From the NCBI GenBank assembly GCA_030426355.1, contig JAUHYQ010000001.1, forward strand, positions 248,001-312,000: a stretch of 64,000 nt of DNA, read 5' to 3'. Both the position numbers and the translations under genes were made by a program. Each line of letters starts with the position of its first letter. Position 1 is the stretch's first letter. The notes beneath the pieces were generated by a model. That model worked only from the letters and a program-made list of their open reading frames with translations, searched no databases and was not told where the DNA came from. Source of the DNA: Gammaproteobacteria bacterium (GTDB lineage Bacteria; Pseudomonadota; Gammaproteobacteria; Steroidobacterales; GCA-2729495). This document shows, in pieces, positions 1-64,000 of this stretch.

Positions 1-393
1 CCTCTTAACATTCTCGATCGACGATTAATAACCTCCGGGTGGCTGCAAAAACTGCAAGCTGAGGGTGTTGAACTGCACACCCGCTCAGCTTTCCTGCAGG
101 GCCTGTTGCTGATGCCGGCGGCCGCACGCCCTGCACATTTCTCGCGCTGGGGTGAATTATTGAAGCGCTGGGATGCCTGGCTAACGGATAACAATGCCGA
201 CGCGCTTGAAGCATGCATCGCCTACCCCCTGTCACTCGATGCGGTCAGTAAAGTGGTGGTAGGCGTTGACTCGGTGGCCCAGCTTAACGAAATACTGAGG
301 GCAGCCGCACCAGGCACTGCGCGCGACATCCCCGACGAGTTCGAGTGCGATGATTCACAACTGATTAATCCCGCCATGTGGCCATCGACATGA
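1..393 (+). CDS. aldo/keto reductase, C-terminal part (partial at window edge)
   Basis: The reading frame is open from base 1 to the TGA at 391-393, giving the last ~130 residues of a protein whose start lies outside the window. The visible segment (residues PLNILDRRL near the start, then a basic stretch followed by LQGLLL) matches the C-terminal third of the aldo/keto reductases found in surface-sugar and flagellin-glycosylation clusters. The NADPH-binding and catalytic residues upstream are not visible. The stop overlaps the ATG of the next gene (ATGA at 390-393), so the two are probably translated together. The role in nonulosonic sugar synthesis is inferred from the cytidylyltransferase/PseG neighbours. 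Confidence 0.72.
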   Translation, partial: PLNILDRRLITSGWLQKLQAEGVELHTRSAFLQGLLLMPAAARPAHFSRWGELLKRWDAWLTDNNADALEACIAYPLSLDAVSKVVVGVDSVAQLNEILRAAAPGTARDIPDEFECDDSQLINPAMWPST

Positions 394-2417
394 AGACTGT
401 CGCAATTGTGCAGGCCCGCATGGGCTCCACCCGACTACCGAAAAAAGTGCTGCAAAAAATCGGCGGCGTGCCGCTGATCGAAGTGTTACTGACGCGACTG
501 GCAGCATCACAAACTATTGATCAGATCGTTATTGCAACAGCGGCCACGCCCGGCAATCAAGAGCTGATAGAACACGTTCAGACCCTGGGCTACCAGTGCT
601 ACGCAGGCAGCGAACACGATGTGCTGGATCGCTATTATCAGGCGGCCCGTTTGTGCAACCCGGATATCGTCGTGCGGGTTACGGGCGACTGCCCGCTAAT
701 AGACCCGCAGGTAGTGGATGCGGTGATTGCCGAGTTCCGTGCAAGTGGCGCGGATTATTGTTCCAACGTTGCACCGCCGACATTTCCGGACGGACTGGAC
801 GTCGAAGTATTTAGCATGTCGACACTGTGGCGAACCTGGCAGGACACACAGCACGGCTACGACCGCGAACATGTCACCCCTTACATGCGTAATTCCGGCA
901 TCTTTTCAATGGCATCCTATGCGCATCCGGAAGATCTCTCCGGGCTGCGCTGGACCGTCGACGAAGCTGACGATCTCGAAGTTATCCGCCGGGTATTCGC
1001 ACACTTTTCACCCCGCACGGACTTCGGCTGGCTTGAAGTGCTGAAGCTGCAGCAGGATTCGCCGCAGTTGTTTTCTGCCAACCGGGAAATAACCCGAAAC
1101 GAAGGAGCCACGATGGGCACCGGTCAAAAACTCTGGAAACGCGCCAAGCAAATTATCCCGGGCGGCAACATGCTGTTGTCCAAACGCGCTGAAATGTTTC
1201 TGCCGGATCAGTGGCCGGCCTATTACAGCAAGGCGAAGGGTTGCCGCGTATGGGACATGGACGATAACGAATACATTGACATGTGCATCATGGGCATCGG
1301 CACCAATACGCTCGGCTACGGCCACCCGGAAGTGGATGCAGCGGTGATGAAAACCGTTGCCGCGGGCAATATGGCCACATTCAACTGTCCGGAAGAAGTC
1401 TGGCTGGCAGAAAAACTGATTGACATGCACCCGTGGGCCGATATGGCGCGCTTTACGCGCGGCGGCGGCGAAGCGAATGCCGTCGCCATACGCATCGCCC
1501 GCGCGGCCAGTGGCAAAGATAAAGTAGCCATCTGCGGCTACCATGGCTGGCACGACTGGTATTTGTCAGCCAACCTGAGCGATGACAAAAACCTCGATGG
1601 CCACCTGCTGCCCGGCCTCGAACCGCGTGGCGTGCCGCGCGAACTCAAGGGCAGTGTCTTGCCGTTTAATTACAATAATTTTGCCGAACTCGAAGCACTG
1701 GTTAATCAGCACGATATCGGCGTTATCAAGATGGAAGTGATCCGCAATGCGCAGCCAAAGGATGATTTTTTGCGCAAAGTGCGTGACCTGGCGACGGCAC
1801 GCGGCATTGTACTGATGTTCGACGAATGTTCGTCAGGGTTTCGGCAAACTTTCGGTGGCATTCACAAACTGTATGACGTTGAACCGGATCTGGCGATGTT
1901 CGGCAAAACCCTCGGTAACGGCTACGCAATCAATGCCGTGATCGGACGCCGAGAAATCATGGAAGCGGCGCAAAGCACTTTCATTAGTAGCACCTTCTGG
2001 ACGGAACGCATCGGCCCGAGCGCCGCCCTCAAGACCCTGGAAGTCATGGAGAAAGTCCGATCCTGGGAGCAGATCACGCAGATCGGTGAGAATATCAGCC
2101 ACCGCTGGCAGGCGATGGCGCAAAAGCACGGGCTCGGCATCAGCACCAGTGGCATTCCAGCGTTCACGGCCTTCAGCTTCAATAGCGACCATGCGCTGGC
2201 GTATAAAACCCTGATCACGCAGGAAATGCTGGCCAAGGGCTATCTGGCGTCGAACACGGTTTATGCCTGCACGGAACACACCCCCGACATCGTCGACGGC
2301 TACTTTGAGGCGCTGGAACCGATATTCGCGCTGATTCGCGAATGCGAAGACGGCCGGGATGTCTACAAACTGCTGAACGGCCCGGTGTGCCACAGCGGCT
2401 TCAAGCGCCTGAACTGA
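390..2417 (+). CDS. fused SpsF-like cytidylyltransferase and class III aminotransferase
   Basis: Two enzymes in one frame. Residues 1-~235 are a CMP-sugar synthetase-type nucleotidyltransferase (SpsF/COG1861): the N-terminal VQARMGSTRLPKKVL is the nucleotide-binding signature. From about residue 242 the protein is a PLP aminotransferase of the glutamate-1-semialdehyde aminomutase type; FGKTLGNGY contains the lysine expected to bind PLP. It probably activates and/or transaminates a sugar precursor for surface glycosylation. ATG 390 is chosen because it overlaps the previous stop; an earlier GTG at 378 also exists. An internal ATG at 1113, preceded by AAGGAG with 5 nt spacing, sits exactly at the domain junction, so the aminotransferase may also be made separately. 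Confidence 0.85.
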   Translation: MKTVAIVQARMGSTRLPKKVLQKIGGVPLIEVLLTRLAASQTIDQIVIATAATPGNQELIEHVQTLGYQCYAGSEHDVLDRYYQAARLCNPDIVVRVTGDCPLIDPQVVDAVIAEFRASGADYCSNVAPPTFPDGLDVEVFSMSTLWRTWQDTQHGYDREHVTPYMRNSGIFSMASYAHPEDLSGLRWTVDEADDLEVIRRVFAHFSPRTDFGWLEVLKLQQDSPQLFSANREITRNEGATMGTGQKLWKRAKQIIPGGNMLLSKRAEMFLPDQWPAYYSKAKGCRVWDMDDNEYIDMCIMGIGTNTLGYGHPEVDAAVMKTVAAGNMATFNCPEEVWLAEKLIDMHPWADMARFTRGGGEANAVAIRIARAASGKDKVAICGYHGWHDWYLSANLSDDKNLDGHLLPGLEPRGVPRELKGSVLPFNYNNFAELEALVNQHDIGVIKMEVIRNAQPKDDFLRKVRDLATARGIVLMFDECSSGFRQTFGGIHKLYDVEPDLAMFGKTLGNGYAINAVIGRREIMEAAQSTFISSTFWTERIGPSAALKTLEVMEKVRSWEQITQIGENISHRWQAMAQKHGLGISTSGIPAFTAFSFNSDHALAYKTLITQEMLAKGYLASNTVYACTEHTPDIVDGYFEALEPIFALIRECEDGRDVYKLLNGPVCHSGFKRLN

Positions 2418-3505
2418 TGCCGGGCCATATGCAAGTAGCATTTCGCGTTGATGCTTCAGACACTATTGGTTCCGGCCACTTTATGCGCTGCCTGAGTCTG
2501 GCCGATGCACTCAGCAAACGCGGCACCGAGATTTGCTTTGTGTATCGCTTTTTGCCTGGCCACTTGCGCCAGAAGCTCACCGACCGGGGATTCGAATGCT
2601 TCGAGCTGGCGACTCCAGCCAACGCCGAGCCAGACAACCAAGGCAATAACGATCCCCCGCACGCCCGGTGGCTGGGTGTCAGCCAGCATAAGGATGTGGC
2701 GGATACGCTGGCCGCCCTGGCAGCGCGTTGCTTCGATTGGCTGGTGGTCGATCATTACGGTATTGACCATCGCTGGGAAACCGCGGTACGCGCTATCGCC
2801 CGGTGGATACTGGTGGTCGATGATCTGGCAGACCGCTTGCACGATTGCGATGCCCTGGTGGATCAGAATCTCTATGCACAAATGGACCAGCGTTATATGG
2901 GCAAAACACCGGCCCACTGCAAATTTTTTCTGGGGCCCCGGTATGCTTTCCTGCGCGAGGAATTTCACCAGCAGCGCGCATTGCTAACGCCGCGCTCGGG
3001 CAACGTAAACCGTATCCTCGTGTACTTTGGCGGTGTCGATGCAGATAACCACACGCTGGTGGCGATAAACGCTCTGCTCGATGCCGGTGTCGCGGATCGG
3101 CAAGTGGACGTGGTGATCGGCGCGCAGCATCCTGACCGGAAGAACATTCAGGATATCTGCACCAATCATGGCTTTGCCTGCCATGTGCAGAGTAACGAAA
3201 TGGCCAAACTGATGGCAGATGCCGATCTGGCCATTGGCGCAGGTGGCATTTCGACGTTTGAAAGGCTATATCTAAGTCTGCCGGCAATTCTGCGTCCGAT
3301 TGCTACGAACCAGGTCGAACAACTTGAGGTTTTGGCAGCATCCGGGCTGTGCCAGCTTTACGACAGCCCGGGTGAACTGCAGTCCAAACTGAAGCTGGCT
3401 TTCGAAAAGGGCCTCGATGCACCTGCGGACTGCGTTGCCGACGGCAATCAAGCCCTGACCGAATACATGATCAGTCAGGTGGCGCGCCAAACCGCTTCGA
3501 AGTAG
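2417..3505 (+). CDS. pseG: UDP-2,4-diacetamido-2,4,6-trideoxy-altropyranose hydrolase (PseG-like)
   Basis: About 362 residues, normal for PseG. The N-terminus reads FRVDASDTIGSGHFMRCLSL, the GxGHxxR loop typical of PseG and of MurG-fold glycosyltransferase-like hydrolases. The C-terminal half has the UDP-binding region around GAGGISTFER. PseG removes UDP from the acetamido sugar before condensation with phosphoenolpyruvate in pseudaminic acid synthesis. Start ATG 2417 overlaps the upstream TGA (TGATG), indicating coupling; ATG 2429 is an alternative. The 3' end overlaps the convergent methyltransferase gene by 31 bp. The cytoplasmic role is family knowledge; the exact sugar made here is not determinable. 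Confidence 0.85.
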   Translation: MPGHMQVAFRVDASDTIGSGHFMRCLSLADALSKRGTEICFVYRFLPGHLRQKLTDRGFECFELATPANAEPDNQGNNDPPHARWLGVSQHKDVADTLAALAARCFDWLVVDHYGIDHRWETAVRAIARWILVVDDLADRLHDCDALVDQNLYAQMDQRYMGKTPAHCKFFLGPRYAFLREEFHQQRALLTPRSGNVNRILVYFGGVDADNHTLVAINALLDAGVADRQVDVVIGAQHPDRKNIQDICTNHGFACHVQSNEMAKLMADADLAIGAGGISTFERLYLSLPAILRPIATNQVEQLEVLAASGLCQLYDSPGELQSKLKLAFEKGLDAPADCVADGNQALTEYMISQVARQTASK

Positions 3506-4491
3506 CCCCCCGCGTCACGGTAATTTGCGGCGTAGCTGTCCTGCTCTGCCAGAAGCTCGTAGCTGTCCAGCATGGACTTGTACATCTCCAGCGTAATAGG
3601 ATCCTGCACGCGCACCGTGCCGCTCGTTTTCTGCCCTCCCCGAATTTGCTGCAAATAGATCCAGCGCGCCTTGCCTTTCACAAACGACAAGTAGTTGCGC
3701 ACCACATCGGGTTCCATTTCGCCAAAACTGGCCGCATTCCAGAACGCGTCAAACTTAAAGTCATTCAACAGCGGCATTTGCCAGTTGCCGAAGAAGTGCA
3801 CCCGGCCCGCTTTGACTTCGGACAGGCTATTCCAGTCCAGCGTGGTTTCCGTCGTCACTATCTGATTACTGCCCAATGCGGCCGACAAATAATTCTCGCA
3901 AAGAAATACCTGACCGGGGAGGTCGAAACAGAGCACGGTTAACTCCGGATAAAGCTTCTTTAATACCTCAACCAGATAGCCCGATCCCGAGCCCAACTCC
4001 ACCAGCACCGGGCTATTAGCAAAAGGAATAAATTGCTGTGCAAAGCAGTACCGAAGGTAATAACTGAGAAACGGCATGGTGTAGTCGCGGCCATCAACCA
4101 CAAATGCTCCGGGCGGGCCACCGGCGAGCGAAGCACTTAATGAAGAAATGGGCCGCGCGCCGGTGAGCTGGCCGTAGATTTCGCAATGACGGTAAGCCAT
4201 TTCCTCGATCTGTTCACGACTGGCTGAATACGGCGTGAGGTAGCGTTCCTTCAGGCCCAACAGACGCGACAGAAATCGTCGCAAAGGCGTATTCTTGCGA
4301 TGATAAACCGCATCTGCAAAACCAAAAGCCCGCAAGACACGGTGTTTACCCGACCGCAGCTCATCAAAGTCAATCGTCCGGACCAGCTTCAACAATTCGT
4401 CTTCATAAGCGGCCCAGTACGAGGTGGCCTGAAACTCCAGCGGCGCTGCGCGGTAGGCGGCCAGCAACCTGGCAAAATGAGCATGATTCAA
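3475..4491 (-). CDS. putative sugar O-methyltransferase
   Basis: 338 residues. The middle has a class I SAM-binding motif, VLVELGSGSGYLVEVLK, followed by an acidic strand end (LCFDLPG). The overall layout, with a long helical N-terminal region and a DGRDYTMPFLSYYLRYC segment before motif I, resembles the 'putative sugar O-methyltransferase' family seen in surface polysaccharide clusters. It is encoded convergently to pseG and their 3' ends overlap by 31 bp, an arrangement that can give antisense effects between the two transcripts. Substrate is unknown; methylation of a surface glycan is inferred from location. Confidence 0.68.
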   Translation of the reverse strand: MNHAHFARLLAAYRAAPLEFQATSYWAAYEDELLKLVRTIDFDELRSGKHRVLRAFGFADAVYHRKNTPLRRFLSRLLGLKERYLTPYSASREQIEEMAYRHCEIYGQLTGARPISSLSASLAGGPPGAFVVDGRDYTMPFLSYYLRYCFAQQFIPFANSPVLVELGSGSGYLVEVLKKLYPELTVLCFDLPGQVFLCENYLSAALGSNQIVTTETTLDWNSLSEVKAGRVHFFGNWQMPLLNDFKFDAFWNAASFGEMEPDVVRNYLSFVKGKARWIYLQQIRGGQKTSGTVRVQDPITLEMYKSMLDSYELLAEQDSYAANYRDAGGYFEAVWRAT

Positions 4492-4592
4492 CAGGGCAAC
4501 TCCTCAAACACCTGATTTGGTAAGCTTAATCCATCTGCGGTGGCAATGGCTTACTTGCCGCCGCTTTCAAATTGACTGAATCCGGAAAACCT

Positions 4593-5294
4593 ATGAGATC
4601 TGTAGCAGCAATACTAATAATGGCAGCCGTGCTGGTCGCGTGCGAGCCCGGCGGAAAGACAGTAACGACGGCGGATACCGCCGAACAAGCGGCACTAGAG
4701 CTTATCAAGCAGTGGGTGCGGGGCAACTATAACAACGTAGCCCAGTTTGAGGCTGACATGGCCGCCGAACTGCCCCCGGAGCAAACACATCGGCCCATGC
4801 ATCAATTATTTGTGCCGATCGAAGCACCACTGCTGGACGGCTATATTGTTTATCAGCAATCATCAATGGACGGCTCGGAAAATCCGGCGCTGATTTTCAG
4901 GCACGGCCTGATGCAGTACCTGCCAGACCCCGATAGCGGATCGGTTATTCAGCGGGAGCTCTACTTTAAGGATGCCGAACCCTACAAGAATCTGCACCGC
5001 AACCCCGAACTGCTCGCTGACGTCACGCTGGAACAACTGACATGGAATGAAGGATGCGACTTCTTCCTGCGGGCCAACAATGCCGGCACCATGGTCAGCG
5101 GCCCCCTGCCGGCGGGTAAATGCGTGATGCTCAACAGCGGGACTCAACAAAAAATGTATGCCGACGACTACGTAGAAATCACGGCAATCGACTATCGGTT
5201 CAGGGGGCGTTATGTAGATGACGAAGGCAACGTAGTCTGGGGCACGTCGAGCGAAGAGCTGAATAGCATGACCCGTCAACCTGCGGGGGAATAA
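4593..5294 (+). CDS. CpcT/CpeT-like lipoprotein
   Basis: 233 residues from ATG 4593; the frame also opens at a TTG at 4572, but the ATG start gives a clean lipoprotein signal (MRSVAAILIMAAVLVAC, lipobox VAC) with a GGAAAA upstream. The mature part resembles the CpcT/CpeT chromophore lyase fold: THRPMHQLFVPI, then YIVYQQSSMDGSENP, later GCDFFLRANN, a conserved Cys (GKCVML), and a terminal WGTSSEE box. In cyanobacteria this family attaches bilins to phycobiliproteins; proteobacterial relatives exist with unknown roles. Export as a lipoprotein argues against a phycobiliprotein lyase role here. Single gene, no obvious operon partners. Confidence 0.7.
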   Translation: MRSVAAILIMAAVLVACEPGGKTVTTADTAEQAALELIKQWVRGNYNNVAQFEADMAAELPPEQTHRPMHQLFVPIEAPLLDGYIVYQQSSMDGSENPALIFRHGLMQYLPDPDSGSVIQRELYFKDAEPYKNLHRNPELLADVTLEQLTWNEGCDFFLRANNAGTMVSGPLPAGKCVMLNSGTQQKMYADDYVEITAIDYRFRGRYVDDEGNVVWGTSSEELNSMTRQPAGE

Positions 5295-5301
5295 GTATTT
5301 T

Positions 5302-5790
5302 TTATGCGTCGTCGCGTTTCTGATAACGTGCGAATTCGCTGACAATCGCATCTGATCCCGCACGCACAACGTCGAGCTCGGTCCGCGCCTCCTCGGCCCG
5401 AACATGTTCCCGCAGGGTTTCCTCGGCGCGATTCGTGAGTTCGCGGCGCAGCTCATGAGTTTTCTTAACGGCGCCCTTGACCTCGTTGCGGAGGCTCGCT
5501 ACTTCGTTGTTACGCTGGTCAAGCAACGCGTTGAGGTCGAGCACCGTAGCCATGCTCTGGTCGCATTCCTGCGTCTTGGTTTCTACCTGAACTGCATATT
5601 CTTCGAGTTGGCGCTTTGCCAGACGCAAGTCTGCTTCGAGCTGCCGAATCAAATGATCGCGACGGTCTTCGCTGGCCGCCGAACGTTTGCCGGACCTCAG
5701 TGCCAAACGCGTGAACACCACGCCTGCCAAAAAGGATCCCGAGGCAATGGCGATCAGCACATAATCCTGATTGAAACTTTGCCAATCCAT
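5302..5790 (-). CDS. membrane-anchored coiled-coil protein (YhcB/DUF1043-like topology)
   Basis: 162 residues: one transmembrane helix near residues 11-31 (LIAIASGSFLAGVVFTRLAL) followed by a long charged heptad-like region (residues ~40-150) rich in Glu, Arg, Leu and Gln, typical of a coiled coil. The topology resembles YhcB/ZapG-type cell-envelope proteins of gammaproteobacteria, but I see no diagnostic motif, so the family assignment is tentative. It converges with the CpcT-like gene, 7 bp apart, and diverges from the DUF1838 gene across a 180-bp AT-rich intergenic region that probably contains both promoters. Confidence 0.6.
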   Translation of the reverse strand: MDWQSFNQDYVLIAIASGSFLAGVVFTRLALRSGKRSAASEDRRDHLIRQLEADLRLAKRQLEEYAVQVETKTQECDQSMATVLDLNALLDQRNNEVASLRNEVKGAVKKTHELRRELTNRAEETLREHVRAEEARTELDVVRAGSDAIVSEFARYQKRDDA

Positions 5791-5970
5791 AAATATTTCT
5801 CTCTATTGCATAATTTAAATCAGAAGCATGGCCGGAAATGCGAGCCAGTTCTCATTCCTTACAAGACTTTTATTAACTCTTTCAGATAGTTATTGTATTT
5901 TTGCCGATGCCGTTACACAGGCGGGCAGGCTCGGGTATTCTCGCAGCTCGAAATAGCGGAGTTTGTAGCG

Positions 5971-6810
5971 ATGACCAATTCAACACGGCACACCCCAACA
6001 ATGACCCGCCGCACATTCACGGGCTCGCTAGCACTGGCGAGTCTCGCTGCGCCGTTGAGCAGTATCGCGCGCGAGGATTTCCGGCGCACCCTGGATCTCG
6101 ATAATCCGCATGACAATCTCACCGCGATGGTGAAAATGCGCGCCAGCCTCGAACCCGTGGACTGCCCGCACTGGTATTTCGGTACCATTTACGCTGTGCT
6201 GCCCGGCAAGGCACCGATCCCGATGGTCGATTACGAAGGCTCGGAGATCGACTATTACCAAAAACAGCCGGACGGCAGCTACCGAGCTTACAGCGCCACC
6301 GTCAGTTTTTTCCGCGACACCCGGACACGAAAGAGGCTGGATACTTTTGAGAACCCGGTGACAGGAAAAACCAATGTAGTGCGGCCAAATTCCATATCGG
6401 TTAAGGCGCACTACATCTACAGCGTCGACGGTGCAAAGCGTTCGGATGATACCCGGCCGTTCAGTGAATTACCGCCGCTTCAAGCGCAAACCAAGTGGAC
6501 CGAATCGGGCCCTCATATCTGGTTAACCATGAACCGCCCCTACCCCGCCGGATTGCCAATGGGTGAAGATCAAACGGGGCGGGGCCTGCTGCGGGAACTG
6601 CACGACGCCAGCACTCCCAAGGTCTATACCACGGCCAACCCGACCTACATTGCACCGTGGTTAAGCTGGATGGATATGCAAGGCCACCCAGGCCACACCG
6701 TGTGGGCAGGGCCGGCACGAAAACTCGACAGCGTGACGGAATATCCGCGGGAATTGCTCGACTTTATGGAACAGCACTACCCGCAGAAACTGACAGCTAA
6801 ACCCGGTTAG
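5971..6810 (+). CDS. DUF1838 family protein with Tat-type signal (paralogue 1)
   Basis: 279 residues from ATG 5971, which has GGAG at 5958-5961 with 9 nt spacing; the frame is open further upstream but without a better start. A twin-arginine signal (MTRRTFTGSLALASLAA) suggests export of a folded protein. The mature part has the DUF1838 pattern: LDLDNPHDNLTAM, a W/G-rich strand WYFGTIYAVLPG, and a C-terminal TAPW-like LSWMDMQGHPGHTVW block. Function of the family is not established. The 3' end overlaps the convergent PQQ dehydrogenase by 4 bp. Three further DUF1838 genes lie in this window, and this is the most divergent of the four. Confidence 0.75.
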   Translation: MTNSTRHTPTMTRRTFTGSLALASLAAPLSSIAREDFRRTLDLDNPHDNLTAMVKMRASLEPVDCPHWYFGTIYAVLPGKAPIPMVDYEGSEIDYYQKQPDGSYRAYSATVSFFRDTRTRKRLDTFENPVTGKTNVVRPNSISVKAHYIYSVDGAKRSDDTRPFSELPPLQAQTKWTESGPHIWLTMNRPYPAGLPMGEDQTGRGLLRELHDASTPKVYTTANPTYIAPWLSWMDMQGHPGHTVWAGPARKLDSVTEYPRELLDFMEQHYPQKLTAKPG

Positions 6811-8822
6811 TCACTGACGGGCAACGCGTACGCGACAATGTAATCGCCCTTGGGCAACGGGCTCCAGGCGTGTCCGCCCGCCGAGACAACCACAAACTGA
6901 CGACCATCGCGCTCATAGGTCATGGGCGTGGCATTTGCTGAAAACGGCGTATCCACCTGCCAAAGTTTTTCGCCGGTTTCGACGTCAAAGGCTCGGAAAC
7001 GTTCATCATAAGACGCACCCATAAACACCACGCCACCGCCGGTTACGATCGCACCGCCCGAAAACGGACCGCCAAATTCCAGCGGTAACGGCAGCATGCC
7101 ACCCGGCACCATTTTGTCGATGACACCAAACGGGCGCTCCCAAATGATTTCGCCCTTCTCGAGATCGACGGCCACTAATTTAGACCACGGCGGGGCTGTA
7201 CAGGGCGACATGGACATTGACATCAACGGCCCGTGCTGCAAACCGTAATCGGCACCCTGTATAAAATCAGGCGGACCCATAGGCAGGCCAGCCATTTCGT
7301 TATCGGACGGTTCGATTTTCTCATTGGGGATCAACTTCACGTAGTAAGGCAATTGCGCCACGGGAGCCACAAGCAAATTGCGCGTCGGATCAAACGCCCC
7401 GCCACTCCAGTTCATGCCGCCACCAACCATCGGATACATGATGGTGCCCTGCTCTGTTATAGGTGTGTAGTAACCGGCGTAAGGGTTATCCGGATCGGGA
7501 ACACCGTATCGCATGGACTCGATTTTCTTGCGACAATCATTACGATCCGCTGCCGCAAAACCCCATGCATCATCAGGTGTCAGTCCGACTTTCATGAGCG
7601 GCGGCGGAACCACGGGGAACGGCTGCGTGGGCGACAGCACGTCACCCGGCATGCCATCGGTGGGCACCGGCCGTTCGATCACCTCGTGGAAAGGTTCGCC
7701 GGTATCCCGGTGCAGAACAAAGACAACTCCCGTCTTTGTCAGCACCACGACCACAGGAATTTTCTTGCCGTCACGGGTGATGTCCACCAGCAATGGATGT
7801 GTAGGCACATCCCAGTCCCAGTTATCGTGATGCACTACCTGAAAGTGCCATACCAGCTCACCGGTACTCGCACGGATCGCCAGCACAGAATTAGCGTACA
7901 GGTTGTCACCCGGGCGCAACGCACCATAGTAATTTGGCGACGCCGATGCAGTCGGCGCAAACAAAAGATCACGTTTGGAATCCCAGGACATGGTGGTCCA
8001 GACGTTAGCTCCGCCGACCCCATCATTGGTTGCGCCCTCACCTTCCCGGATCAGTGTGTCAAAAGTCCACAGGTGTTTACCGGTGCGCACATCAAAACCA
8101 CGAAGGGCGCCGTTCATGGAACTGACGCTCTTAAATTTGTTGGCCGTACCACCGATAATGATCACGTCATTCACTATCGCAACCGGCGACATAAGCTGCA
8201 TGCCATCCAGCTGATCGGCGGGCTTAAGTTGAACAATCAGTGGCGTCACATCGAACTGCCCGCCCTGACCAAATCCTTCGCACGGTTGCCCGTCGCGAGA
8301 ATCAATCGCAATCAGCCGCCGGTCATTGGTGGCCAGAATAATACGGTGTGCACAAGCTTCATTGGCAGCGCTTTCAGGATCGGACCAAGCGGTCACGCCG
8401 CGGCAATTAAAGCGGCCGGCTGCCCGATTGTCGGTATCCAGCTTGGGATCAAATACCCAGCGCTCCTCGCCGGTTACGGGATCCAGCGCAATTACACGAT
8501 TAAAGGGTGTGCAGGTAACCAGATAACCGCCCGCCGCCTCGGAGAGCAATATCGGCGTTGCCTGATAACCGCTTTTTTCGATCAGATCAGGATGCAGTTC
8601 CTGCGCACCTGTACGGTAGTCCCAGGCCAGTTCCAGCTGCTGGACGTTGTCCCGATTTATCTGGGCCAACGGCGAATAACGACCGCCACCTTCTGCGCCG
8701 CCGTAATTGGGCCAATCCCCTTCACCAGCGACCGCCGCCCCAAGGCCCAGACATGTGCCCAGTATCAGGGCGCCAAAACGCCCAACAAGCAACGAAGAAA
8801 TTACTGTGTGTTGTGACTGCAT
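6807..8822 (-). CDS. PQQ-dependent dehydrogenase (quinoprotein, glucose/quinate DH-like)
   Basis: 671 residues. An N-terminal signal peptide (~30 residues) is followed directly by the quinoprotein start WPNYGGAEGGGRYSPL and an eight-bladed propeller with repeated tryptophan-docking segments such as FDVRTGKHLWTFD, IRASTGELVWHFQ and FDVETGEKLWQVD. The near-C-terminal SMSPCTAPPW and GGGVVFMG blocks are those of membrane glucose/quinate dehydrogenase-type enzymes, but the N-terminal transmembrane domain of Gcd is absent and no CxxCH heme motif is present. It should oxidise a sugar, polyol or alcohol in the periplasm using PQQ; the electron acceptor is not encoded beside it. No pqq biosynthesis genes are in the window. 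Confidence 0.88.
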   Translation of the reverse strand: MQSQHTVISSLLVGRFGALILGTCLGLGAAVAGEGDWPNYGGAEGGGRYSPLAQINRDNVQQLELAWDYRTGAQELHPDLIEKSGYQATPILLSEAAGGYLVTCTPFNRVIALDPVTGEERWVFDPKLDTDNRAAGRFNCRGVTAWSDPESAANEACAHRIILATNDRRLIAIDSRDGQPCEGFGQGGQFDVTPLIVQLKPADQLDGMQLMSPVAIVNDVIIIGGTANKFKSVSSMNGALRGFDVRTGKHLWTFDTLIREGEGATNDGVGGANVWTTMSWDSKRDLLFAPTASASPNYYGALRPGDNLYANSVLAIRASTGELVWHFQVVHHDNWDWDVPTHPLLVDITRDGKKIPVVVVLTKTGVVFVLHRDTGEPFHEVIERPVPTDGMPGDVLSPTQPFPVVPPPLMKVGLTPDDAWGFAAADRNDCRKKIESMRYGVPDPDNPYAGYYTPITEQGTIMYPMVGGGMNWSGGAFDPTRNLLVAPVAQLPYYVKLIPNEKIEPSDNEMAGLPMGPPDFIQGADYGLQHGPLMSMSMSPCTAPPWSKLVAVDLEKGEIIWERPFGVIDKMVPGGMLPLPLEFGGPFSGGAIVTGGGVVFMGASYDERFRAFDVETGEKLWQVDTPFSANATPMTYERDGRQFVVVSAGGHAWSPLPKGDYIVAYALPVSD

Positions 8823-8878
8823 ACCGTTTACTCAAACAATGCTGTTATGAACCTGAAAGTATAGCCATAATACGCCGC

Positions 8879-9688
8879 ATGACTACCGTGGTAATAACAG
8901 GCAGCACCAAGGGTATTGGCCGAGGTCTGGCAGAGGAATGCGCACGCCGCGGCTATAACGCAGTGATATGTAGCCGCAATGCTGACGATGTCGCCAGAGC
9001 CGCTGAGGAGATCGCCCGGTCAGGTAATGGGCGCTGCAGCGGGATCGCCTGCGACAACACCGACAAGAGCCAATTACAGGCATTATGGGATCATGCTGTC
9101 GGTCAATATGGCAATGTGGATATATGGGTCAACAATGCCGGCGTGGCGACATCGCGGTACGCCGTGCATGAATTACCCGAAGATCTGACCCGAACGCTCA
9201 TCGGCAGCAATTTGCTGGGCACTACTTTCGGTTCGCAGGTAGCCATCAATGGATTTCGTAATCAGGGTCACGGCGCCCTATACAACGTGCTTGGTGGCAG
9301 CTTCGACGGCAAGCGGCTGGTCCCCAACATGGGGGTCTACAGCTCTACCAAGGCAGGCATTCATTTGCTAACCCAATATCTGGTCGACGAAAACAAGGAC
9401 ACCGGTATCGTGATCGGCTCGATCAGTCCCGGCATGCTGATCACGGAAAACTGGTTTTCTGAACAACAACAGCTCAGCGATGATGAATGGCAAAAGATTC
9501 GCCCCATGCTCAACATACTTTGCGATCATGTGGAGACGGTCGCACCGTGGCTGATTGAACAAGTATTGGCCAATAAGCAAAGCGGCAAACGCATTGCCTG
9601 GCTGACCGGCGGACGAATTACGCGACGCATGTTCGCTGCCAAGGTGCTGCGGCGTCCGCGCGATCTGTTCAGCCGCTACGGCCTATAG
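8879..9688 (+). CDS. short-chain dehydrogenase/reductase (NYC1/NOL-like subgroup)
   Basis: 269 residues starting MTTVVITGSTKGIGRGLAEE; the TGSTKGIG loop binds NAD(P), NNAG stabilises the sheet, and YSSTK supplies the catalytic Tyr and Lys. The N-terminal VVITGSTKGIG...VICSRN pattern and the long C-terminal extension (WLTGGRITRRMFAAKVL) resemble the NYC1/NOL chlorophyll b reductase-like subgroup more than fatty acid reductases, but this is only a similarity call and substrate is unknown. The ATG at 8879 is chosen because the SDR fold begins there; the open frame continues upstream in antisense to the PQQ gene and is spurious. Divergent from the PQQ dehydrogenase with 56 bp between starts. Confidence 0.8.
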   Translation: MTTVVITGSTKGIGRGLAEECARRGYNAVICSRNADDVARAAEEIARSGNGRCSGIACDNTDKSQLQALWDHAVGQYGNVDIWVNNAGVATSRYAVHELPEDLTRTLIGSNLLGTTFGSQVAINGFRNQGHGALYNVLGGSFDGKRLVPNMGVYSSTKAGIHLLTQYLVDENKDTGIVIGSISPGMLITENWFSEQQQLSDDEWQKIRPMLNILCDHVETVAPWLIEQVLANKQSGKRIAWLTGGRITRRMFAAKVLRRPRDLFSRYGL

Positions 9689-9852
9689 ACAATTTTGCGC
9701 CTGCAATTTATTGTTTTTTAATCAATTAGTCATATAACAGCCGGGCATAAGCGCAGGCAAAGATATTATTTTTTTCCCCCGCTGCAGGCGGTTAGGGTAG
9801 CTGCCCCGGCGCTTCCAACGGCCATTCATGCCGTTCGATGCGCAGCTTACTA
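9689..9852. other. AT-rich intergenic region upstream of sulfite reductase operon
   Basis: 164 bp between the SDR stop and the DUF2849 start. It is clearly richer in A/T than its surroundings (runs of T at 9713-9718 and 9768-9776). I see no strong hairpin or convincing operator; it probably holds the sulfite reductase operon promoter. Confidence 0.4.
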
Positions 9853-9864
9853 ATGTTGAGTCTC

Positions 9865-10146
9865 ATGCCCCAGATTGTGATTGCCAATTCGCTTGCCGAC
9901 GGCTTTGTGGTGTTTTTGACCGCATCGAACGGCTGGTCATCGCGCGTTCGGGATGCGACTGTTGCGCACGACGATGCAGATGCTGAGGTGCTGCTCCGTA
10001 GCGCGAAGGCGGCGGCCGAGAATAATCTCGTCATCGATCCGTATCTGATCGCCGTGGAACTCAAAGGCGATGCACCGGAACCCACCGAGTACCGCGAATA
10101 CATCCGCGTTTTCGGACCCAGCGTAGCGATCCCGTCCGGTCAATAA
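9865..10146 (+). CDS. DUF2849 protein, sulfite reductase operon
   Basis: A small protein of 93 residues from ATG 9865 (in-frame ATGs at 9838 and 9853 would lengthen it). The sequence MPQIVIANSLADGFVVFL, then W, then an acidic DDADAEVLL helix and YREYIRVFGP near the end, matches the DUF2849 family, whose members almost always sit just before a ferredoxin-type sulfite reductase. It is followed 30 bp later by cysI. Role unknown; likely an accessory factor in sulfite reduction or sirohaem delivery by association. Confidence 0.75.
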   Translation: MPQIVIANSLADGFVVFLTASNGWSSRVRDATVAHDDADAEVLLRSAKAAAENNLVIDPYLIAVELKGDAPEPTEYREYIRVFGPSVAIPSGQ

Positions 10147-10176
10147 AGCGACTATTCAATCCGCCAGATAAAACCT

Positions 10177-11832
10177 ATGTACAAATACGATGAATTTGAT
10201 TCCCGACTCGTCACCGAGCGGGCCGAACAGTTTCGCCGCCAGGTGAAGCGCCGCCTGAGCGGTGAACTCAGTGAAGACCAGTTCAAACCATTGCGGCTGA
10301 TGAACGGTCTTTACCTGCAACTGCACGCTTATATGCTGCGGGTTAACGTGCCATATGGCATGTTGTCGTCAACGCAGATGCGTAAACTGGCGCACATTGC
10401 ACGCAAATATGACCGTGGCTACGGCCACTTCACCACACGTCAGAACATTCAGTACAACTGGATACAGCTTGAACAAGTGCCGGACCTGCTTGCCGAACTC
10501 GCGCAGGTCGAGATGCATGCCATCCAGTCAAGCGGCAACTGCATTCGCAACGTCACTTCCGATCAATATGCCGGCGTTGCTGCAGATGAACTCGAGGACC
10601 CGCGCGTCTGGTGCGAGATTATTCGCCAGTGGTCTACGCTGCACCCTGAGTTTTCATTTTTGCCGCGCAAATTCAAAATTGCCGTAACGGGTTCGCCCAA
10701 CGACCGTGCCGCTGTGCAGGTGCACGACATCGGATTGCGCATGCACCGCAATGACGACGGGCAAGCAGGCTTTGAGGTCATCGTCGGCGGCGGCCAGGGG
10801 CGCACGCCGCATATCGGCAAGACTATTCGCGAATGGCTCGAGCCTGAGCACTTGCTGTCTTATTTGGAAGCCATACTGCGCGTCTATAATCAGGATGGCC
10901 GGCGCGACAACATGTACAAATCGCGCATCAAAATACTGGTGCACGAGATCGGCGCAGACACATTCCGGGAACTTGTTGAAACCGAATGGGCTGAACTGCG
11001 CGACTCCGAATTGCGCCTGCCGCAATCAGAAATTGACCGCATCTCAGCCTGCTTCGCACCGCCCGATTATCCGCGCCGCGCGGATGCAAAAACCTTGCTC
11101 GACAGTCAAGCGGCGGCACGCCCTGATTTTGCTGCGTGGCTTCATTCCAATATCGCTGAGCACAAGGTTCCCGGCTACGCCATTGTCAATATTTCACTGA
11201 AAAGTCTGGCGGCTCCGCCCGGGGATATGACCGCTAAGCAAATGGTCGCAGCGGCAGATCTGGCGGACGAATACGGTTTCGGCGAACTGCGTGTTAATCA
11301 TCGCCAGAACCTGGTATTGCCCGACGTGCCGCAGGAGCAATTGCTGGAACTATGGCAGAAGCTAAACACGCACGGTCTGGGCACGGCCAATATCGGCCAC
11401 GTGTCCGATATTGTTGCCTGCCCTGGGCTGGACTACTGTTCGCTGGCCAACGCGCGCTCTATCCCGATCGCGCAAGAAATCAACGCCCGCTTTCAGGATC
11501 TGGATCGCGTGCACGACATCGGCGAACTGTCCATCAATATATCGGGCTGCATGAATGCCTGCGGGCATCACCATGTCGGCAATATCGGCATTCTCGGCGT
11601 CGATAAAAAGGGCAAAGAGTATTACCAATTCACGCTGGGTGGTTCCTCCGGTCGCGACGCGGCGCTGGGCGAGCGCACCGGTCGAGGCTTCCCGGCAGCG
11701 GAAGCCGTTGACGCCGTGGAATCCATCATCGCCACCTATCTGCGGCTGCGCGCCAGCGACGAACGCTTCGTCGACACTTACAGGCGCGTTGGCATGGAAC
11801 CTTTTCAGGAGGCCCTCTATGGCGCTGCTTAA
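10177..11832 (+). CDS. cysI: sulfite (nitrite/sulfite) reductase hemoprotein
   Basis: 551 residues with two nitrite/sulfite reductase half-domains. The sirohaem-4Fe4S cysteines are in ACPGLDYCSLA (C-x5-C) and SGCMNACGHHHVGNIG (C-x3-C), with the N-terminal ferrodoxin-like domain ending in TTRQNIQYNW. The enzyme reduces sulfite to sulfide by six electrons for cysteine synthesis. It lies between DUF2849 and DUF934 genes; this three-gene order is typical of alpha- and gammaproteobacterial assimilatory sulfite reductase, where electrons come from a source other than CysJ. The stop overlaps the next gene by 14 bp. Confidence 0.92.
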   Translation: MYKYDEFDSRLVTERAEQFRRQVKRRLSGELSEDQFKPLRLMNGLYLQLHAYMLRVNVPYGMLSSTQMRKLAHIARKYDRGYGHFTTRQNIQYNWIQLEQVPDLLAELAQVEMHAIQSSGNCIRNVTSDQYAGVAADELEDPRVWCEIIRQWSTLHPEFSFLPRKFKIAVTGSPNDRAAVQVHDIGLRMHRNDDGQAGFEVIVGGGQGRTPHIGKTIREWLEPEHLLSYLEAILRVYNQDGRRDNMYKSRIKILVHEIGADTFRELVETEWAELRDSELRLPQSEIDRISACFAPPDYPRRADAKTLLDSQAAARPDFAAWLHSNIAEHKVPGYAIVNISLKSLAAPPGDMTAKQMVAAADLADEYGFGELRVNHRQNLVLPDVPQEQLLELWQKLNTHGLGTANIGHVSDIVACPGLDYCSLANARSIPIAQEINARFQDLDRVHDIGELSINISGCMNACGHHHVGNIGILGVDKKGKEYYQFTLGGSSGRDAALGERTGRGFPAAEAVDAVESIIATYLRLRASDERFVDTYRRVGMEPFQEALYGAA

Positions 11833-12319
11833 AGACGGCTTAGCCGCTGCCGACCCCTATATGGACGTCAGCGGTGCGGAAGCACCGGACTTTTCAGGCG
11901 CAGTGATCATCAGCCTGCCACAGTGGCATAAGCACAAAGCCGCACTGTCCGGGCGCGCCGACCCGCTGGGCATTGTTTTGGCCAGCGACGAAAAACCCGC
12001 GCTGATAAAGGATGATCTGGAGCACTTTTCTGTCATTGTGCTGCAGTTTCCGACCTTTCGCGACGGACGGGCATACAGCCATGCGCGCCTGTTGCGAGAC
12101 CGCTACGGCTATACCGGCGAACTGCGCGCCACGGGCGAGATCCTGCTGGAACAATTGCATTACATGCAGCGTGTCGGTTTCAACAGTTTTTCCATTGACA
12201 GCCCCAACGCCGTGCGCGATTGGGAAATTGCCGGCGCCGACCTGAGTGTCTGGTATCAGCCCGCGAGTGACCAACGCGCCACCGCAACTTTGTTACGACA
12301 CAAAACCGTACAAGATTAG
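11819..12319 (+). CDS. DUF934 protein, sulfite reductase-associated
   Basis: 166 residues from ATG 11819, overlapping the cysI end by 14 bp. DUF934 landmarks: LPQWHKHKAAL early, LQFPTFRDGRAYSHARLLRDR in the middle and a GFNSFSIDS segment. Members accompany ferredoxin-type sulfite reductases and are annotated as putative oxidoreductases or electron-delivery partners; mechanism unknown. Translational coupling to cysI is likely. The longer upstream reading frame in this phase is the out-of-frame shadow of cysI. Confidence 0.85.
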   Translation: MALLKDGLAAADPYMDVSGAEAPDFSGAVIISLPQWHKHKAALSGRADPLGIVLASDEKPALIKDDLEHFSVIVLQFPTFRDGRAYSHARLLRDRYGYTGELRATGEILLEQLHYMQRVGFNSFSIDSPNAVRDWEIAGADLSVWYQPASDQRATATLLRHKTVQD

Positions 12320-12341
12320 CTGCCAATCCAGCCCGATCTTA

Positions 12342-12358
12342 TCGCGGACCGACCGCGA
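12342..12358. terminator. hairpin between convergent genes
   Basis: TCGCGG, loop ACCGA, CCGCGA: a perfect 6-bp GC-rich stem in the 43-bp gap between the sulfite reductase operon and the convergent flavin reductase-like gene. There is no T tract on either side, so an intrinsic terminator role is only a suggestion. Confidence 0.35.
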
Positions 12359-12362
12359 CAGG

Positions 12363-13187
12363 TTATTCGAAACGGGCCATCAGATCGGCGTCAATACCGT
12401 ATTCATTGGCCATATCCCGCATGTGCTGACTGGTCACCGTGGCCGCGCCTTTCTTGGCCGCGAATTCCTCGACCTGCTCACACACCATTTTGCGCAACGC
12501 AACCGGCACTTCCATCAGCGCTGCCGTGCCTTGCTCGTCCCATGGCATGGTCATCTTGATTTTGCCGCCCTGCTGCCCGCCCGGCGGCTCTGCCAATTCA
12601 TGCATAGTCATGTTTTCGGTGGTGCAATGGTAATAATAACGACGACTCTGATCGCCAAGACCCACTGGCAAATTCATGGCGGGAATACGTTCTGCGCGAT
12701 CCATATCCGCCAGACCTTCGTCCATCACGATGGCTTCGATATTGGCGATGATGATGCCGCTGCTTTTCTCCAGATGAATGATCTGATCAACAGTACATTC
12801 GGCAATCTGCGGGCATTCTTCAATGCTCGGCGGCTTGACCTTGCGTGACGGAATCATCGTAAAACGCGTGTGATCCAGTTCGTTCACGCCTTCTGGCCAG
12901 AATCGGGCCGTCTCCATCATGTCGTCAAGATAATCAGCGGACGGGCAATTCACAACGAACTCGCCCGTTGCACAAATATTCTCAAAGGAATGCGACTCCT
13001 GGCGGAACCCGACAATCATGCGCGGGTTTTTTGCCATCACATCGTACTGCATGATGTGCGAATACGGTGCGGCGTTGACGCGCCCTTGTTTGTCCAGCGA
13101 CGTGATAATCGTAATCAGCTTCGGAAACAGCCAGATATCCGAATACCAGAACGGGCGGATCTTAATTTCTTCTTTTTTACGTGCCAT
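12363..13187 (-). CDS. flavin reductase-like (split-barrel) protein fused to a PCP_red domain
   Basis: 274 residues. Residues ~10-200 form an FMN-binding split barrel of the flavin reductase-like family (NAAPYSHIMQYD; FVVNCPSADYLDDM). The last ~55 residues read WDEQGTAALMEVPVALRK then VEEFAAKKGAATVT: this matches the small PCP_red domain found at the C-terminus of the light-independent protochlorophyllide reductase B subunit and on its own in other proteins. The fusion suggests an FMN protein working with a specific redox partner or a tetrapyrrole-like ligand, but this is inference. AGGA lies upstream of the ATG. Same strand and 87 bp downstream of the DUF1838 gene, probably one MarR-controlled transcript. 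Confidence 0.78.
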   Translation of the reverse strand: MARKKEEIKIRPFWYSDIWLFPKLITIITSLDKQGRVNAAPYSHIMQYDVMAKNPRMIVGFRQESHSFENICATGEFVVNCPSADYLDDMMETARFWPEGVNELDHTRFTMIPSRKVKPPSIEECPQIAECTVDQIIHLEKSSGIIIANIEAIVMDEGLADMDRAERIPAMNLPVGLGDQSRRYYYHCTTENMTMHELAEPPGGQQGGKIKMTMPWDEQGTAALMEVPVALRKMVCEQVEEFAAKKGAATVTSQHMRDMANEYGIDADLMARFE

Positions 13188-13274
13188 GGTCAGTCCTGAA
13201 GATTGGCGCCACTAACGGCAAGTCAAACTAACCGCTCGACAGTTCAACCGCAATATTGCGAGCCGATACGTTCA

Positions 13275-14255
13275 CTACTCGGCGGGCTGCGGAGACCTCT
13301 CGCGCACATAGGTGTTAAAGGTCGAGTCGTTAGGCTGCCCCCATGAATCCAGCCCCGGCGGCTCAAGATAAGCGGCATGCTGCTGCATGGCTTTCTCCAT
13401 GAACGCCGGCGGAATGTCATCGGGCGAACCGAGCTTGGCCATGTTGGCGCGGAAAAACATATGGCCCTCGGCCTGCCCCATGAGCATCCACGGATACCAC
13501 GAACTGAGACGCGTCCAGGTACCACTGTAGGGAACCGAGGTCAGCTCAGGATTCTGCAAATCGGACGCCAGCACGGTGCGCTGAAACATTTCACTGATGC
13601 GCGTCATGGGCCCCGGCGACTCCACCGGCCATTCGTCGGGCTGCAATTCCGACGGCACTGACGCATGAATCTCAAAGGTAGAAAACACATAGTTACCGAT
13701 GGTTCGCCAGCGCGCCGGAAACGGTATCGAAAGCTCTGTACCTTCGATGTCCATTTTCAGGATTGGTGCCGTTTCAGCATTGACAGTCATGTTATGCATC
13801 GGGAAGGTTTCAACCAGTTTGTCGTTCAAGGGGTTCTTCCATTCATCGATGTATTGACCGGTGCGAAGATCCTTGTAAAAAGCCAATTCGCGATTGAATA
13901 CGCGAAAGCCCCCGCCATCGACGGGCTGACAGCGCATGGTGCCGATACCCTCAAGACCCAGTAACGGAATGATCTTGCTGGAGTCGCCCACCACTGAATA
14001 CACCGTGCCTTCAAACCAGCCGGTGACAAAATTATCCGGGTTGGTGTCCCCGAAAATGCGCGTAAAATGCAGCAGGCTCTCGGTCGGGTCATTCAAATTC
14101 AGATTCAGTGGCGCCATACCCGATGCAGCCTGCGGCTTTTCCGCCGAGGGGCTGCCGCACGCGGCCAGCACACCCGCGCCTCCGGCAACAACACCCAAAT
14201 TACGCAGCAAGTTTCTGCGGCTCATGATCTCCTGCGGATCCATATTGTTATTCAT
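13275..14255 (-). CDS. DUF1838 Tat lipoprotein (paralogue 2)
   Basis: 326 residues from ATG 14255 (a GTG at 14267 is an alternative). The signal reads SRRNLLRNLGVVAGGAGVLAAC: a twin-arginine motif followed by a lipobox, so an exported, lipid-anchored protein. DUF1838 features: LNLNDPTESLLHFTRIFG, WFEGTVYSVVGD, PLLGLEGIGTMRC, FYKDLRTGQYIDEWKNPLN and a C-terminal LSSWYPWMLMGQAEGHMF block. It stands head-to-head with a MarR regulator across two operator-like palindromes, and upstream of the flavin reductase-PCP_red gene, which suggests substrate-inducible expression. The family's chemistry is unknown. Confidence 0.8.
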   Translation of the reverse strand: MNNNMDPQEIMSRRNLLRNLGVVAGGAGVLAACGSPSAEKPQAASGMAPLNLNLNDPTESLLHFTRIFGDTNPDNFVTGWFEGTVYSVVGDSSKIIPLLGLEGIGTMRCQPVDGGGFRVFNRELAFYKDLRTGQYIDEWKNPLNDKLVETFPMHNMTVNAETAPILKMDIEGTELSIPFPARWRTIGNYVFSTFEIHASVPSELQPDEWPVESPGPMTRISEMFQRTVLASDLQNPELTSVPYSGTWTRLSSWYPWMLMGQAEGHMFFRANMAKLGSPDDIPPAFMEKAMQQHAAYLEPPGLDSWGQPNDSTFNTYVRERSPQPAE

Positions 14256-14296
14256 AGCGTCTGACACTCCGGCTCGGTTGCGACTTTCTCCAAGAT

Positions 14297-14332
14297 TGAC
14301 AGCATGCTGTCACATATGACAGGATGCTGTCA
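14297..14332. promoter_or_regulatory. tandem 16-bp palindromes, MarR operator
   Basis: TGACAGCATGCTGTCA at 14297-14312 is a perfect palindrome; TGACAGGATGCTGTCA at 14317-14332 is the same with one mismatch. Their centres are 20 bp apart, about two helical turns, on one face of the DNA. They lie in the 94-bp gap between the divergent DUF1838 and marR genes, so a MarR dimer pair bound here would be expected to repress both promoters. The length and symmetry fit MarR operators. Confidence 0.8.
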
Positions 14333-14349
14333 ATAGTTCAGGACTGCAC

Positions 14350-14811
14350 ATGCCCAGAATCAACCGAAAACAGGCTTTAAGCGATCTTTCTGTAGAGGTT
14401 TTCCGCCTGACGGCCAGACTAAACACGCTAGGTGACCGGTTGGCGGGTCAAGCCGGATTGAGCACGGCGCGATGGCAACTGCTGGGGGCCATTGCCGGGA
14501 GTCCAGACGGCGAATCGGTCGCCAAGATTGCGCGCCGCATGGGGCTGCAACGACAAAGCGTGCAACGCACAGCAGACGCGCTCGCCGATGCTGGTTTTAT
14601 CGAATACATTCCCAACCCCAACCATCGGCGCGCCAAGCTGGCAGTGCTGACCAAAGCCGGAGATAAGGCGCTGCAAACCCTGCATACGCTGCGCAACCAT
14701 TGGGCTGACAGCATCAAAGACGAGCTGGAACTCGGGCGACTGATTGAGGCAACCAAAACACTTACAAGGCTGCGCGCTTTGCTTGACCGCGACAACAACG
14801 GAAAAGGATGA
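14350..14811 (+). CDS. MarR family transcriptional regulator
   Basis: 153 residues. The central winged helix is clear: LSTARWQLLGAIAG, then VAKIARRMGLQRQSVQRTAD (recognition helix) and a wing containing NPNHRRAKLAVLT, where the NPxHRRA motif is typical of MarR. AGGA sits 6 nt before the ATG. Divergent from the DUF1838 lipoprotein gene with two palindromic operators between. Likely an autorepressor released by a small, possibly aromatic, ligand; the ligand is not known. Confidence 0.9.
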   Translation: MPRINRKQALSDLSVEVFRLTARLNTLGDRLAGQAGLSTARWQLLGAIAGSPDGESVAKIARRMGLQRQSVQRTADALADAGFIEYIPNPNHRRAKLAVLTKAGDKALQTLHTLRNHWADSIKDELELGRLIEATKTLTRLRALLDRDNNGKG

Positions 14812-14929
14812 AATCGTGATAGCCTTCCATGAGAAACGGGCGGGAGGACGCAAACCGGTTCAGGAAATTGTTGCCGGTTTGTACGCCTGAGAATCTGCCA
14901 AATACCACGCCTACTCGGAGAAAGCATTT

Positions 14930-15487
14930 TTGGCCACCACATTGCTCGAACAAGTTGCCGCCGGCGATCAAAGCGCTGTCGGCAAAGTTCTCGATCAATA
15001 CGGAGATCTGGTGTGGTCGCTGGCGCGCCGGTTTTTGGGCAACTCGCCTGAAGCCGAAGACGCCGTTCAGGATATTTTTATCGCGGTATGGTCAAGTGCC
15101 GACCGCTACAAACCCGAGCTGGCCAGCGAAGTCACCTTTATCGCCACCATCGCTCGCCGGCGATTGATTGACCGTCTGCGCAAAAACAGCCGCACACCGG
15201 ATTCGGAAACCTATGATGAAAGTATTGCCAGTCAAAATCCTGATTCAGTCAACCGAATAACCGAAAATGTCGAAGTCCAGAACGTTGTCCGGGTTCTTAA
15301 TGACATGCCGGCAGAGCATCGCGAGATACTTTCGCTTTCGGTCTATGAAGGCTACAGTCATTCAGAGATTGCCGATCGTCTCGATATCCCGCTCGGCACC
15401 GTCAAAACTCGCGTCCGGCGCGGACTGATTCACATACGCGAGCAACTCCGTCTGGAAGAGCGTGAAGCCAACGGAGGCGCATCATGA
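14930..15487 (+). CDS. ECF-type RNA polymerase sigma factor
   Basis: 185 residues. Region 2: YGDLVWSLARRFLGNSPEAEDAVQDIFIAVW; region 4: LNDMPAEHREILSLSVYEG then SEIADRLDIPLGTVKTRVRRGL, the helix-turn-helix for the -35 element. TTG 14930 is used as start because GGAG lies 9 nt upstream and the N-terminus then has normal ECF length. The stop overlaps the ATG of the next gene (ATGA), the usual coupling of an ECF factor with its anti-sigma factor. Neighbouring genes (B12 protein, exported SDR, DUF2878) are the kind found in light-induced regulons, suggesting this factor drives them. Confidence 0.88.
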   Translation: MATTLLEQVAAGDQSAVGKVLDQYGDLVWSLARRFLGNSPEAEDAVQDIFIAVWSSADRYKPELASEVTFIATIARRRLIDRLRKNSRTPDSETYDESIASQNPDSVNRITENVEVQNVVRVLNDMPAEHREILSLSVYEGYSHSEIADRLDIPLGTVKTRVRRGLIHIREQLRLEEREANGGAS

Positions 15488-15738
15488 GCAAACAACGCAA
15501 GAGTGACCGCGCTCGCCTTGAGGAACTGCTTATTGAACAGGCGATTAATGGCCTGAGTGATGCGCAACAGGCGGAGCTGGACTATTTAGACGGCTCAACT
15601 CATCACGAAAATCCATACATGGAAACTGCCGCACTGATTCAGCTCGGGCTGGCGGTCATGGATCAATCCGCCCACGGCGCATCCGCCATGCCCAGCGCGC
15701 TGCGCAGCAGATTGCAACGCCTGTCAACCGGAAACTAG
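15484..15738 (+). CDS. short anti-sigma-factor-like protein
   Basis: 84 residues, coupled to the ECF sigma gene by an ATGA overlap. The segment EELLIEQAINGLSDAQQAELD resembles the N-terminal sigma-binding helices of the RskA-type anti-sigma family. The zinc motif HxxxCxxC, the transmembrane helix and the periplasmic domain expected in a complete anti-sigma factor are all absent. It may be a soluble minimal anti-sigma factor, or a truncated remnant that still binds. Its last 15 bp overlap the convergent B12 gene. Confidence 0.6.
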   Translation: MSKQRKSDRARLEELLIEQAINGLSDAQQAELDYLDGSTHHENPYMETAALIQLGLAVMDQSAHGASAMPSALRSRLQRLSTGN

Positions 15739-16782
15739 AAAGGATGCGCTAAGGCGAATGGCTTCTCGCAGGTCGGGGGCATAGGCATCCGCGCCAATCT
15801 CGCGGGCCAGTTCCGGGGCTTCATCAAAAAGCGCGCCACCCACCAGCACCTTCACCGGCCGCTGGCAGTGCGCCCGAATGTGCTTCACTGCTGCCGCTGC
15901 CTGGTCCGCCTGAGTCGTCAATGTGGCCGTCAACGAGACCACGGCCGCACTGTAAACATCCAGGGCATCCGGCAAATCCCGCACAGGAACATCGGCACCC
16001 AGAAAAATACTGCGCCAACCCGAGAGGTAATACAGATCGCTAAGTGCGCGCATCCCTATATCGTGGGCGTTACCCGCCACGCAAGCTGTCACAACCGTCG
16101 CGCCGTTCTCGGCTGCTCGCGGAGCAACATAGGCGATAATGGCCATGGTTTTTTGGGTAGTCATGGAAACCAGATGCTCTTCCGCAACGCTCACGTCGCC
16201 GGCATGCCATAAACGCCCTATCTCTTTCTGCGCAGCAAGCAATACATCGAGATAGGCGTGCTCGGCCGACAAGCCCTGCTCCACCGCCTGCACGATGCGG
16301 CGCGAAGCCAATGCGCCGTTCCCGTCCAGGATGTCCTGCAAATAGGTCAACGCCAGACGTCCGCACTCATTGTCAGGGTCCAGTCCCGAGACGTCCGGAC
16401 CGGGCGCAGGTTTTTGCAATTCGCTGAGTGCGGCGTCCAAATAGCTTTGCACCGGTGTTGCTGCATTTGCCGGCAGGCTGTCGTTCAAAACTTCTTTCAG
16501 ACACTGCAAACTCAACCCCAACAGTTGCTCGTCCTGCTTGCGCGCAGCAAAAGTTTTGCGCGACCAGACCACGCGCTCACTGAACAGGCGCGACTCGCCG
16601 GCACCCAGCGCCGAGGACAACTCAATCAAACGCTGGGTAAGATGATCCTTCCAGGCTTCACGAGCACCCGCCTGGCTATTCAGGCTCGCGGCCTTTTCGG
16701 TCAGTAACGAGGCTGCCAACCCGGCGTAACCGGAGGCGCTCCGACGAATTATTTCGGCAGCAAATTCATGTGTACCGGTCAT
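15724..16782 (-). CDS. stand-alone cobalamin-binding protein with CarH-type W-x9-EH motif (paralogue 1)
   Basis: 352 residues. Residues ~140-215 are the helical B12-binding cap: EIGRLWHAGDVSVAEEHL places W192, nine residues, then E202-H203, the signature of adenosylcobalamin photoreceptor domains such as CarH/LitR. A Rossmann B12-binding domain follows with GNAHDIG (H240 as lower axial ligand candidate) and GADVP. No DNA-binding helix-turn-helix is present; instead residues 1-~130 form an uncharacterised helical N-domain shared with the paralogue at 39495. It follows the membrane protein gene by 15 bp with AAGGG as ribosome site. A light or B12 sensor acting through protein contacts, perhaps on the adjacent sigma/anti-sigma pair, is inferred. 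Confidence 0.8.
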   Translation of the reverse strand: MTGTHEFAAEIIRRSASGYAGLAASLLTEKAASLNSQAGAREAWKDHLTQRLIELSSALGAGESRLFSERVVWSRKTFAARKQDEQLLGLSLQCLKEVLNDSLPANAATPVQSYLDAALSELQKPAPGPDVSGLDPDNECGRLALTYLQDILDGNGALASRRIVQAVEQGLSAEHAYLDVLLAAQKEIGRLWHAGDVSVAEEHLVSMTTQKTMAIIAYVAPRAAENGATVVTACVAGNAHDIGMRALSDLYYLSGWRSIFLGADVPVRDLPDALDVYSAAVVSLTATLTTQADQAAAAVKHIRAHCQRPVKVLVGGALFDEAPELAREIGADAYAPDLREAIRLSASFLVSG

Positions 16783-16797
16783 TGCCCGCCCTTGTTA

Positions 16798-17508
16798 TTA
16801 ACTGGTCGCAATGCGTCCATGTGCCTTTCCAAAGCGGTTCACTGTCGCTGCAAACGAGAGCAACAACACCACCTCACCCGCATTACCGGGTGCCAGACCA
16901 AAGCCGCTCGGCGGAACCGATGCAGCAACAAACATAATAAGCGCACCGCTCATCAGCCACAGCCATCCGTGCCTTCTCCACAGCGCGATACCAAAAATCA
17001 GCGACACGAAATTACCGACGATGGACGGTATGGGCGGCCCTCCGCCGGTCGTCGCAAGCTGCCCCTCATAACAAAACATCGCGGGATTGACGTTCGTCGT
17101 ATAACGCACTACACCATTAAAACAGGCCGGTTCGAGCTCAAGCCCGATCAAGTGCGCAAGTGAGCCTTCAATAATGCCGCCAATCACCAGTATCCATACC
17201 GTAATCTGCCACGCCCTGCTTGCCGCCCAGCGAACGCCTCCGGCGACTGCCATCTGCGTCACCGCAATCATCATGAATGGCGTAGCCAGTGCATGCAGGG
17301 CGAATCTCGGCCAGCTCAGTGCTTCCAATACGGGACCAACCCCAATTGTCGACCCAAGTGCAATAATGCCGTTGTCGTAAACCAGGCCGGCAGCAATCAT
17401 GGCCACCAGTAACGCACCCGGCGCACGATACAATCGCGCCAGTCGCAAACACCAAATAAGCACCGCGAAGTGCACCAGAGCATAAACCGGGAAAAGATAG
17501 GCTGACAT
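16798..17508 (-). CDS. polytopic membrane protein of unknown function
   Basis: 236 residues from ATG 17508, with about seven hydrophobic helices (starting YLFPVYALVHFAVLIWCL). Between helices it has DNGIIALG and a Cys-containing periplasmic-type loop around LEPACFNG and PAMFCYEG. I do not recognise a named family. The frame continues open upstream to 18132 but this lies antisense to the SDR and lacks membrane or family features, so it is left out. It is the first gene of a two-gene unit with the B12-binding protein. Its start codon is only 3 bp from the divergent SDR start, so its promoter must lie in the SDR coding sequence. Confidence 0.65.
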   Translation of the reverse strand: MSAYLFPVYALVHFAVLIWCLRLARLYRAPGALLVAMIAAGLVYDNGIIALGSTIGVGPVLEALSWPRFALHALATPFMMIAVTQMAVAGGVRWAASRAWQITVWILVIGGIIEGSLAHLIGLELEPACFNGVVRYTTNVNPAMFCYEGQLATTGGGPPIPSIVGNFVSLIFGIALWRRHGWLWLMSGALIMFVAASVPPSGFGLAPGNAGEVVLLLSFAATVNRFGKAHGRIATS

Positions 17509-17511
17509 ATC

Positions 17512-18321
17512 ATGACGAGTATACCCAAAGCACTTGCCGTGTTCGCCACTCTGTTTTATCTGTCCGGCTGCTCCACCCTGCCTGACCAGCAAGCGGAACT
17601 GAGCACCGACCAGCCTACGGTATTGATTACCGGGGCAAACCGCGGCCTCGGGCTCGAATTTGCGCGGCAGTACGCCGATGCCGGCTGGAACGTTATTGCC
17701 ACCTGCCGGAACCCTGCCGCGGCGGTAGACCTGAAAACTCTGGCGCTTCGCCACGACCGCGTGCGCATCGAGAGGATGGATGTCACAAGCGATGCGCAAG
17801 TTGCAGCTGTTGCAGAGAAATATGCACAGCAACCCATTGATGTTTTGCTGAACAACGCGGGCATATACGGGGATCTGGAGTCGCAAACGCTTGGGAGTTT
17901 TGATTACGATGAACTTAAGAAAGTGTTGGATGTGAACACCATCGGCTCGCTGCGAGTAAGTGTTGCCTTTCTGGAGCAGGTACTTGCCAGCCAGCAGAAG
18001 AAAATCATTAGTCTGGGCGGGGGCATGGGTACCCCCAGCATTGGCCGTATGTTCGGTGGCCACTATTTTATGAAAATGAGCAAAGCCGCTCACCTCAGCG
18101 CGATGGGCACTTTGGTGGCAGACCTGCAGCACACCGGCGTAATGATCGTCATGATTTCCCCCGGCCGGGTCGATACGCAGCTGATGCGTGATTCCGGTTG
18201 GACGGGTAAATCGACACCGGCCGAGACTGCGGCAGCGGCAGTGATTACACTGATCGGACGGCTGGAACCCGACATGAACGGACGTTTGATCATGTTTAAC
18301 GGCAAAACCGTTCCTTGGTAG
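17512..18321 (+). CDS. SDR-family lipoprotein with catalytic Tyr replaced
   Basis: 269 residues. Starts with a lipoprotein signal (KALAVFATLFYLSGC, lipobox LSGC), then a Rossmann fold beginning VLITGANRGLGLEFARQ and NNAG. At the active site, where SDRs have YxxxK, it reads MKMSKAA: the Lys is kept and Met takes the Tyr position (a Tyr lies two residues earlier, in HYF). Either catalysis is altered or the protein is a non-enzymatic binding SDR. Membrane anchoring outside the cytoplasm is unusual for an NAD(P)-dependent fold. A paralogue at 59004 keeps the Tyr. Head-to-head with the membrane protein gene, within the putative light/B12 regulon. Confidence 0.72.
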   Translation: MTSIPKALAVFATLFYLSGCSTLPDQQAELSTDQPTVLITGANRGLGLEFARQYADAGWNVIATCRNPAAAVDLKTLALRHDRVRIERMDVTSDAQVAAVAEKYAQQPIDVLLNNAGIYGDLESQTLGSFDYDELKKVLDVNTIGSLRVSVAFLEQVLASQQKKIISLGGGMGTPSIGRMFGGHYFMKMSKAAHLSAMGTLVADLQHTGVMIVMISPGRVDTQLMRDSGWTGKSTPAETAAAAVITLIGRLEPDMNGRLIMFNGKTVPW

Positions 18322-18403
18322 TGCACGATTGGTTAGTAAAGCATGACAACGACAGGCAATCGGCTAGAATACTTGCGACCGCGGGAAGCAAATTGAGGCG
18401 CTT

Positions 18404-19708
18404 ATGCGTAACCCACTGATAGCCTTTTTACTGGCCGCCGTCATCGTTGTCGCCGGTTACTGGGCACTGAAGCGCGCCCCTGCTGAGATGGACGCGCAGG
18501 AGTTCAGTGCGGTTGGCGAACTGACGACTGACGGCAGCGCTGATGTGCTGCGCGTGACGAACGATGGCAATCTGCTATTACACACTAACATTGAAAGGCA
18601 AGCTATTGATGTTATTGATATAGCCTATCCCGAACAGCCTGAACATATTGGTCGAACCGCGCTGCCGGGGATGCCCACGGGATTGGCGATCAGCCGGGAC
18701 GGACTATGGGCATTGGTCACGCTGGATTTTTCCCTCACCGGATCTGAGCCCGCAACCGCCCACCCGCGCGTCCCGGGCGGACTGGCTATTATCAGCCTGG
18801 CCAAACCCGCCACCCCCGAACTGACCGAGATTATTGGCGTAGGTCACCAACCTAGCAGCGTTGTTGCCGCCAGCTCGGGAGCCGATCTGGTTGCAGTTAT
18901 TGCCATTGAAAACAGACCACAAATGGTACCTGTCGAGAGAACCGCAGACGATGCTGGGGTTGCAGCTGACACGAACGACGCACCCGAGTTCCTCGACATC
19001 AGCCTGCCCGGCAATGTGCAGGTAGTGACCTTTAACCCGACCCGGCAAAACAACTACCGGGTGGGCTCTGTCGATCTGAGCCCAGCTCGACTGACCGAGG
19101 CCAATCTGCAAAAACCAGACGATGCTCAGCCTGCGTTCGTAGCGCTTTCTCCGGATCAAAGCCTCGCTGCGGCCGCCCTGAGCGAGAACAGCGGGATCGA
19201 GATCTTTGATCCCTACTGGCTTGAGACCCGGCGCCTGTTCAGTACCGGCGAGCATAAGCCCTTGGCAGCCACCTTCACTTCCGATGGCAAAGTGCTGTTC
19301 AGCGCCGGCATATCGTCCACTTATCAATACAGCATAGCGGCGTGGACACTGGAGGGCGAGCCGGTCTGGCATGACACGGGCGGCTTGCGGCAAGCTGCTA
19401 TCGAAAGCGGTTTCATCATTGCTGATCCCGCTGGCAGTGAGCCCTTGGCGATATCCGGCATAGCCATCGAAAAATTCGGCGCGACCGACTTTGCCTTCGT
19501 GCTGCCCGAGGACGACGCCTTCATTGCCATTTACGATGTTTCCGTTCCGCTTGCACCGAAGCTGGTTCAGCTTATTGGCACACTTGAGTCACCCACGGGC
19601 ATAGTGCCCGTAGGTCGCCGTGGTTTGTTCGCGATAGCCGACAACGCGGGCGATATTCGACTATATCGCCATGCAGGCGCACCGGTAGAGCTGATAAATT
19701 CAAATTAA
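18404..19708 (+). CDS. membrane-anchored beta-propeller protein
   Basis: 434 residues with an N-terminal signal anchor (PLIAFLLAAVIVVAGYWAL) and then repeated beta-propeller-like strands: DVLRVTNDGNLLLHTN, GLAISRDGLWALVTL, FVALSPDQSLAAAAL, ATFTSDGKVLFSAG and GLFAIADNAGDIRLY. This spacing suggests a seven-bladed WD/YVTN-type propeller in the periplasm. No catalytic residues are recognisable. Follows the exported SDR by 82 bp on the same strand, and lies 119 bp before the small peptide gene; probably part of the same regulated group. Confidence 0.6.
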   Translation: MRNPLIAFLLAAVIVVAGYWALKRAPAEMDAQEFSAVGELTTDGSADVLRVTNDGNLLLHTNIERQAIDVIDIAYPEQPEHIGRTALPGMPTGLAISRDGLWALVTLDFSLTGSEPATAHPRVPGGLAIISLAKPATPELTEIIGVGHQPSSVVAASSGADLVAVIAIENRPQMVPVERTADDAGVAADTNDAPEFLDISLPGNVQVVTFNPTRQNNYRVGSVDLSPARLTEANLQKPDDAQPAFVALSPDQSLAAAALSENSGIEIFDPYWLETRRLFSTGEHKPLAATFTSDGKVLFSAGISSTYQYSIAAWTLEGEPVWHDTGGLRQAAIESGFIIADPAGSEPLAISGIAIEKFGATDFAFVLPEDDAFIAIYDVSVPLAPKLVQLIGTLESPTGIVPVGRRGLFAIADNAGDIRLYRHAGAPVELINSN

Positions 19709-19827
19709 TCAGTGGGTTAAATCGTTACAAATTGATACCAAATAACTCCATCCGGGCGCTATCGCAGCACGAATAACTTCCTGACACTTCACAATCAAGT
19801 GAACCCGATTGATACAGGAGTTTAAGC

Positions 19828-19941
19828 ATGGAAATTATCGTATCCGTATTGGCCGTTGCTATTGCAGGAAGCTGCCTGATCGCATTACTGCTGGCTGACG
19901 CCCGGGAAGCGCGTAAAAATAAAGAGAAGAATAAGTGCTGA
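19828..19941 (+). CDS. 37-residue single-span membrane peptide
   Basis: A short open frame with a very good ribosome site: AGGAG at 19816-19820, 7 nt before ATG 19828. It encodes one hydrophobic helix (IIVSVLAVAIAGSCLIALLL) followed by a strongly charged tail ending KNKEKNKC. The last 7 bp overlap the GTG start of the DUF2878 gene, so the two are probably translationally coupled. Not recognisable as a known peptide. The ribosome site, coupling and membrane helix argue that it is real rather than chance. Confidence 0.62.
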   Translation: MEIIVSVLAVAIAGSCLIALLLADAREARKNKEKNKC

Positions 19942-20486
19942 TTTTTTTTAATCTGTTCTTTTTTAAGGCTGTCTGGGCAGCCAGTCTCGCCGGTGTGGTG
20001 TTTGGCTACGAATGGTCGGGGCTGGTCATGCTGACATTCTTTGTCGCCTGGCATGCTCGCAAGTCGCCAACCGCGCGGGCAGATTTCTTGCTGGCAGCCA
20101 TCGCGATGAGTATCGGGCTGGTGCTTGACACCCTTTATATACGCGCTGGTTTAATTGTCTACGAGGGATCCACTCTCTGGCACAGCTTTGCCCCGCTCTG
20201 GATTCTGGGGCTGTGGGTCAATTTTGCATTAACCATGAATGGCTGCCTCGGCTGGTTACAACAACGACGCATGCTTGCCGGGTTACTGGCAGCTATTTGC
20301 GGCCCGGCATCCTATTATGGCGGCATTGCGTTAGGTACCGCCCGGGTTACGGGTGACCCCGCCATCCTGTTCATTGCTATTGGCCTTGCCTGGGCAGTCG
20401 CGGTGCCGCTGTTGTTAACCATGTCGGCGCATCTCGCGCTCACCTTTCATCCCGAACAATACAAGCCGCAGCACGGCACCGCCTGA
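19935..20486 (+). CDS. DUF2878 family integral membrane protein
   Basis: 183 residues, five or so transmembrane helices, with the DUF2878 hallmarks: NLFFFKAVWAASLAG, an internal SIGLVLDTLYIRAG and FAPLWILGLWVNFALTMN, and a GPASYYGG turn. GTG 19935 overlaps the preceding small peptide gene. DUF2878 members are commonly found in photolyase/LitR-type light-induced clusters with SDRs and lipoproteins of unknown role, which fits the ECF sigma and B12 protein upstream. No photolyase is present here. The biochemical function is unknown. Confidence 0.78.
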   Translation: MLIFFNLFFFKAVWAASLAGVVFGYEWSGLVMLTFFVAWHARKSPTARADFLLAAIAMSIGLVLDTLYIRAGLIVYEGSTLWHSFAPLWILGLWVNFALTMNGCLGWLQQRRMLAGLLAAICGPASYYGGIALGTARVTGDPAILFIAIGLAWAVAVPLLLTMSAHLALTFHPEQYKPQHGTA

Positions 20487-20525
20487 TAGTTGTTAGACTG
20501 CGCACTTCGAACCAAGAGTGCGCTA

Positions 20526-21530
20526 ATGCGACCCCGGCACAATACTGAAGTTGCACTGGCCTACCAGGAGCTGCGACCCGAAGACATCATGGACGCCGTG
20601 GAGGCCGCCGGGTTCCGCTGCGACGGACGCCTGCTCGCGCTGAACAGCTATGAAAACCGCGTCTATCAGGTAGGCGTGGAAGACCACGTTAATATCGTTG
20701 CCAAGTTCTACCGGCCGGGTAGATGGAGCGATGCCGCGATTCTTGAAGAGCATGCATTCAGCATAGAGCTGGCAGACGACGAGCTTCCAGTGGTGCCGCC
20801 GCTGGACCGGGACGGCGTCACCCTTTTCCACCGCGATGAATTTCGCTTCGCCCTGTTTGAATGCCGCGGCGGCCGCGCCCCGGATCTGGATGATATGGAA
20901 TTGCTCGCCCAGCTCGGCCGGCTGGTGGGGCGAATTCACATTCACGGCGAAACCCAACCGTTTATTAACAGGCCCTCGCTCGACGTAGACAGTTTCGGCC
21001 GTGAATCCGCCGCGTATCTTCTGGAGCATGACTTTATTCCGGACGATATTCGCGATGCATACCGCAGCCTCAGCACAGATTTGCTGACACAGGTTGAACA
21101 TTGTTTCGACCGGGCGGGCAATCCGGAGTATCTGCGGCTGCACGGTGATTTTCATCCGGGCAACGTACTCGTAACGGAAGATCAGCTGCATATAGTCGAT
21201 CTTGACGATGCGCGAATGGGTCCCGCGGTGCAGGACATATGGATGTTCCTGTCGGGCGACCGCAGCGAACAAACGCCGCAACTCAACGAAATTCTGGAAG
21301 GCTACACTCAGTTTCTTGAGTTCGATGCGCGCGAATTGCATCTGATAGAGGCGCTGCGCACGTTGCGCATCATGCACTATGCAGCCTGGCTGGCCCGACG
21401 CTGGGAGGATCCGGCATTCAAGCGCGCCTTCCCCTGGTTTGATTCCGGCCGCTACTGGGATGAACACGTATTGTCGCTGCGTGAACAACTCGCGTTGATG
21501 CAGGAAGAGCCGCTGGCGTGGTCGAACTGA
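20526..21530 (+). CDS. srkA: stress response kinase A (Thr/Ser kinase SrkA, YihE/RdoA)
   Basis: 334 residues from ATG 20526, close to the 328 of E. coli SrkA; an upstream in-frame start at 20490 would add 12 unlikely residues. Landmarks: NSYENRVYQVG, VAKFYRPGRWS (catalytic Lys), RLHGDFHPGNVL (catalytic loop Asp) and IVDLDDARMGP (Mg-binding). SrkA phosphorylates Ser/Thr targets in the cytoplasm and protects from stress-induced death. Monocistronic, between the DUF2878 gene and convergent maeA, only 10 bp from the latter's stop. Confidence 0.9.
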   Translation: MRPRHNTEVALAYQELRPEDIMDAVEAAGFRCDGRLLALNSYENRVYQVGVEDHVNIVAKFYRPGRWSDAAILEEHAFSIELADDELPVVPPLDRDGVTLFHRDEFRFALFECRGGRAPDLDDMELLAQLGRLVGRIHIHGETQPFINRPSLDVDSFGRESAAYLLEHDFIPDDIRDAYRSLSTDLLTQVEHCFDRAGNPEYLRLHGDFHPGNVLVTEDQLHIVDLDDARMGPAVQDIWMFLSGDRSEQTPQLNEILEGYTQFLEFDARELHLIEALRTLRIMHYAAWLARRWEDPAFKRAFPWFDSGRYWDEHVLSLREQLALMQEEPLAWSN

Positions 21531-21540
21531 GCCCGAACGC

Positions 21541-23265
21541 TCAGTCTACCGCCACATAGTCTGTGTATGCCGGCACCCACATTGCGGTTCGCACCCGGGC
21601 GGCTAACGCTTCAGGGGAAGCGTCCGTCAAATCGGCATCACCGTAACCTTCTGCCCCGGCCTGCTGCATCACTGCTACCGCAACATTGCTCGCCACATCA
21701 CGCAACCTGTTGATCGCCGGAAACAACAAGCCTTTCGCTAACTCGGCTTCAGTCATGGAGTTCGCCAGCGCGTTGGCGGAAACGCTGATCATTCTGTCCG
21801 AGACTCGCAGCGCTCCGCTGAGCAGCACACCCAGGCCTATCCCGGGAAAAATAAACACGTTGTTGCCCTGCCCGATCTCAAATCGTCTGCCGTTAATTTC
21901 GACGGGTTCGAAGGGGCTACCGGTAGCCACCAGTGCTTGTCCGTCTGTCCAGCGCAGAATATCCTCAGGCACCGCTTCCGATATCGTGGTCGGATTGGAA
22001 AACGGCAGCACCACCGGGCGCTCCGTGTGCCGCGCCATTTCACGTATGATCGTTTCTGAAAATGCTCCGGCCTGACCGGAGGCGCCGATCAGCACCGTGG
22101 GCTTATAAGCAGCGACCACATCGGCCAGACTGCGCCGGGCGGGATCGTTCAGACCGATAGCGGCGGCCGCGTCAGCAGACCAGGCCATATCACGTTTGTA
22201 GGCATCCCGAATATCACGGTCGTCAACCAGCATGCCGCGACTGTCCAGCACCACCACCTGCGCCGCAATTCTTTTTTCATCCACCCCCTCCAGTTTAAGG
22301 CCCGCACGGATTTGCCGGCTGATACCCAGCCCGGCTGCACCCGCGCCGTAAATGACAATGCGCTGATCGGTCAGTGCGTCACCCCGCACGCGACACGCAC
22401 TGTAAATACCTGCCAGCGCAACCGCACCGGTGCCCTGAATATCATCGTTGAACGATGGCACGCGATCACGAAAACGGTCGAGGATGCGCAGCGCGTTATC
22501 CTTGCTGAAATCTTCCCACTGCACCACCGCGCCCGGAAAGCACTCGGCCACGGCCACTACGAATTCTTCCAGTAGTTCCTCATAAGCACGACCGCGCAGA
22601 CGCGCCTGACGCCAGCCAAGATACAGCGGATCATCGAGAAGTTTCTGATTGTCGGTGCCCACATCCAGACTGACGGGCAGAACCGAAGCCGGATGGATAC
22701 CGGCACACGCCGTATACAACGCCAGCTTGCCGACCGATATCGCCATCCCGCCCGCGCCCTGATCGCCGATGCCCAGTATGGCCTCGTTGTCGGTCACAAC
22801 CATTAAGGCGATATAGCGCTGGCTGGCTGCCTGTTGCAGAACATGCCGAATATGCCCTTTCATATCGGGCGTAATCCACAGACCCCGCCCGCGCTCAAAT
22901 ACTTGACTAAAATTTGCCGTCGCCAGGCCCACGGTCGGCGTATATACGATGGGCATAAACTCTTCGAGGTGTTCCCACAGAACGCGATGGAACAGGTGCT
23001 CGTTACGATCCTGCAAAGCCGCGAGGGCCACATATTTATCCAGCGGACGGCTGATACGGTGAATACGCGGGTACACCCGGCGTGCCTGTTCCTCGATGGA
23101 GTTGACCTGGGTGGGTAACAAACCTTCCAGCCCCAGCGCTACCCTCTCGCTGGCGGAAAATGCCGAGCTCTTGTTTAGCATCGGGTTCTGCACCAGGGCA
23201 CTGCCACGAAGCTTAACGGGCAGCGCTTCCTGATAATTCCATGGAAATTTGAGTTTCAGCGCCAT
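21541..23265 (-). CDS. maeA: NAD-dependent malic enzyme
   Basis: 574 residues, full length for MaeA. YTPTVGLATANFS and GIGDQGAGGMAISVGKLALY are malate and NAD-linked signatures; FNDDIQGTGAV carries the divalent-metal Asp; GAGAAGLGIS is the NAD-binding loop. It decarboxylates malate to pyruvate with NAD. AAGGA lies 7 nt before the start. Standalone gene between srkA (convergent) and a VOC protein gene (divergent). Confidence 0.95.
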   Translation of the reverse strand: MALKLKFPWNYQEALPVKLRGSALVQNPMLNKSSAFSASERVALGLEGLLPTQVNSIEEQARRVYPRIHRISRPLDKYVALAALQDRNEHLFHRVLWEHLEEFMPIVYTPTVGLATANFSQVFERGRGLWITPDMKGHIRHVLQQAASQRYIALMVVTDNEAILGIGDQGAGGMAISVGKLALYTACAGIHPASVLPVSLDVGTDNQKLLDDPLYLGWRQARLRGRAYEELLEEFVVAVAECFPGAVVQWEDFSKDNALRILDRFRDRVPSFNDDIQGTGAVALAGIYSACRVRGDALTDQRIVIYGAGAAGLGISRQIRAGLKLEGVDEKRIAAQVVVLDSRGMLVDDRDIRDAYKRDMAWSADAAAAIGLNDPARRSLADVVAAYKPTVLIGASGQAGAFSETIIREMARHTERPVVLPFSNPTTISEAVPEDILRWTDGQALVATGSPFEPVEINGRRFEIGQGNNVFIFPGIGLGVLLSGALRVSDRMISVSANALANSMTEAELAKGLLFPAINRLRDVASNVAVAVMQQAGAEGYGDADLTDASPEALAARVRTAMWVPAYTDYVAVD

Positions 23266-23345
23266 AAACAGTCCTTAACTTTTGGCGTCAGTGTACGCAG
23301 GAGCCCGTCCAAATAGAATCACCCCATGTGATTCGAGCCTGTGGC

Positions 23346-24260
23346 ATGCTAGCGAACTTGAAACGCCTTACTGAAATTCGCATCGTCACCCATTGCGTGA
23401 CCGACCTCGATGCAGAGATTGAAACCTGGTCGCGCTACTTTGGTTACACGCTGCAAGAACGCGGCCCATTGCCCGCCGACCTGTGCGCGGCCTGGGACGC
23501 CAAAGCCGAGGCGGGACGAAGCTGTGCGGTCATGGCCCCGTCCAGCAACGTGCCGGTATACATTCGCTTTGTCGAAACCGGCATACGCATCGGTTACTGG
23601 CCGCCGGTCACGTGGGGTTGGAATGCCACCGAAATTCTGGTGCAGGATCCGGATGCACTCGCTGCGCAGCTGAAAGATTCGCCCGTGCAGCGCTTTGGCG
23701 GTCCCGCCGATTTGTACCGTGGCGACAAGGCGCCGCGAGCCATCCAGACACTGGGCCCGTCCGGAGCAATGCTGTATTTCACGCGCTTGTTACCCGGCGG
23801 CAGCCGCTACGGACTGCACGGTGCCAAAGTGCCCGTAGACCGGATTTTCAACGTGGTACTGGGCGGCCCGTCGCTGGACGCGCTGCGTGATTTTTACCAA
23901 AACAAAATGGGCCTGCGTGTCGGTGATCCAATGGGCTTTACGATGACACTCGCTGCACAGGCCTGCGACGCCTCACCCGACACTGAGTTCCCGATCTGCG
24001 TGGCACCGCTGCGGGCCCGCCACTCCATCCTGGAGCTGGACGAATACCCTGAGAACTCGGCACCGCGTGACCGCGATCCCGGCTGCATACCCGGCGGGAT
24101 GAGCATGGTCAGTTTTGACACGCCCTCGCTGGATGACTTCCCGCTGGCCTTCCGGGCGACACCGCGTGCGGTGCAGGCCTTTCCCTATAACGGTCGCCGC
24201 GTGGCCATTGTCGAAGGTCCGGCGGGCGAATGGCTGGAACTGATTGAAGCAGTCCCGTAA
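23346..24260 (+). CDS. VOC (glyoxalase/bleomycin resistance fold) protein
   Basis: 304 residues from ATG 23346. Two vicinal-oxygen-chelate modules: the first begins LTEIRIVTHCVTDLDAEIETW, the second FNVVLGGPSLDALRDFY, with EWLELIE as the last strand carrying a likely metal Glu. VOC proteins bind a metal and act as dioxygenases, lyases, isomerases or drug binders; which applies here is not clear. Lies between maeA (divergent) and typA (convergent), with no operon partner. Confidence 0.72.
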   Translation: MLANLKRLTEIRIVTHCVTDLDAEIETWSRYFGYTLQERGPLPADLCAAWDAKAEAGRSCAVMAPSSNVPVYIRFVETGIRIGYWPPVTWGWNATEILVQDPDALAAQLKDSPVQRFGGPADLYRGDKAPRAIQTLGPSGAMLYFTRLLPGGSRYGLHGAKVPVDRIFNVVLGGPSLDALRDFYQNKMGLRVGDPMGFTMTLAAQACDASPDTEFPICVAPLRARHSILELDEYPENSAPRDRDPGCIPGGMSMVSFDTPSLDDFPLAFRATPRAVQAFPYNGRRVAIVEGPAGEWLELIEAVP

Positions 24261-24288
24261 CAGTTTAGCTACTTTCGGCAACGCGCTG

Positions 24289-26124
24289 TCAGCCTTCGGC
24301 TGCCAGCTTTTGCCGTGACTCCCGTTTGCGATCGCTTTCGGACAGATTCTTTTTGCGGATGCGGATACTGCGCGGCGTCACCTCAACCAGTTCATCGTCA
24401 TCAATGAACTCTAATGCCTGCTCCAGCGAAAATCGTTCCGGCGGCGACAACACCAGGTTCTCATCGGTGCCGGCTGCCCTGATATTCGTGAGTTGCTTGG
24501 CCTTGGTGGGGTTCACGACCAGGTCATTACCGCGACTGTGAATGCCGATAACCATCCCCTCGTAGACCTCTTCGCCATGCCCCAGGAACAGGCGGCCGCG
24601 CTCCTGCAGGTTGAACAGTGCATATGCCAGCGCCTTGCCCTGCATGTTGGATACCAGCACGCCATTGATACGCTGACCAATCTCGGCAGGTATCGCCCGG
24701 TCGTACTTGTCAAATACGTTGTACAACAGACCGGTACCAGCAGTGGTGGTGAGGTATTCGGTGCGAAAGCCAATCAAGCCGCGCGCGGGAATGCGGTAAT
24801 CAATGCGGATACGACCGCGGCCGTCCGCCTGCATGTTCTGCAGCTGCCCCTTGCGCCTGGCCAGTCGTTCCATGACACCGCCCTGAAACTCTTCCTCCAT
24901 GTCAACCGTGAGCAGCTCCCACGGCTCACACTGCACGCCGTCGATTTCCTTGCGAATAACCTCGGGTCTTGAGACCGCCAGTTCAAAGCCTTCGCGCCGC
25001 ATGTTTTCAATGAGCACCGACAGATGTAATTCGCCGCGGCCGGATACACGAAACTTGTCCGGGTCGCTGGTGTCCTCAACGCGCAACGCCACGTTGTGCT
25101 TCAACTCCTTCCCGAGACGCTCACGAATCTGACGACTGGTCAGAAACTTGCCTTCACGGCCCGCAAAAGGCGATTTGTTGACCTGGAAGGTCATGCTGAT
25201 GGTCGGCTGATCAACCGTAAGCGGCGGCAGCGCTTCCGGATGTTCGCGATCACATAAAGTGTCGGAAATATCCAACTGCTCAAGACCGCTGAACATGACA
25301 ATGTCACCTGCAGATGCGCTGTCAAGATTCACACGCTGCAAGCCGTTATAGCCATAGATCTCCAACACCCGTCCATTTCGGGTCCGAGCTTTCGGGCTTA
25401 CAACAGAGACCGGTGTATTCGGCAGCAAGGAGCCACGACTCACGCGGCCGATGCCGATAACGCCCACGTAGGGATCATAATCCAGGCTCGACACCTGCAG
25501 TTGCAGCGGGCCCTCGGAATCTACCTGGGGCGGCTGAACATATTTAACAATCGCATCAAACAGCGGCCCCATATCGCCGGCACGCGCATTGCTGTCCGTT
25601 GATGCATAGCCGTTAAGGGCGGACGCATAGATAACCGGGAAATCCAGTTGCTCGTCGGTCGCCCCCAGCTTGTCAAACAGATCAAAAGTCTGGTCGAGCA
25701 CCCAGTCGGGCCGCGCGCCATCACGATCAATTTTATTGATCACCACCACCGGCTTGAGGCCGGCCGCGAAGGCTTTTTGCGTCACGAAGCGCGTTTGCGG
25801 CATGGGGCCATCAACGGCATCGACCAACAACAGCACGCAATCAACCATGGACATAACGCGCTCCACCTCGCCACCGAAATCGGCGTGGCCCGGCGTATCG
25901 ACAATGTTGATTCGGTAGTCGCCACGCACAATGGAGGTGTTCTTGGCCAGTATCGTAATGCCGCGCTCGCGCTCCAGGTCGTTGGAGTCCATCGCACGGT
26001 CCTGCAGTTCCACCCGATCGCCCAGCGTGCCGGACTGACGCAGCAACTGATCAACCAGGGTGGTCTTGCCATGATCAACGTGGGCGATGATGGCGATATT
26101 GCGGAGGTACTCGACAGAGGACAT
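24289..26124 (-). CDS. typA: ribosome-associated GTPase TypA/BipA
   Basis: 611 residues from ATG 26124 (a TTG at 26133 is alternative). G-domain motifs: [13 protein letters not shown], the [14 protein letters not shown] switch [14 protein letters not shown], and later the elongation-factor-like domains 2, 3 and 5 with the TypA-specific C-terminal domain ([14 protein letters not shown]). It binds the 70S ribosome and helps 50S assembly and stress growth. Gene is divergent from uup with ~95 bp between. Full length, no anomalies. Confidence 0.96.
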
Positions 26125-26219
26125 GGAAGCCAAACTTTATGAAACACCGGGGCCGGCGAGGCGCGGATTATAGGGCAATCGCTTGCCTAACACACCATGC
26201 GCTCTCAGAATAGCCGCCC

Positions 26220-28130
26220 ATGAGCCTGGTCCGCGTAGATGAAATAACGCTGCAGTTTGGCGAACACGTCATATTGCAGGAAGCTTCGATGCAGATCGAA
26301 GCCGGAGAGCGCGTGTGCCTTATAGGACGAAACGGGGCCGGCAAGACCACCCTGTTCAAGATCCTGGCCGGCGAAATAGAAACGGACAGCGGTGAAATCG
26401 TCTATCAGTCCGGCATTGGCATCAGCCAACTGCGGCAAACCATGCCCGACGCCCTGCACCAGACCGTGCGCGAAAGCGTGGCCGAAGGGCTGGCGAAAAT
26501 CAGCCTGCTGGTCGATGAGTATCGTCGCCGTGCCGCCGAAAATCCGGAGGGGCGCGCACTGGCGGAGTTGGAAAAGCTGCAGCAGCAAATTGAGGCACGC
26601 GGAGGCTGGAACGCGGACCAGCAGATCGACAAAATCGTCACCGAACTGGATCTGCCACCCGACAAACTTCTGGTTGAGCTGTCCGGCGGCTGGCGGCGTC
26701 GAGTTGCCCTGGCCAAAGCGCTGGTATCGCAACCCGACTTGCTGCTGCTCGACGAACCTACCAACCACCTCGACCTGACAACCATAAGCTGGCTGGAAGA
26801 CCGGATCTACAACTGGACCGGAGCGGTGCTGTTTATCACGCACGACCGCTCTTTTTTGCAGCGGCTGGCAACCCGCATCATCGAACTCGACCGGCGCAAG
26901 CTGGTTAGCTGGGACTGTGACTACCGGTCGTACTTAACGCGACGCGAGCAGGCCATTCAGGCCGAGACCGACGCCAACAGCCGGTTCGATAAAAAGCTGG
27001 CCGAAGAAGAAGCCTGGATACGTCAGGGCATCAAGGCACGCCGCACACGCAATGAAGGTCGGGTCAGGTCGCTGGAAGCCATGCGTGAAGAACACAGCGC
27101 GCGTATCAAACGGGATCACGGTGCCCGCATTGCGATTGATGAGGCCGACGAGTCGGGGCGCAAAGTGGTGCGCATGAGAAACGTCAGTTACAGCTACGGC
27201 GACAATAGGGTCATCGACGGCCTGACACTCACTGTGCAGCGCGGCGAACGCATCGGCCTGGTGGGCAATAACGGTGTCGGCAAGAGCACCCTGCTGCGGC
27301 TGATGCTGGGCGAACTGGAACCGCAGTCGGGTACGGTAAAAATAGGCACCCATCTTGAGACTGCTTATTTTGACCAATTGCAGCGCGAGCTTGACCCGCA
27401 CCGTTCGGTCGCGGATATCGTCGGCGACGGTCGCGACTACATCACAATCAACGGCAAGCAGCGACATGTGGTCGGTTACCTGCGGGGTTTCCTGTTTTCA
27501 GCCAAGCGGGCCATGTCGCCGGCCGGCATCTTGTCCGGCGGGGAACGCAACCGCGTGCTACTGGCCCGGCTGTTCACCCGCGCCAGTAATCTGCTGGTGC
27601 TCGACGAACCCACCAATGATCTGGACGTTGAGACGCTGGAAGTGCTGGAACAAAAACTGGTGGAGTATGCCGGCACGCTGATCGTCGTCAGTCATGATCG
27701 TATGTTTCTCGACAACGTGGCGACCAGCATTCTGGTGTTTGAAGACGACGGAAAGGTGCATCGTTACCCAGGCGGCTATGACGAGTGGCAGCAGCGCGGC
27801 CGCAAACTGGCCGAGATGGATGACCCGGACAAAGCAGCACGTAAGGCGGCCCGGGCCCAGGCGCGATCGCTCCGCCCGCAACAAACGCGAAAACTCAGCT
27901 ACAAAGAGCAGCGCGAACTGAACGCACTGCCGCCGGAAATTGAAACGCTGGAGCAGCGTATTGCCGAGCTACAGGCCTTGTGCTCGTCAGCGGAATTCTA
28001 TAGCCAGCCCTACGAACAAACCCAACGGGTACTTGACGACCTCACCGCAGCACAAGTCATGCTGGATGAAAAGACCGAACGCTGGGTGCGACTTGACGAG
28101 CTGCAACAGTCCTTCAGCGCCAAAAGCTGA
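26220..28130 (+). CDS. uup: ABC-F family ATPase Uup
   Basis: 636 residues with two ATP-binding cassettes: Walker A GRNGAGKTT and GNNGVGKST, signatures LSGGWRRRV and LSGGERNRV, Walker B LLLLDEPTNHLDL and LVLDEPTNDLDV. The interdomain linker and the C-terminal ~80 residues (from QTRKLSYKEQRELNAL to the end) form the Uup coiled coil. Uup is a cytoplasmic, ribosome- or DNA-structure-associated ATPase affecting precise excision of transposons and tolerance of ribosome stalling. ATG 26220 directly precedes the conserved start. Confidence 0.94.
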   Translation: MSLVRVDEITLQFGEHVILQEASMQIEAGERVCLIGRNGAGKTTLFKILAGEIETDSGEIVYQSGIGISQLRQTMPDALHQTVRESVAEGLAKISLLVDEYRRRAAENPEGRALAELEKLQQQIEARGGWNADQQIDKIVTELDLPPDKLLVELSGGWRRRVALAKALVSQPDLLLLDEPTNHLDLTTISWLEDRIYNWTGAVLFITHDRSFLQRLATRIIELDRRKLVSWDCDYRSYLTRREQAIQAETDANSRFDKKLAEEEAWIRQGIKARRTRNEGRVRSLEAMREEHSARIKRDHGARIAIDEADESGRKVVRMRNVSYSYGDNRVIDGLTLTVQRGERIGLVGNNGVGKSTLLRLMLGELEPQSGTVKIGTHLETAYFDQLQRELDPHRSVADIVGDGRDYITINGKQRHVVGYLRGFLFSAKRAMSPAGILSGGERNRVLLARLFTRASNLLVLDEPTNDLDVETLEVLEQKLVEYAGTLIVVSHDRMFLDNVATSILVFEDDGKVHRYPGGYDEWQQRGRKLAEMDDPDKAARKAARAQARSLRPQQTRKLSYKEQRELNALPPEIETLEQRIAELQALCSSAEFYSQPYEQTQRVLDDLTAAQVMLDEKTERWVRLDELQQSFSAKS

Positions 28131-28169
28131 CGCGACACGAACCACCCTGTGCCATGCGGATGGTCGGGT

Positions 28170-28517
28170 TCAGTCGCCAGTATCTTCCAGGCTTTTATAA
28201 GCCATTGAACCTCTGCGTTTGCCGCCCCAGCGAACACCGGGTCGACCGTTGTACTCACGCAACGGTTCAAACTGAACCACCAGATTGCCCTTGCGGATAC
28301 CCGCCGTTTGCTCTGCAGCGGTCAACTCGTCGTCCGTAGCCTCACGCAAACCGACAATGCGTCCACCCTTCCATGAACGCTGCGACTTTTGCTTGTGCAG
28401 CGCTACGTACTCGGCAGACTGTTCGTCCTGATCAAGTGTCCACAGCAGGCTTTCCAGATAGCCATTATTGGCCTGATTCAGCCCAGCGCCCTTTTCTATG
28501 AGGTGCAGAATCTTCAC
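28170..28517 (-). CDS. conserved hypothetical protein
   Basis: 115 residues starting at GTG 28517 with a perfect GGAGG upstream (9 nt). Mixed alpha/beta composition, a central WKGGRIVGLRE segment and a basic C-terminal stretch (WGGKRRGSMAY). I do not recognise the family. Convergent with uup, 39 bp apart; upstream is the DUF938 gene on the same strand, 69 bp away. The strong ribosome site and lack of any competing gene make it real. Confidence 0.55.
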   Translation of the reverse strand: MKILHLIEKGAGLNQANNGYLESLLWTLDQDEQSAEYVALHKQKSQRSWKGGRIVGLREATDDELTAAEQTAGIRKGNLVVQFEPLREYNGRPGVRWGGKRRGSMAYKSLEDTGD

Positions 28518-28586
28518 TACTTCCCTCCGGGTTTCACTGCACTGACAGTATTGCAGCCCGGCGGCGACAAGTCTTGACGCACCGTG

Positions 28587-29216
28587 TCATCCGGTGGCGG
28601 TTTTGTGCCAGACCAGACACTGGTTGTTGGCTGGCATGGCAATGTCAGCCTTTAGCCGCAGGCCTGCCATCCCCGCGAGTTCATTGATCCATTCAAAATC
28701 CCGCACGCCGCGCTCGGGGTCGGTCGACTTGAGCCATTCGTCAAACCGCGCGTTACTGGGTGCCGTAAAATCGCCGCGGTACTTAAAGGGCCCGTACACA
28801 ATCAGCACGCCCGAACTGACAAGCAGCTTACCAACGCCGCGAAAAAAGCCTTCCGCTGCCGCCGTGCCCATAAAGTGCAAAGTGTTGGCGCTAAAGACCG
28901 CCGAAAACCCCGGCTGCGGCCATGTCGCACCCCGGACATCCAGTTCGACGACCGGTGCGACATTGGCTGTGCCCTCGGCTGCAACCCGCGCACGCAATCC
29001 GGACAAGTAGGTACCGGTATCACTGGGCTGCCAGCGCAGCGCCGGAAATTCCGCGGCAAAAAACACGGCATGCTGGCCCGTGCCGCTGCCGATCTCGAGA
29101 ACGTCGCCAACCGCAGGCAAGTGCTCCCGCAGCACTTCAAGTATGGGACCCTTGTTACGCTCGCAGGCATCCGAGGAAGGCAAGGAGCGGTTGCCGGGGC
29201 CGTTCATCATCGACAT
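28587..29216 (-). CDS. DUF938 SAM-dependent methyltransferase-like protein
   Basis: 209 residues. SSDACERNKGPILEVL leads into motif I (VLEIGSGTGQHAVFFA) and WQPSDTGTYL, the distinctive DUF938 pattern; FSANTLHFMG and VYGPFKYRGDFT follow. These are class I methyltransferase folds of unknown substrate, soluble and cytoplasmic. Same strand as the hypothetical gene downstream; divergent from the outer-membrane MipA/OmpV gene with 59 bp between. Confidence 0.82.
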   Translation of the reverse strand: MSMMNGPGNRSLPSSDACERNKGPILEVLREHLPAVGDVLEIGSGTGQHAVFFAAEFPALRWQPSDTGTYLSGLRARVAAEGTANVAPVVELDVRGATWPQPGFSAVFSANTLHFMGTAAAEGFFRGVGKLLVSSGVLIVYGPFKYRGDFTAPSNARFDEWLKSTDPERGVRDFEWINELAGMAGLRLKADIAMPANNQCLVWHKTATG

Positions 29217-29275
29217 GGCATTACTTTTCTGCGAACTTGGTGAACCATTAGCATAACGACTTCAGGACAAAATGC

Positions 29276-30145
29276 GTGAAACTTAAATTTCCTGGCCTGG
29301 TATTACTGCTCGTCCTGAATTGTGGCTCTGCAAGCGCAGACAGCCTCGGCATTGAGTTGTCAGGCGATCAGCCAAACGGCGCGCTGCCGCTATGGGAGCT
29401 GCGTTTCGCCGGCTATGGACGATACGGAGAGTCCTATCCCGCCGCCACCGATTCGCAGACCAATATCGTGCCATTGCCGTTCCCGATCTACCGCGGAAAG
29501 TTCCTGCGCATAGGCGATGAAACCGAGAAGCCTGTGCGCACCCGCATATTCAGGCGCGACCGCATTAAAATCGATCTGGATTTCGGGCTGAATTTTCCAG
29601 TCGACAGCGACGATGTCGACGCGCGCACCGGGATGCCCGATCTTGACCTGCTGGCCGAGGCCGGCCCTGAACTGGAACTGCAATTCAACCGGCAAGTATT
29701 TGGCGGCGACGCATTTTTCGCCTTGCAAGCCCGGGGTGCGGTCTCCATCGACGGCCTCAATCCGGACTGGCGCGGCATGGTTTTTTCTACGGAGTTTAAA
29801 CACAAGCTCCCGCTCGGAAACGCCAGGACCGAATTGTTGACGCGCCTCACCCCAGAGTTTGCCAGCCGTGACTATATGGGGTTTTTCTATGACGTGGATG
29901 CGGCCTATGCAACCGCGGGCAGACCTGCCTACCGCGCCGAATCCGGCTATCTGGGCACCCGTTTGTCATTTGTGCTGAAACACGAATTCAGCGACACGGT
30001 GGAGGTGCGCACCGGCATCCGGTTCGGTTTTTACAGTGGCGCAGCGAATGACAACAGCCCACTGTTCACGAAGGAAACCACGAACGGCTTTTTCGCCGCC
30101 GTGTTGTGGAAATTCTGGGAAAGCAAACGTCGTTCGCAGGATTGA
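29276..30145 (+). CDS. MipA/OmpV family outer membrane protein
   Basis: 289 residues from GTG 29276, signal peptide to about residue 21 (FPGLVLLLVLNCGSASA). The mature N-terminus LWELRFAGYGRYGESYPAA with following PLPFPIYRGKFLRIG is the MipA/OmpV pattern, and alternating aromatic strands end with a C-terminal beta-signal region (FFAAVLWKFW). MipA acts as an MltA-interacting scaffold in E. coli and OmpV as an antigenic porin-like protein; which applies here is unclear. AGGA precedes the start. Confidence 0.8.
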   Translation: MKLKFPGLVLLLVLNCGSASADSLGIELSGDQPNGALPLWELRFAGYGRYGESYPAATDSQTNIVPLPFPIYRGKFLRIGDETEKPVRTRIFRRDRIKIDLDFGLNFPVDSDDVDARTGMPDLDLLAEAGPELELQFNRQVFGGDAFFALQARGAVSIDGLNPDWRGMVFSTEFKHKLPLGNARTELLTRLTPEFASRDYMGFFYDVDAAYATAGRPAYRAESGYLGTRLSFVLKHEFSDTVEVRTGIRFGFYSGAANDNSPLFTKETTNGFFAAVLWKFWESKRRSQD

Positions 30146-30155
30146 CGGGCAAGCA

Positions 30156-31151
30156 TTAGCGGCCCGGAAACTGCACCACGCCCGACAATGAATTCTTCTG
30201 GCCAATATTATTGCGGGCCACAATCTCTTTACTGATGACGCTGTACTTGATCACGTCTCCCGAGAAGAAATTGCCGACAATCACGTGCTCATTGTCGATA
30301 CCGGGGGCCAGCGCGGCCCAGCCCATTCCGCCCAACACATGTGATTCCAGCACCGTACCGTTGTCCTGATCCATCACAATAAAGCCGAGATTTGTTGATA
30401 TCAGTAGACGCCCGTCCGGACGCGCCACAAGCACCAGCACCATAGGCACGCCCGAATCGGGGCCCATCACAGCCAGATCCGGTAACTGCTTGTTGTTTTC
30501 GAGGTCAAACTGCATGACGCGATTGCCGTTCTCGGAGATATAGATCAGGCGCTTGCCTGCGTCGGCGAGCACCGTGCTGGTTACGGCCAGAAACGGCGGC
30601 ATGGGATGATAGTCGGTCTCGTAGTGCGCGAGCTCCTTGCCGTCGCGACTGTACTTGAATACCCAGCCGTCACCGATCACGTCCCGACCGGGCAGCTTCC
30701 GAAACGTGGTTGTCAGGCTGCCACCCGCGCGATCGCTGGTGCCGGCAAGATGCTCACCAAAGTATAACGAACCGTCCGGCGCAAAACTGACGCTGCTAAA
30801 AGCCCTATCGGACCACTTGCGATAGGGTACCTGCTTTGCATCCGGCGTAAACTGAAATATCGCTGGCGTTAACTGGGCGAAACCCCATAAAGTTCCGTCA
30901 GCGTCGAAAGTCAGGCCGCCTATTTTATGGCGCGTACCTTCGACATAGAGCGCGCCTTTTAATTCCAGATTCTCGTCATACTGCAATAGTCGCCCGGTGC
31001 CTGCATGGTCGTCATCAGGGTCATCCATCAGCGTTGCCGCCACAAAAATATCGCCGCGTTCGAAGGGTGTTGCCGTCGACTCCGGCACTCCTGCCTTGGC
31101 CGGCAAGCTTGCTGCCCAGAAAATAACCGCCAGAAAACGAACCCGATTCAT
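30156..31151 (-). CDS. periplasmic beta-propeller (SMP-30/NHL-like) protein
   Basis: 331 residues from ATG 31151 with GGGGTGG upstream and a signal peptide (NRVRFLAVIFWAASLPAKA). Six-bladed-propeller-like strands recur: GGLTFDADGTLWGFA, SVSFAPDGSLYFGE, ADAGKRLIYISENG, ARPDGRLLISTN. Several Asp/Glu/Asn positions could bind calcium, as in gluconolactonase-like proteins, but no catalytic set is certain. It sits head-to-tail after the cytochrome c/GLUG protein gene, whose stop codon lies only 20 bp downstream of this gene's start on the opposite reading order, suggesting one operon. Confidence 0.6.
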   Translation of the reverse strand: MNRVRFLAVIFWAASLPAKAGVPESTATPFERGDIFVAATLMDDPDDDHAGTGRLLQYDENLELKGALYVEGTRHKIGGLTFDADGTLWGFAQLTPAIFQFTPDAKQVPYRKWSDRAFSSVSFAPDGSLYFGEHLAGTSDRAGGSLTTTFRKLPGRDVIGDGWVFKYSRDGKELAHYETDYHPMPPFLAVTSTVLADAGKRLIYISENGNRVMQFDLENNKQLPDLAVMGPDSGVPMVLVLVARPDGRLLISTNLGFIVMDQDNGTVLESHVLGGMGWAALAPGIDNEHVIVGNFFSGDVIKYSVISKEIVARNNIGQKNSLSGVVQFPGR

Positions 31152-31170
31152 AATGCCACCCCTATGCTCA

Positions 31171-32997
31171 TTACCGCCTTTGCACCGCGATACCGCCTGG
31201 CACACAACTGATGGCCGGCATGTCGCCGCTCTTACCGAATATCCAAATCAGGTTGCCAATAACTTGCTCCGATGCCTCGATGTCGCCGCTGCCGTCTTTG
31301 TCGCAATACCGCTGCTCAGCATTGCCGGCGCGGGTTAGCAATGCCGCACTTCTCAAAGACTGCAGTTCGGTCAGGCTTATGTCTTGATTGTTTTCCAACA
31401 CCCCTTCGTCAGTGCCGGAAACGTTGTCAACCCCGGTAAGTGCCGCAACAAAATAATTTGCCCGCACAGCACCGTCAGCGTTCTTACCGACGACACTGCC
31501 GACTTCCTGACTGCCTGCCACTCGGCTGGCAATCCAGGTCTGCTCCACTGAACCGTTATTATTTCCTGCGATACCGCCGACTGCGGTGGCACCGCTGACT
31601 GTGCCGGCGGCATAGGCGTTGCGAATGCGGCTGTTGGAATTAAAGCCGACCAAAGCTCCGGCATTGATCTCTGTTCCGGAAACATCGCCTGACGCGAAAC
31701 TGTTCTCGAGCAACGCATCCGTGTTGAGGCCTACCAGGCCGCCAATGTCCTTGCCGCCGGACACATTGCCCGTCGCATAGCTGCTAACCACACGACCGCG
31801 CGTATTTAAACCGACCAGACCTCCGGCACCGCGTCCGGCAGACACGTCGCCAGTGGCATAGCTGGCAAACATGGTCGCGTTCTGGTCTCCCACCAAACCG
31901 CCGACTGCCATCTGGCCGTTCACTTTTACATCGGCATGGCTGTAGGAAATATTTCCGGCGTTGGCCCCCACCAACCCGCCGATAGCAAACATCCCGTCTA
32001 CGCTTCCGGTGGCATGACAGTTGTAAACCGTGCCGAAATTGGAGCCAACAACGGTACCGGTGCCAGCACGACCGCTGGTTTGCGCGTTGCGCAGCTCAAT
32101 ATTGCTGACAACCTTGCCTTTGGACACCACGCCGAACAAACCGACTCCACCCACCTCCGGTGCATCGATATGCAGGTTGCTTATGACATGACCTCGGCCA
32201 TCGAAACTGCCCTTGAAACCGTACTTGTCGAGATCGTTCATGCAGTTTCCGGTGGGGCCACAATTGCCTATGGGCACAAAATTCTTCACCGTGGAAGCAT
32301 CGATGTCACGCACCAGTTCATAATCCCGCGCCATCCTCTGACTCAGACTTAAACCTGTTTCGCCGCCGTCGCCGAGTGTCAGGATGGCCTGCAATTGCTC
32401 AATACTGCACACCTCATAGCGGCCGTCATCGTTGGTATCAAGCACAAATTCATCGGGGTTATCGGGGGCACCGTCAAAGCGGTCCGGCAAGCCGTCGCCA
32501 TCACGATCGGTTATCGCTTCGCCGGTCGGGCAACGACCAACGTCAGGCAAAGTTGCGGCAACGGCGAGCACATCCGAACCGCCTTCGGCCAACAACGCTC
32601 CGGAGACCGTGGTAGCAGCCGCTACCTGCCCGCCCACGCTGGCCGCGCCATTACCAAGACCCTTGCGCGACGCAAACCAGGCGGCCAGATCACGCAAATC
32701 CTGATCGCTCTTGCCAACAACTGCTGCGCTCATAATGGCGTTGTCGCGAGTACGATCGCGATACTCAACCAAGGCGCTGAACAGGTAGGCTTCGTGCTGA
32801 CCGGCTATGATTGGAAATGCTGGCGAAGGGCTATTGCCATCGGCGCCATGACAGGCCGCGCAATTGGGTGCCAACTGGCGGCCGCGCTCGGCTTCGCCCG
32901 TGAAAGTCGAATTCTGTGCGAAAGCGCTCACGGCAAGCGATATTGCTGTTAACGCCACGCCAAGCTGCGACAAGAACACGGTTCTTTCGAATTGCAT
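31171..32997 (-). CDS. cytochrome c fused to GLUG-repeat beta-helix protein
   Basis: 608 residues from ATG 32997 with an excellent GGGGGAGG site. Signal peptide to ~residue 28, then a class I cytochrome c domain with CAACH (C46, C49, H50) and likely Met89 ligand. A calcium-binding loop region follows (DRDGDGLPDRFDG; DTNDDGRYE). From ~residue 240 the protein consists of repeated GLUG-type units such as VGGLVGANAGNISYSHA and VGGLVGDQNATMFASYATGDV, about a dozen copies, predicted to form a beta-helix. Haem plus adhesin-like repeats in one exported chain is unusual; surface attachment combined with electron transfer is a speculation. Confidence 0.8.
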   Translation of the reverse strand: MQFERTVFLSQLGVALTAISLAVSAFAQNSTFTGEAERGRQLAPNCAACHGADGNSPSPAFPIIAGQHEAYLFSALVEYRDRTRDNAIMSAAVVGKSDQDLRDLAAWFASRKGLGNGAASVGGQVAAATTVSGALLAEGGSDVLAVAATLPDVGRCPTGEAITDRDGDGLPDRFDGAPDNPDEFVLDTNDDGRYEVCSIEQLQAILTLGDGGETGLSLSQRMARDYELVRDIDASTVKNFVPIGNCGPTGNCMNDLDKYGFKGSFDGRGHVISNLHIDAPEVGGVGLFGVVSKGKVVSNIELRNAQTSGRAGTGTVVGSNFGTVYNCHATGSVDGMFAIGGLVGANAGNISYSHADVKVNGQMAVGGLVGDQNATMFASYATGDVSAGRGAGGLVGLNTRGRVVSSYATGNVSGGKDIGGLVGLNTDALLENSFASGDVSGTEINAGALVGFNSNSRIRNAYAAGTVSGATAVGGIAGNNNGSVEQTWIASRVAGSQEVGSVVGKNADGAVRANYFVAALTGVDNVSGTDEGVLENNQDISLTELQSLRSAALLTRAGNAEQRYCDKDGSGDIEASEQVIGNLIWIFGKSGDMPAISCVPGGIAVQRR

Positions 32998-33086
32998 ATC
33001 GGCCTCCCCCGATCTGACGATTGAAGCTAACACTTGAAGCCGCTTCTGCCAATCCGGGCGAACAGGATACAAAAGCTATTTTGACC

Positions 33087-34544
33087 CTATATATCTGGCA
33101 TGCATTTCAGCCAATCATCAAAGCGCTGGCTCAAGCCCACATTGACGGCTGGCGCAAAAGTGCTGTCCGCCTCAACCCCCGGCCAATGCTCGGGTAACCC
33201 CGCGAGCAAAAAAGCCAGTCCGGTGGCCGTCGCCTCGCGTACGCGGGCCCGTTGCACAACCAATCCATTCAGGTCGCTCAATCTTTGCAGCAACGGACTC
33301 ACCGCAGCCAGCCCCCCGGTCGCAACGATGCGGCCGCCCGACCCGAGCTTTTTGTCGACCCGACGCAGATTTACCGTCAGAAGGAAAACAATGCTTTCCA
33401 TCACCGCGACGATCTTTGCATCATCGTGGGCATCAACACACCGGTTATCTGCCGTCACAAATTCTGGTTCAACATCAACACGCCACCATGGCGACCCCAA
33501 ACCGGCAACGCTGTTTATAAACAATGGCGGATCAGACACCGATTGCAGCCATATCGCCGAGTCGCGATGCAGACGCTCGCGGCTTATACCCAATTGCCCG
33601 GCAACCAGTGTCAATGCGCTGCCCGCGCCATTCACCGTACCCTCAATGACCGCAGTCGCATGGGCGGCATCCTGATACACCACACTGGCCAGCAGTCGCC
33701 CTGGATCCAACTGCGCGTCCTGCAGAATGCGCTGCAAAAATGCGCCGGTACCGATGTTGATATACGTCGTGTCTGCGGTTGGCATACCGAAGGCAAATAA
33801 CGCAGCGGACTGGTCGCCGGTGACCACCGTCAGGGGTATGTTCCGCTCGGCAACGTTCAGCTCGCCCCAGTCATACCGGCTGGGCACGCATGGCGGCAGA
33901 CAATCTCCGGGCATGCTGAACAAGTCAAGCAACTCAGCCGACCAGTTCCGATGGCTCCGGTCCCACAGTAACGTGCGGGAAGCATTGGCCGGATCTGCGT
34001 AACTGTTCTTACCGGCGGTGAGCCGCATGGCAAGAAAACTGGCCAAAGGGCCAAAGCGCAATCGACCGGCTACCCGCGCCTCTTCAACCGCAGGCAAATG
34101 CTCAAGACACCAACGCAATTTGCTAACGCCATAGTGCGGCGATAAGACCAGGCCGGTGATGTTATGCACGCGCTGCCAGTGCGATTCATAACCGGCCAGG
34201 TATTCAGCTGCGCGGGTATCCTGCCAGGACAAAACAGGCGAAAGCGCGGCGCCGGTCTGACTATCCCAACAGACAACACTGGATCGTTGAGTAGCCAGTC
34301 CCGCCGCAACTATTCTGTCGGCTCCGGCGCCGAGTTCGGAAAGCGCTTTGGCGGCCGACTGCAGCAATGTATTCACGAGCTCTGCAGGGTCGTGCTCAAC
34401 ACGGTCACCGTCGAGCCGGGTGACAACCGGATTGCTGGCGCTGGCATGCACCTGTCCGCCGCCATCAATCACCAGCGCCCGCGAGGAGTGCCCGCCCTGA
34501 TCGAGACAAAGGTACAAAGGCGCGTTGTGACTAGTGGACGTCAT
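33087..34544 (-). CDS. FGGY-family kinase, glycerol kinase-like
   Basis: 485 residues. The N-terminal LYLCLDQGGHSSRALVID corresponds to the ATP-binding DQGTTSSRA of glycerol kinase; a mid-protein VTGDQSAALFAFGM and the C-terminal ATGGLAAVSPLLQRLSDL complete the FGGY fold. It probably phosphorylates glycerol or a related polyol, coupled to the following genes: its start overlaps the upstream glycerol-3-phosphate dehydrogenase stop by 4 bp. The order is ugpQ-like, glpD-like, kinase. No GlpF transporter is present, so the substrate may arise from internal glycerophosphodiesters. Confidence 0.78.
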   Translation of the reverse strand: MTSTSHNAPLYLCLDQGGHSSRALVIDGGGQVHASASNPVVTRLDGDRVEHDPAELVNTLLQSAAKALSELGAGADRIVAAGLATQRSSVVCWDSQTGAALSPVLSWQDTRAAEYLAGYESHWQRVHNITGLVLSPHYGVSKLRWCLEHLPAVEEARVAGRLRFGPLASFLAMRLTAGKNSYADPANASRTLLWDRSHRNWSAELLDLFSMPGDCLPPCVPSRYDWGELNVAERNIPLTVVTGDQSAALFAFGMPTADTTYINIGTGAFLQRILQDAQLDPGRLLASVVYQDAAHATAVIEGTVNGAGSALTLVAGQLGISRERLHRDSAIWLQSVSDPPLFINSVAGLGSPWWRVDVEPEFVTADNRCVDAHDDAKIVAVMESIVFLLTVNLRRVDKKLGSGGRIVATGGLAAVSPLLQRLSDLNGLVVQRARVREATATGLAFLLAGLPEHWPGVEADSTFAPAVNVGLSQRFDDWLKCMPDI

Positions 34545-35725
34545 GGTGGTGTCAGCGGCAGTTCGGTGGTACGGGCAACCGGTGTGCGCCGGGGCAATGA
34601 CCCGCTAATGCGCTCCGCGACTTTCTCGGCAGTAGCGCGATAGGAGGTAAGTTTGCCGCCATAAACCGTCAGTACCTGCGGTTTGTCACGGCGATCGGTG
34701 TGCAAAACGGTTTCGCGCGAGCGATGAAAGGCATGCCCCTCGCCGCCGGGCAAGACTCGCAAGCCTGCCCATGACGCCAACAAATCCTGACGCCGTAAAC
34801 CCTCCAGCGCTGGAAAATAGTGCGCTGCAACCCGGAGCAAATAACCCTCCTCACCGGGAAGCGGCACCACGTGATCCGGATTGCGGCAATAGCGTTTTTC
34901 TGTCGTGCCGATCACTATGCGCCCGTCGCGCGGCATGACAAACACCGCCCGCCCATCACGCGGGCTTTCAACGTAGTAAAAGTCGTTGCCCATTGCGCCG
35001 GGCACTTCTATATGAGTGCCCTGCACCAGCTCGACCGGCACCGTGGCTTGCGCCGGTGATACGCGCTCCAGCACGATGTTTGCCCACGGCCCCGCCGCAT
35101 TGATCAACAGGCGGGTGCGACAGGTTCGTTCCATGTCGCCAATACGAAAATGCACCTCCGCGCCGTCACCCGTCAGCTCGGCAGCGATAAGCTCTGCAGG
35201 GCAACACAATTCCGCTCCCAGCGACTGCGCCGAACGCATGACGGCGCGGGTTAGTGCCGCGTCATCGGTACGCGCATCGGTGTAACGAAACACAGCCCGC
35301 AATCCATCACTGCGCAGGCCATCTAATGATGACCACTCCCGCCTGGGAACACTCTGAAATCGCGCATCTGCATCGCAGCCACTTAGCAGGTAATACAAAC
35401 TAAGCCCGGTTCGCAACAACCATGGCGCACGACGCGTCTCCGCGTAAAGGGGCACGCAGAACGTCTGTAAGCGAACCAGCTCGGGTGCCAATCGCAACAG
35501 CAATGCCCGCTCATGCAGACTTTCACGAACCAGCCCGAATTCATAACTTTCCAGGTAACGCAGGCCGCCATGCACCAGCTTGCTCGACTTGCTGGACGTT
35601 CCTGCCGCAAGCCCTGCCTTCTCTAGCAGCAATACAGAGTGCCCGGCAGCGGCCACTGCCTGTGCGATACCGGTACCATTGATACCACCACCGACAACCA
35701 CAACATCACTGTAAGCAGCCGTCAC
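34541..35725 (-). CDS. FAD-dependent glycerol-3-phosphate dehydrogenase, short form
   Basis: 394 residues starting at GTG 35725 (GTGA overlap with the preceding gene's stop). FAD-binding VVVVGGGINGTGIAQAVAAAGHSVLLLEK and SSKLVHGGLRYLES (GlpA/GlpD active-site block) are unambiguous. It ends after the DAO domain and lacks the C-terminal DAO_C domain of E. coli GlpD (about 500 residues). It should oxidise sn-glycerol 3-phosphate to dihydroxyacetone phosphate at the membrane, passing electrons to quinone. Middle gene of a coupled three-gene operon. Confidence 0.85.
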   Translation of the reverse strand: MTAAYSDVVVVGGGINGTGIAQAVAAAGHSVLLLEKAGLAAGTSSKSSKLVHGGLRYLESYEFGLVRESLHERALLLRLAPELVRLQTFCVPLYAETRRAPWLLRTGLSLYYLLSGCDADARFQSVPRREWSSLDGLRSDGLRAVFRYTDARTDDAALTRAVMRSAQSLGAELCCPAELIAAELTGDGAEVHFRIGDMERTCRTRLLINAAGPWANIVLERVSPAQATVPVELVQGTHIEVPGAMGNDFYYVESPRDGRAVFVMPRDGRIVIGTTEKRYCRNPDHVVPLPGEEGYLLRVAAHYFPALEGLRRQDLLASWAGLRVLPGGEGHAFHRSRETVLHTDRRDKPQVLTVYGGKLTSYRATAEKVAERISGSLPRRTPVARTTELPLTPP

Positions 35726-36471
35726 AATGCGCCGCGCGCCTCCAAAGCCGAATGCATTTCGACAAATTGCATGGTCTCGATATAGTTCATGCCCGCGGTG
35801 GCCAGTGCAATTGCTTTATCGGGGTCGACAATTTCATAGATGACCCATTGCCACGGACCCTGCCAAACTTTCGCGGGGTTAGCAGGCAATTTGTTAACGT
35901 TACAGAACAGGTATTCGGGCTGCATGTCGTCAACCTGTCGGTGAGCAGCCTGATTCCAGGTGCGGACAGCCCATCCGACCGGCGCATCGCAACGACGTCG
36001 CGACTCCAGCAATGCTTCCGCAACAAAGGAAATGATCACACATTGGGAGAGTACCGGTGCCAGTACCGGCAATACCGCATCAAACACCGCTGGCACGCCA
36101 AATCGACTCAGGCTTTGCCGCTTCAGTTCGACAAACGCTGTGACTCCTGGCCAGTCGGCCAGCAATTCAGCAGCCCGGCGAAGGTCGCAAATCGGGGTGC
36201 CCTCAAAGCGACTGCCAAAGCGGCCGGCCTCACCGACATCCAAAGCAACCACGTCAGCCATGTCGGTTGCATAAACGTCCGCTGAGTGCCCTGCTGTGCG
36301 AGCAAAGCTTTCATCGTGCAACAGAACAGGAACACGATCGCGGGTAAGCTGTACATCAAACTCTATATAACGTGCACCCGCAGCAACAGCAGCGCTTAGG
36401 GCAAGCTCGGTGTTTTCCGGATAACGGGCCGCGTATCCGCGATGAGCGACAAGCTTCACAGGCTTAAGCAT
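35722..36471 (-). CDS. ugpQ: glycerophosphodiester phosphodiesterase
   Basis: 249 residues from ATG 36471. KLVAHRGYAARYPENTELAL contains the catalytic HRG and E of the GDPD fold, followed by EFDVQLTRDRVPVLLHDE with the metal and acid-base residues. No signal peptide, so a cytoplasmic UgpQ-type enzyme that releases glycerol 3-phosphate from deacylated phospholipids. First gene of the coupled unit with the FAD dehydrogenase (4-bp overlap) and the kinase. The Rieske gene diverges 131 bp away. Confidence 0.88.
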   Translation of the reverse strand: MLKPVKLVAHRGYAARYPENTELALSAAVAAGARYIEFDVQLTRDRVPVLLHDESFARTAGHSADVYATDMADVVALDVGEAGRFGSRFEGTPICDLRRAAELLADWPGVTAFVELKRQSLSRFGVPAVFDAVLPVLAPVLSQCVIISFVAEALLESRRRCDAPVGWAVRTWNQAAHRQVDDMQPEYLFCNVNKLPANPAKVWQGPWQWVIYEIVDPDKAIALATAGMNYIETMQFVEMHSALEARGAL

Positions 36472-36548
36472 CAGGGCCACCGTGACATAGAATGCGCGCA
36501 GATGCGTCCGCGCGGGGCTTATTGAACCGGTTCGTTTGGTGTAACCTA

Positions 36549-36566
36549 GTGTGTTAGAAAGCACAC
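36549..36566. promoter_or_regulatory. GTGTG-N8-CACAC inverted repeat upstream of the Rieske genes
   Basis: GTGTG at 36549-36553 and CACAC at 36562-36566 flank TTAGAAAG. It lies in the 130-bp gap between ugpQ and the first Rieske oxygenase, about 35 bp before that gene's start, in an AT-rich stretch. A candidate regulator site; no regulator gene is adjacent. Confidence 0.35.
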
Positions 36567-36601
36567 AATAATCAGCAATATATTAAGGAACGCTACAAAC
36601 G

Positions 36602-37705
36602 ATGTATATAAATTTCTGGTATCCGATCTGCACCACCGATGGGCTCAACGAAGAAAACCCGCAGCGGGTCGAAATGCTCGGCGTGCGGCTGGTCGCTTTT
36701 CGCGATGATTCTGGCAACGCGCATGTACTTGCCGACACCTGTATCCACCGCGGCGGATCGCTTGGCAAAGGCAAGGTTAAGGGCAACTGTGTAGCGTGCC
36801 CCTATCACGGATGGGAATTTAATGGTGACGGTGTTTGCACCAAAATTCCGTCCATGGGTGACAAGAAACCGCCAGCGCGCGCAAAGGTAGACAGTTACCC
36901 GGTGCAGGAAAAGTACGGCATTGTGTTTGCTTTTCTGGGCGATCTGCCCGAGGCGGAACGCCCGCCGTTACTGGAAGTGGACCTGATCGAAGATGAAGGC
37001 TGGCGCCTGAGCGGGCCGCTGGTCTTTGAAATCGAGGCTTATTACCAGCGCTCCATTGAAAATGGCATGGACCCCATTCACAACGAGTTCGTACACCCCT
37101 CTCAGGGTGCGCCCGCCGTAAACGAAGAGCGTTTTTCAGTAACCCGGAATAACTGGGGCTGCGAGTTTCTGGTTGAGTTCGGCGAGCTCACTGACACCGC
37201 ATCCCATGACAAAGTTGTCGAGCGGGATACCACGGGCGAACTGAGCGCCGGTAGCCAGCATCTCGGCCCAAATCACCTGCTGACCGACATCAATATCCCC
37301 GGTGGCTATTGCTTTAAGCAATATTTTTACGAGGCACCGTTGTCGACCGGGCGCACGCGTATATTTTTTATCAACAACCGCAATAACAGTCTTGATGCCA
37401 AGTTTGATGACAGCATGAACGGGCAGTTCATGAAAGTAGCTAACGAAGATCGCGTAGTCATCGAAGGGCTGTATCCCAAACGCACGCCGGAAACACTGAC
37501 CAAAGAACTTATGACGGCCGGCGATGCCGCCGTCGTGAGCTACCGCGAATACCTCGACAAATGGGACAAGAACGGCTGGGCCATAGATATCAAGAAAATG
37601 CGTGAGACCGAGGGCGACATCGCGTATGCGATACCGTGTCCGGCGCGGCGCGAGTCCGGAAACTGGATCCTTGATACGGTGCCGTTATTGCCGGCAACAT
37701 CGTGA
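36602..37705 (+). CDS. Rieske non-haem iron oxygenase (1 of 2)
   Basis: 367 residues. The Rieske 2Fe-2S site is C47-x-H49...C66-x2-H69 (CIHRGG, CPYHGW). The mononuclear iron site is in NGMDPIHNEFVHPSQG, with H160 and H165. This is an alpha-subunit-only architecture as in VanA- or pheophorbide-oxygenase-type enzymes, with no beta subunit or reductase beside it. AAGGAA lies ~11 nt before the start. It is followed 35 bp on by a close paralogue that starts the same way (YMNFWYP), likely one transcript. Substrate unknown; O-demethylation or hydroxylation of an aromatic or tetrapyrrole-like compound is a guess. Confidence 0.87.
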   Translation: MYINFWYPICTTDGLNEENPQRVEMLGVRLVAFRDDSGNAHVLADTCIHRGGSLGKGKVKGNCVACPYHGWEFNGDGVCTKIPSMGDKKPPARAKVDSYPVQEKYGIVFAFLGDLPEAERPPLLEVDLIEDEGWRLSGPLVFEIEAYYQRSIENGMDPIHNEFVHPSQGAPAVNEERFSVTRNNWGCEFLVEFGELTDTASHDKVVERDTTGELSAGSQHLGPNHLLTDINIPGGYCFKQYFYEAPLSTGRTRIFFINNRNNSLDAKFDDSMNGQFMKVANEDRVVIEGLYPKRTPETLTKELMTAGDAAVVSYREYLDKWDKNGWAIDIKKMRETEGDIAYAIPCPARRESGNWILDTVPLLPATS

Positions 37706-37739
37706 GCGCTGCCACACGATTAATGGGAGACGAACAAGC

Positions 37740-38831
37740 GTGTACATGAACTTCTGGTACCCGGTGTGTGCGAGCGACGAACTGCACGAAAAGCCTTTGC
37801 CGGTGACGCTGCTTGGGCTGAAGTTCGCGGCCTTCAGGGACACTAAGCAGCAGGCGCATCTGGTCAGCGACACCTGCATTCACCGCGGCGGTTCGCTCAG
37901 CAAAGGATGGGTTAAAGACGGGTGTATCGTATGCCCGTACCACGGTTGGGAATATTCGGGTGACGGACTGTGCGCACGCATCCCATCGCAGAAAAAAGGC
38001 AAGACGCCTGGACGTGCAAAAATTGATGCATATCCGACTGAAGAGCGCTACGGTCTTGTGTTTGCCTTCCTGGGAGACCTTCCGGAAAACGAACGACCAC
38101 CGATATTCCCCATACCGGAATGGGGCCAGGACGGCTGGCGCGCTGGTGCGCCCGTATGGCGCGACATAAACTGTTATTACGAGCGGTCGGTCGAAAACGG
38201 CCTTGACCCCTATCACAATGAATTTGTACACCCTTCTCAGGGCTTGCCAAAAATCATCGCCGAATCCACGGTCGTAACCGAAATGGATTGGGGCACACAC
38301 TTCATCGCGCACTTCGGCGAATTACGAAAAAAGGAATCGGGTGAGGACGAACTGGAAGCCGTTGTCGGGGAACTGCGAGCCGGATCGCTTTACCACGGCC
38401 CCAATACGCTGGTAACCGATATTCACTTCACCAGCGAAACGGCCTTTATCCAATATGGCTTCGAAGCACCCATTGACATGAATACCACCCGTCTGTTCCT
38501 GATCAACATGCGCAACTGCATGCTTGATCCCGAACTGGACGAGCGGGTGAAAGAGATTAACGCCCGGGTTGCTGATGAAGACACAGTCATACTCGAGAAC
38601 CTGTGGCCGGTTCGCACCCCAAACACCACGACCAAAGAGCTATTGACCAGCGGCGATGAAATGGTGCTGCGCTATCGCGCACATTTGGGGGAATGGGCGA
38701 AAAAAGGCTGGCAACTGGATACTGCAGCCATGGCACAAAACGCCGGTGACGTGGCTTACGCCATACCTTGCCCGGCACGCCGCCATTCAAGCAACTGGAT
38801 ACTCGACGAGGCACCGCGCCTGTTCACGTAG
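37740..38831 (+). CDS. Rieske non-haem iron oxygenase (2 of 2)
   Basis: 363 residues from GTG 37740, chosen because it aligns with the start of the upstream paralogue (VYMNFWYP versus MYINFWYP) and has GGGAGA with 9 nt spacing. Cluster ligands C46, H48, C65, H68; iron ligands in NGLDPYHNEFVHPSQG, H159 and H164. The two proteins match along their whole length, including the C-terminal AYAIPCPARR...WILD ending, so they arose by tandem duplication but have diverged clearly. They could form a hetero-oligomer or act on related substrates. The nearest electron-transfer candidate is not in this operon. Confidence 0.87.
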   Translation: MYMNFWYPVCASDELHEKPLPVTLLGLKFAAFRDTKQQAHLVSDTCIHRGGSLSKGWVKDGCIVCPYHGWEYSGDGLCARIPSQKKGKTPGRAKIDAYPTEERYGLVFAFLGDLPENERPPIFPIPEWGQDGWRAGAPVWRDINCYYERSVENGLDPYHNEFVHPSQGLPKIIAESTVVTEMDWGTHFIAHFGELRKKESGEDELEAVVGELRAGSLYHGPNTLVTDIHFTSETAFIQYGFEAPIDMNTTRLFLINMRNCMLDPELDERVKEINARVADEDTVILENLWPVRTPNTTTKELLTSGDEMVLRYRAHLGEWAKKGWQLDTAAMAQNAGDVAYAIPCPARRHSSNWILDEAPRLFT

Positions 38832-38953
38832 GGTCTTTTTCGCCGCCCGCCACGTTCATGCTGGTATCAGTTTAGACGCATTCTTAGCTACGCGGCAAAA
38901 AAGCCGGGGAGCGGTTAGAATCAGCTGACGATCAAAATAGCGGAGGGGTAAGC

Positions 38954-39382
38954 ATGCATACTGCAAGCGAAATTCTGCGCGAAAAAGGCAGTGACGTATG
39001 GTCCGTCGAGCCCGATGTCGCGATCATTGAAGCGCTGCGCACCATGGCCGAAAAAAGAGTCGGTGCATTACTGGTCATGGAAGGCGAAAAACTGGTTGGC
39101 ATAGTCACCGAACGCGACTATGCCCGCAAGGTGGCATTGGAAGAGCGGTCGTCACGCCAGTCCAAGGTTCGGGAAATCATGTCAACTCGCGTGCTCTGTG
39201 CACGACCGGATCAAACCGTGCAGGAATGCATGGCACTGATGAGCGACAAGCGTGCCCGCCACCTGCCGGTGCTGGATCACAAGAAGATAGTTGGCGTGAT
39301 ATCTATTGGAGATCTGGTCAAAGCTATAATCGCCAAACAGCAGTTCGAGATCGAGCAACTGCAGCACTACATCAATCAGTAA
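38954..39382 (+). CDS. CBS-domain pair protein
   Basis: 142 residues, two tandem CBS domains: repeat one around IIEALRTMAEKRVGALLVME and GIVTERDYARKV, repeat two around VQECMALMSDKRARHLPVLD and GVISIGDLVKAI. The second ends in a short helix. GGAGGGG lies 5 nt before the ATG. Such stand-alone pairs bind adenine nucleotides and regulate partner proteins. Located between the Rieske genes and the B12 protein, same strand; no partner can be assigned. Confidence 0.88.
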   Translation: MHTASEILREKGSDVWSVEPDVAIIEALRTMAEKRVGALLVMEGEKLVGIVTERDYARKVALEERSSRQSKVREIMSTRVLCARPDQTVQECMALMSDKRARHLPVLDHKKIVGVISIGDLVKAIIAKQQFEIEQLQHYINQ

Positions 39383-39494
39383 ACACAGTAGCCTCAGGCA
39401 CCCCCATCAGGCTTGGGCCAGCCGATTTACGCCGCATTGCGGCATTTGCATATAGTTGAATCCAATCTGCGGCAACGGCGAATAACCTTAGGTG

Positions 39495-40583
39495 ATGTTT
39501 GCCCCCAACCCTTTAGCCGCCAAAACACTGGAATCCAGCGCCATGGACCTGGCGGATGCTGCGTGCACGCTGTTTCTTGAGTCTGCTTTTAGTGGGCTTA
39601 ACAACAATGGGCAACAGCCAACCAAAGAATTGCACGCAGAATGGTCACATCACTTCCGCCAGCGGGTGCTGGAACTGTCGGCCGCGCTAGCGGCGGGTGA
39701 ATCAAGCCTGTTTACCTCCCGAGTGCGCTGGTCAAGGCAGGCAATGACGGCTCGCCTGCAATATAAAGTGCCGCTGGGAGAAACGCTCCACAGTCTACGG
39801 GCTGCCGTGCTCAACCAGTTACCGGGTGAACTTTCCACCGATGCGCTGGCCTGCATTGATCAGGCACTGCGAGAAAATCAGGATGATCTGCCGGCCATGC
39901 AGGTATCCCAGCTCGATCCTGCCAACCCCGAGCAACGGCTGGCCTTGCTGTATCTGCAGGATGCGCTGGAAGGCAACACGCGGCAAGCCATAGACACGGT
40001 GCTACAGGCTATCGATAACGGCCTTTCGCATGCGGATGCTATATGCCGCATTCTGCTTCCGGCGCAACAAGAAATCGGACACTTGTGGCACCTGGACCAC
40101 GTCACCATCGCAGAAGAGCATCTGGTCACAACTACAACGCAAAGACTGATGGCCGTCATCGCAGACCGCGCTCCGACAATGCCGTCCAATGGGAAAACAG
40201 CGGTGGCTGCCTCGGTATCCGGCAACGTCCACGACATCGGAATACGTGCCATTACCTACCTGCTTGAACTCCATGGTTGGCGGGCTATTTACCTGGGATC
40301 GGATGTCCCGAGGAATGACCTACCCGCAGCAGTGCACTTTTATCATGCCGATATTGCTCTACTGTCGATCGCGCTGAGCTCGCAACTGCCAAAACTGCAG
40401 CAAAGTATTGCCACTATTCGGCAACACTGCGACGCTGATATCAAAATCATGGTGGGCGGAAATGCCTTTTTCGATGCACCGGGCGCATGGCAAAAAATCG
40501 GTGCTGACGCATATGCGACGGATGCCGAGTCAGCCCTGATGCAAGCCGACAGTCTTATAACGACCCCGGCAACAAGGCATTAG
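39495..40583 (+). CDS. stand-alone cobalamin-binding protein with W-x9-EH motif (paralogue 2)
   Basis: 362 residues from ATG 39495, chosen because the N-terminus then aligns with the paralogue at 15724. Same architecture: a shared helical N-domain (EWSHHFRQRVLELSAALAAGES), a cobalamin cap with LWHLDHVTIAEEH giving W198-x9-E208-H209, and a Rossmann B12 domain with GNVHDIG (H246) and GSDVP. No DNA-binding domain. A 14-bp stem hairpin follows the stop codon. Two such proteins in one 25-kb span, each next to redox or oxygenase genes, suggest a small B12-based sensor family. Whether they bind AdoCbl or MeCbl is unknown. Confidence 0.8.
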   Translation: MFAPNPLAAKTLESSAMDLADAACTLFLESAFSGLNNNGQQPTKELHAEWSHHFRQRVLELSAALAAGESSLFTSRVRWSRQAMTARLQYKVPLGETLHSLRAAVLNQLPGELSTDALACIDQALRENQDDLPAMQVSQLDPANPEQRLALLYLQDALEGNTRQAIDTVLQAIDNGLSHADAICRILLPAQQEIGHLWHLDHVTIAEEHLVTTTTQRLMAVIADRAPTMPSNGKTAVAASVSGNVHDIGIRAITYLLELHGWRAIYLGSDVPRNDLPAAVHFYHADIALLSIALSSQLPKLQQSIATIRQHCDADIKIMVGGNAFFDAPGAWQKIGADAYATDAESALMQADSLITTPATRH

Positions 40584-40614
40584 CCGGTGCTATCCAGAGG
40601 ATAGCTAACCGGCT
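40582..40614. terminator. strong hairpin after the B12 protein gene
   Basis: AGCCGGT-GCTATCC, loop AGA, GGATAGC-(TA)-ACCGGCT: 14 paired bases with one 2-nt bulge, starting at the stop codon of the B12 gene and 12 bp before the stop of the convergent DsbA-like gene. No T run on either strand, so it may be a structural 3'-end element rather than an intrinsic terminator. Confidence 0.5.
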
Positions 40615-40625
40615 CGGTTGATGCC

Positions 40626-41279
40626 TCAGGCAGCTTGCCCGTCGGCAAGCACGTGTTCGAACGTCTGAATCAAGATTTCCGGCGGCTGTGCGCCGGAAAT
40701 CCCATATTGATCATTAATAACGAAGAACGGAACGCCGCTTACGCCTCTGGCCTTCGCATGCTGAACCTGCTCCCGCACGCGAGCTTCATCAATGCCCTCG
40801 GCAAGTTTCCGCCGAATCTCATCCGCATCCATCCCCGCAGCACCCGCGATCTCTGCGAGCACCTCGTGGCTACCGATATTTGCGCAAGCTACATGGTGGG
40901 CATGAAACAGTTGCTCCGCTACGGCATCGGTGTCTATATCTGGATCTTCCGTTGCCCAAAGCATCAATACATGTGCAGACAACGTATTGGGCGACACAGC
41001 ATCTGCACTGCTACCGAATTCGATACCCTCTTGCAGGCCAGTGTCGCGCATACTCGCTGCTATCTGTGCAGCACGCTCTTCACCAAATATTTCGCGGTAA
41101 TGTTCAAGCTTGTTGCGCCCTTCACGCGGCATATCGGGGCTTAACTGAAACGGCGTCCAACTAAGCTCCACCTGCAAATCCGGACGCAGCGCGAGTGCTT
41201 TTTCGAGGCGTTTCTTGCCCACATAGCACCAGGGACAAACAAAATCAGAAACAACTTCTATACGCAGTGGCTTAGTCAT
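40626..41279 (-). CDS. DsbA-like oxidoreductase, FrnE/HCCA isomerase type
   Basis: 217 residues without a signal peptide. IEVVSDFVCPWCYVGKKRLEKAL begins a thioredoxin fold with a CPWC active site; GVSGVPFFVINDQYGISGAQ supplies the cis-Pro region. The fold is DsbA-like; stand-alone cytosolic members include FrnE (polyketide) and 2-hydroxychromene-2-carboxylate isomerases in aromatic catabolism. Its start overlaps the upstream MFS gene by 4 bp, so transport and thiol/isomerase chemistry are coupled. Substrate unknown. Confidence 0.82.
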   Translation of the reverse strand: MTKPLRIEVVSDFVCPWCYVGKKRLEKALALRPDLQVELSWTPFQLSPDMPREGRNKLEHYREIFGEERAAQIAASMRDTGLQEGIEFGSSADAVSPNTLSAHVLMLWATEDPDIDTDAVAEQLFHAHHVACANIGSHEVLAEIAGAAGMDADEIRRKLAEGIDEARVREQVQHAKARGVSGVPFFVINDQYGISGAQPPEILIQTFEHVLADGQAA

Positions 41280-42673
41280 GGCCGCGCCTCTCGATTAATA
41301 CTTGCCTGAGCAAGATCCGCTTCAGTAAGATCATAAAACCGCAACAAAAATACAGAAACCAGCTGACAAATCACCGGTATCCAGATAAAGCCCAACTCTA
41401 TCGCGAATACCGCTGATTCGCTTTGATCTGCTGCAGGATCCAAATCCTTATTGAAGCCCAGCGTGCTGAGCAGAAAACCGACAATAAAGGGTGCCAGCGC
41501 CATGCAGGCTTTTTCAACAAAGCTGAACGCGGCCGCCAGCACACCCTCGCGACGGCGCCCGGTCTGCTGATAATCCAGCGCAAAGGTGTCTATCAGCATT
41601 GATTGTCCGTACAAATGCGCGCCCGCTCCGAACATACCCAGCATGACGGCACGAGCAATCAGCAACGACTGCGGTTCGCCCGGTGAGGCGAACAACCACG
41701 TGAACACGACGGCGGCGAACCCGATTAACGACAGGAGATAGGCTGGCTTCTTGCCAATCTTCTTAGATGCCCAGTTGCATAAAGGCAGAAACGCAATGCT
41801 GACAATCGTCTGAATGCCGAAGATCATGAAGAATACTGAGCTTTCCAGCTTCAGCACGCTTTTGAAGAAAAACAACGCCGTCGTCAGGCTTGCAAAAACG
41901 CTCAGATAAATAGCGACCTTGGTGCCGATCAAAATCATTAGCGGACGATTCATCCGCAGCCAATTGAGATGCTGGCCCAGCGAAATATTTTCGTCGCCTG
42001 ATTCCGCTTGTGTTTGTCGAGTGCGCGCAGTAAAGAAAAACGTTGCCAGCATGGATAGTGAAATAGCAAGGCCGAACCAGATTGAAGCCTGGCCATAGCC
42101 AGCCCTGTCGTCACCAAGACGTTCGGCGAATGCCGCAAACGCGATACCGGCGACATTCCCGAAGGTCATGAAAAACACCCGCCACGACATGATCTTGGTG
42201 CGTTCGTGATAATCCGTGGTCATCTCGGCCGGCATGGCCATGTAAGGAACCTGAAAGGCTGTGTAGGTAATCGCAAACAAAGCCAATGCCGCTGCCAAAT
42301 AAAGGTAGGTGGCCTGATCGGACATATCCGGCACATTAAAAAGCAATGCGAAAGCGATACCGCACGCAAATGAAGAGCCCAACAACCACGGCCGTCGCCG
42401 CCCAAACCTTGAGCGCGTGCGATCACTCAATGCGCCGACCGGCGGATCGGTCAACACATCGACGATTTTGCCGCCGAATATAAGCGCGCCAACAATAAAT
42501 GGATCCAGCTTGACCAGGGTCACAAGAAAAAACAGCAATGCCGCGGTTGGTGCGTTGAGCATTGTGGCCGTTGCCAAGGTGCCAAAGCCCCATCCGGCAG
42601 CAACACCAGTGGGCACCTTGTCGGTCGAGGCGACGGCAACGGGGCTTTGATCAGCAGTGGATATATTCATCAA
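41276..42673 (-). CDS. MFS transporter, GPH (glycoside/pentoside-cation symporter) type
   Basis: 465 residues, about twelve transmembrane helices. DPPVGALSDRTRSRFGRRRPWLL is the cytosolic loop of the GPH/MelB family (the Asp and Arg-rich loop). A second such loop precedes helix eight. GPH carriers usually co-transport sugars or other small polar molecules with Na+ or H+; some accept lipids or drugs. Followed immediately (4-bp overlap) by the DsbA-like gene. The start lies 96 bp from the divergent DUF1838 gene. Confidence 0.85.
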   Translation of the reverse strand: MMNISTADQSPVAVASTDKVPTGVAAGWGFGTLATATMLNAPTAALLFFLVTLVKLDPFIVGALIFGGKIVDVLTDPPVGALSDRTRSRFGRRRPWLLGSSFACGIAFALLFNVPDMSDQATYLYLAAALALFAITYTAFQVPYMAMPAEMTTDYHERTKIMSWRVFFMTFGNVAGIAFAAFAERLGDDRAGYGQASIWFGLAISLSMLATFFFTARTRQTQAESGDENISLGQHLNWLRMNRPLMILIGTKVAIYLSVFASLTTALFFFKSVLKLESSVFFMIFGIQTIVSIAFLPLCNWASKKIGKKPAYLLSLIGFAAVVFTWLFASPGEPQSLLIARAVMLGMFGAGAHLYGQSMLIDTFALDYQQTGRRREGVLAAAFSFVEKACMALAPFIVGFLLSTLGFNKDLDPAADQSESAVFAIELGFIWIPVICQLVSVFLLRFYDLTEADLAQASINREARP

Positions 42674-42769
42674 CAGGCATCATTTAACCGGACAAATTCC
42701 GAACGCATATCGTAGACCATGACCGCAAGGTGCGCAGCTATCGAGCCGGTATATTGACCGCCCCGGTTT

Positions 42770-43807
42770 ATGAGCCATGATGCGATTTCTTTTTACAGGG
42801 GCGTAACGGGGGCACCCATGTCATCTTTGTTTCTTAATGGACTGCTAAGCCAGTCAGCGGCAGCAACAACAACGCTGGAACAACTCGCTGCACGACAAAT
42901 CACCAAACCGCTGTTTGCCCCTGCCGGCGCCGGCGTCAGCCTGGACTTTGATAATCCTTACGACAACCTGTATGCCTTTGGAAAAATCTGGGCAGGCTAT
43001 GATGAACCGCAAGTTGGCGGTTTTCATGGCTTGATGTACGGACGTATTGGTGACCACCGACTTATCCCCTTGTTCGGCTACACCGGCACCGGCGTAATGC
43101 AGTCCAAAATTGATGATGAAGGAAACATGTGGATACGCGGCAAAGAAACGGGTTACTTCACGGATTTGGCCAGCGGCGACATTCTCGAAACCTGGGATAA
43201 CCCATGGACCGGCGAAACGGTTGATGTGGTCAATTTCTACAACCCCAACATGGGCGGCAAACTCACGGCAGAAATGCCCCGCTTTGCAATGGGTTCGGCA
43301 AAAGACGATGCCACGCTGATGAACGAGGGCACGCACAAGGAGCATTCGGGTGTAGTGCCCTTCATTCTGCCCTTCGACACATTCGGCGATGATTTGCTGC
43401 TCGCCTGGGACTACGCGCACGAGTACACCAACCCGGTCACCAAGGATAAGTGGCCCAAAGCCTGCACCGGCGACCGAATCAGCCCTTCTGAGCACTTTAC
43501 TTTCAGCATGTCGCTCGATCAGATGATGGATCGCAGCGAGGCTTCAATTCGTTATATGGCAGGTTTTAGCCGGCTATCGCAATGGTGGCCATGGATGCGC
43601 ATGGGAGAACACCAATACAAGGATGAAGTCTTGTTCGGCCGTATGTGGAGCCACAAAGGCCTGCCCGACTTCGGTGACGTGCCCCCCAAGGTGCTGGCCT
43701 ACATTGAAAAACACGCGCCTGACTACCTCACTGTCCCGGATCACTGGCCGCAAGTCATGCCCAAAGGAACCTGGGAAGCATTCGCTGAGGAAGTTCCGCC
43801 CGAGTAG
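42770..43807 (+). CDS. DUF1838 family protein (paralogue 3)
   Basis: 345 residues from ATG 42770; ATG 42818 with a nearby GGGGG is an alternative (329 residues). The DUF1838 core is clear: LDFDNPYDNLYAFGKIWAGYDE, FHGLMYGRIGD, PLFGYTGTGVMQ, FTDLASGDILETWDNPWTG, and the C-terminal FSRLSQWWPWMRMGEH block. Unlike the other three copies, no convincing twin-arginine signal is visible, so it may be cytoplasmic or have a degenerate export signal. Followed by an MFS gene 9 bp later, then another DUF1838 gene, forming a DUF1838-MFS-DUF1838 operon. Confidence 0.78.
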   Translation: MSHDAISFYRGVTGAPMSSLFLNGLLSQSAAATTTLEQLAARQITKPLFAPAGAGVSLDFDNPYDNLYAFGKIWAGYDEPQVGGFHGLMYGRIGDHRLIPLFGYTGTGVMQSKIDDEGNMWIRGKETGYFTDLASGDILETWDNPWTGETVDVVNFYNPNMGGKLTAEMPRFAMGSAKDDATLMNEGTHKEHSGVVPFILPFDTFGDDLLLAWDYAHEYTNPVTKDKWPKACTGDRISPSEHFTFSMSLDQMMDRSEASIRYMAGFSRLSQWWPWMRMGEHQYKDEVLFGRMWSHKGLPDFGDVPPKVLAYIEKHAPDYLTVPDHWPQVMPKGTWEAFAEEVPPE

Positions 43808-43816
43808 GCCACCCAC

Positions 43817-45121
43817 ATGGAACCGTCGCACAAATCCGCAGGGATAAAAATCGGCCCACTGTCATTCTCCCCGGGCATCACGCGCATCAATTTTGTCGCG
43901 CTGCTCGTTGCAGCCGTCGCGTCCAATACGCTGATGTCTTTCATAAACCTTATTCAGCCGTTATTGCTGGAAGAAATACTCCATATACCCGGCGATCGCC
44001 AGGGCACGGTAAGTGGCAATCTGACCTTTATAAGTGAGCTGTCCGCCCTGCTATTGCTGGGTTACTTTGGCGCCCTGTCCGACCGCACCGGCCGTCGCCC
44101 CATCGTTGTATTTGGCTTCGTGATGCTGGGTGTCGGCTATTTGCTTTATCCCTACATGCCGGACGAATACTACCTGTATGCCAGCCGGGCCGTTTTCGCA
44201 ATTGGCGTGGCCGGCGTATCGGGCATGACTGCCACCATACTGAATGACTACCCGCAGGAGCGTTCACGCGGGAAAATGATGGCGGTCGGCGGCGTCGCCA
44301 GCGGCGCGGGCGGCATCATGATGATGCTCATAGCCCGGCTGCCTGCCAGCCTGGAAGCATCGGGAATGTCGACAGAGCAAGCACTGCAGGCCACGCTGGG
44401 ATGCATGTTTGTTGCCTGCCTGCTGACAGCACTGTTCCTGCGCTATTTTCTAAGCGCTGTAAGGCCCGCAACGCAAAGTGAAAACCTGCCGTTACTAACC
44501 AAGCTCAAACTGGGGCTAACTGCCATGCGCCGACCCCGAATATCGGTTGCGTATGCATCGGCATTCGTGGCCCGCAGCGATTTCGTCGTGGTGGGTACAT
44601 TTTTCTTCTTGTGGTATGTCCAGACTGCCTCCGAAGCTGGCATGAGCAGCGCTGACGCAACCGCACGCGCCGGACTGATATTTGCTGTCATGCAGATATC
44701 GGCCCTCTGCTCGGCACCTTTGGTGGGCATACTTATCGACCGTATTGATCGCCTGGTTGCGCTCGCAATATGCATGGGGGTGGTGGCTTTCGGTTATACC
44801 GGCATGGGGCTCATTGAAGACCCGCAGAGCCCGGTTATCTGGTTTGCCGCGATCGCTGTAGGCTTCGGCATGATGAGCGGTTTTCTTGCCTCGCAGGCGC
44901 TGGTTGGTGAAGCAGCGGATCCGGAAATTCGTGGTGCGACGATCGGTCTTTTTGGCCTCTGCGGCGCAATCGGCATTCTGTTTGTAACCAGCACCGGTGG
45001 ATTCATCTATGATGAGTGGCTGCGCTCAGGGCCGTTTTTGCTGACCGGCGCCCTGGCAACACTGCTGACACTCGGCGCGTTGGTTGTCAAAAGTCGGGAA
45101 AAAGGGAACCTTAATAAATGA
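43817..45121 (+). CDS. MFS transporter between two DUF1838 genes
   Basis: 434 residues, twelve predicted transmembrane helices. The loop 2-3 motif GYFGALSDRTGRRPIVVFG is the MFS signature A; GATIGLFGLCGAIGILF and the C-terminal helices are also well formed. Its ATGA overlap with the next DUF1838 gene and 9-bp gap from the previous one show a tight operon. A transporter between two exported DUF1838 proteins suggests uptake or efflux of the compound they act on. Substrate unknown. Confidence 0.85.
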   Translation: MEPSHKSAGIKIGPLSFSPGITRINFVALLVAAVASNTLMSFINLIQPLLLEEILHIPGDRQGTVSGNLTFISELSALLLLGYFGALSDRTGRRPIVVFGFVMLGVGYLLYPYMPDEYYLYASRAVFAIGVAGVSGMTATILNDYPQERSRGKMMAVGGVASGAGGIMMMLIARLPASLEASGMSTEQALQATLGCMFVACLLTALFLRYFLSAVRPATQSENLPLLTKLKLGLTAMRRPRISVAYASAFVARSDFVVVGTFFFLWYVQTASEAGMSSADATARAGLIFAVMQISALCSAPLVGILIDRIDRLVALAICMGVVAFGYTGMGLIEDPQSPVIWFAAIAVGFGMMSGFLASQALVGEAADPEIRGATIGLFGLCGAIGILFVTSTGGFIYDEWLRSGPFLLTGALATLLTLGALVVKSREKGNLNK

Positions 45122-46179
45122 ACAGCAAATTTGTCACGCATCTCGTAAATACCACCAGTCGGCGTGATGTCCTCAAAGCATCACTGGCGCTCGGTGCCGG
45201 AGCCGCTTTGCCGATGACCGCTATGGGCAAATCCGCTAAGACAAGCCTCAATTACGCAGACCCGTACGACAACCTTTATGCGTTCGGCAAAATATGGTCG
45301 GCCTATGATCAGACAATCATCGGCGCTTTTCACGGCCTGATGTACGTGCGCATTCCCGGCAAGCGCATGATTCCGGTATTCGGCTATACCGGCACCGGGG
45401 CGCTGCAGGCGAAAATCGACGACAAGGGCTTACTGTGGATTAAATCCAGAGAAACCGGTTACTTCACGGACCTCAAAACCGGCGACATCCTCGAAACATG
45501 GGACAACCCGTTCACCGGGAAAACGGTAGAGGTATACCACTTTTACAATGACGTACTGACCGGACAAGTGGGCACCGAAATTCCAAAGTTTTTTATGGGT
45601 GAAATGGGCGACGCACCGACTCTGATGAATGAAGGCAGTGTTTTCCCGGACAAAAACGGCAAGTACCCGTTCATCCTGCCGTTCCAGCAATACGGCGATG
45701 ACATGATGCTGGCGTGGGACTACACCCACGATTACACCAACCCCGTAAATCCTGACGGCTGGCCACGATCATCAACCGGCCGGCGCATCACCCCCTCAGA
45801 ACACTTCACTTTTCAGGTTAATAAATCTGAACTGGAAGATCGCAGCCTGCCAACATGCCGGATGACCGCCGGCTTTTCGCGCGTATCAGAATGCTGGCCA
45901 TTCATGGAAATGGGCGGCACCGAATTCGCGGACGTCACCCTCTTCGGACGCATGCACAGCCACAAAGGGTTGCCGGGCTATCAGGAAGTACCGCCCAAGG
46001 TTTTAAACTACATTGAAAAACATGCACCCGAATTTCTGACCCTGCCGGATGAATGGGACATAGGCAACAAGCGTGTCGACACCTGGAAAGCCTATGCCCA
46101 AGACATAGCGCCGGAAAATCCGGACTACAAATGGGAGCCGAGCGACTTTAAGGTGCCATCGGGCAAAGGCGCACGCTAA
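45118..46179 (+). CDS. DUF1838 family protein with Tat signal (paralogue 4)
   Basis: 353 residues. Tat signal TSRRDVLKASLALGAGAALP, then the DUF1838 core: SLNYADPYDNLYAFGKIWSAYDQ, FHGLMYVRIPG, PVFGYTGTGALQAKID, FTDLKTGDILETWDNPFTG and FSRVSECWPFMEMGGTEF. It is closest in pattern to paralogue 3, with many identical blocks, so these two are likely duplicates. The stop lies 9 bp from the convergent cytochrome c gene. Exported, probably periplasmic; function unknown. Confidence 0.82.
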   Translation: MNSKFVTHLVNTTSRRDVLKASLALGAGAALPMTAMGKSAKTSLNYADPYDNLYAFGKIWSAYDQTIIGAFHGLMYVRIPGKRMIPVFGYTGTGALQAKIDDKGLLWIKSRETGYFTDLKTGDILETWDNPFTGKTVEVYHFYNDVLTGQVGTEIPKFFMGEMGDAPTLMNEGSVFPDKNGKYPFILPFQQYGDDMMLAWDYTHDYTNPVNPDGWPRSSTGRRITPSEHFTFQVNKSELEDRSLPTCRMTAGFSRVSECWPFMEMGGTEFADVTLFGRMHSHKGLPGYQEVPPKVLNYIEKHAPEFLTLPDEWDIGNKRVDTWKAYAQDIAPENPDYKWEPSDFKVPSGKGAR

Positions 46180-46188
46180 GTTGGCAAA

Positions 46189-46497
46189 TTATTCGATGTT
46201 GGCGTAGTAAGCGGCCAAATCCTCTATCAGCTCGTCCGTCAGAGTCATACTGAGGCCGTTCATATTCGGATCAGTGCGCGTACCGTCACGGTATGCACGC
46301 AGCTGCGCAGCCGTGTAGCCTGCTTTTTGCCCAGCCAGGTTCGGCCATAGCTCATTGGTGCTTACACCCTGCGGGCCATGACAACCGGCACACAAATTCT
46401 TTGCCATCTGAGCAGCGTCGGCATCAGCTGCCAAAACGGCGTTGGGGGACAATGACAACAGAGCAATCGCCAAAAAGATCAACTTGTTCACTTGCAT
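46189..46497 (-). CDS. class I cytochrome c (c553-type)
   Basis: 102 residues: signal peptide (LIFLAIALLSLSPNAVLA), CAGCH haem motif near residue 36-40, and a likely axial Met in NGLSMTLTD. Small soluble periplasmic electron carrier. Same strand and 19 bp downstream of norB, so probably co-transcribed with the nitric oxide reductase genes and able to feed electrons to it. Confidence 0.88.
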   Translation of the reverse strand: MQVNKLIFLAIALLSLSPNAVLAADADAAQMAKNLCAGCHGPQGVSTNELWPNLAGQKAGYTAAQLRAYRDGTRTDPNMNGLSMTLTDELIEDLAAYYANIE

Positions 46498-46516
46498 TTC
46501 TCCAGAAAGTGTTTGG

Positions 46517-47974
46517 TCATGCCGTTGCAGTTGCTTTATTCAACACGGGCGAGGCACGCTTCTCATCCGCACAAATGGTGACAAGATCCCAGAGCAGAAT
46601 AATTAGCCCCACTATGGTGACCACGCCCCAGACTTCTCGCCAGTACATGCCCTGCATGTACCAATGGGTACTTTGAGCGGCGAAGTATCCGGACCATGAG
46701 GATCCTTCCAGGGCTCGCTCCACAAAGGACTGCTCGTATCCCGAGATCAGCAGCGCCATGGTCATGCCGACCACACCCACGTTGAGCAAGGTAAATGACC
46801 ACTTCCAGCGCCAGCCGGTAGCCAGCCCGGCACCCATGTGCACGTCACCGCGAGCTTTCTGTATCGCCAGGTAAATGACCGCGATAATGATCGTGGCATA
46901 GGCACCAAAAAATGCGAGGTGGCCATGTGATGACGTCCACTGTGTTCCGTGGGTATACAAATTAATCTGTGGTAGCGTGTGCATGAAGCCCCATACGCCG
47001 GCGCCAAAAAAATTGCCGAAGGCGTGGGCTATCAGCCATGCCAGTGCCGGATGGTTGGCGTTACGGAATTTATGAACCCCGGAATCGTAGACCGCATGCA
47101 CCACCATAGCCACCAGCGGGATAGGTTCGAGCGCCGAAAAGAATCCACCGATGGTTAACCAGTACTCTGGCGTACCGATCCAGAAGTAATGATGCCCGAG
47201 ACCCAGTATTCCAGAGCCGAACATCAGGGCAACCTCAATGTAGAGCCACGTGGTAACCACGACCCGACGCGCACCCAACGTCTTCATCAATCCCCAGGCC
47301 ATGATGCAGCCCACCAGCACTTCCCAAGTGGCCTCCACCCACAGGTGAATCACCCACCACCACCAGTACTGATCCATTGAAATATTGGCGGTGTAGAACA
47401 TGCCTGCAAGATACAGTCCTGCGAGCGCAACGAGGTCGAGCACCAATACGCCCGAAATGCCACTCCAACTACCCTTATTAAAGGTGGCAGCGATGTTGTA
47501 AAAGAACACCAACACGCAGGCAACGATACCGATGTCGGCCCAGCGCGGAGCTTCAATATACTCGCGACCCTCGTTAATAAACCAGATTGTTTCAATCTCG
47601 CCCGCCCCTGTTTGCACAAACAGGTAAACGAGCACCACGAGAGTGACCGCTAGGGTCAGCACCCAGAACGCCAGATTGGCCAGCTTCAGTCCAACCAGTT
47701 CCGTTCCCGCCTCTTCTTCAACCAGCCAGTAGACAGAACCAATGAAGCCGTAGAGCATCCAGACCACCATGGCATTGATGTGCACCATGCGATTAACGCT
47801 GAAATCAAGCCAGTTGTAGCCAAACTCCGGCATAACGTATTGCAGGCCGGCGAACAGGCCGAATAAACACTGCGCAACGAAGAGCACCATTGCAACCGCA
47901 AAATACTTGATCGCGAGCTGCTGGCCACCCGACAGACGGGTCATGCTGAACGTGCCTATAGCGATGCTGTTCAT
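46517..47974 (-). CDS. norB: nitric oxide reductase subunit B
   Basis: 485 residues, twelve transmembrane helices of the haem-copper oxidase superfamily. VHINAMVVW carries the low-spin haem His; HLWVEATWEVLVG has the FeB-site His and the NorB-specific Glu; LGHHYFWIG and SHGHLAFFGAY hold further haem and FeB ligands. Missing the quinol-oxidising N-terminal extension of qNOR, so it is the cytochrome-dependent cNOR catalytic subunit reducing two NO to N2O. Overlaps norC by 4 bp. NorQ/NorD maturation genes are not in the window. Confidence 0.93.
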   Translation of the reverse strand: MNSIAIGTFSMTRLSGGQQLAIKYFAVAMVLFVAQCLFGLFAGLQYVMPEFGYNWLDFSVNRMVHINAMVVWMLYGFIGSVYWLVEEEAGTELVGLKLANLAFWVLTLAVTLVVLVYLFVQTGAGEIETIWFINEGREYIEAPRWADIGIVACVLVFFYNIAATFNKGSWSGISGVLVLDLVALAGLYLAGMFYTANISMDQYWWWWVIHLWVEATWEVLVGCIMAWGLMKTLGARRVVVTTWLYIEVALMFGSGILGLGHHYFWIGTPEYWLTIGGFFSALEPIPLVAMVVHAVYDSGVHKFRNANHPALAWLIAHAFGNFFGAGVWGFMHTLPQINLYTHGTQWTSSHGHLAFFGAYATIIIAVIYLAIQKARGDVHMGAGLATGWRWKWSFTLLNVGVVGMTMALLISGYEQSFVERALEGSSWSGYFAAQSTHWYMQGMYWREVWGVVTIVGLIILLWDLVTICADEKRASPVLNKATATA

Positions 47975-48573
47975 CGGTCACCCTCCTGAGCGATGGCTGG
48001 AAACCCGGCCGGAAATCCGGTCGTATCAATGGAGGACATCCACTTCAGAAAAGCCACAACTGCCCTGGCTTCTTCTTCGGTGATATCCAGATTGGGCATC
48101 TTGCGATTGGTGCCGTACCCCCGTGCATTGCTTTCGGGATCCATCAGGAATTTGACCATCATGGACTCTCGGACAGCTTCGTTACCCCACGCCGGATCCA
48201 GCCAGGACTTGGTCAGATCGGGCGCATAGTACGCACCGTTACCCAACAAGGTATGACAGTTAATGCAATTCTTGGCTTGCACGGTAAGCTTGCCATGGCT
48301 GACCATCTTAGCGGCTTCCTCTTCGGTCAGAACGGTTCCGAACAGCGGCGCTTCCTCGCCGATAACCGGTGCCTGAAAACCACGCTCCCTATCCATGCGG
48401 TAATAGATACGCTGGTTAATAACGCTGTACGCGGGCACACGCTCAGATCCCGCGGTAATAACTGCGACGGAGTCGAAGGTCAGAATAATCAGCACCACAA
48501 ACATGCCGGCAGTGACCCAAATCGCCACCTTGCGCCAAACATCTTCCTGCGCCCAACGGGGTAAGTCACTCAT
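47971..48573 (-). CDS. norC: nitric oxide reductase subunit C, cytochrome c
   Basis: 200 residues: one N-terminal transmembrane anchor (VAIWVTAGMFVVLIILTF), a periplasmic domain with CINCHTLLGNGAYYAPDLTKSW (haem CxxCH and the NorC GNGAYYAPDLT block) and RKMPNLDITEEE with a Met ligand. It receives electrons from soluble carriers and passes them to NorB. Coupled to norB and to the upstream membrane protein gene by 4-bp ATGA overlaps. Confidence 0.94.
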   Translation of the reverse strand: MSDLPRWAQEDVWRKVAIWVTAGMFVVLIILTFDSVAVITAGSERVPAYSVINQRIYYRMDRERGFQAPVIGEEAPLFGTVLTEEEAAKMVSHGKLTVQAKNCINCHTLLGNGAYYAPDLTKSWLDPAWGNEAVRESMMVKFLMDPESNARGYGTNRKMPNLDITEEEARAVVAFLKWMSSIDTTGFPAGFPAIAQEGDR

Positions 48574-48938
48574 GAAAGTTTCCTCGTGGCTGCCTGCCCG
48601 TTGGATTCGGACAAGTGGTGTTCGGACGAATGGTCTTCATCGGCATGCGTTCCTACGCAAAGACGCCAGATGGCCTGCGGCGCAAGGTAGTAGCCAACCA
48701 GCAGCAGCACAGCAAGCGCATTCCACACGCCGCTAAAGTCCAGACTGCGCGCAAGAATCAGCACGCCGACGACAAGCACCGCGTAGAACAAGTAGGACAG
48801 CCGGGTAAGATTACGATTACTGGCCATTTTGCTAATGGCGTAAACTGCCGCGTAGAGCGCGCCGGCCAGCACAACAAGAGCGCCGGCCATGGTGGCCAGC
48901 AAAATGCGATTCACTTCAAGCGCCTGTACCGCGTCCAT
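48570..48938 (-). CDS. three-helix membrane protein of the nor operon
   Basis: 122 residues from ATG 48938 with GGGGGG 9 nt upstream (GTG 48944 is an alternative). Three transmembrane helices (LATMAGALVVLAGALYAAVYAI; LFYAVLVVGVLILA; ALAVLLLVGYYLA) and a His/Asp/Glu-rich soluble tail (THADEDHSSEHH) that could bind metal. Small membrane proteins accompany norCB in some marine bacteria; I do not know a function. A 4-bp overlap with norC indicates a coupled unit, possibly a complex subunit or assembly factor. Confidence 0.62.
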   Translation of the reverse strand: MDAVQALEVNRILLATMAGALVVLAGALYAAVYAISKMASNRNLTRLSYLFYAVLVVGVLILARSLDFSGVWNALAVLLLVGYYLAPQAIWRLCVGTHADEDHSSEHHLSESNGQAATRKLS

Positions 48939-48978
48939 CGCCACTATCCCCCCAGATAAAGCAACGTCATTACTGAAC

Positions 48979-49023
48979 GAAGCGCTATCAGGCTAGCGAA
49001 GGCCCGCGGGAAGTGCTATCAGG
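48979..49023. promoter_or_regulatory. 14-bp direct repeats upstream of the nor operon
   Basis: GAAGCGCTATCAGG (48979-48992) and GAAGTGCTATCAGG (49010-49023) differ at one base and start 31 bp apart, about three helical turns. They sit 40-85 bp upstream of the small membrane protein gene. The region also has a third, shorter GGCGCTAT-like element further upstream. No FNR/Nnr (TTGAT-N4-ATCAA) box was found, so these repeats are the best candidate for a regulator site; the regulator is unknown. Confidence 0.42.
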
Positions 49024-49051
49024 ATATATCCCTATGCGGCGCTATACGGCG

Positions 49052-49495
49052 CTAGTCCCCGCAGCGAAAACTTTGCGAGGTTTCGTTATGCTGCATCTGC
49101 TCACCCGGCACTACACTGATATTGGTATAACCCATATCGCTGAGAATGCCCTGCAGCACGGTCGCTCTGCGGCCCGAGCGGCAATAGGTGACGATCGAAC
49201 GACCCTTGTCTGCCGGCAACAGATCTGCATACGCCGATACGGAGTCATAGGGCACATTGAGTGCGCCGGGAACATGACTGCTGTCATATTCCGATGGCGA
49301 ACGGGCATCCAGAATGGTGTAGTCCTCAGGCGATGCCACAATGGCTTCGATAACTGCGCAATCCAGTGGTTGAGGCGCAGGCACGGATGCCGGACTGGGC
49401 ACCGCACTTTCGGCGCTGAACAATGGCCCGGCCAGCAACGACAGCAGTCCAGCAGCCGCCGCGCCCCAAGCAAAACTTTTTTTGCAATTACCCAT
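49052..49495 (-). CDS. exported rhodanese-domain protein
   Basis: 147 residues from ATG 49495 (GGAGG 10 nt upstream; a TTG at 49516 overlapping the previous stop is an alternative). Signal peptide (FAWGAAAAGLLSLLAGPLFSA), then a rhodanese domain: TILDARSPSEYDSSHVPGALNVPYD and the active-site loop VTYCRSGRRA with one catalytic Cys. It could move sulfur or act on reactive sulfur/nitrogen species in the periplasm. Lies between the DUF1295 gene and the nor operon, same strand. Confidence 0.8.
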   Translation of the reverse strand: MGNCKKSFAWGAAAAGLLSLLAGPLFSAESAVPSPASVPAPQPLDCAVIEAIVASPEDYTILDARSPSEYDSSHVPGALNVPYDSVSAYADLLPADKGRSIVTYCRSGRRATVLQGILSDMGYTNISVVPGEQMQHNETSQSFRCGD

Positions 49496-49512
49496 TTTTG
49501 CCGTGCCTCCGA

Positions 49513-50343
49513 TCAAATGTGCGGCACGATGCCGCCGCTATTCTTAATATAGGCCTGAAATTCCGGCTGATCGCCGTATTTCTGCTGCATATTCAGGTCA
49601 GCCTGCCAGCTTTGATAGAGCATCAAGATCACAATATACACGGGGGTGGTCAGAACTGCCGCAACATTCCCCCACGCTCCCGATACAACACTGGCGCCCA
49701 CCACGATTATGCCGAGCTGAACGACAATCTCGCCCACGAAGTTCGGATGCCGCCAGTGCTTATACAAGCCCGACCGTACAAAGGCATCCGGCTGAGCATT
49801 TTTAGCCGACTGCTTGTGCATATCCGCCACCGCTTCAAGAACCAGGCCCGCAAGAATAATAAGCGCGCCAACCAGCACTGCAGACGTCAGCGCACCCTGT
49901 TGCGCGGCTATATAGATACCGAACAAATGAAATGTGTAAACCACCGTGCACTGTAGCCACAGTATCGCCTGCACCGCGACGGGGGTGTTAGCATGATCCG
50001 CCCTGATTCTCGCCATGCGACTCGCGTAGGAATGGCCGCGCGTGCGCACCCAACTGAATGCAAACAAGCGCAGCCCGTAGGCTGCCATCAGGCCGCCAAG
50101 CAAATACCCGGCAAGTGTCTCGCCTGTCAGTGCAATCAATGAACCGTTCAACAAACACGCCAGAGAATAACTGTAATTAAACACGAACACGAAGCAGCGA
50201 AATACGAGCAGGCATACGACTGCCGACATGCCGAGCATCAGCCAGTTAACGGTCGTCCACATATCCGCCCGCAACCGCATGACAAAGACCGCAAGCAATA
50301 TCAGCGCGCATACGGAGAAAAATGTACGCAAATGCTTACTCAT
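49513..50343 (-). CDS. DUF1295 membrane protein (steroid reductase C-terminal-like)
   Basis: 276 residues, seven or so transmembrane helices. The C-terminal SGLYKHWRHPNFVGEIVVQLGI block is the DUF1295/steroid 5-alpha-reductase C-terminal signature, also shared with isoprenylcysteine methyltransferases. Substrate unknown; related enzymes reduce or methylate lipid-like substrates. Stop overlaps the alternative start of the rhodanese by 4 bp; start is 6 bp after the PhyH gene stop, so these are one transcript. Confidence 0.8.
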   Translation of the reverse strand: MSKHLRTFFSVCALILLAVFVMRLRADMWTTVNWLMLGMSAVVCLLVFRCFVFVFNYSYSLACLLNGSLIALTGETLAGYLLGGLMAAYGLRLFAFSWVRTRGHSYASRMARIRADHANTPVAVQAILWLQCTVVYTFHLFGIYIAAQQGALTSAVLVGALIILAGLVLEAVADMHKQSAKNAQPDAFVRSGLYKHWRHPNFVGEIVVQLGIIVVGASVVSGAWGNVAAVLTTPVYIVILMLYQSWQADLNMQQKYGDQPEFQAYIKNSGGIVPHI

Positions 50344-50349
50344 GGAGCA

Positions 50350-51117
50350 TCAAACCTTAAAAGTGGCGCGATCCCGCGCATCATTGCGGGTATTGGGGGG
50401 ATAGTTCTCCCACTTATCGCGATAGTACGCCATGCGATGATCACCGTCGGCCTTGCGATTGAACGTCAGGTAAAGATTACGCCTTGCCGCGGCGGATAAA
50501 TTGGCCGGTGAACCGTGTGGGACATAACAATCGAACAGCACCGCATCACCTGGCTGCGCTTCGACGACCTCGTAGTCACTTTCCGGCAAAAACGGAGGCT
50601 CATCCTCGCTCAAAACCTGCCACTCGGGCCCAAGCAACCGCAACTCATGCTGCTTGCTGCGGCGAAAACTGACCGCAGCATTGTCGATACGGTTTTCGTC
50701 CACGGCGATAAGCATGGTAACGAAGTAATCGGCATAGGCACCCCAGCCGGCCGCTTGATCCTGATGCAAAAGGTCGGAGCGACAGCCGGGCAATTTGTAG
50801 TTGGCTTTTTCTTTAAAAAGCTGCGGCTCGTCGCCCAACACCTCGGTCAGCGCACCCACGGCATCAGGCTTAAGCAACAGACGCGAGATCTGCGGGCTCT
50901 GATCGCCAAGCAAATATTCGGCTCTGACCAGCACCGTTTCACCGGTCGTGGGACTGGTCTCGAAGTACGTGGCTATTTCGTTCTCGGTGCCATCGGAATC
51001 CCACAACTGGTCCAGCCAGACCGACAATTGCTGTACTTCTTCCGGTGAATACAAATTGCGCAACACCACGTAGCCATGGGCTCGGAAATCCCCAAGCTGG
51101 TCTTCATTCAGTACCAT
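50350..51117 (-). CDS. phytanoyl-CoA dioxygenase (PhyH) family protein
   Basis: 255 residues from ATG 51117 with AGGAAG upstream. The 2-oxoglutarate/Fe(II) fold is shown by HQDQAAGW (His and Asp ligands), a later YVPHGSPANLSAAARR (second His and the oxoglutarate Arg). PhyH relatives hydroxylate lipids, quinolones and other small molecules; the substrate is not clear. Its ATG overlaps the DUF2288 stop by one base (TGATG). Confidence 0.85.
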   Translation of the reverse strand: MVLNEDQLGDFRAHGYVVLRNLYSPEEVQQLSVWLDQLWDSDGTENEIATYFETSPTTGETVLVRAEYLLGDQSPQISRLLLKPDAVGALTEVLGDEPQLFKEKANYKLPGCRSDLLHQDQAAGWGAYADYFVTMLIAVDENRIDNAAVSFRRSKQHELRLLGPEWQVLSEDEPPFLPESDYEVVEAQPGDAVLFDCYVPHGSPANLSAAARRNLYLTFNRKADGDHRMAYYRDKWENYPPNTRNDARDRATFKV

Positions 51118-51449
51118 CAATTATCTTCCTGACTAGTCGAATCTGTCGCTCGCACCAGCGGCTGCACCAACACCCAGGGCCGCACCACCACAGACCACAT
51201 CAACGCATTTGCCTCCAACCATTCCAGCGCCTGTGCATCGCTGACCTGTCCGACACTGCCGTCCTTCATCCATGCGTCCACCTGATCCCCGTTGTCGCAC
51301 GACATTTGCAACGCAACCTCGACGAGATCGAGCTTTGGCGATACTGCCACCGCCTTACCCTGAGCGAAAAACCGCTGCAACTCGCGCCAGGCAATTTTGG
51401 CGGTCTCGGCGTTGATTCGAGCCCGCTCTAACTGTTGGCGCTCGTCCAC
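51117..51449 (-). CDS. DUF2288 protein
   Basis: 110 residues from GTG 51449, eight bases after the rhodanese stop. The pattern AKIAWRELQRFFAQGKAVAV, LDLVEVALQMSCDNGDQVDAWM and WLEANALMWSVVVRPWVLVQPL is DUF2288, a small conserved family in aquatic proteobacteria and cyanobacteria with no known role. The reading frame is open further upstream but that part is out of phase with the rhodanese. Coupled to phyH. Confidence 0.78.
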   Translation of the reverse strand: MDERQQLERARINAETAKIAWRELQRFFAQGKAVAVSPKLDLVEVALQMSCDNGDQVDAWMKDGSVGQVSDAQALEWLEANALMWSVVVRPWVLVQPLVRATDSTSQEDN

Positions 51450-51456
51450 CGATACG

Positions 51457-51912
51457 TCAGCTCTGCGTCCAGGGCAAACCCGCCACTTTCCATCCGCTGA
51501 TGCTGTTGCGGTGCTGCTGATCGTCAAGTTCGCCCTCAAAACCCTCCGCGACGTTGTAACAACGTTCATAACCGAGCTGAGTGCACTGCATTGCCGACAT
51601 CTTGGAGCGTCCGCCCGACTGGCAAAGAAAATAGACCGGCGCGTCAACTGCTACGCCACGTTCATCAAGAGCAGCTTTCAGCTCCTCAACAAAGTTTTTA
51701 TTCACACCCTGCATGGTGACCCACTGCAAGTAAATGGGTTCCCGGCCGATGGACGAAAGATCGGGCTTGCCAATTAACTGCCATTCCACTTGTGTGCGCA
51801 CATCCACCAGAACGGCGGTCTCATCATTTGCCAGTGCATCCCAGGCTTCCTGACAACTGACATCGCCAGCGTATTCACCGGTCGGCATATTAAAAGGGGG
51901 TTTACTCGCCAT
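51457..51912 (-). CDS. cytosolic rhodanese-like protein
   Basis: 151 residues, no signal peptide. VLVDVRTQVEWQLIGKPDL starts the fold; the active loop is YFLCQSGGRSKMSA with a single Cys. The C-terminal GFEGELDDQQHRNSISGWKVAGLPW is typical of a rhodanese family common in alpha- and gammaproteobacteria. Overlaps the upstream MFS gene by 11 bp and precedes DUF2288 by 7 bp, so it belongs to the long minus-strand operon. Confidence 0.88.
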   Translation of the reverse strand: MASKPPFNMPTGEYAGDVSCQEAWDALANDETAVLVDVRTQVEWQLIGKPDLSSIGREPIYLQWVTMQGVNKNFVEELKAALDERGVAVDAPVYFLCQSGGRSKMSAMQCTQLGYERCYNVAEGFEGELDDQQHRNSISGWKVAGLPWTQS

Positions 51913-53269
51913 TAACTTTTTCCTCTTGCTGAGATTTCAGCAGAAATGCGACCAACAGAATGATGCCTGTCAGTGTTGCCAGCACCACGAAGGACGATTG
52001 ATAACCAACGACCCCACCGCCTCGGGACGCGGCCACGCCACCAACAATCGCGGCACCAAGCAATTGCCCAACCGCCAGAAAAACGGTTAACAGCCCTTGC
52101 GCCGAGGCGCGATCTTCGGCCTGTGCCTCGTTCAAAACAATGTAGCGCAGCGGTGCTCCGAGCAAACCCGCCAAACCAAAACCAGCAATGATGCCGCCTA
52201 CAATAAACAGCGTGGTAGTCAGCTCAAGCAACGCATACATCAATACGCCTGTCAGCACGCACGCCAGACCAAGCTGCACAATCAGACGGGACCCTACCGA
52301 ATGCAACATCTTGCCAACCAGCGGCGAAGCGACTGTCATTGCCAATACCGATGGCAACATCAGCCACGCGGCGGTGGATTCGGTCACGCCCAGTCCGGCA
52401 ACTGCCAGCGCCGGAAAAAACACAGAGCTGCTTTCGACAGTGCCGATGCCCCCGGCAATAATCATGGTCAAACGAATCTGACCGGACTGAAAAAAACTTG
52501 GTTTAACAATCGGATCCTGTGCACGATTCTCCACCCGCCAGAATACGGGCAACAACACCGCCATCAACAGCAACCATGGCCAGACTTCCAGCGATGCGAT
52601 ACTGGCTGCCGGGTTGGAACTGTCAAAATTGGTCACCGCAACGGCAAGGCCAGCAAGCGCCAGGGACAGACTCAACGCACCGCGCCAATCAAACGCTTTT
52701 AGCTCGGTAGCACCCGCAGCAGGTAACAGTCGCCAGGCAAACAACAATATCAATGCGGCGATAGGCAGATTGATCAGGAATAGCCAGTGCCAGCTAAACT
52801 GCAGCAGAATGCCGCCTAACACCGGGCCAATCAAAAATGCCAGCCCAAACACCGCACCCATCAGGCCGAGTGCGCCACCGCGCTTCTCAACCGGGAAAGT
52901 GTCGCCAATGATTGCAGCGGCAACAGGAAAAATACCGCCTGCGCCAAAACCCTGGATTGCACGTCCGGCCAGCAGAAACTCGACAGACGGTGACACCACC
53001 AATAGCAGCGACCCGGCTGCAAAACCCGACACACTGAGCATGTAGATACTACGGCGACCGTAACGGTCTGACATCTTGGCGAGCAGCGGCGTGCCAACCA
53101 GCTGAAACAACACATAGATGTTGAACAACCAGGACAATTCACGGTTGTTCATGCCGAAATCGGTTTGCATGGCCGGCAAAGCCGGGCCAACGATTGCCAG
53201 ATCCAGCGCGCCCATGAGCACGCCAACAAAAAGCAGCGCCAGCACTCTATTTAACTGACCGGATTCCAT
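51902..53269 (-). CDS. MFS transporter, DHA2 drug/metabolite exporter type
   Basis: 455 residues, about fourteen helices. LDLAIVGPALPAMQTDFGM and WLFNIYVLFQLVGTPLLAKMSDRYGRRSIYM are the DHA2 motif pair; GALGLMGAVFGLAFLIGPVLGG is the antiporter motif C. Likely a proton-driven exporter of hydrophobic compounds. First clear gene of the minus-strand run leading to DUF2288, PhyH and DUF1295. Confidence 0.88.
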   Translation of the reverse strand: MESGQLNRVLALLFVGVLMGALDLAIVGPALPAMQTDFGMNNRELSWLFNIYVLFQLVGTPLLAKMSDRYGRRSIYMLSVSGFAAGSLLLVVSPSVEFLLAGRAIQGFGAGGIFPVAAAIIGDTFPVEKRGGALGLMGAVFGLAFLIGPVLGGILLQFSWHWLFLINLPIAALILLFAWRLLPAAGATELKAFDWRGALSLSLALAGLAVAVTNFDSSNPAASIASLEVWPWLLLMAVLLPVFWRVENRAQDPIVKPSFFQSGQIRLTMIIAGGIGTVESSSVFFPALAVAGLGVTESTAAWLMLPSVLAMTVASPLVGKMLHSVGSRLIVQLGLACVLTGVLMYALLELTTTLFIVGGIIAGFGLAGLLGAPLRYIVLNEAQAEDRASAQGLLTVFLAVGQLLGAAIVGGVAASRGGGVVGYQSSFVVLATLTGIILLVAFLLKSQQEEKVNGE

Positions 53270-53323
53270 GAGCGAAGGATGCCCCGCTCGCCGCGACTTG
53301 GCAATACAACCCGCGAGAGTTTA

Positions 53324-53614
53324 TTAGCCGGCGGCTGCCTTGCTGTTTGCCTTGGGCTTAGAAGAACTCGTCAAATGAACACGACCGCGTTTGCCCATGC
53401 GGCGCTGATTCATGTCAGCAACTATGACGTTGACTGCTTTACGCACTGCTTTCACACCACCCTGACGATAACCGGTGATCGTGTTGTGGCCCTGCACGAT
53501 GGTGTACTTACACCAATACTTCCCGGCGCCCTCGGCGGGCGGCTCGACTGATTCAACGTTGCCCAAAGAAAAAGGCGGTGCTTCCTCGTGAAGAGGGATA
53601 GTTTTATCTGTCAT
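53324..53614 (-). CDS. small basic hypothetical protein
   Basis: 96 residues. The central KYWCKYTIVQGHNTITGYRQGG is compact and looks like a small beta domain; the tail is basic and low complexity (KPKANSKAAAG). Similar short proteins occur near translation or nucleic-acid genes, but I do not recognise a family. It lies 54 bp upstream of the MFS gene on the same strand. An overlapping plus-strand frame (53279-53551) looks like its shadow. Confidence 0.5.
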   Translation of the reverse strand: MTDKTIPLHEEAPPFSLGNVESVEPPAEGAGKYWCKYTIVQGHNTITGYRQGGVKAVRKAVNVIVADMNQRRMGKRGRVHLTSSSKPKANSKAAAG

Positions 53615-53815
53615 TTTGGCTTGGTTGCCGACTCTGCGGACGGCTTAATCGTTAGTAGAAATGGCGTGGAACTTCGCGAAATGCGACCGAGAGATTGTAT
53701 CAGCTGGACAAAAAATACACAATGCTGGCTATCATAAGCTTTTGTTTTTATTAGCTATTAACCCACCTGCACGTTCCGACACCTGTTGGCTCTTATATAT
53801 CTTTTTGATATAAAT
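53615..53815. other. AT-rich intergenic region
   Basis: About 200 bp between the small basic protein gene and the carboxylesterase end, with AT-rich runs and an inverted repeat TATATC-TTTTT-GATATA at 53796-53812. No gene or further structure seen; it probably holds the promoter of the small basic protein gene. Confidence 0.4.
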
Positions 53816-53836
53816 GTCAGGCTCTTACTGCCTGAC
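53816..53836 (-). terminator. hairpin at the carboxylesterase 3' end
   Basis: GTCAGGC, loop TCTTACT, GCCTGAC: a perfect 7-bp stem spanning the stop of the minus-strand esterase gene, followed on that strand by an A/T-rich stretch (ATTTATATC). A likely weak intrinsic terminator. Confidence 0.5.
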
Positions 53837-55396
53837 CCGCTTGAGCATTTCCCGCCCGCGCTGCACATGCAATTGCAGTCGGTCTGCAAACAGGCTGTCG
53901 CGCATACCGACCTGATCCCCGATCTCAAGTACCCGCGGCAAGTCTCCGTTAAAGCGCCCCCATTTCGGCGCGCCCGGAAAATTCGGATTGCCCGATCGGG
54001 CAAACTCGACCCAGTAGCGACTCATGAGTTTGCTAATCTCGCGATCGCGCTGACTGATTGACTCTATGTCCCCTTCCGCTTCCAGAGTCTGCATGACAAA
54101 AGCAATATCGTCAGCATGTGCCACGCCCGGCTGACGCGAGCGCCGATCGCTGGCCAGATAGGAAAGATAATAGCGATATACCGGCACGCCTGAGGCTTCC
54201 ATATGCCGACCAACGTAATCGTTGCCGGAGTGAATAATTAAATCGCCAAAAATCGCATCCTCCAGCTCGGCACCTTGCAAGCCAGGATAAAATGTTTCTT
54301 TTTGCTCGGCAGTTAACAACCGGGCCGAAAACTCCGGCGAAAAACCGCCGCCGATCTTGCGTCCCAGGCTTGCTTCCCAACTGTTGCCACCGAAAAGATA
54401 ATCCACGCGATGGTGCTTACCTTCGCGGAACAGCGTGGCGACATGGTCCGGCAGAACCCTCCCGTCAATAACGGGCGTGTAGCGCTCCTGGTCTGTCGTG
54501 ACCGAAATAATTTCGTCCATCGATAGCGCCCGCAATTGCTGCATAACTGTAACCGCATCAGCTTCGTCCAGACCCGACACGCCCAGTGATCTCGCAAATT
54601 TCTCGCCGGCATTGTACGCAGGCGGCAAAAATCCGGCGCGCTTGTCCGGATATGCATCCGGCGCGAGTCCGGTGGAGGCGCTCTGCGCAATAGCTCTGTT
54701 AAAGAGGCCCGCTGCATCAGGCACCACCAGCAATGTGTTCACCATGTTAGCCCCGGCCGATTCACCGAATACAGTGACGTTAGACGGATCACCGCCAAAT
54801 GCAGAAACGTTCTGTTTGACCCAGCGCAGGGCAGCTACCGTGTCCTGCAGACCGAAATTAACCGCAACCTCTTCCGGGTGCGCGGCGGTCAGCGCCGGAT
54901 GCGCAATAAATCCAAAAACCGACAGACGATAATTAATTGTCACCAGCACCACGCCCTGCGCTGCCAGCGCCGCACTGTTGGTGCGCGGGACATTGCCTGA
55001 TCCTACCGAAAACCCGCCGCCGTGGACCCAGACCATTACGGGTAATGGCTTACCCGGATTGATGTCGGGCGTCCATACATTGAGCGCCAGACAGTCTTCA
55101 CTCATCGGTCGCTGTTTAAAATTCATTGTGTCAGTGTGCGGCTGTGCACAGTGCGGCGCATAGTTGGTCGCGTCACGATCGCCGGCCCATGCGACGGGCG
55201 GCTGAGGCGGACGCCAGCGCCAGTCACCGACCGGAGGCGCAGCGTAAGGAATGCCTTTAAAACTATAGACACCGTCAACCATTGCGCCGACCAGATTGCC
55301 AGTGCTAACGGCAACTCGCGGCGCCGTGTCGAGCACAGTGCAAGCCGACAGACCTACAACTGCTGCCAGCGCGCAAAGTAACCGTGTCGCTTTCAT
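53825..55396 (-). CDS. type B carboxylesterase lipoprotein
   Basis: 523 residues from ATG 55396. Lipoprotein signal (LLCALAAVVGLSAC), then the alpha/beta hydrolase of the carboxylesterase B family: YAAPPVGDWRWRPPQ, SEDCLALNVWTP, the nucleophile elbow FGESAGAN with catalytic Ser, and a C-terminal VAHADDIAFV carrying the His. An ester-cleaving enzyme exported and anchored to a membrane. Its start overlaps the GST gene stop by one base (TGATG), so both are co-translated. Confidence 0.9.
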   Translation of the reverse strand: MKATRLLCALAAVVGLSACTVLDTAPRVAVSTGNLVGAMVDGVYSFKGIPYAAPPVGDWRWRPPQPPVAWAGDRDATNYAPHCAQPHTDTMNFKQRPMSEDCLALNVWTPDINPGKPLPVMVWVHGGGFSVGSGNVPRTNSAALAAQGVVLVTINYRLSVFGFIAHPALTAAHPEEVAVNFGLQDTVAALRWVKQNVSAFGGDPSNVTVFGESAGANMVNTLLVVPDAAGLFNRAIAQSASTGLAPDAYPDKRAGFLPPAYNAGEKFARSLGVSGLDEADAVTVMQQLRALSMDEIISVTTDQERYTPVIDGRVLPDHVATLFREGKHHRVDYLFGGNSWEASLGRKIGGGFSPEFSARLLTAEQKETFYPGLQGAELEDAIFGDLIIHSGNDYVGRHMEASGVPVYRYYLSYLASDRRSRQPGVAHADDIAFVMQTLEAEGDIESISQRDREISKLMSRYWVEFARSGNPNFPGAPKWGRFNGDLPRVLEIGDQVGMRDSLFADRLQLHVQRGREMLKRVRQ

Positions 55397-56052
55397 CAAA
55401 AAATTACCTTTTCATTGCCCGCTTCCCATGGCGGGTATTTGCGCATCGCTTGCGTAAACAATTCGGCTTCAATAAAACCGCTTAACCATTGAGGCAATCG
55501 CTCGTAGCCAGCTTCCTCAAACCACTCCCGGTCAACCGAAGCACACTGACGAATAAACGGGAAAATGGCTACGTCGACGAAGGATAAAGCATCGCCCATC
55601 AAGAACGAGTGAATTTGGAGACGGCTTTCCAATACGGCCAGAAATCGCTCGCATTGCAAGCGGGCGTCGTCACGAACCGCTGCCGCACCGTCTTGGGCGC
55701 CCGGATATTTATACCTGTCCAGCCAGATTTTAAAGTCATCATCGTTGGCGGCGACAAGGTCGTTTGCCTGCGTCGGATTCACATCAAGCCAGCTTTCCGG
55801 ATCGCGCTGCGCCAACGCCCAGAGCATCACATCCAGGCTTTCGTCAATGACTTCATCCGCCCGGTCACCGTGCCGCACAACAAGCACCGGCACGGTGCCC
55901 TTGGGTGACGCCGCCAGCAATTCGGCAGGCTTGTTTGATAACACCACTTCCCGCAGTTCGCAGCGAACGCCCGCGTAGCGCAAAGCCATCCGCGCGCGCA
56001 TGGCATAGGGACAACGGCGAAAACTGTATAAAATAGGCAATTCCGAAGACAT
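55396..56052 (-). CDS. glutathione S-transferase-like protein
   Basis: 218 residues. Thioredoxin-fold N-domain: [22 protein letters not shown], with a Cys/Ser glutathione site, and KGTVPVLVV (cis-Pro); helical C-domain with [13 protein letters not shown] (N-capping box). Likely conjugates or reduces small electrophiles in the cytoplasm. Coupled to the esterase gene, which suggests joint handling of an ester or toxic compound. Divergent from trhO with 50 bp between. Confidence 0.85.
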
Positions 56053-56102
56053 CAGTTGATTATAGGGCCACGGGCCACACGACTTTCAAGTTACACATCG
56101 CA

Positions 56103-57146
56103 ATGACTCAAACAAACACCAGTAAAACGCCTGCTAAAGCCTGTGTCGCGGCGTTGTATCGTTTCGTAGCGCTACCGGACTTTGCAACGCTGCAAGAACC
56201 GTTGCTTCATGAAATGCAGGCCCGCGAGATTCGCGGCACGCTGCTGCTGGCAGCGGAAGGCATTAACGGTACGATTGCGGGTCGAGAGGAGGATATCGAC
56301 GGACTGCTGAAATGGCTGGCCCGGTACCCCCGCTTTGTTCAACGCCTGGCCGGTCTGGATGTGAAAAAGTCCTGGAGCGATGACGTTCCGTTTTTGCGGG
56401 CAAAAGTCAAACTAAAGAAAGAAATCGTCACATTGGGCATCTCCGATATTGATCCGAATGAATCAGTCGGCACCTATGTCCAGCCTAAAGACTGGAACAA
56501 GCTGATCAGCGACCCCGATGTTATTACGATCGATACGCGTAACGATTATGAAGTAAGAATAGGCAGTTTTCGCAACGCGATTAACCCCAACACGGAAAGC
56601 TTTCGTGACTTCCCTGCGTATGTTGAAAAGGAACTCAGCGATAAGAAAAACCGCAAAGTCGCAATGTACTGCACGGGTGGAATTCGCTGCGAAAAGTCCA
56701 CCGCCTATTTAAAGAAGCTGGGTTTTGACGAGGTCTACCACTTGCAGGGAGGTATTCTTAAATACCTTGAAGAAGTGCCCGAAGACGAGTCACTTTGGGA
56801 GGGTGAATGCTTTGTATTTGATGAACGGGTCGCGGTCAATCACCGGCTGCAGCCCGGCCAGTACACGCAGTGCCATGCCTGTCGGGCACCACTGAACGCG
56901 GCTGACCTCGCCAGCGACTATTACGTGGCCGGCGAAAGCTGTCCTTACTGTCATGATGACACCAGCGAGGAGCAGCGTGCCCGGTTCAGGGAACGCCAGA
57001 AACAGATACAACTCGCAAAACAGCGCGGCGACCAGCATATAGGTGACAATATGACGAAAACGCGCCGCATGCGGCGAACGGAAAAGCTCGCCGCCAAGGA
57101 ACGCCAGCGCCAACGTTCGGCAAAGACGGGCGACCGGCGCGTTTGA
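56103..57146 (+). CDS. trhO: tRNA uridine(34) hydroxylase TrhO (rhodanese-like, YceA)
   Basis: 347 residues. N-terminal acylphosphatase-like region ([16 protein letters not shown]), rhodanese core with [15 protein letters not shown] and the active loop [11 protein letters not shown], and a C-terminal Cys-rich tail ([15 protein letters not shown]). TrhO hydroxylates U34 of tRNA to ho5U with oxygen. Single gene; full length. The basic C-terminus ([16 protein letters not shown]) may bind RNA. Confidence 0.93.
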
Positions 57147-57262
57147 GCGAGTCCAACCTGCAAACAGCCTGCCGGCGGACATTCGTTTACAACATATTTA
57201 GTGGTATCTCTGAGCCACACACGCAATATCCGGCGATGGCCGGCTGACCACAGGATTAATCC

Positions 57263-58306
57263 ATGAACAAGCTAAGAACCTATACATCCGCCCTGCTGGC
57301 TACCTGCCTGGCGCTGCCCGGGGTGCTCTTCGCCGGTGCCCACGGCGATGCCAAAGTATCAAAAGTCGAAGAACTCCCGGTTCGAAGCGGGGACTGGTCG
57401 GCGGCTGAGATAGCAAAGGGCCGCGAGCAGCTGGTTGCCGCATTCGATGCGGCGTGGATTCGTATCATCGCCAGTGGCCGCGATCAGGAAGTGCTCAAAA
57501 CGGAGCCGGCGAACATGCCCGGCGTTTCGCAAAGCTACATGGTAAGGCTGGTGGATTGCCTGCCGCAGCCGGAAATTGCCCCTTGGCCGACAAAACCAGT
57601 CGGGATGTTTAAAGATATTCTGGAAACTGGAGTAATCCGGCAACTCGTACAGGGAGTGCCATCAACGCCGGCCAACACCGCCTGGTATTTTTCGGGCATC
57701 AGCCAGAAATATCAGGAAATGATTATTGACGAAATCAATAAGCACTACGACGTGGATTTAAAAGTTGAATCCGTGGTGCTGCCGCCGGGGCGCCTTCCCG
57801 CAACGTCGGTGCTGCTCGCCGGAAAAGTCGATTTTATTTCGCAACTGAATGCGCTGGGCGGTAATACTCAGGAAATGCGCCGACGCACATCGCGGCGGTT
57901 TAGCTGCACCATGAGCGCATCCAGCCAGTTCATCCACATACCGGAAAAATCGCAACTGGCTGAAGAGATCAACAGCCTTAACGATCTGATTGCGCGGCCC
58001 GATGTGCGCATCTGCGCCGGCCCACTGACTACACAGACGGCAAAAGCTTTTATGCCCAGGCATACGGTGCAAACCAAATATATCGATGACCTCACGGCTT
58101 GCGATAAGGCAATTAAGCAAGGCAAGCTGGATGTCATTGTCAATCCGCTGCATGACCTTTCGGTAGGCGGCATCGAAGGATACAAGTCGGTGCATACATT
58201 GATAGCCGCGGGCACTCCGCTGTGGGTGGCCGCCGAGGGCATCGAGTGCGAAGACGACGGCAATCCGCGCACCGAAGACGCTTGCCATAAAACGGATCCA
58301 CTGTAA
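57263..58306 (+). CDS. periplasmic solute-binding protein, type 2 fold
   Basis: 347 residues with a signal peptide (TSALLATCLALPGVLFAGA). The mature chain has two-lobe solute-binding features: YQEMIIDEINKHYDVDLKVESVVLPPGRLPATSVLLAGKVDF, later RICAGPLTTQTAKAF and KQGKLDVIVNP, and two Cys near the C-terminus that may form a disulfide. Similar extracytoplasmic proteins work with transporters or with quinoprotein dehydrogenases as accessory factors; no transporter is adjacent. AGGA precedes the ATG. Ends before a bidirectional terminator. Confidence 0.68.
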   Translation: MNKLRTYTSALLATCLALPGVLFAGAHGDAKVSKVEELPVRSGDWSAAEIAKGREQLVAAFDAAWIRIIASGRDQEVLKTEPANMPGVSQSYMVRLVDCLPQPEIAPWPTKPVGMFKDILETGVIRQLVQGVPSTPANTAWYFSGISQKYQEMIIDEINKHYDVDLKVESVVLPPGRLPATSVLLAGKVDFISQLNALGGNTQEMRRRTSRRFSCTMSASSQFIHIPEKSQLAEEINSLNDLIARPDVRICAGPLTTQTAKAFMPRHTVQTKYIDDLTACDKAIKQGKLDVIVNPLHDLSVGGIEGYKSVHTLIAAGTPLWVAAEGIECEDDGNPRTEDACHKTDPL

Positions 58307-58341
58307 GCGTTCTTTAGGTAACCGTTCTTTTAGCCAGCAAT

Positions 58342-58370
58342 AAAAAAGCCCGCTTTATGCGGGCTTTTTT
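58342..58370. terminator. bidirectional intrinsic terminator
   Basis: AAAAAAGCCCGC, loop TTTAT, GCGGGCTTTTTT: a 12-bp perfect stem with A and T tracts on both sides, working on both strands. It separates the convergent binding-protein gene and the GST gene. Confidence 0.92.
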
Positions 58371-58371
58371 C

Positions 58372-58953
58372 TCAGGCTGCTGCCGGTGGTAACTTGTACG
58401 CCGTTTCTTCAAAGGCGGGCAGACTCGACATGCGCTTGCGCCATGCCGCAAGATTCGGAAAATCCGTGTAATCAAACTTGTCCGCATTTGATGTCAGCGT
58501 GTATGCGGCCACTGCAAAATCTGCGACCGTCAGCGAACCCGTGATGTAATCGCGGCCTTCCAATTGACCGTTAAGCACGCGCAGCAAAGGCGCCAGATCT
58601 TCTTCGGTTTTGTCGCCGGTTTTCACGCCACCCATCATCGGCATTAGGTGTGCACTTTGCCAATGCAGCCAACGGTCCACATCAGCACGACCCTGGATAT
58701 CCGTAGGCAAAGCCTTTGTTTCCGGGAACTTGCGAGCCAGGTACGTCAAAATAGCGTTCGACTCCCAAAGCACGAAATCTCCGTCCACCAGAACCGGCAC
58801 TTTTTGCATCGGGTTGAGCGCCGTAAATTCGGGACCCTTGTGCTCCTGCCGCTTGAAATCCACCTGCCGTACATCGACGGGCAGATTAAAATGCTTGATA
58901 AAGGCCACAACCTTGCGGTTATTGGGCGTGATCGTAAATGCAATTAATTCCAT
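58372..58953 (-). CDS. glutathione S-transferase
   Basis: 193 residues. N-domain: LIAFTITPNNRKVVAFIKHF, MQKVPVLVDGDFVLWESNAIL with the glutathione-binding VP and ES; C-domain with DYITGSLTVADFAVAAYT. A soluble GST, likely detoxifying. Third gene of a minus-strand run with the SDR and M24 peptidase; it ends 1 bp before the bidirectional terminator. Confidence 0.88.
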   Translation of the reverse strand: MELIAFTITPNNRKVVAFIKHFNLPVDVRQVDFKRQEHKGPEFTALNPMQKVPVLVDGDFVLWESNAILTYLARKFPETKALPTDIQGRADVDRWLHWQSAHLMPMMGGVKTGDKTEEDLAPLLRVLNGQLEGRDYITGSLTVADFAVAAYTLTSNADKFDYTDFPNLAAWRKRMSSLPAFEETAYKLPPAAA

Positions 58954-59003
58954 GTCATTTTCCTCGCAAATCTTGTCGGCAGGAGCAGCGTGAACGTATT
59001 TGA

Positions 59004-59786
59004 CTATTCGACCAATTCGCCGTTCCAGCGCACCGCACTGCCACTCTGCTCCATTGTAGCGCTGTCCAGAATGGCTATCATCCCTGCAACGCTGTCCTCC
59101 ACCGCCACCGCATTGCTGGCCTCCTCCGGGGCTTCACCGTGAGTCAGCACCCGTCCGGGCATTAACGTCAGCACCTTGATGCCTTGACGCTTCCAGCGAA
59201 TTGCCATCTCCATCTGCATTGCATCCAGCGCCGCTTTGGACGTCTTATACAGCGAAAACCCGGGCACAGGAATACCGTGTTTACCCGTACCGGTAGTCAA
59301 CGCAGACATGATCTTCTTGTCGCCCAGTTTGACGTTCATATAAAAAGCCTCTGACACTTTCAGAGGACCCGCGACATTGGTCCGGAAAAAGCGATCGAAC
59401 TCGCTGTAATCAATGGTCCCAACCATTTGCCCGCGATCCGGCCCGCGCATCAATCCGGCATTATTGATCAATATGTCGATAGGCTGATCAGCGTAGCTCG
59501 CGGCCAGTGCATCGATGCCCTCGTGATCCAGCAGATCAATGCGCTCTACCGCGATCTGTTTATTACCAGCAGCCAATGCATTTAACTCATCGGCCTGGTC
59601 GGGCGAGCGACAGGTAGCGATAACATTCCAGCCCGCAGCAGCATATTGCCTCACGAATTCAAAGCCGATGCCGCGATTCGCACCGGTAATCAGCACGGTC
59701 GGCGCCTCACTTCTAAATTCGGCAGCGAAACCCGCCTGCGCAACAAACAGCGATGCGAACAGCAGGACTTTAATTATTCTGATCAT
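59004..59786 (-). CDS. exported short-chain dehydrogenase/reductase
   Basis: 260 residues with a Sec signal peptide (IIKVLLFASLFVAQAGFA). SDR core: VLITGANRGIGFEFVRQYA, NNAGLMRG, and an intact active site YKTSKAA (Tyr and Lys present). It shares the start pattern and size with the lipoprotein SDR at 17512, so the two are paralogues; this one keeps the catalytic Tyr. An exported NAD(P)-type SDR is unusual. Operon with M24 peptidase (10 bp upstream) and GST (50 bp downstream). Confidence 0.82.
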   Translation of the reverse strand: MIRIIKVLLFASLFVAQAGFAAEFRSEAPTVLITGANRGIGFEFVRQYAAAGWNVIATCRSPDQADELNALAAGNKQIAVERIDLLDHEGIDALAASYADQPIDILINNAGLMRGPDRGQMVGTIDYSEFDRFFRTNVAGPLKVSEAFYMNVKLGDKKIMSALTTGTGKHGIPVPGFSLYKTSKAALDAMQMEMAIRWKRQGIKVLTLMPGRVLTHGEAPEEASNAVAVEDSVAGMIAILDSATMEQSGSAVRWNGELVE

Positions 59787-59796
59787 TACCTGACCC

Positions 59797-61050
59797 TCAT
59801 GATATACGAATCTCGAAACCCGCTTTACTCAGCCGTTCGTGCCCATACGTGGTAATGCGCACCGTGTCTTCCATGTGCAACGAGCCCCAGCCCATTTCGG
59901 TATGTGGCATGTCCACGTTTACGACCATATCAGGCCGTAATACCTGATCGGGTTTTGTTTGCGGCTGAACCCCAAACGGCTTCGGATCGTCAGTGTGCTC
60001 CAGACCGACGCTGTGCACCACCGGATCACGAAAATTCTTCAGGCCGGCCTTGCGCACCGCATCTCCGACTGCAGCGCTCAGATCACTGTAACGTACACCG
60101 GGGCGCAGGTATTCTCGCGCCGTCTCCCAACCCGCCAGCAAATGAGCATGCCGCTTGCGCTGTTCCCGTGAGGGCTCGCCGACCACTGCACATCTACCAA
60201 AATCGCCGTGGTAATGCCGGTATTGCCCCAGCGCGTCGAAAAACACCGGTTCGCCCTGCCGTACATGGGTGGCCGGCAACTCGCCCACACCGCACATCAG
60301 GTAAACGCCGCGGCCACCCTGCTGCGCCATAGACATCATGTACATGTTTTCAAGCTCATCCCAGGTTGAACCATCCTGCATCGACTCGGCCGCCACCAGC
60401 AGCGCCATTTCGTTCACGTGCGCTGCCTGACGCAGGATTTCGATTTCGTCGGCCGACTTCACCAGGCGAATTTCGTTGAACAAGTTCGGGTTGTAGACAC
60501 ACTCGGAAGTATTAAGGCCCGCTTCCCTCAGCCAGCCGGCCGTGCGGGCATCGTCCACACCCAGACGCCCGCCCTCAAGCCCGGCTGCCTTGAGTGCACG
60601 GGACAACGCGAAAAAAGCATTCGGTGACATCTGTCCGCCGAGCCGCTCGATAATGGATCGCCAGCGCACTTCCAGCGGCGTGAACTCGGCTAACTCTGCT
60701 GTCATCCAGCCCGCGTAGTCAGCCCCGCGCGGCGTGCCGTCAGCAAAGCGCTGTTCCTCATCGCGCGGCCCCGAATAGGCATAGACGCTTTCCATCCATG
60801 TGCCCAGTCCCTTATCACCCTCGGTTTCCAAACGCCGGATTTCCAGCGCGGGCAGAATCAGCGCCGCCGGAGCCTGCGGGTCACGTGGATATAGGGCAAA
60901 ATAGGCTCCGTCATAGCCGGTGGGCGTATTGAACAAACCCCAGTAACTGCTCAGGTAGTAACTGTTGACCGGCAGCTGCGCGACCAGCCCATCGAGATTC
61001 TCACGCTCCATCAGCTCGGCAGCGCGCTCTTTGTTCAGCAAAACGTCCAT
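59797..61050 (-). CDS. M24 family metallopeptidase (Xaa-Pro aminopeptidase/creatinase-like)
   Basis: 417 residues. N-terminal creatinase-like domain (LVAQLPVNSYYLSSYWGL), catalytic pita-bread domain with metal ligands seen in VFFDALGQYRHYHGDFGR (Asp pair), VHSVGLEHTD (His), PDMVVNVDMPH and SLHMEDTVRI (Glu). Full length for the family. No signal peptide. It may remove N-terminal residues from proline peptides, or act on another amide substrate. First gene of a three-gene minus-strand operon. Confidence 0.83.
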   Translation of the reverse strand: MDVLLNKERAAELMERENLDGLVAQLPVNSYYLSSYWGLFNTPTGYDGAYFALYPRDPQAPAALILPALEIRRLETEGDKGLGTWMESVYAYSGPRDEEQRFADGTPRGADYAGWMTAELAEFTPLEVRWRSIIERLGGQMSPNAFFALSRALKAAGLEGGRLGVDDARTAGWLREAGLNTSECVYNPNLFNEIRLVKSADEIEILRQAAHVNEMALLVAAESMQDGSTWDELENMYMMSMAQQGGRGVYLMCGVGELPATHVRQGEPVFFDALGQYRHYHGDFGRCAVVGEPSREQRKRHAHLLAGWETAREYLRPGVRYSDLSAAVGDAVRKAGLKNFRDPVVHSVGLEHTDDPKPFGVQPQTKPDQVLRPDMVVNVDMPHTEMGWGSLHMEDTVRITTYGHERLSKAGFEIRIS

Positions 61051-61105
61051 AGGGTTGTCTATACTTTAGTGAACCGCATCCAAATAATTGACAAAGGATA
61101 ACACC

Positions 61106-61960
61106 ATGATCCTGATAACCGGCGCCACCGGAAAGACCGGCGGAGAACTGGCCCGCCAACTTACACAGGCTGACGTGCCTTTCAGTGCAATAGCCCGCAG
61201 CCGAGAGAAAGCCGAAGCCCTGCTGGAGATGGAAGCCGACGTGGTGTTCGGCGACCTTTCCGACCGCGCGTTCCTGTCCGCCGCGATGGCCGGCATAGAA
61301 AAAGCCGTGTTGATCATGCCGAACGTGGAAGAGCAACTGGCCATCGAAAAACAATTCGTTGACGTGGCTGTCGAAGCGGGCGTACAGCACATCGTTTATC
61401 AGTCATCGCTGGAGTCTGTGCCAGGCTCGACCAACCCGATTACCAGCATCCACGTCGCCACCGAAGAGTATATAAAGGCTTCCGGCCTGGCCTGGACGAT
61501 GATTCGCCCGGGTTTCTTTATGCAAACCTTTGCTGCATCGGCACCGCGCATCAAGGAAAGCGGCAACATCGTGCTGCCACTGGGTAGCGCCACCCTTTGT
61601 GTGACTGACCTGCGCGACGTCGCGGCCATCATGGCGAAGGTGCTGACCGAACCAGGACACGAAAACAAGAGCTACGATATTACCGGGCCGGAACTGATCA
61701 CCATGCAAGAAGTCGCGGCCCGGTTCAGCAAAATACTGGGGCGTGAATACAAGTACGTCGATCTGCCGCTGGACGCCTTCAAAGGCGCCCTTAAAAACGC
61801 CGGATTTAATGACTGGCGCATCAACGCGGTAGCGGCGGAACTGAATTCCATTGCCAACGGCTCGCTGGATCACACCACGAATACGGTGCAGGAACTGCTG
61901 GGTCGCAAACCGCACTCCATCGACGACTTTGTCAGTGACAACGCCGCACTCTTTCGCTAG
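61106..61960 (+). CDS. NmrA-like NAD(P)-binding protein
   Basis: 284 residues from ATG 61106 with AAGGA upstream. Atypical SDR: MILITGATGKTGGELARQL is the NAD(P) loop, followed by DVVFGDLSDR and a mid YQSSLESVPG. NmrA-family proteins sense redox cofactors or act as quinone or isoflavone reductases. Divergent from the M24 gene; followed by the SUMF1-cytochrome gene after 4 bp, so likely co-expressed. Confidence 0.82.
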   Translation: MILITGATGKTGGELARQLTQADVPFSAIARSREKAEALLEMEADVVFGDLSDRAFLSAAMAGIEKAVLIMPNVEEQLAIEKQFVDVAVEAGVQHIVYQSSLESVPGSTNPITSIHVATEEYIKASGLAWTMIRPGFFMQTFAASAPRIKESGNIVLPLGSATLCVTDLRDVAAIMAKVLTEPGHENKSYDITGPELITMQEVAARFSKILGREYKYVDLPLDAFKGALKNAGFNDWRINAVAAELNSIANGSLDHTTNTVQELLGRKPHSIDDFVSDNAALFR

Positions 61961-61964
61961 CGCC

Positions 61965-63206
61965 ATGCAGGCATTTGAATTCCATGTGCGCCTGGCCGGA
62001 CCCGCTGCCGCCCTGCTGGTTGCTTCCTGCGGATCGATGGATTCTGCACCACGCAACACATTCCGTGATTGCGCGGACTGCCCCGATATGGTGGTCTTAC
62101 CGGCCGGCAGCTTTCTGATGGGAACTGCAGAAGATCAACGACTCATTGACCCGCGCACCGATAAGCCCGCAACCAATGACGGGCCGCAACATCTAGTAAC
62201 CCTTGCCACATCGTTCGCGATCGGCAAAACGGAGGTAACGGTGCAACAGTTTGCGGCCTTTATAAATGACACAGGCTACGCCACCGTGGACCGCTGCATG
62301 GAGTTCAGCAAAACCAACTCCTTTGAAATACGCAAAGATATCAGCTGGGGCAATACTGGGTTTTCTCAATCGCCTGAACACCCCGTGGTCTGTGTTTCCT
62401 ACTATGACGCCGCAGCCTACGCAGCGTGGCTAAGCGAGCGCACCGGAAAAACCTATCGCTTGCCAACCGAGGCGGAATGGGAATATGCGGCCCGCGCCGG
62501 CGACAGTGGCCCTTATTTCTGGGGCAATGAAACGGCAGATGCCTGCAAACACGCTAATGTGCGCAGCAGCGGTGCCGATGCCATCAGCGCACGCCAGGCC
62601 AGCGCGGACCGGGACGCAGGCTTTCCCTGCGATGACAATTTCAGGCATTCGTCGCCGGTCGCCAGCTTTGCCCCCAACGCGTTCGGGCTGTATGACGTCC
62701 AAGGCAATGCCTGGGAGTGGGTCAGCGACTGCAACCACAAAGACTACGAAGGTGCGCCCACAGACGGCAGCGCCTGGCTGGAAGAATCCGGCAAAGAATG
62801 CCGTTTCGGCATCATTCGCGGCGGTTCCTTTCTGAATCTTACGGAACGCTCCAGCGTTACGGTTCGGGCCGGGCGGCCACGCTCTGGCGCGGCGACCAAC
62901 ATGGGCTTTAGGGTTGCGATGGGTGGCGAAGCCACGCCCGACAGCGGCGAGATCCGCGGATTACCCGTCACCGACGGCAGCAATGACGATGCGGGCGCAG
63001 CACTGTTCGCCGACAATTGTGCCGCTTGCCATATTCACAGTGACGACTTCGAAGGTCTGTACGGAACCTCGCTGCAGGAACTGATGGGCACAATCAGAAA
63101 CGGCGGCAACAATGTCATGAGCATGCCTGCCTTTGCCGATCGGCTTAGCGATGAAGAAATCGCTAAGCTGGCAGACTACCTCCGCCGCGTAAACAGCTGG
63201 CGCTGA
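61965..63206 (+). CDS. SUMF1-domain lipoprotein with C-terminal cytochrome c
   Basis: 413 residues from ATG 61965. Lipobox ending at C22 (PAAALLVASC), then a SUMF1/FGE-sulfatase domain: MVVLPAGSFLMGTAEDQ, LPTEAEWEYAARAGD, GNAWEWVSDC, and IIRGGSFLN near the end. The catalytic Cys pair of true formylglycine-generating enzymes is not present (RGGSFLN instead of RGGSxLC), so it is a SUMF1-fold protein without that activity. A C-terminal cytochrome c domain carries CAACH (C352, C355, H356) with Met387 as possible ligand. The longer open frame starting at 61851 is not used. Coupled to the NmrA-like gene. Confidence 0.82.
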   Translation: MQAFEFHVRLAGPAAALLVASCGSMDSAPRNTFRDCADCPDMVVLPAGSFLMGTAEDQRLIDPRTDKPATNDGPQHLVTLATSFAIGKTEVTVQQFAAFINDTGYATVDRCMEFSKTNSFEIRKDISWGNTGFSQSPEHPVVCVSYYDAAAYAAWLSERTGKTYRLPTEAEWEYAARAGDSGPYFWGNETADACKHANVRSSGADAISARQASADRDAGFPCDDNFRHSSPVASFAPNAFGLYDVQGNAWEWVSDCNHKDYEGAPTDGSAWLEESGKECRFGIIRGGSFLNLTERSSVTVRAGRPRSGAATNMGFRVAMGGEATPDSGEIRGLPVTDGSNDDAGAALFADNCAACHIHSDDFEGLYGTSLQELMGTIRNGGNNVMSMPAFADRLSDEEIAKLADYLRRVNSWR

Positions 63207-63216
63207 TGCAGGCCAA

Positions 63217-64000
63217 CTAGCCCGCGTCGCTGTCGCCAACGGTTGTTACGCTGGCAATCGTGTCATCGTTAGTAACGGGCTCCATACCCTGCGAAACGAT
63301 AAGGTCGAGAGCCTGAAAAAAGGCGTCGATAATAGGGCCGCTAAACTGTTCAGCTGCAACACCACCGTAAATAACTGTGCTGCCGTCCTGCACCAGCCGC
63401 TTGCGCCACGGCACCGACCAGTCGGTGTACTCGGCCGTGTCATAGACATCGTAGTCATCAAAGAATTCATAGTTCGCCATGTCATGATAAAACATGGTGT
63501 CCGTGTTCTCGGCAAAGAATTCCAGCGGAATATTCAGCACGTATTCGTAACCCTCGTCGATCGCCTGCCAGAAGGCCTCGTTAGTGGCCACGTATTTGTT
63601 GTCGGGATCGCTATGCGGATCGGCAAAGTGATCCTGTGACTGCACAATCTGCACACGCTCGTAGTTATAGTCCTGCATAACTTCGGCGGCTTTGGCCAGC
63701 GATCCCTCCACATACTCCGGGGACAATTTGATCCACGCCTCATTCGGCACGTTATCCCAGGGCATACCGTGCACCGACAAAACAAGTTTCAGTGATGACC
63801 CTCCGGGTATGGACTTGAGGTTGTCACGCAGTATCGCGGCATGCGTTTCATACATGACGTCGAACTTCGACAGCTGATCCGAAATAATGACTTTGATCGG
63901 CCGATTGCCATTCTGAGCCTGCCATTCATGCAAATTATGCATGGCATGCTTGAAGGCCCCGTTAAATTCCTCGTGATGCGAATAAACAGGCCGGGGTGCT
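63217..64000 (-). CDS. ferrochelatase-like protein (partial at window edge)
   Basis: The frame is open from 64000 down to a TAG at 63217, about 260 residues, with the start outside the window; an internal ATG at 63942 is not the beginning since YSHHEEFNGAF upstream continues the frame. SVHGMPWDN and YVLNIPLEFFAENTDTMFYH resemble the substrate-binding His/Glu regions of the ferrochelatase/chelatase superfamily, though weakly. It is convergent to the SUMF1-cytochrome gene, 10 bp apart. A metal-tetrapyrrole role is tentative. Confidence 0.45.
   Translation of the reverse strand, partial: APRPVYSHHEEFNGAFKHAMHNLHEWQAQNGNRPIKVIISDQLSKFDVMYETHAAILRDNLKSIPGGSSLKLVLSVHGMPWDNVPNEAWIKLSPEYVEGSLAKAAEVMQDYNYERVQIVQSQDHFADPHSDPDNKYVATNEAFWQAIDEGYEYVLNIPLEFFAENTDTMFYHDMANYEFFDDYDVYDTAEYTDWSVPWRKRLVQDGSTVIYGGVAAEQFSGPIIDAFFQALDLIVSQGMEPVTNDDTIASVTTVGDSDAG

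Follow-up and report, generated by a model that had tools for sequence, protein, structure and literature searches.

A candidate light-responsive SigK/RskA-type sigma switch with putative photocobilin input in a gammaproteobacterium

B12-dependent photoreceptors act as DNA-binding repressors, as antirepressors, or via enzymes to which they are fused or which they contact. AerR/PpaA is a B12 protein without a DNA-binding domain that acts by binding a regulator, its partner being the repressor CrtJ/PpsR. Light or singlet-oxygen stress is also handled by ECF sigma systems such as RpoE-ChrR and CarQ-CarR. Besides the candidate described here, we know of no B12 photoreceptor that controls transcription via a sigma/anti-sigma pair. 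Photocobilins (SasPcob, 8J2W/8J2X; AbDPcob, 8J2Y) combine the CarH light signature with a phycobilisome-like globin; standalone forms in which the B12 domain is N- or C-terminal have been described, and one photocobilin controls a diguanylate cyclase by protein contact (PMC10979010, in part). In the SigK/RskA systems of M. tuberculosis and Y. enterocolitica, RskA residues 1-85 alone inhibit SigK, and truncated RskA forms of less than 150 aa are known (PMC7509140, in part). The stimuli inducing SigK/RskA are described as obscure, and in M. kansasii light raises fasciclin genes with putative SigK sites (PMC9861118, in part).

Here we describe a gene block that appears to bring elements of these systems together, within a window (the whole stretch of DNA analysed) of 64,000 nucleotides. 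We read it, with a confidence slightly better than even, as a light-responsive SigK/RskA-type sigma switch with photocobilin input. The first-pass annotation had presented the arrangement as one not known to be described, which has to be narrowed: photocobilins were already known, and it is the pairing of a B12 photoreceptor with a SigK/RskA-type pair that we found in no report in the literature searched, a scope outside which lie photoglobin and ECF classification papers with possible earlier mentions. The features are listed by window coordinates and strand.

14350..14811, + strand: MarR-type regulator upstream of SIG, a conserved neighbour
14930..15487, + strand: SIG, SigK-like ECF sigma factor of 185 aa (Sigma70_r2 E 1.8e-20, Sigma70_r4_2 4.1e-14)
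15484..15738, + strand: ASD, predicted 84-aa soluble anti-sigma domain of truncated RskA type (homology to long anti-sigma factors)
15724..16782, - strand: CBD, predicted photocobilin-type B12 photoreceptor of 352 aa (PF02310 6.6e-16, PF02607 3.2e-13)
16408..16782, - strand: predicted photoglobin (bilin-type globin) domain of CBD, residues 1-125 (profile against the PDB and AF2 model)
15763..16344, - strand: B12-binding domain of CBD (helical cap plus Rossmann), residues 147-340 (GxxW, EH, GxxH, GxxxP)
about 16798..17508, - strand: POLY, polytopic membrane protein (ORF; upstream of and co-directional with CBD)
17512..18321, + strand: SDR with a lipoprotein-like signal, by eye (PF00106 9.6e-28)
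18404..19708, + strand: PROP, propeller-like protein with an N-terminal hydrophobic segment, by eye (weak match; conserved in L091)
19748..19774, + strand: SigK-type promoter-like element CCATCC-N16-CGAAT (motif scan)
19828..19941, + strand: 37-aa membrane peptide (ORF; overlaps the DUF2878 start)
19935..20486, + strand: DUF2878 membrane protein (E 1.6e-32)
39458..39483, + strand: promoter-like element GAATCC-N15-CGAAT ahead of the second photocobilin gene (motif scan)
39492..40583, + strand: second photocobilin paralogue of 363 aa (no sigma gene in the surrounding 19 kb)

All open reading frames of the block were found as first annotated. The SIG and ASD frames overlap by 4 bases, the convergent ASD and CBD genes overlap by 15 bases, as had been noted, and the start codons of SDR and POLY lie 3 bases apart. 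The order MarR, SIG, ASD, CBD, POLY, PROP, 37-aa ORF, DUF2878 and kinase is kept in the congeneric JABDLC010000023.1 (L006/L091), whose CBD protein is 66% identical to that of the window, so the block is more than a chance association. A search for related loci gave just one. In L091, a lipocalin-like gene (by eye) occupies the SDR position. POLY gave no match in a Pfam search, and its sole homologue among the compared loci, besides the window's own copy, is in L091; the best NCBIfam match of PROP was weak, at 31 bits where the cut-off is 300. The MarR gene directly upstream of SIG, kept there in both relatives that cover this side (L091 and L138), contradicts an earlier statement that the module lacks an HTH regulator, whereas the stated lack of a photolyase is borne out by the absence of any PF00875 match in the host genome.

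The N-terminal domain of CBD had been taken for an unknown helical domain. A profile of 44 N-domains found its best PDB matches in 8J2W/8J2X (8J2W, E 2.1e-7; 8J2Y, 0.0027), and the globin of the CBD AF2 model aligned with allophycocyanin (Z 17.4) and with the 8J2W_B globin (Z 16.8). By profile and model, this domain is a photoglobin, or bilin-binding globin, which rules out an unknown fold and makes the 352-residue protein a predicted photocobilin-type B12 photoreceptor. Its globin is N-terminal, an order known as a group (PMC10979010, in part). A Foldseek search with the full model returned a match list filled by B12 domains, and AerR/PpaA, likewise a B12 protein without a DNA-binding domain, matched only weakly (7TE2, E 0.026).

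CBD has in common with CarH/LitR the cobalamin light-chemistry signature, with all four elements (GxxW, EH, GxxH, GxxxP) present, including the W-x9-EH noticed earlier (W192-x9-E202-H203). In the 45-row B12 alignment, from which the partial matches L078, L090 and L092 were left out, as was L093 (below the score cut), W192, E202, H240, G262 and P266 are conserved in every row, H203 in 41 and G237 in 37; by strict count, 34 rows have all four elements. Four rows, among them the sigma-linked L073 and L085, have ER in place of EH. Unlike CarH/LitR, CBD has no MerR domain, as first annotated, and no match to any HTH family, so it is excluded as a DNA binder of that type and direct DNA binding is not expected.

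Whether the globin holds a bilin is a separate matter. W73, the counterpart of SasPcob Trp296, is invariant (45/45 rows). The bilin-contact position of SasPcob Asp270 is His in CBD and in 32 of 45 rows, as in AbPcob, a weak BV binder (PMC10979010, in part). PF01126 heme oxygenase was not found in the host genome, which excludes this route of bilin supply there; two of the 40 genomes of the family had a match, one of which passed the cut-off. Given the missing PF01126 and the replaced Asp, bilin use by CBD appears doubtful, and we regard bilin binding by its globin as rather unlikely. The host encodes a PduO-type adenosyltransferase.

SIG lacks cysteine, a trait it shares with the sigma factor of SigK/RskA pairs (PMC7509140, in part). 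Against NCBIfam, the SigK model ranked second (1.8e-37, under the model cut-off), and against the PDB, SigW, RpoE/SigE and SigL rank above SigK. We call SIG SigK-like by its neighbours: as in SigK/RskA systems, its putative orthologues adjoin RskA_C anti-sigma factors and, in some cases, fasciclin genes. Of 25 sigma-only loci, 8 have a fasciclin gene near the sigma gene, as do 3 of the 12 linked loci; at the window block (L095), none was found in the surrounding 19 kb, and the truncated domain adjoins a B12 photoreceptor gene.

The 84-residue product had been described as anti-sigma-like, which homology upheld and refined to a truncated RskA type. ASD is homologous to the N-terminal part of anti-sigma factors of 250-300 aa with a hydrophobic segment (profile i-E down to 3e-29 in relatives), and five of seven such long factors tested contain RskA_C. 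ASD has neither a hydrophobic segment nor RskA_C, and a full-length membrane-anchored RskA is absent at the window locus. As judged from these comparisons, ASD is the sigma-binding domain of an RskA-type anti-sigma factor minus the membrane anchor and outer sensor. This identity rests on homology to the long factors because the AF2 model, built from 2 sequences, was poor, with a pLDDT of 67, and gave no fold match of use; in the PDB, the ASD profile reached RskA (4NQW_B) at E 0.95, which was not the best row. The locus has in common with RpoE-ChrR and CarQ-CarR an ECF sigma factor, here putatively for light stress, and overlapping target types (CFA synthase, photolyase). However, ASD has no cysteine, hence no Hx3Cx2C zinc motif, which rules out a ChrR-type zinc anti-sigma factor, and the candidate input is a B12 photoreceptor.

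Anti-sigma genes differed in form with their position. All seven that adjoin CBD, including the window's own and one cut by a contig end, lack a hydrophobic tail, compared with 5 of 21 away from CBD (Fisher 0.0007; by genus 0.02), a count without L138 and L152, which contig ends truncate, and without L155 and L158, where ASD was not found. Eight of 12 anti-sigma factors beside sigma in genera g2 and g8 are long and of membrane type. Beside sigma in g3, g9 and g34 no ASD was detected, and a whole-genome ASD search returned nothing in G010; its matches in G011, G039 and G155 had E values of just 0.05, 0.13 and 0.52, respectively.

Of 48 photoreceptor loci (L048-L095), 9 have SIG no more than 1 kb from CBD; they belong to genera g1 (including the window), g3, g7, g9, g34 and g38 of families f1 and f6. 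In g32, ASD adjoins CBD at a contig end (L080), and a locus from the sigma search has SIG-ASD convergent with a partial CBD (L163). The arrangement varies (convergent, divergent, or CBD before SIG). The B12 gene is thus conserved beside the sigma pair in distant relatives, so that the lack of conservation named as a refutation of the earlier proposal does not hold, and on this comparison we take the link to be real. Among 40 family genomes, 19 have both genes at cut-offs of 1e-40 (CBD) and 1e-45 (SIG), two have CBD only, two SIG only and 17 neither (Fisher 5e-7, kinship ignored); G033, one of the SIG-only genomes, has a CBD fragment at 1.4e-38. An independent-pairs test on a quick sigma tree had just two pairs with good support and lacked power. 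Genera g2 and g8 have no SIG-type sigma gene next to the photoreceptor gene; at two g8 loci, L058 and L059, another ECF-like gene, not counted as SIG, lies ~1.3 and ~0.5 kb from it (27 and 30 bits). The sole g4 genome has a photoreceptor and no sigma at the cut-off. A class-wide search found CBD in 5 of 369 genomes, including the window's own, and the other four had no sigma in the stretches covered, one of them just 5 kb.

Among the genes examined, the promoter-like motif ATCC-N15-17-CGAA stands upstream of many for fasciclin, of both for GTP cyclohydrolase, and of some of those for photoreceptors and photolyases. The form CCATCC-N-CGAAT, which we take to be an M. tuberculosis-like SigK promoter pattern, has its sole window match at 19748-19774 (0.16 expected; 14 of 100 shuffles also matched), an element conserved in L091/L006. 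The GAATCC form, first noticed in a relaxed scan following the CCATCC pattern, also has one window match, at 39458-39483 (0.32 expected). Across 79 loci it matched 42 times, where permuted patterns averaged 3.4, in a test that included the loci where it was first noticed, some of them close relatives; 31 of these matches precede a labelled gene by at most 300 bases. A relaxed core was found upstream of CBD in 13 of 48 distinct stretches, of fasciclin in 9/14, of folE in 2/2 and of photolyase in 6/11 (permuted means <0.2 each), the core that matches these photolyase genes having been chosen after inspecting their sequences (strict motif, 1/11). It also precedes FAD oxidase (3/11), DUF4397 (2/4), DUF427 (1/6) and, within 160 bases, SIG (3/35). 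No relaxed core was found before CMAS (0/12), DUF1365 (0/11), SDR (0/15), DUF1295 (0/7), NADb10 (0/7), RND (0/5), histidine kinase (0/3), SnoaL (0/2), lipocalin-like genes (0/2) or DUF2878 (0/3), whose element falls outside the 160-base stretch used. In the window, the full motif has no match upstream of SIG, POLY/CBD or SDR. Whole-genome scans of three genomes gave more matches than a reversed-pattern control that differs in dinucleotides, with most matches not placed relative to genes, and we disregarded this excess. It is quite likely that SIG reads the ATCC-N15-17-CGAA motif.

The repeated SIG-CBD linkage, the co-occurrence and the common promoter-like motif make a light-response sigma regulon likely at the level of sequence comparison. 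The light signature, the missing MerR domain and the linkage in distant relatives favour the earlier proposal of sensing through the sigma/anti-sigma pair rather than direct DNA binding, which seems the most natural reading; compared with photocobilins in general, the candidate partner of CBD would be this pair. SIG would be held inactive by soluble ASD, a remnant of a membrane-anchored RskA-type factor whose anchor and outer sensor were lost and whose input would come instead from the cytoplasmic photocobilin CBD. In the dark, CBD would carry adenosylcobalamin; light would break the Co-C bond and change its helical cap and oligomer, and lit CBD would contact ASD or the SIG/ASD complex, releasing SIG. 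Freed SIG would transcribe promoters with the motif in its GAATCC or CCATCC form, with photoreceptor genes, fasciclin, folE, photolyase where present, and DUF2878 in the window as targets. We infer light as the input with high probability, contact between the photoreceptor and the sigma pair with odds a little above even, and activation rather than repression by light as an even choice; direct control of ASD by the photoreceptor is likewise a deduction.

If correct, a sigma/anti-sigma output would be a further route for B12 photoreceptors into transcription, and the small soluble parts (84, 185 and 352 aa) would suit optogenetics. With its predicted motif and few genes, the model lends itself to testing in a laboratory host. 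We propose, more tentatively, a sensor swap, in which a membrane RskA-type factor was stripped of its anchor and outer sensor and came under the control of the cytoplasmic B12 photoreceptor, the photoreceptor itself holding sigma in lineages without ASD. Such a swap would give a SigK-type system a defined signal. In g2 and g8, where sigma is unlinked to CBD and the anti-sigma factor is often full-length and membrane-bound, the photoreceptor cannot have taken over in an equivalent manner, which speaks against the switch. So do the g4 genome with no sigma at the cut-off, the ER rows, the scarcity of the relaxed core before sigma genes, the missing full-motif matches upstream of SIG, POLY/CBD and SDR in the window, and the absence of PF01126 from the host.

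The photoreceptor might be a mere target of SIG, switched on along with other stress genes and acting elsewhere while another signal drives sigma. The relaxed motif before photoreceptor genes, many of them far from sigma, and the membrane-type anti-sigma factors that persist in g2 and g8 would fit this reading, which nevertheless explains neither the repeated linkage in two families nor why anti-sigma factors next to the photoreceptor gene are soluble; we consider it unlikely. The motif itself cannot separate it from the switch, since autoregulation is common among sigma-system sensors. Action through ASD cannot be general, given that g3, g9 and g34 have no ASD beside sigma. The photoreceptor could itself be an anti-sigma or co-anti-sigma factor, binding sigma directly, with ASD an auxiliary lost in some lineages, as the near-empty genome-wide ASD searches might also suggest. 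However, a diverged ASD could escape detection, no sigma-binding motif was recognised in the photoreceptor, and other lineages retain ASD, so that we find direct binding improbable.

The light-responsive switch, our preferred reading, also has to be set against a chance neighbourhood, in which CBD would be a B12 or globin sensor without photoactivity, its position near a sigma factor being accidental. The EH to ER changes point that way, and the frequent His at the bilin-contact position together with the missing PF01126 speaks against bilin use. Yet CBD has all four signature elements, and the common motif, the co-occurrence and the neighbours make chance very improbable. These neighbours, including CFA synthase, FAD oxidase, SDR and folE, resemble known light regulons (compare PMC9758184, in part), and a single g7 locus (L064) unites CBD, SIG, ASD, folE, CFA synthase, DUF1365 and FAD oxidase.

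The module lies in a 2.8-Mb genome that is 99.7% complete, and the open reading frames that the first-pass annotation had placed in it are present at their positions:

14930–15487, +, ECF sigma factor
15484–15738, +, 84-residue anti-sigma domain
15724–16782, −, 352-residue B12 photoreceptor protein
about 16798–17508, −, polytopic membrane protein
17512–18321, +, SDR
18404–19708, +, propeller-like protein
19828–19941, +, 37-residue membrane peptide
19935–20486, +, DUF2878 protein

A congeneric relative (JABDLC010000023.1, Gammaproteobacteria bacterium isolate SS_bin_65) keeps the order MarR, sigma factor, anti-sigma domain, B12 protein, polytopic protein, propeller, 37-residue peptide, DUF2878 and kinase, with a lipocalin-like gene (assigned by eye) and a DUF4397 gene instead of the SDR. 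The divergent polytopic and SDR genes of the window have start codons just 3 bases apart (17508–17512), so promoter space between them is absent. A DUF1838 gene (13275–14267; Pfam 1.6e-37) adjoins the module, and the window holds two more homologues (42770–43807 and 45118–46179).

The B12 protein is a predicted photocobilin, with a photoglobin N-terminal to its B12 domain. Its best PDB sequence matches were photocobilins (8J2W, 8J2X, 8J2Y) and a CarH-like B12 domain (8JBS). We reached the photoglobin assignment from profile, Pfam and model comparisons, and the N-domain that had been called an unknown helical domain is thus identifiable. A profile of 44 N-domains, searched against 177,635 PDB sequences, gave as its top four matches photocobilin globin domains (E 2.1e-7 and 2.2e-7, one and the same protein, 8J2W and 8J2X; and 0.0027) and an allophycocyanin subunit (0.048). 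Pfam Phycobilisome matched five of the 44 (best 3.1e-5). In an AlphaFold2 model built from three input sequences (mean pLDDT 77.6; residues 228–255 below 50), the N-domain has five helices and aligns over 124 residues with allophycocyanin (Z 17.4, rmsd 2.2) and over 120 with the 8J2W globin (Z 16.8, rmsd 2.5), both exceeding the caution level of about Z 13 for helical bundles. All 50 structure matches shown were phycobiliproteins and photocobilin. Both arrangements, with an N-terminal or a C-terminal B12 domain, are represented among published photocobilin groups (PMC10979010).

Residues at the chromophore sites suggest that AdoCbl chemistry is to be expected in this protein and that bilin use has a low probability, since the light signature is complete, a key bilin residue is replaced, and the host has a PduO-type adenosyltransferase and no PF01126 heme oxygenase. 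The protein has all four elements of the signature described for light-responsive B12 domains (PMC11796333), bearing out the photoreceptor signature reported earlier. W192, E202, H240, G262 and P266 are invariant over 45 homologues; H203 is R in four and G237 varies in eight. With SasPcob numbering aligned by hand via Trp61, Glu71-His72 and His108, W73 (invariant, 45/45) is the counterpart of Trp296, which bridges bilin and corrin (PMC10979010), and H47 that of the key bilin residue Asp270, a position likewise occupied by His in AbPcob, which binds bilin weakly. PF01126 matched in two of 40 family genomes, one above the cut-off. PF02572 adenosyltransferase had no match in the host.

The 84-residue protein is, judged by homology, a truncated RskA-type anti-sigma factor, because it is related to long anti-sigma factors with RskA_C and because fasciclin genes neighbor the sigma gene in some relatives, as in the mpt83-sigK-rskA cassette (PMC7509140, PMC9861118). 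The sigma factor itself is of the ECF type (top two NCBIfam models PRK12519 and SigK, each below its own cut-off). A homologue of the short domain follows sigma in 24 of 26 sigma loci from relatives (one match just 1e-4, two cut at contig ends); in 16 of these it extends to about 250–300 residues with a hydrophobic segment, and RskA_C was found in five of seven long forms tested. Fasciclin genes occur near sigma in 8 of 25 loci without a photoreceptor gene and in 3 of the 12 linked ones (Pfam identified two of these). Yersinia RskA residues 1–85 by themselves inhibit SigK, and naturally truncated RskA is commoner with cysteine-less SigK (PMC7509140); the sigma factor of the window has zero cysteines.

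Physical linkage of sigma and photoreceptor genes recurs in relatives, as the first-pass annotation had proposed to check. Among 48 photoreceptor loci (L048–L095, some stretches shortened by contig ends), sigma lies within 1 kb in nine (L060, L061, L063, L064, L073, L075, L085, L091 and L095, the window). In L080 the anti-sigma domain adjoins the photoreceptor gene where the contig ends, in L070 sigma is 4.7 kb away, and such a sigma was not found in the stretches of the remaining loci. L163, from the sigma search, has sigma and anti-sigma domain convergent with a partial B12 gene. Linked loci cover genera g1 (that of the window), g3, g7, g9, g32, g34 and g38 in families f1 and f6. The photoreceptor gene is convergent with sigma and anti-sigma domain in g1, g32 and g38, convergent with sigma without the domain in g34, divergent in g7 (L063) and g9, and ahead of sigma in g3 and g7 (L064). 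Two g8 genomes carry an ECF-like sigma gene distinct from this one near a photocobilin gene, at about 1.3 kb in L058 (6465–7118, −) and about 0.5 kb in L059 (9043–9786, +).

The pathway that best joins these facts would run from light to the photocobilin, from there to the soluble anti-sigma domain, and on to sigma, with the last contact and its sign putative. Next to photoreceptor genes the domain was short in 7/7 cases (one cut) and elsewhere in 5/21, an association whose statistics are weakened by kinship (Fisher 0.02 by genus); a tree-based test had too few pairs. Alternatively, the photoreceptor could bind sigma directly, in line with three genera without a visible anti-sigma domain; at L060, L061, L075 and L085, a SigK-like sigma adjoins the photocobilin gene with no recognizable anti-sigma gene beside it. 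The photoreceptor could also be a mere target of sigma. Every single part of this proposed light–photocobilin–anti-sigma pathway is of a known kind, and a limited literature search turned up no report of them combined.

Across the host family, 19 genomes had both genes, two and two had a single one, and 17 had neither. Photoreceptor genes stand apart from this sigma in g2 and g8, amid varying sets of CFA synthase, DUF1365, FAD oxidase, SDR, DUF1295 or DUF427 genes; a set of this kind also occurs in the single g4 genome, where no sigma gene passed the cut-off, and g7 L064 merges both neighborhoods. Light-induced sets in Pseudomonas mendocina include SDR, FAD oxidase, photolyase and folE (PMC9758184), and in Vibrio light induces a CFA synthase gene (PMC5241685). 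Photocobilin genes, mostly of one paralogue branch, adjoin RND efflux pump genes in several genera (L005/L003, host C4:479125–480183; L072, L074, L079, L081, L070, L106; L074 and L106 assigned by Pfam as ACR_tran, the rest by homology), and efflux under light or B12 control is a possible reading. Photocobilin-like genes from other families in the class adjoin histidine kinase genes (L103, L104, L105), one with DUF3369.

We infer that this sigma would read an ATCC/CGAA-type motif, because it is linked to fasciclin genes. GAATCC-N15-17-CGAA(T/A/C) had 42 matches in 79 loci (permuted patterns: mean 3.4, maximum 15), and 31 of these matches lie upstream of a labelled gene. When relaxed to the core ATCC-N15-17-CGAA(T/A/C) and scored no more than 160 bases ahead of the domain start, the motif preceded fasciclin (9/14), photoreceptor (13/48), photolyase (6/11), DUF4397 (2/4), folE (2/2), FAD oxidase (3/11) and sigma (3/35) genes, and zero CFA synthase, DUF1365 or SDR genes. 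The reported lack of a photolyase in the module holds genome-wide for PF00875, unlike in the congeneric species, which has a SigK-type element 20 bases before its photolyase domain (L210, G001:C135:1763–1789). In the window, no match precedes sigma, the polytopic gene or the SDR, and two exact forms have one match each. The first precedes the 37-residue peptide/DUF2878 pair, and in the relative the element is conserved while spacer and flanks vary. The second (39458–39483) precedes a second photocobilin paralogue (39492–40583), with a CBS-domain gene and two Rieske oxygenase genes (Pfam assignments) upstream of it.
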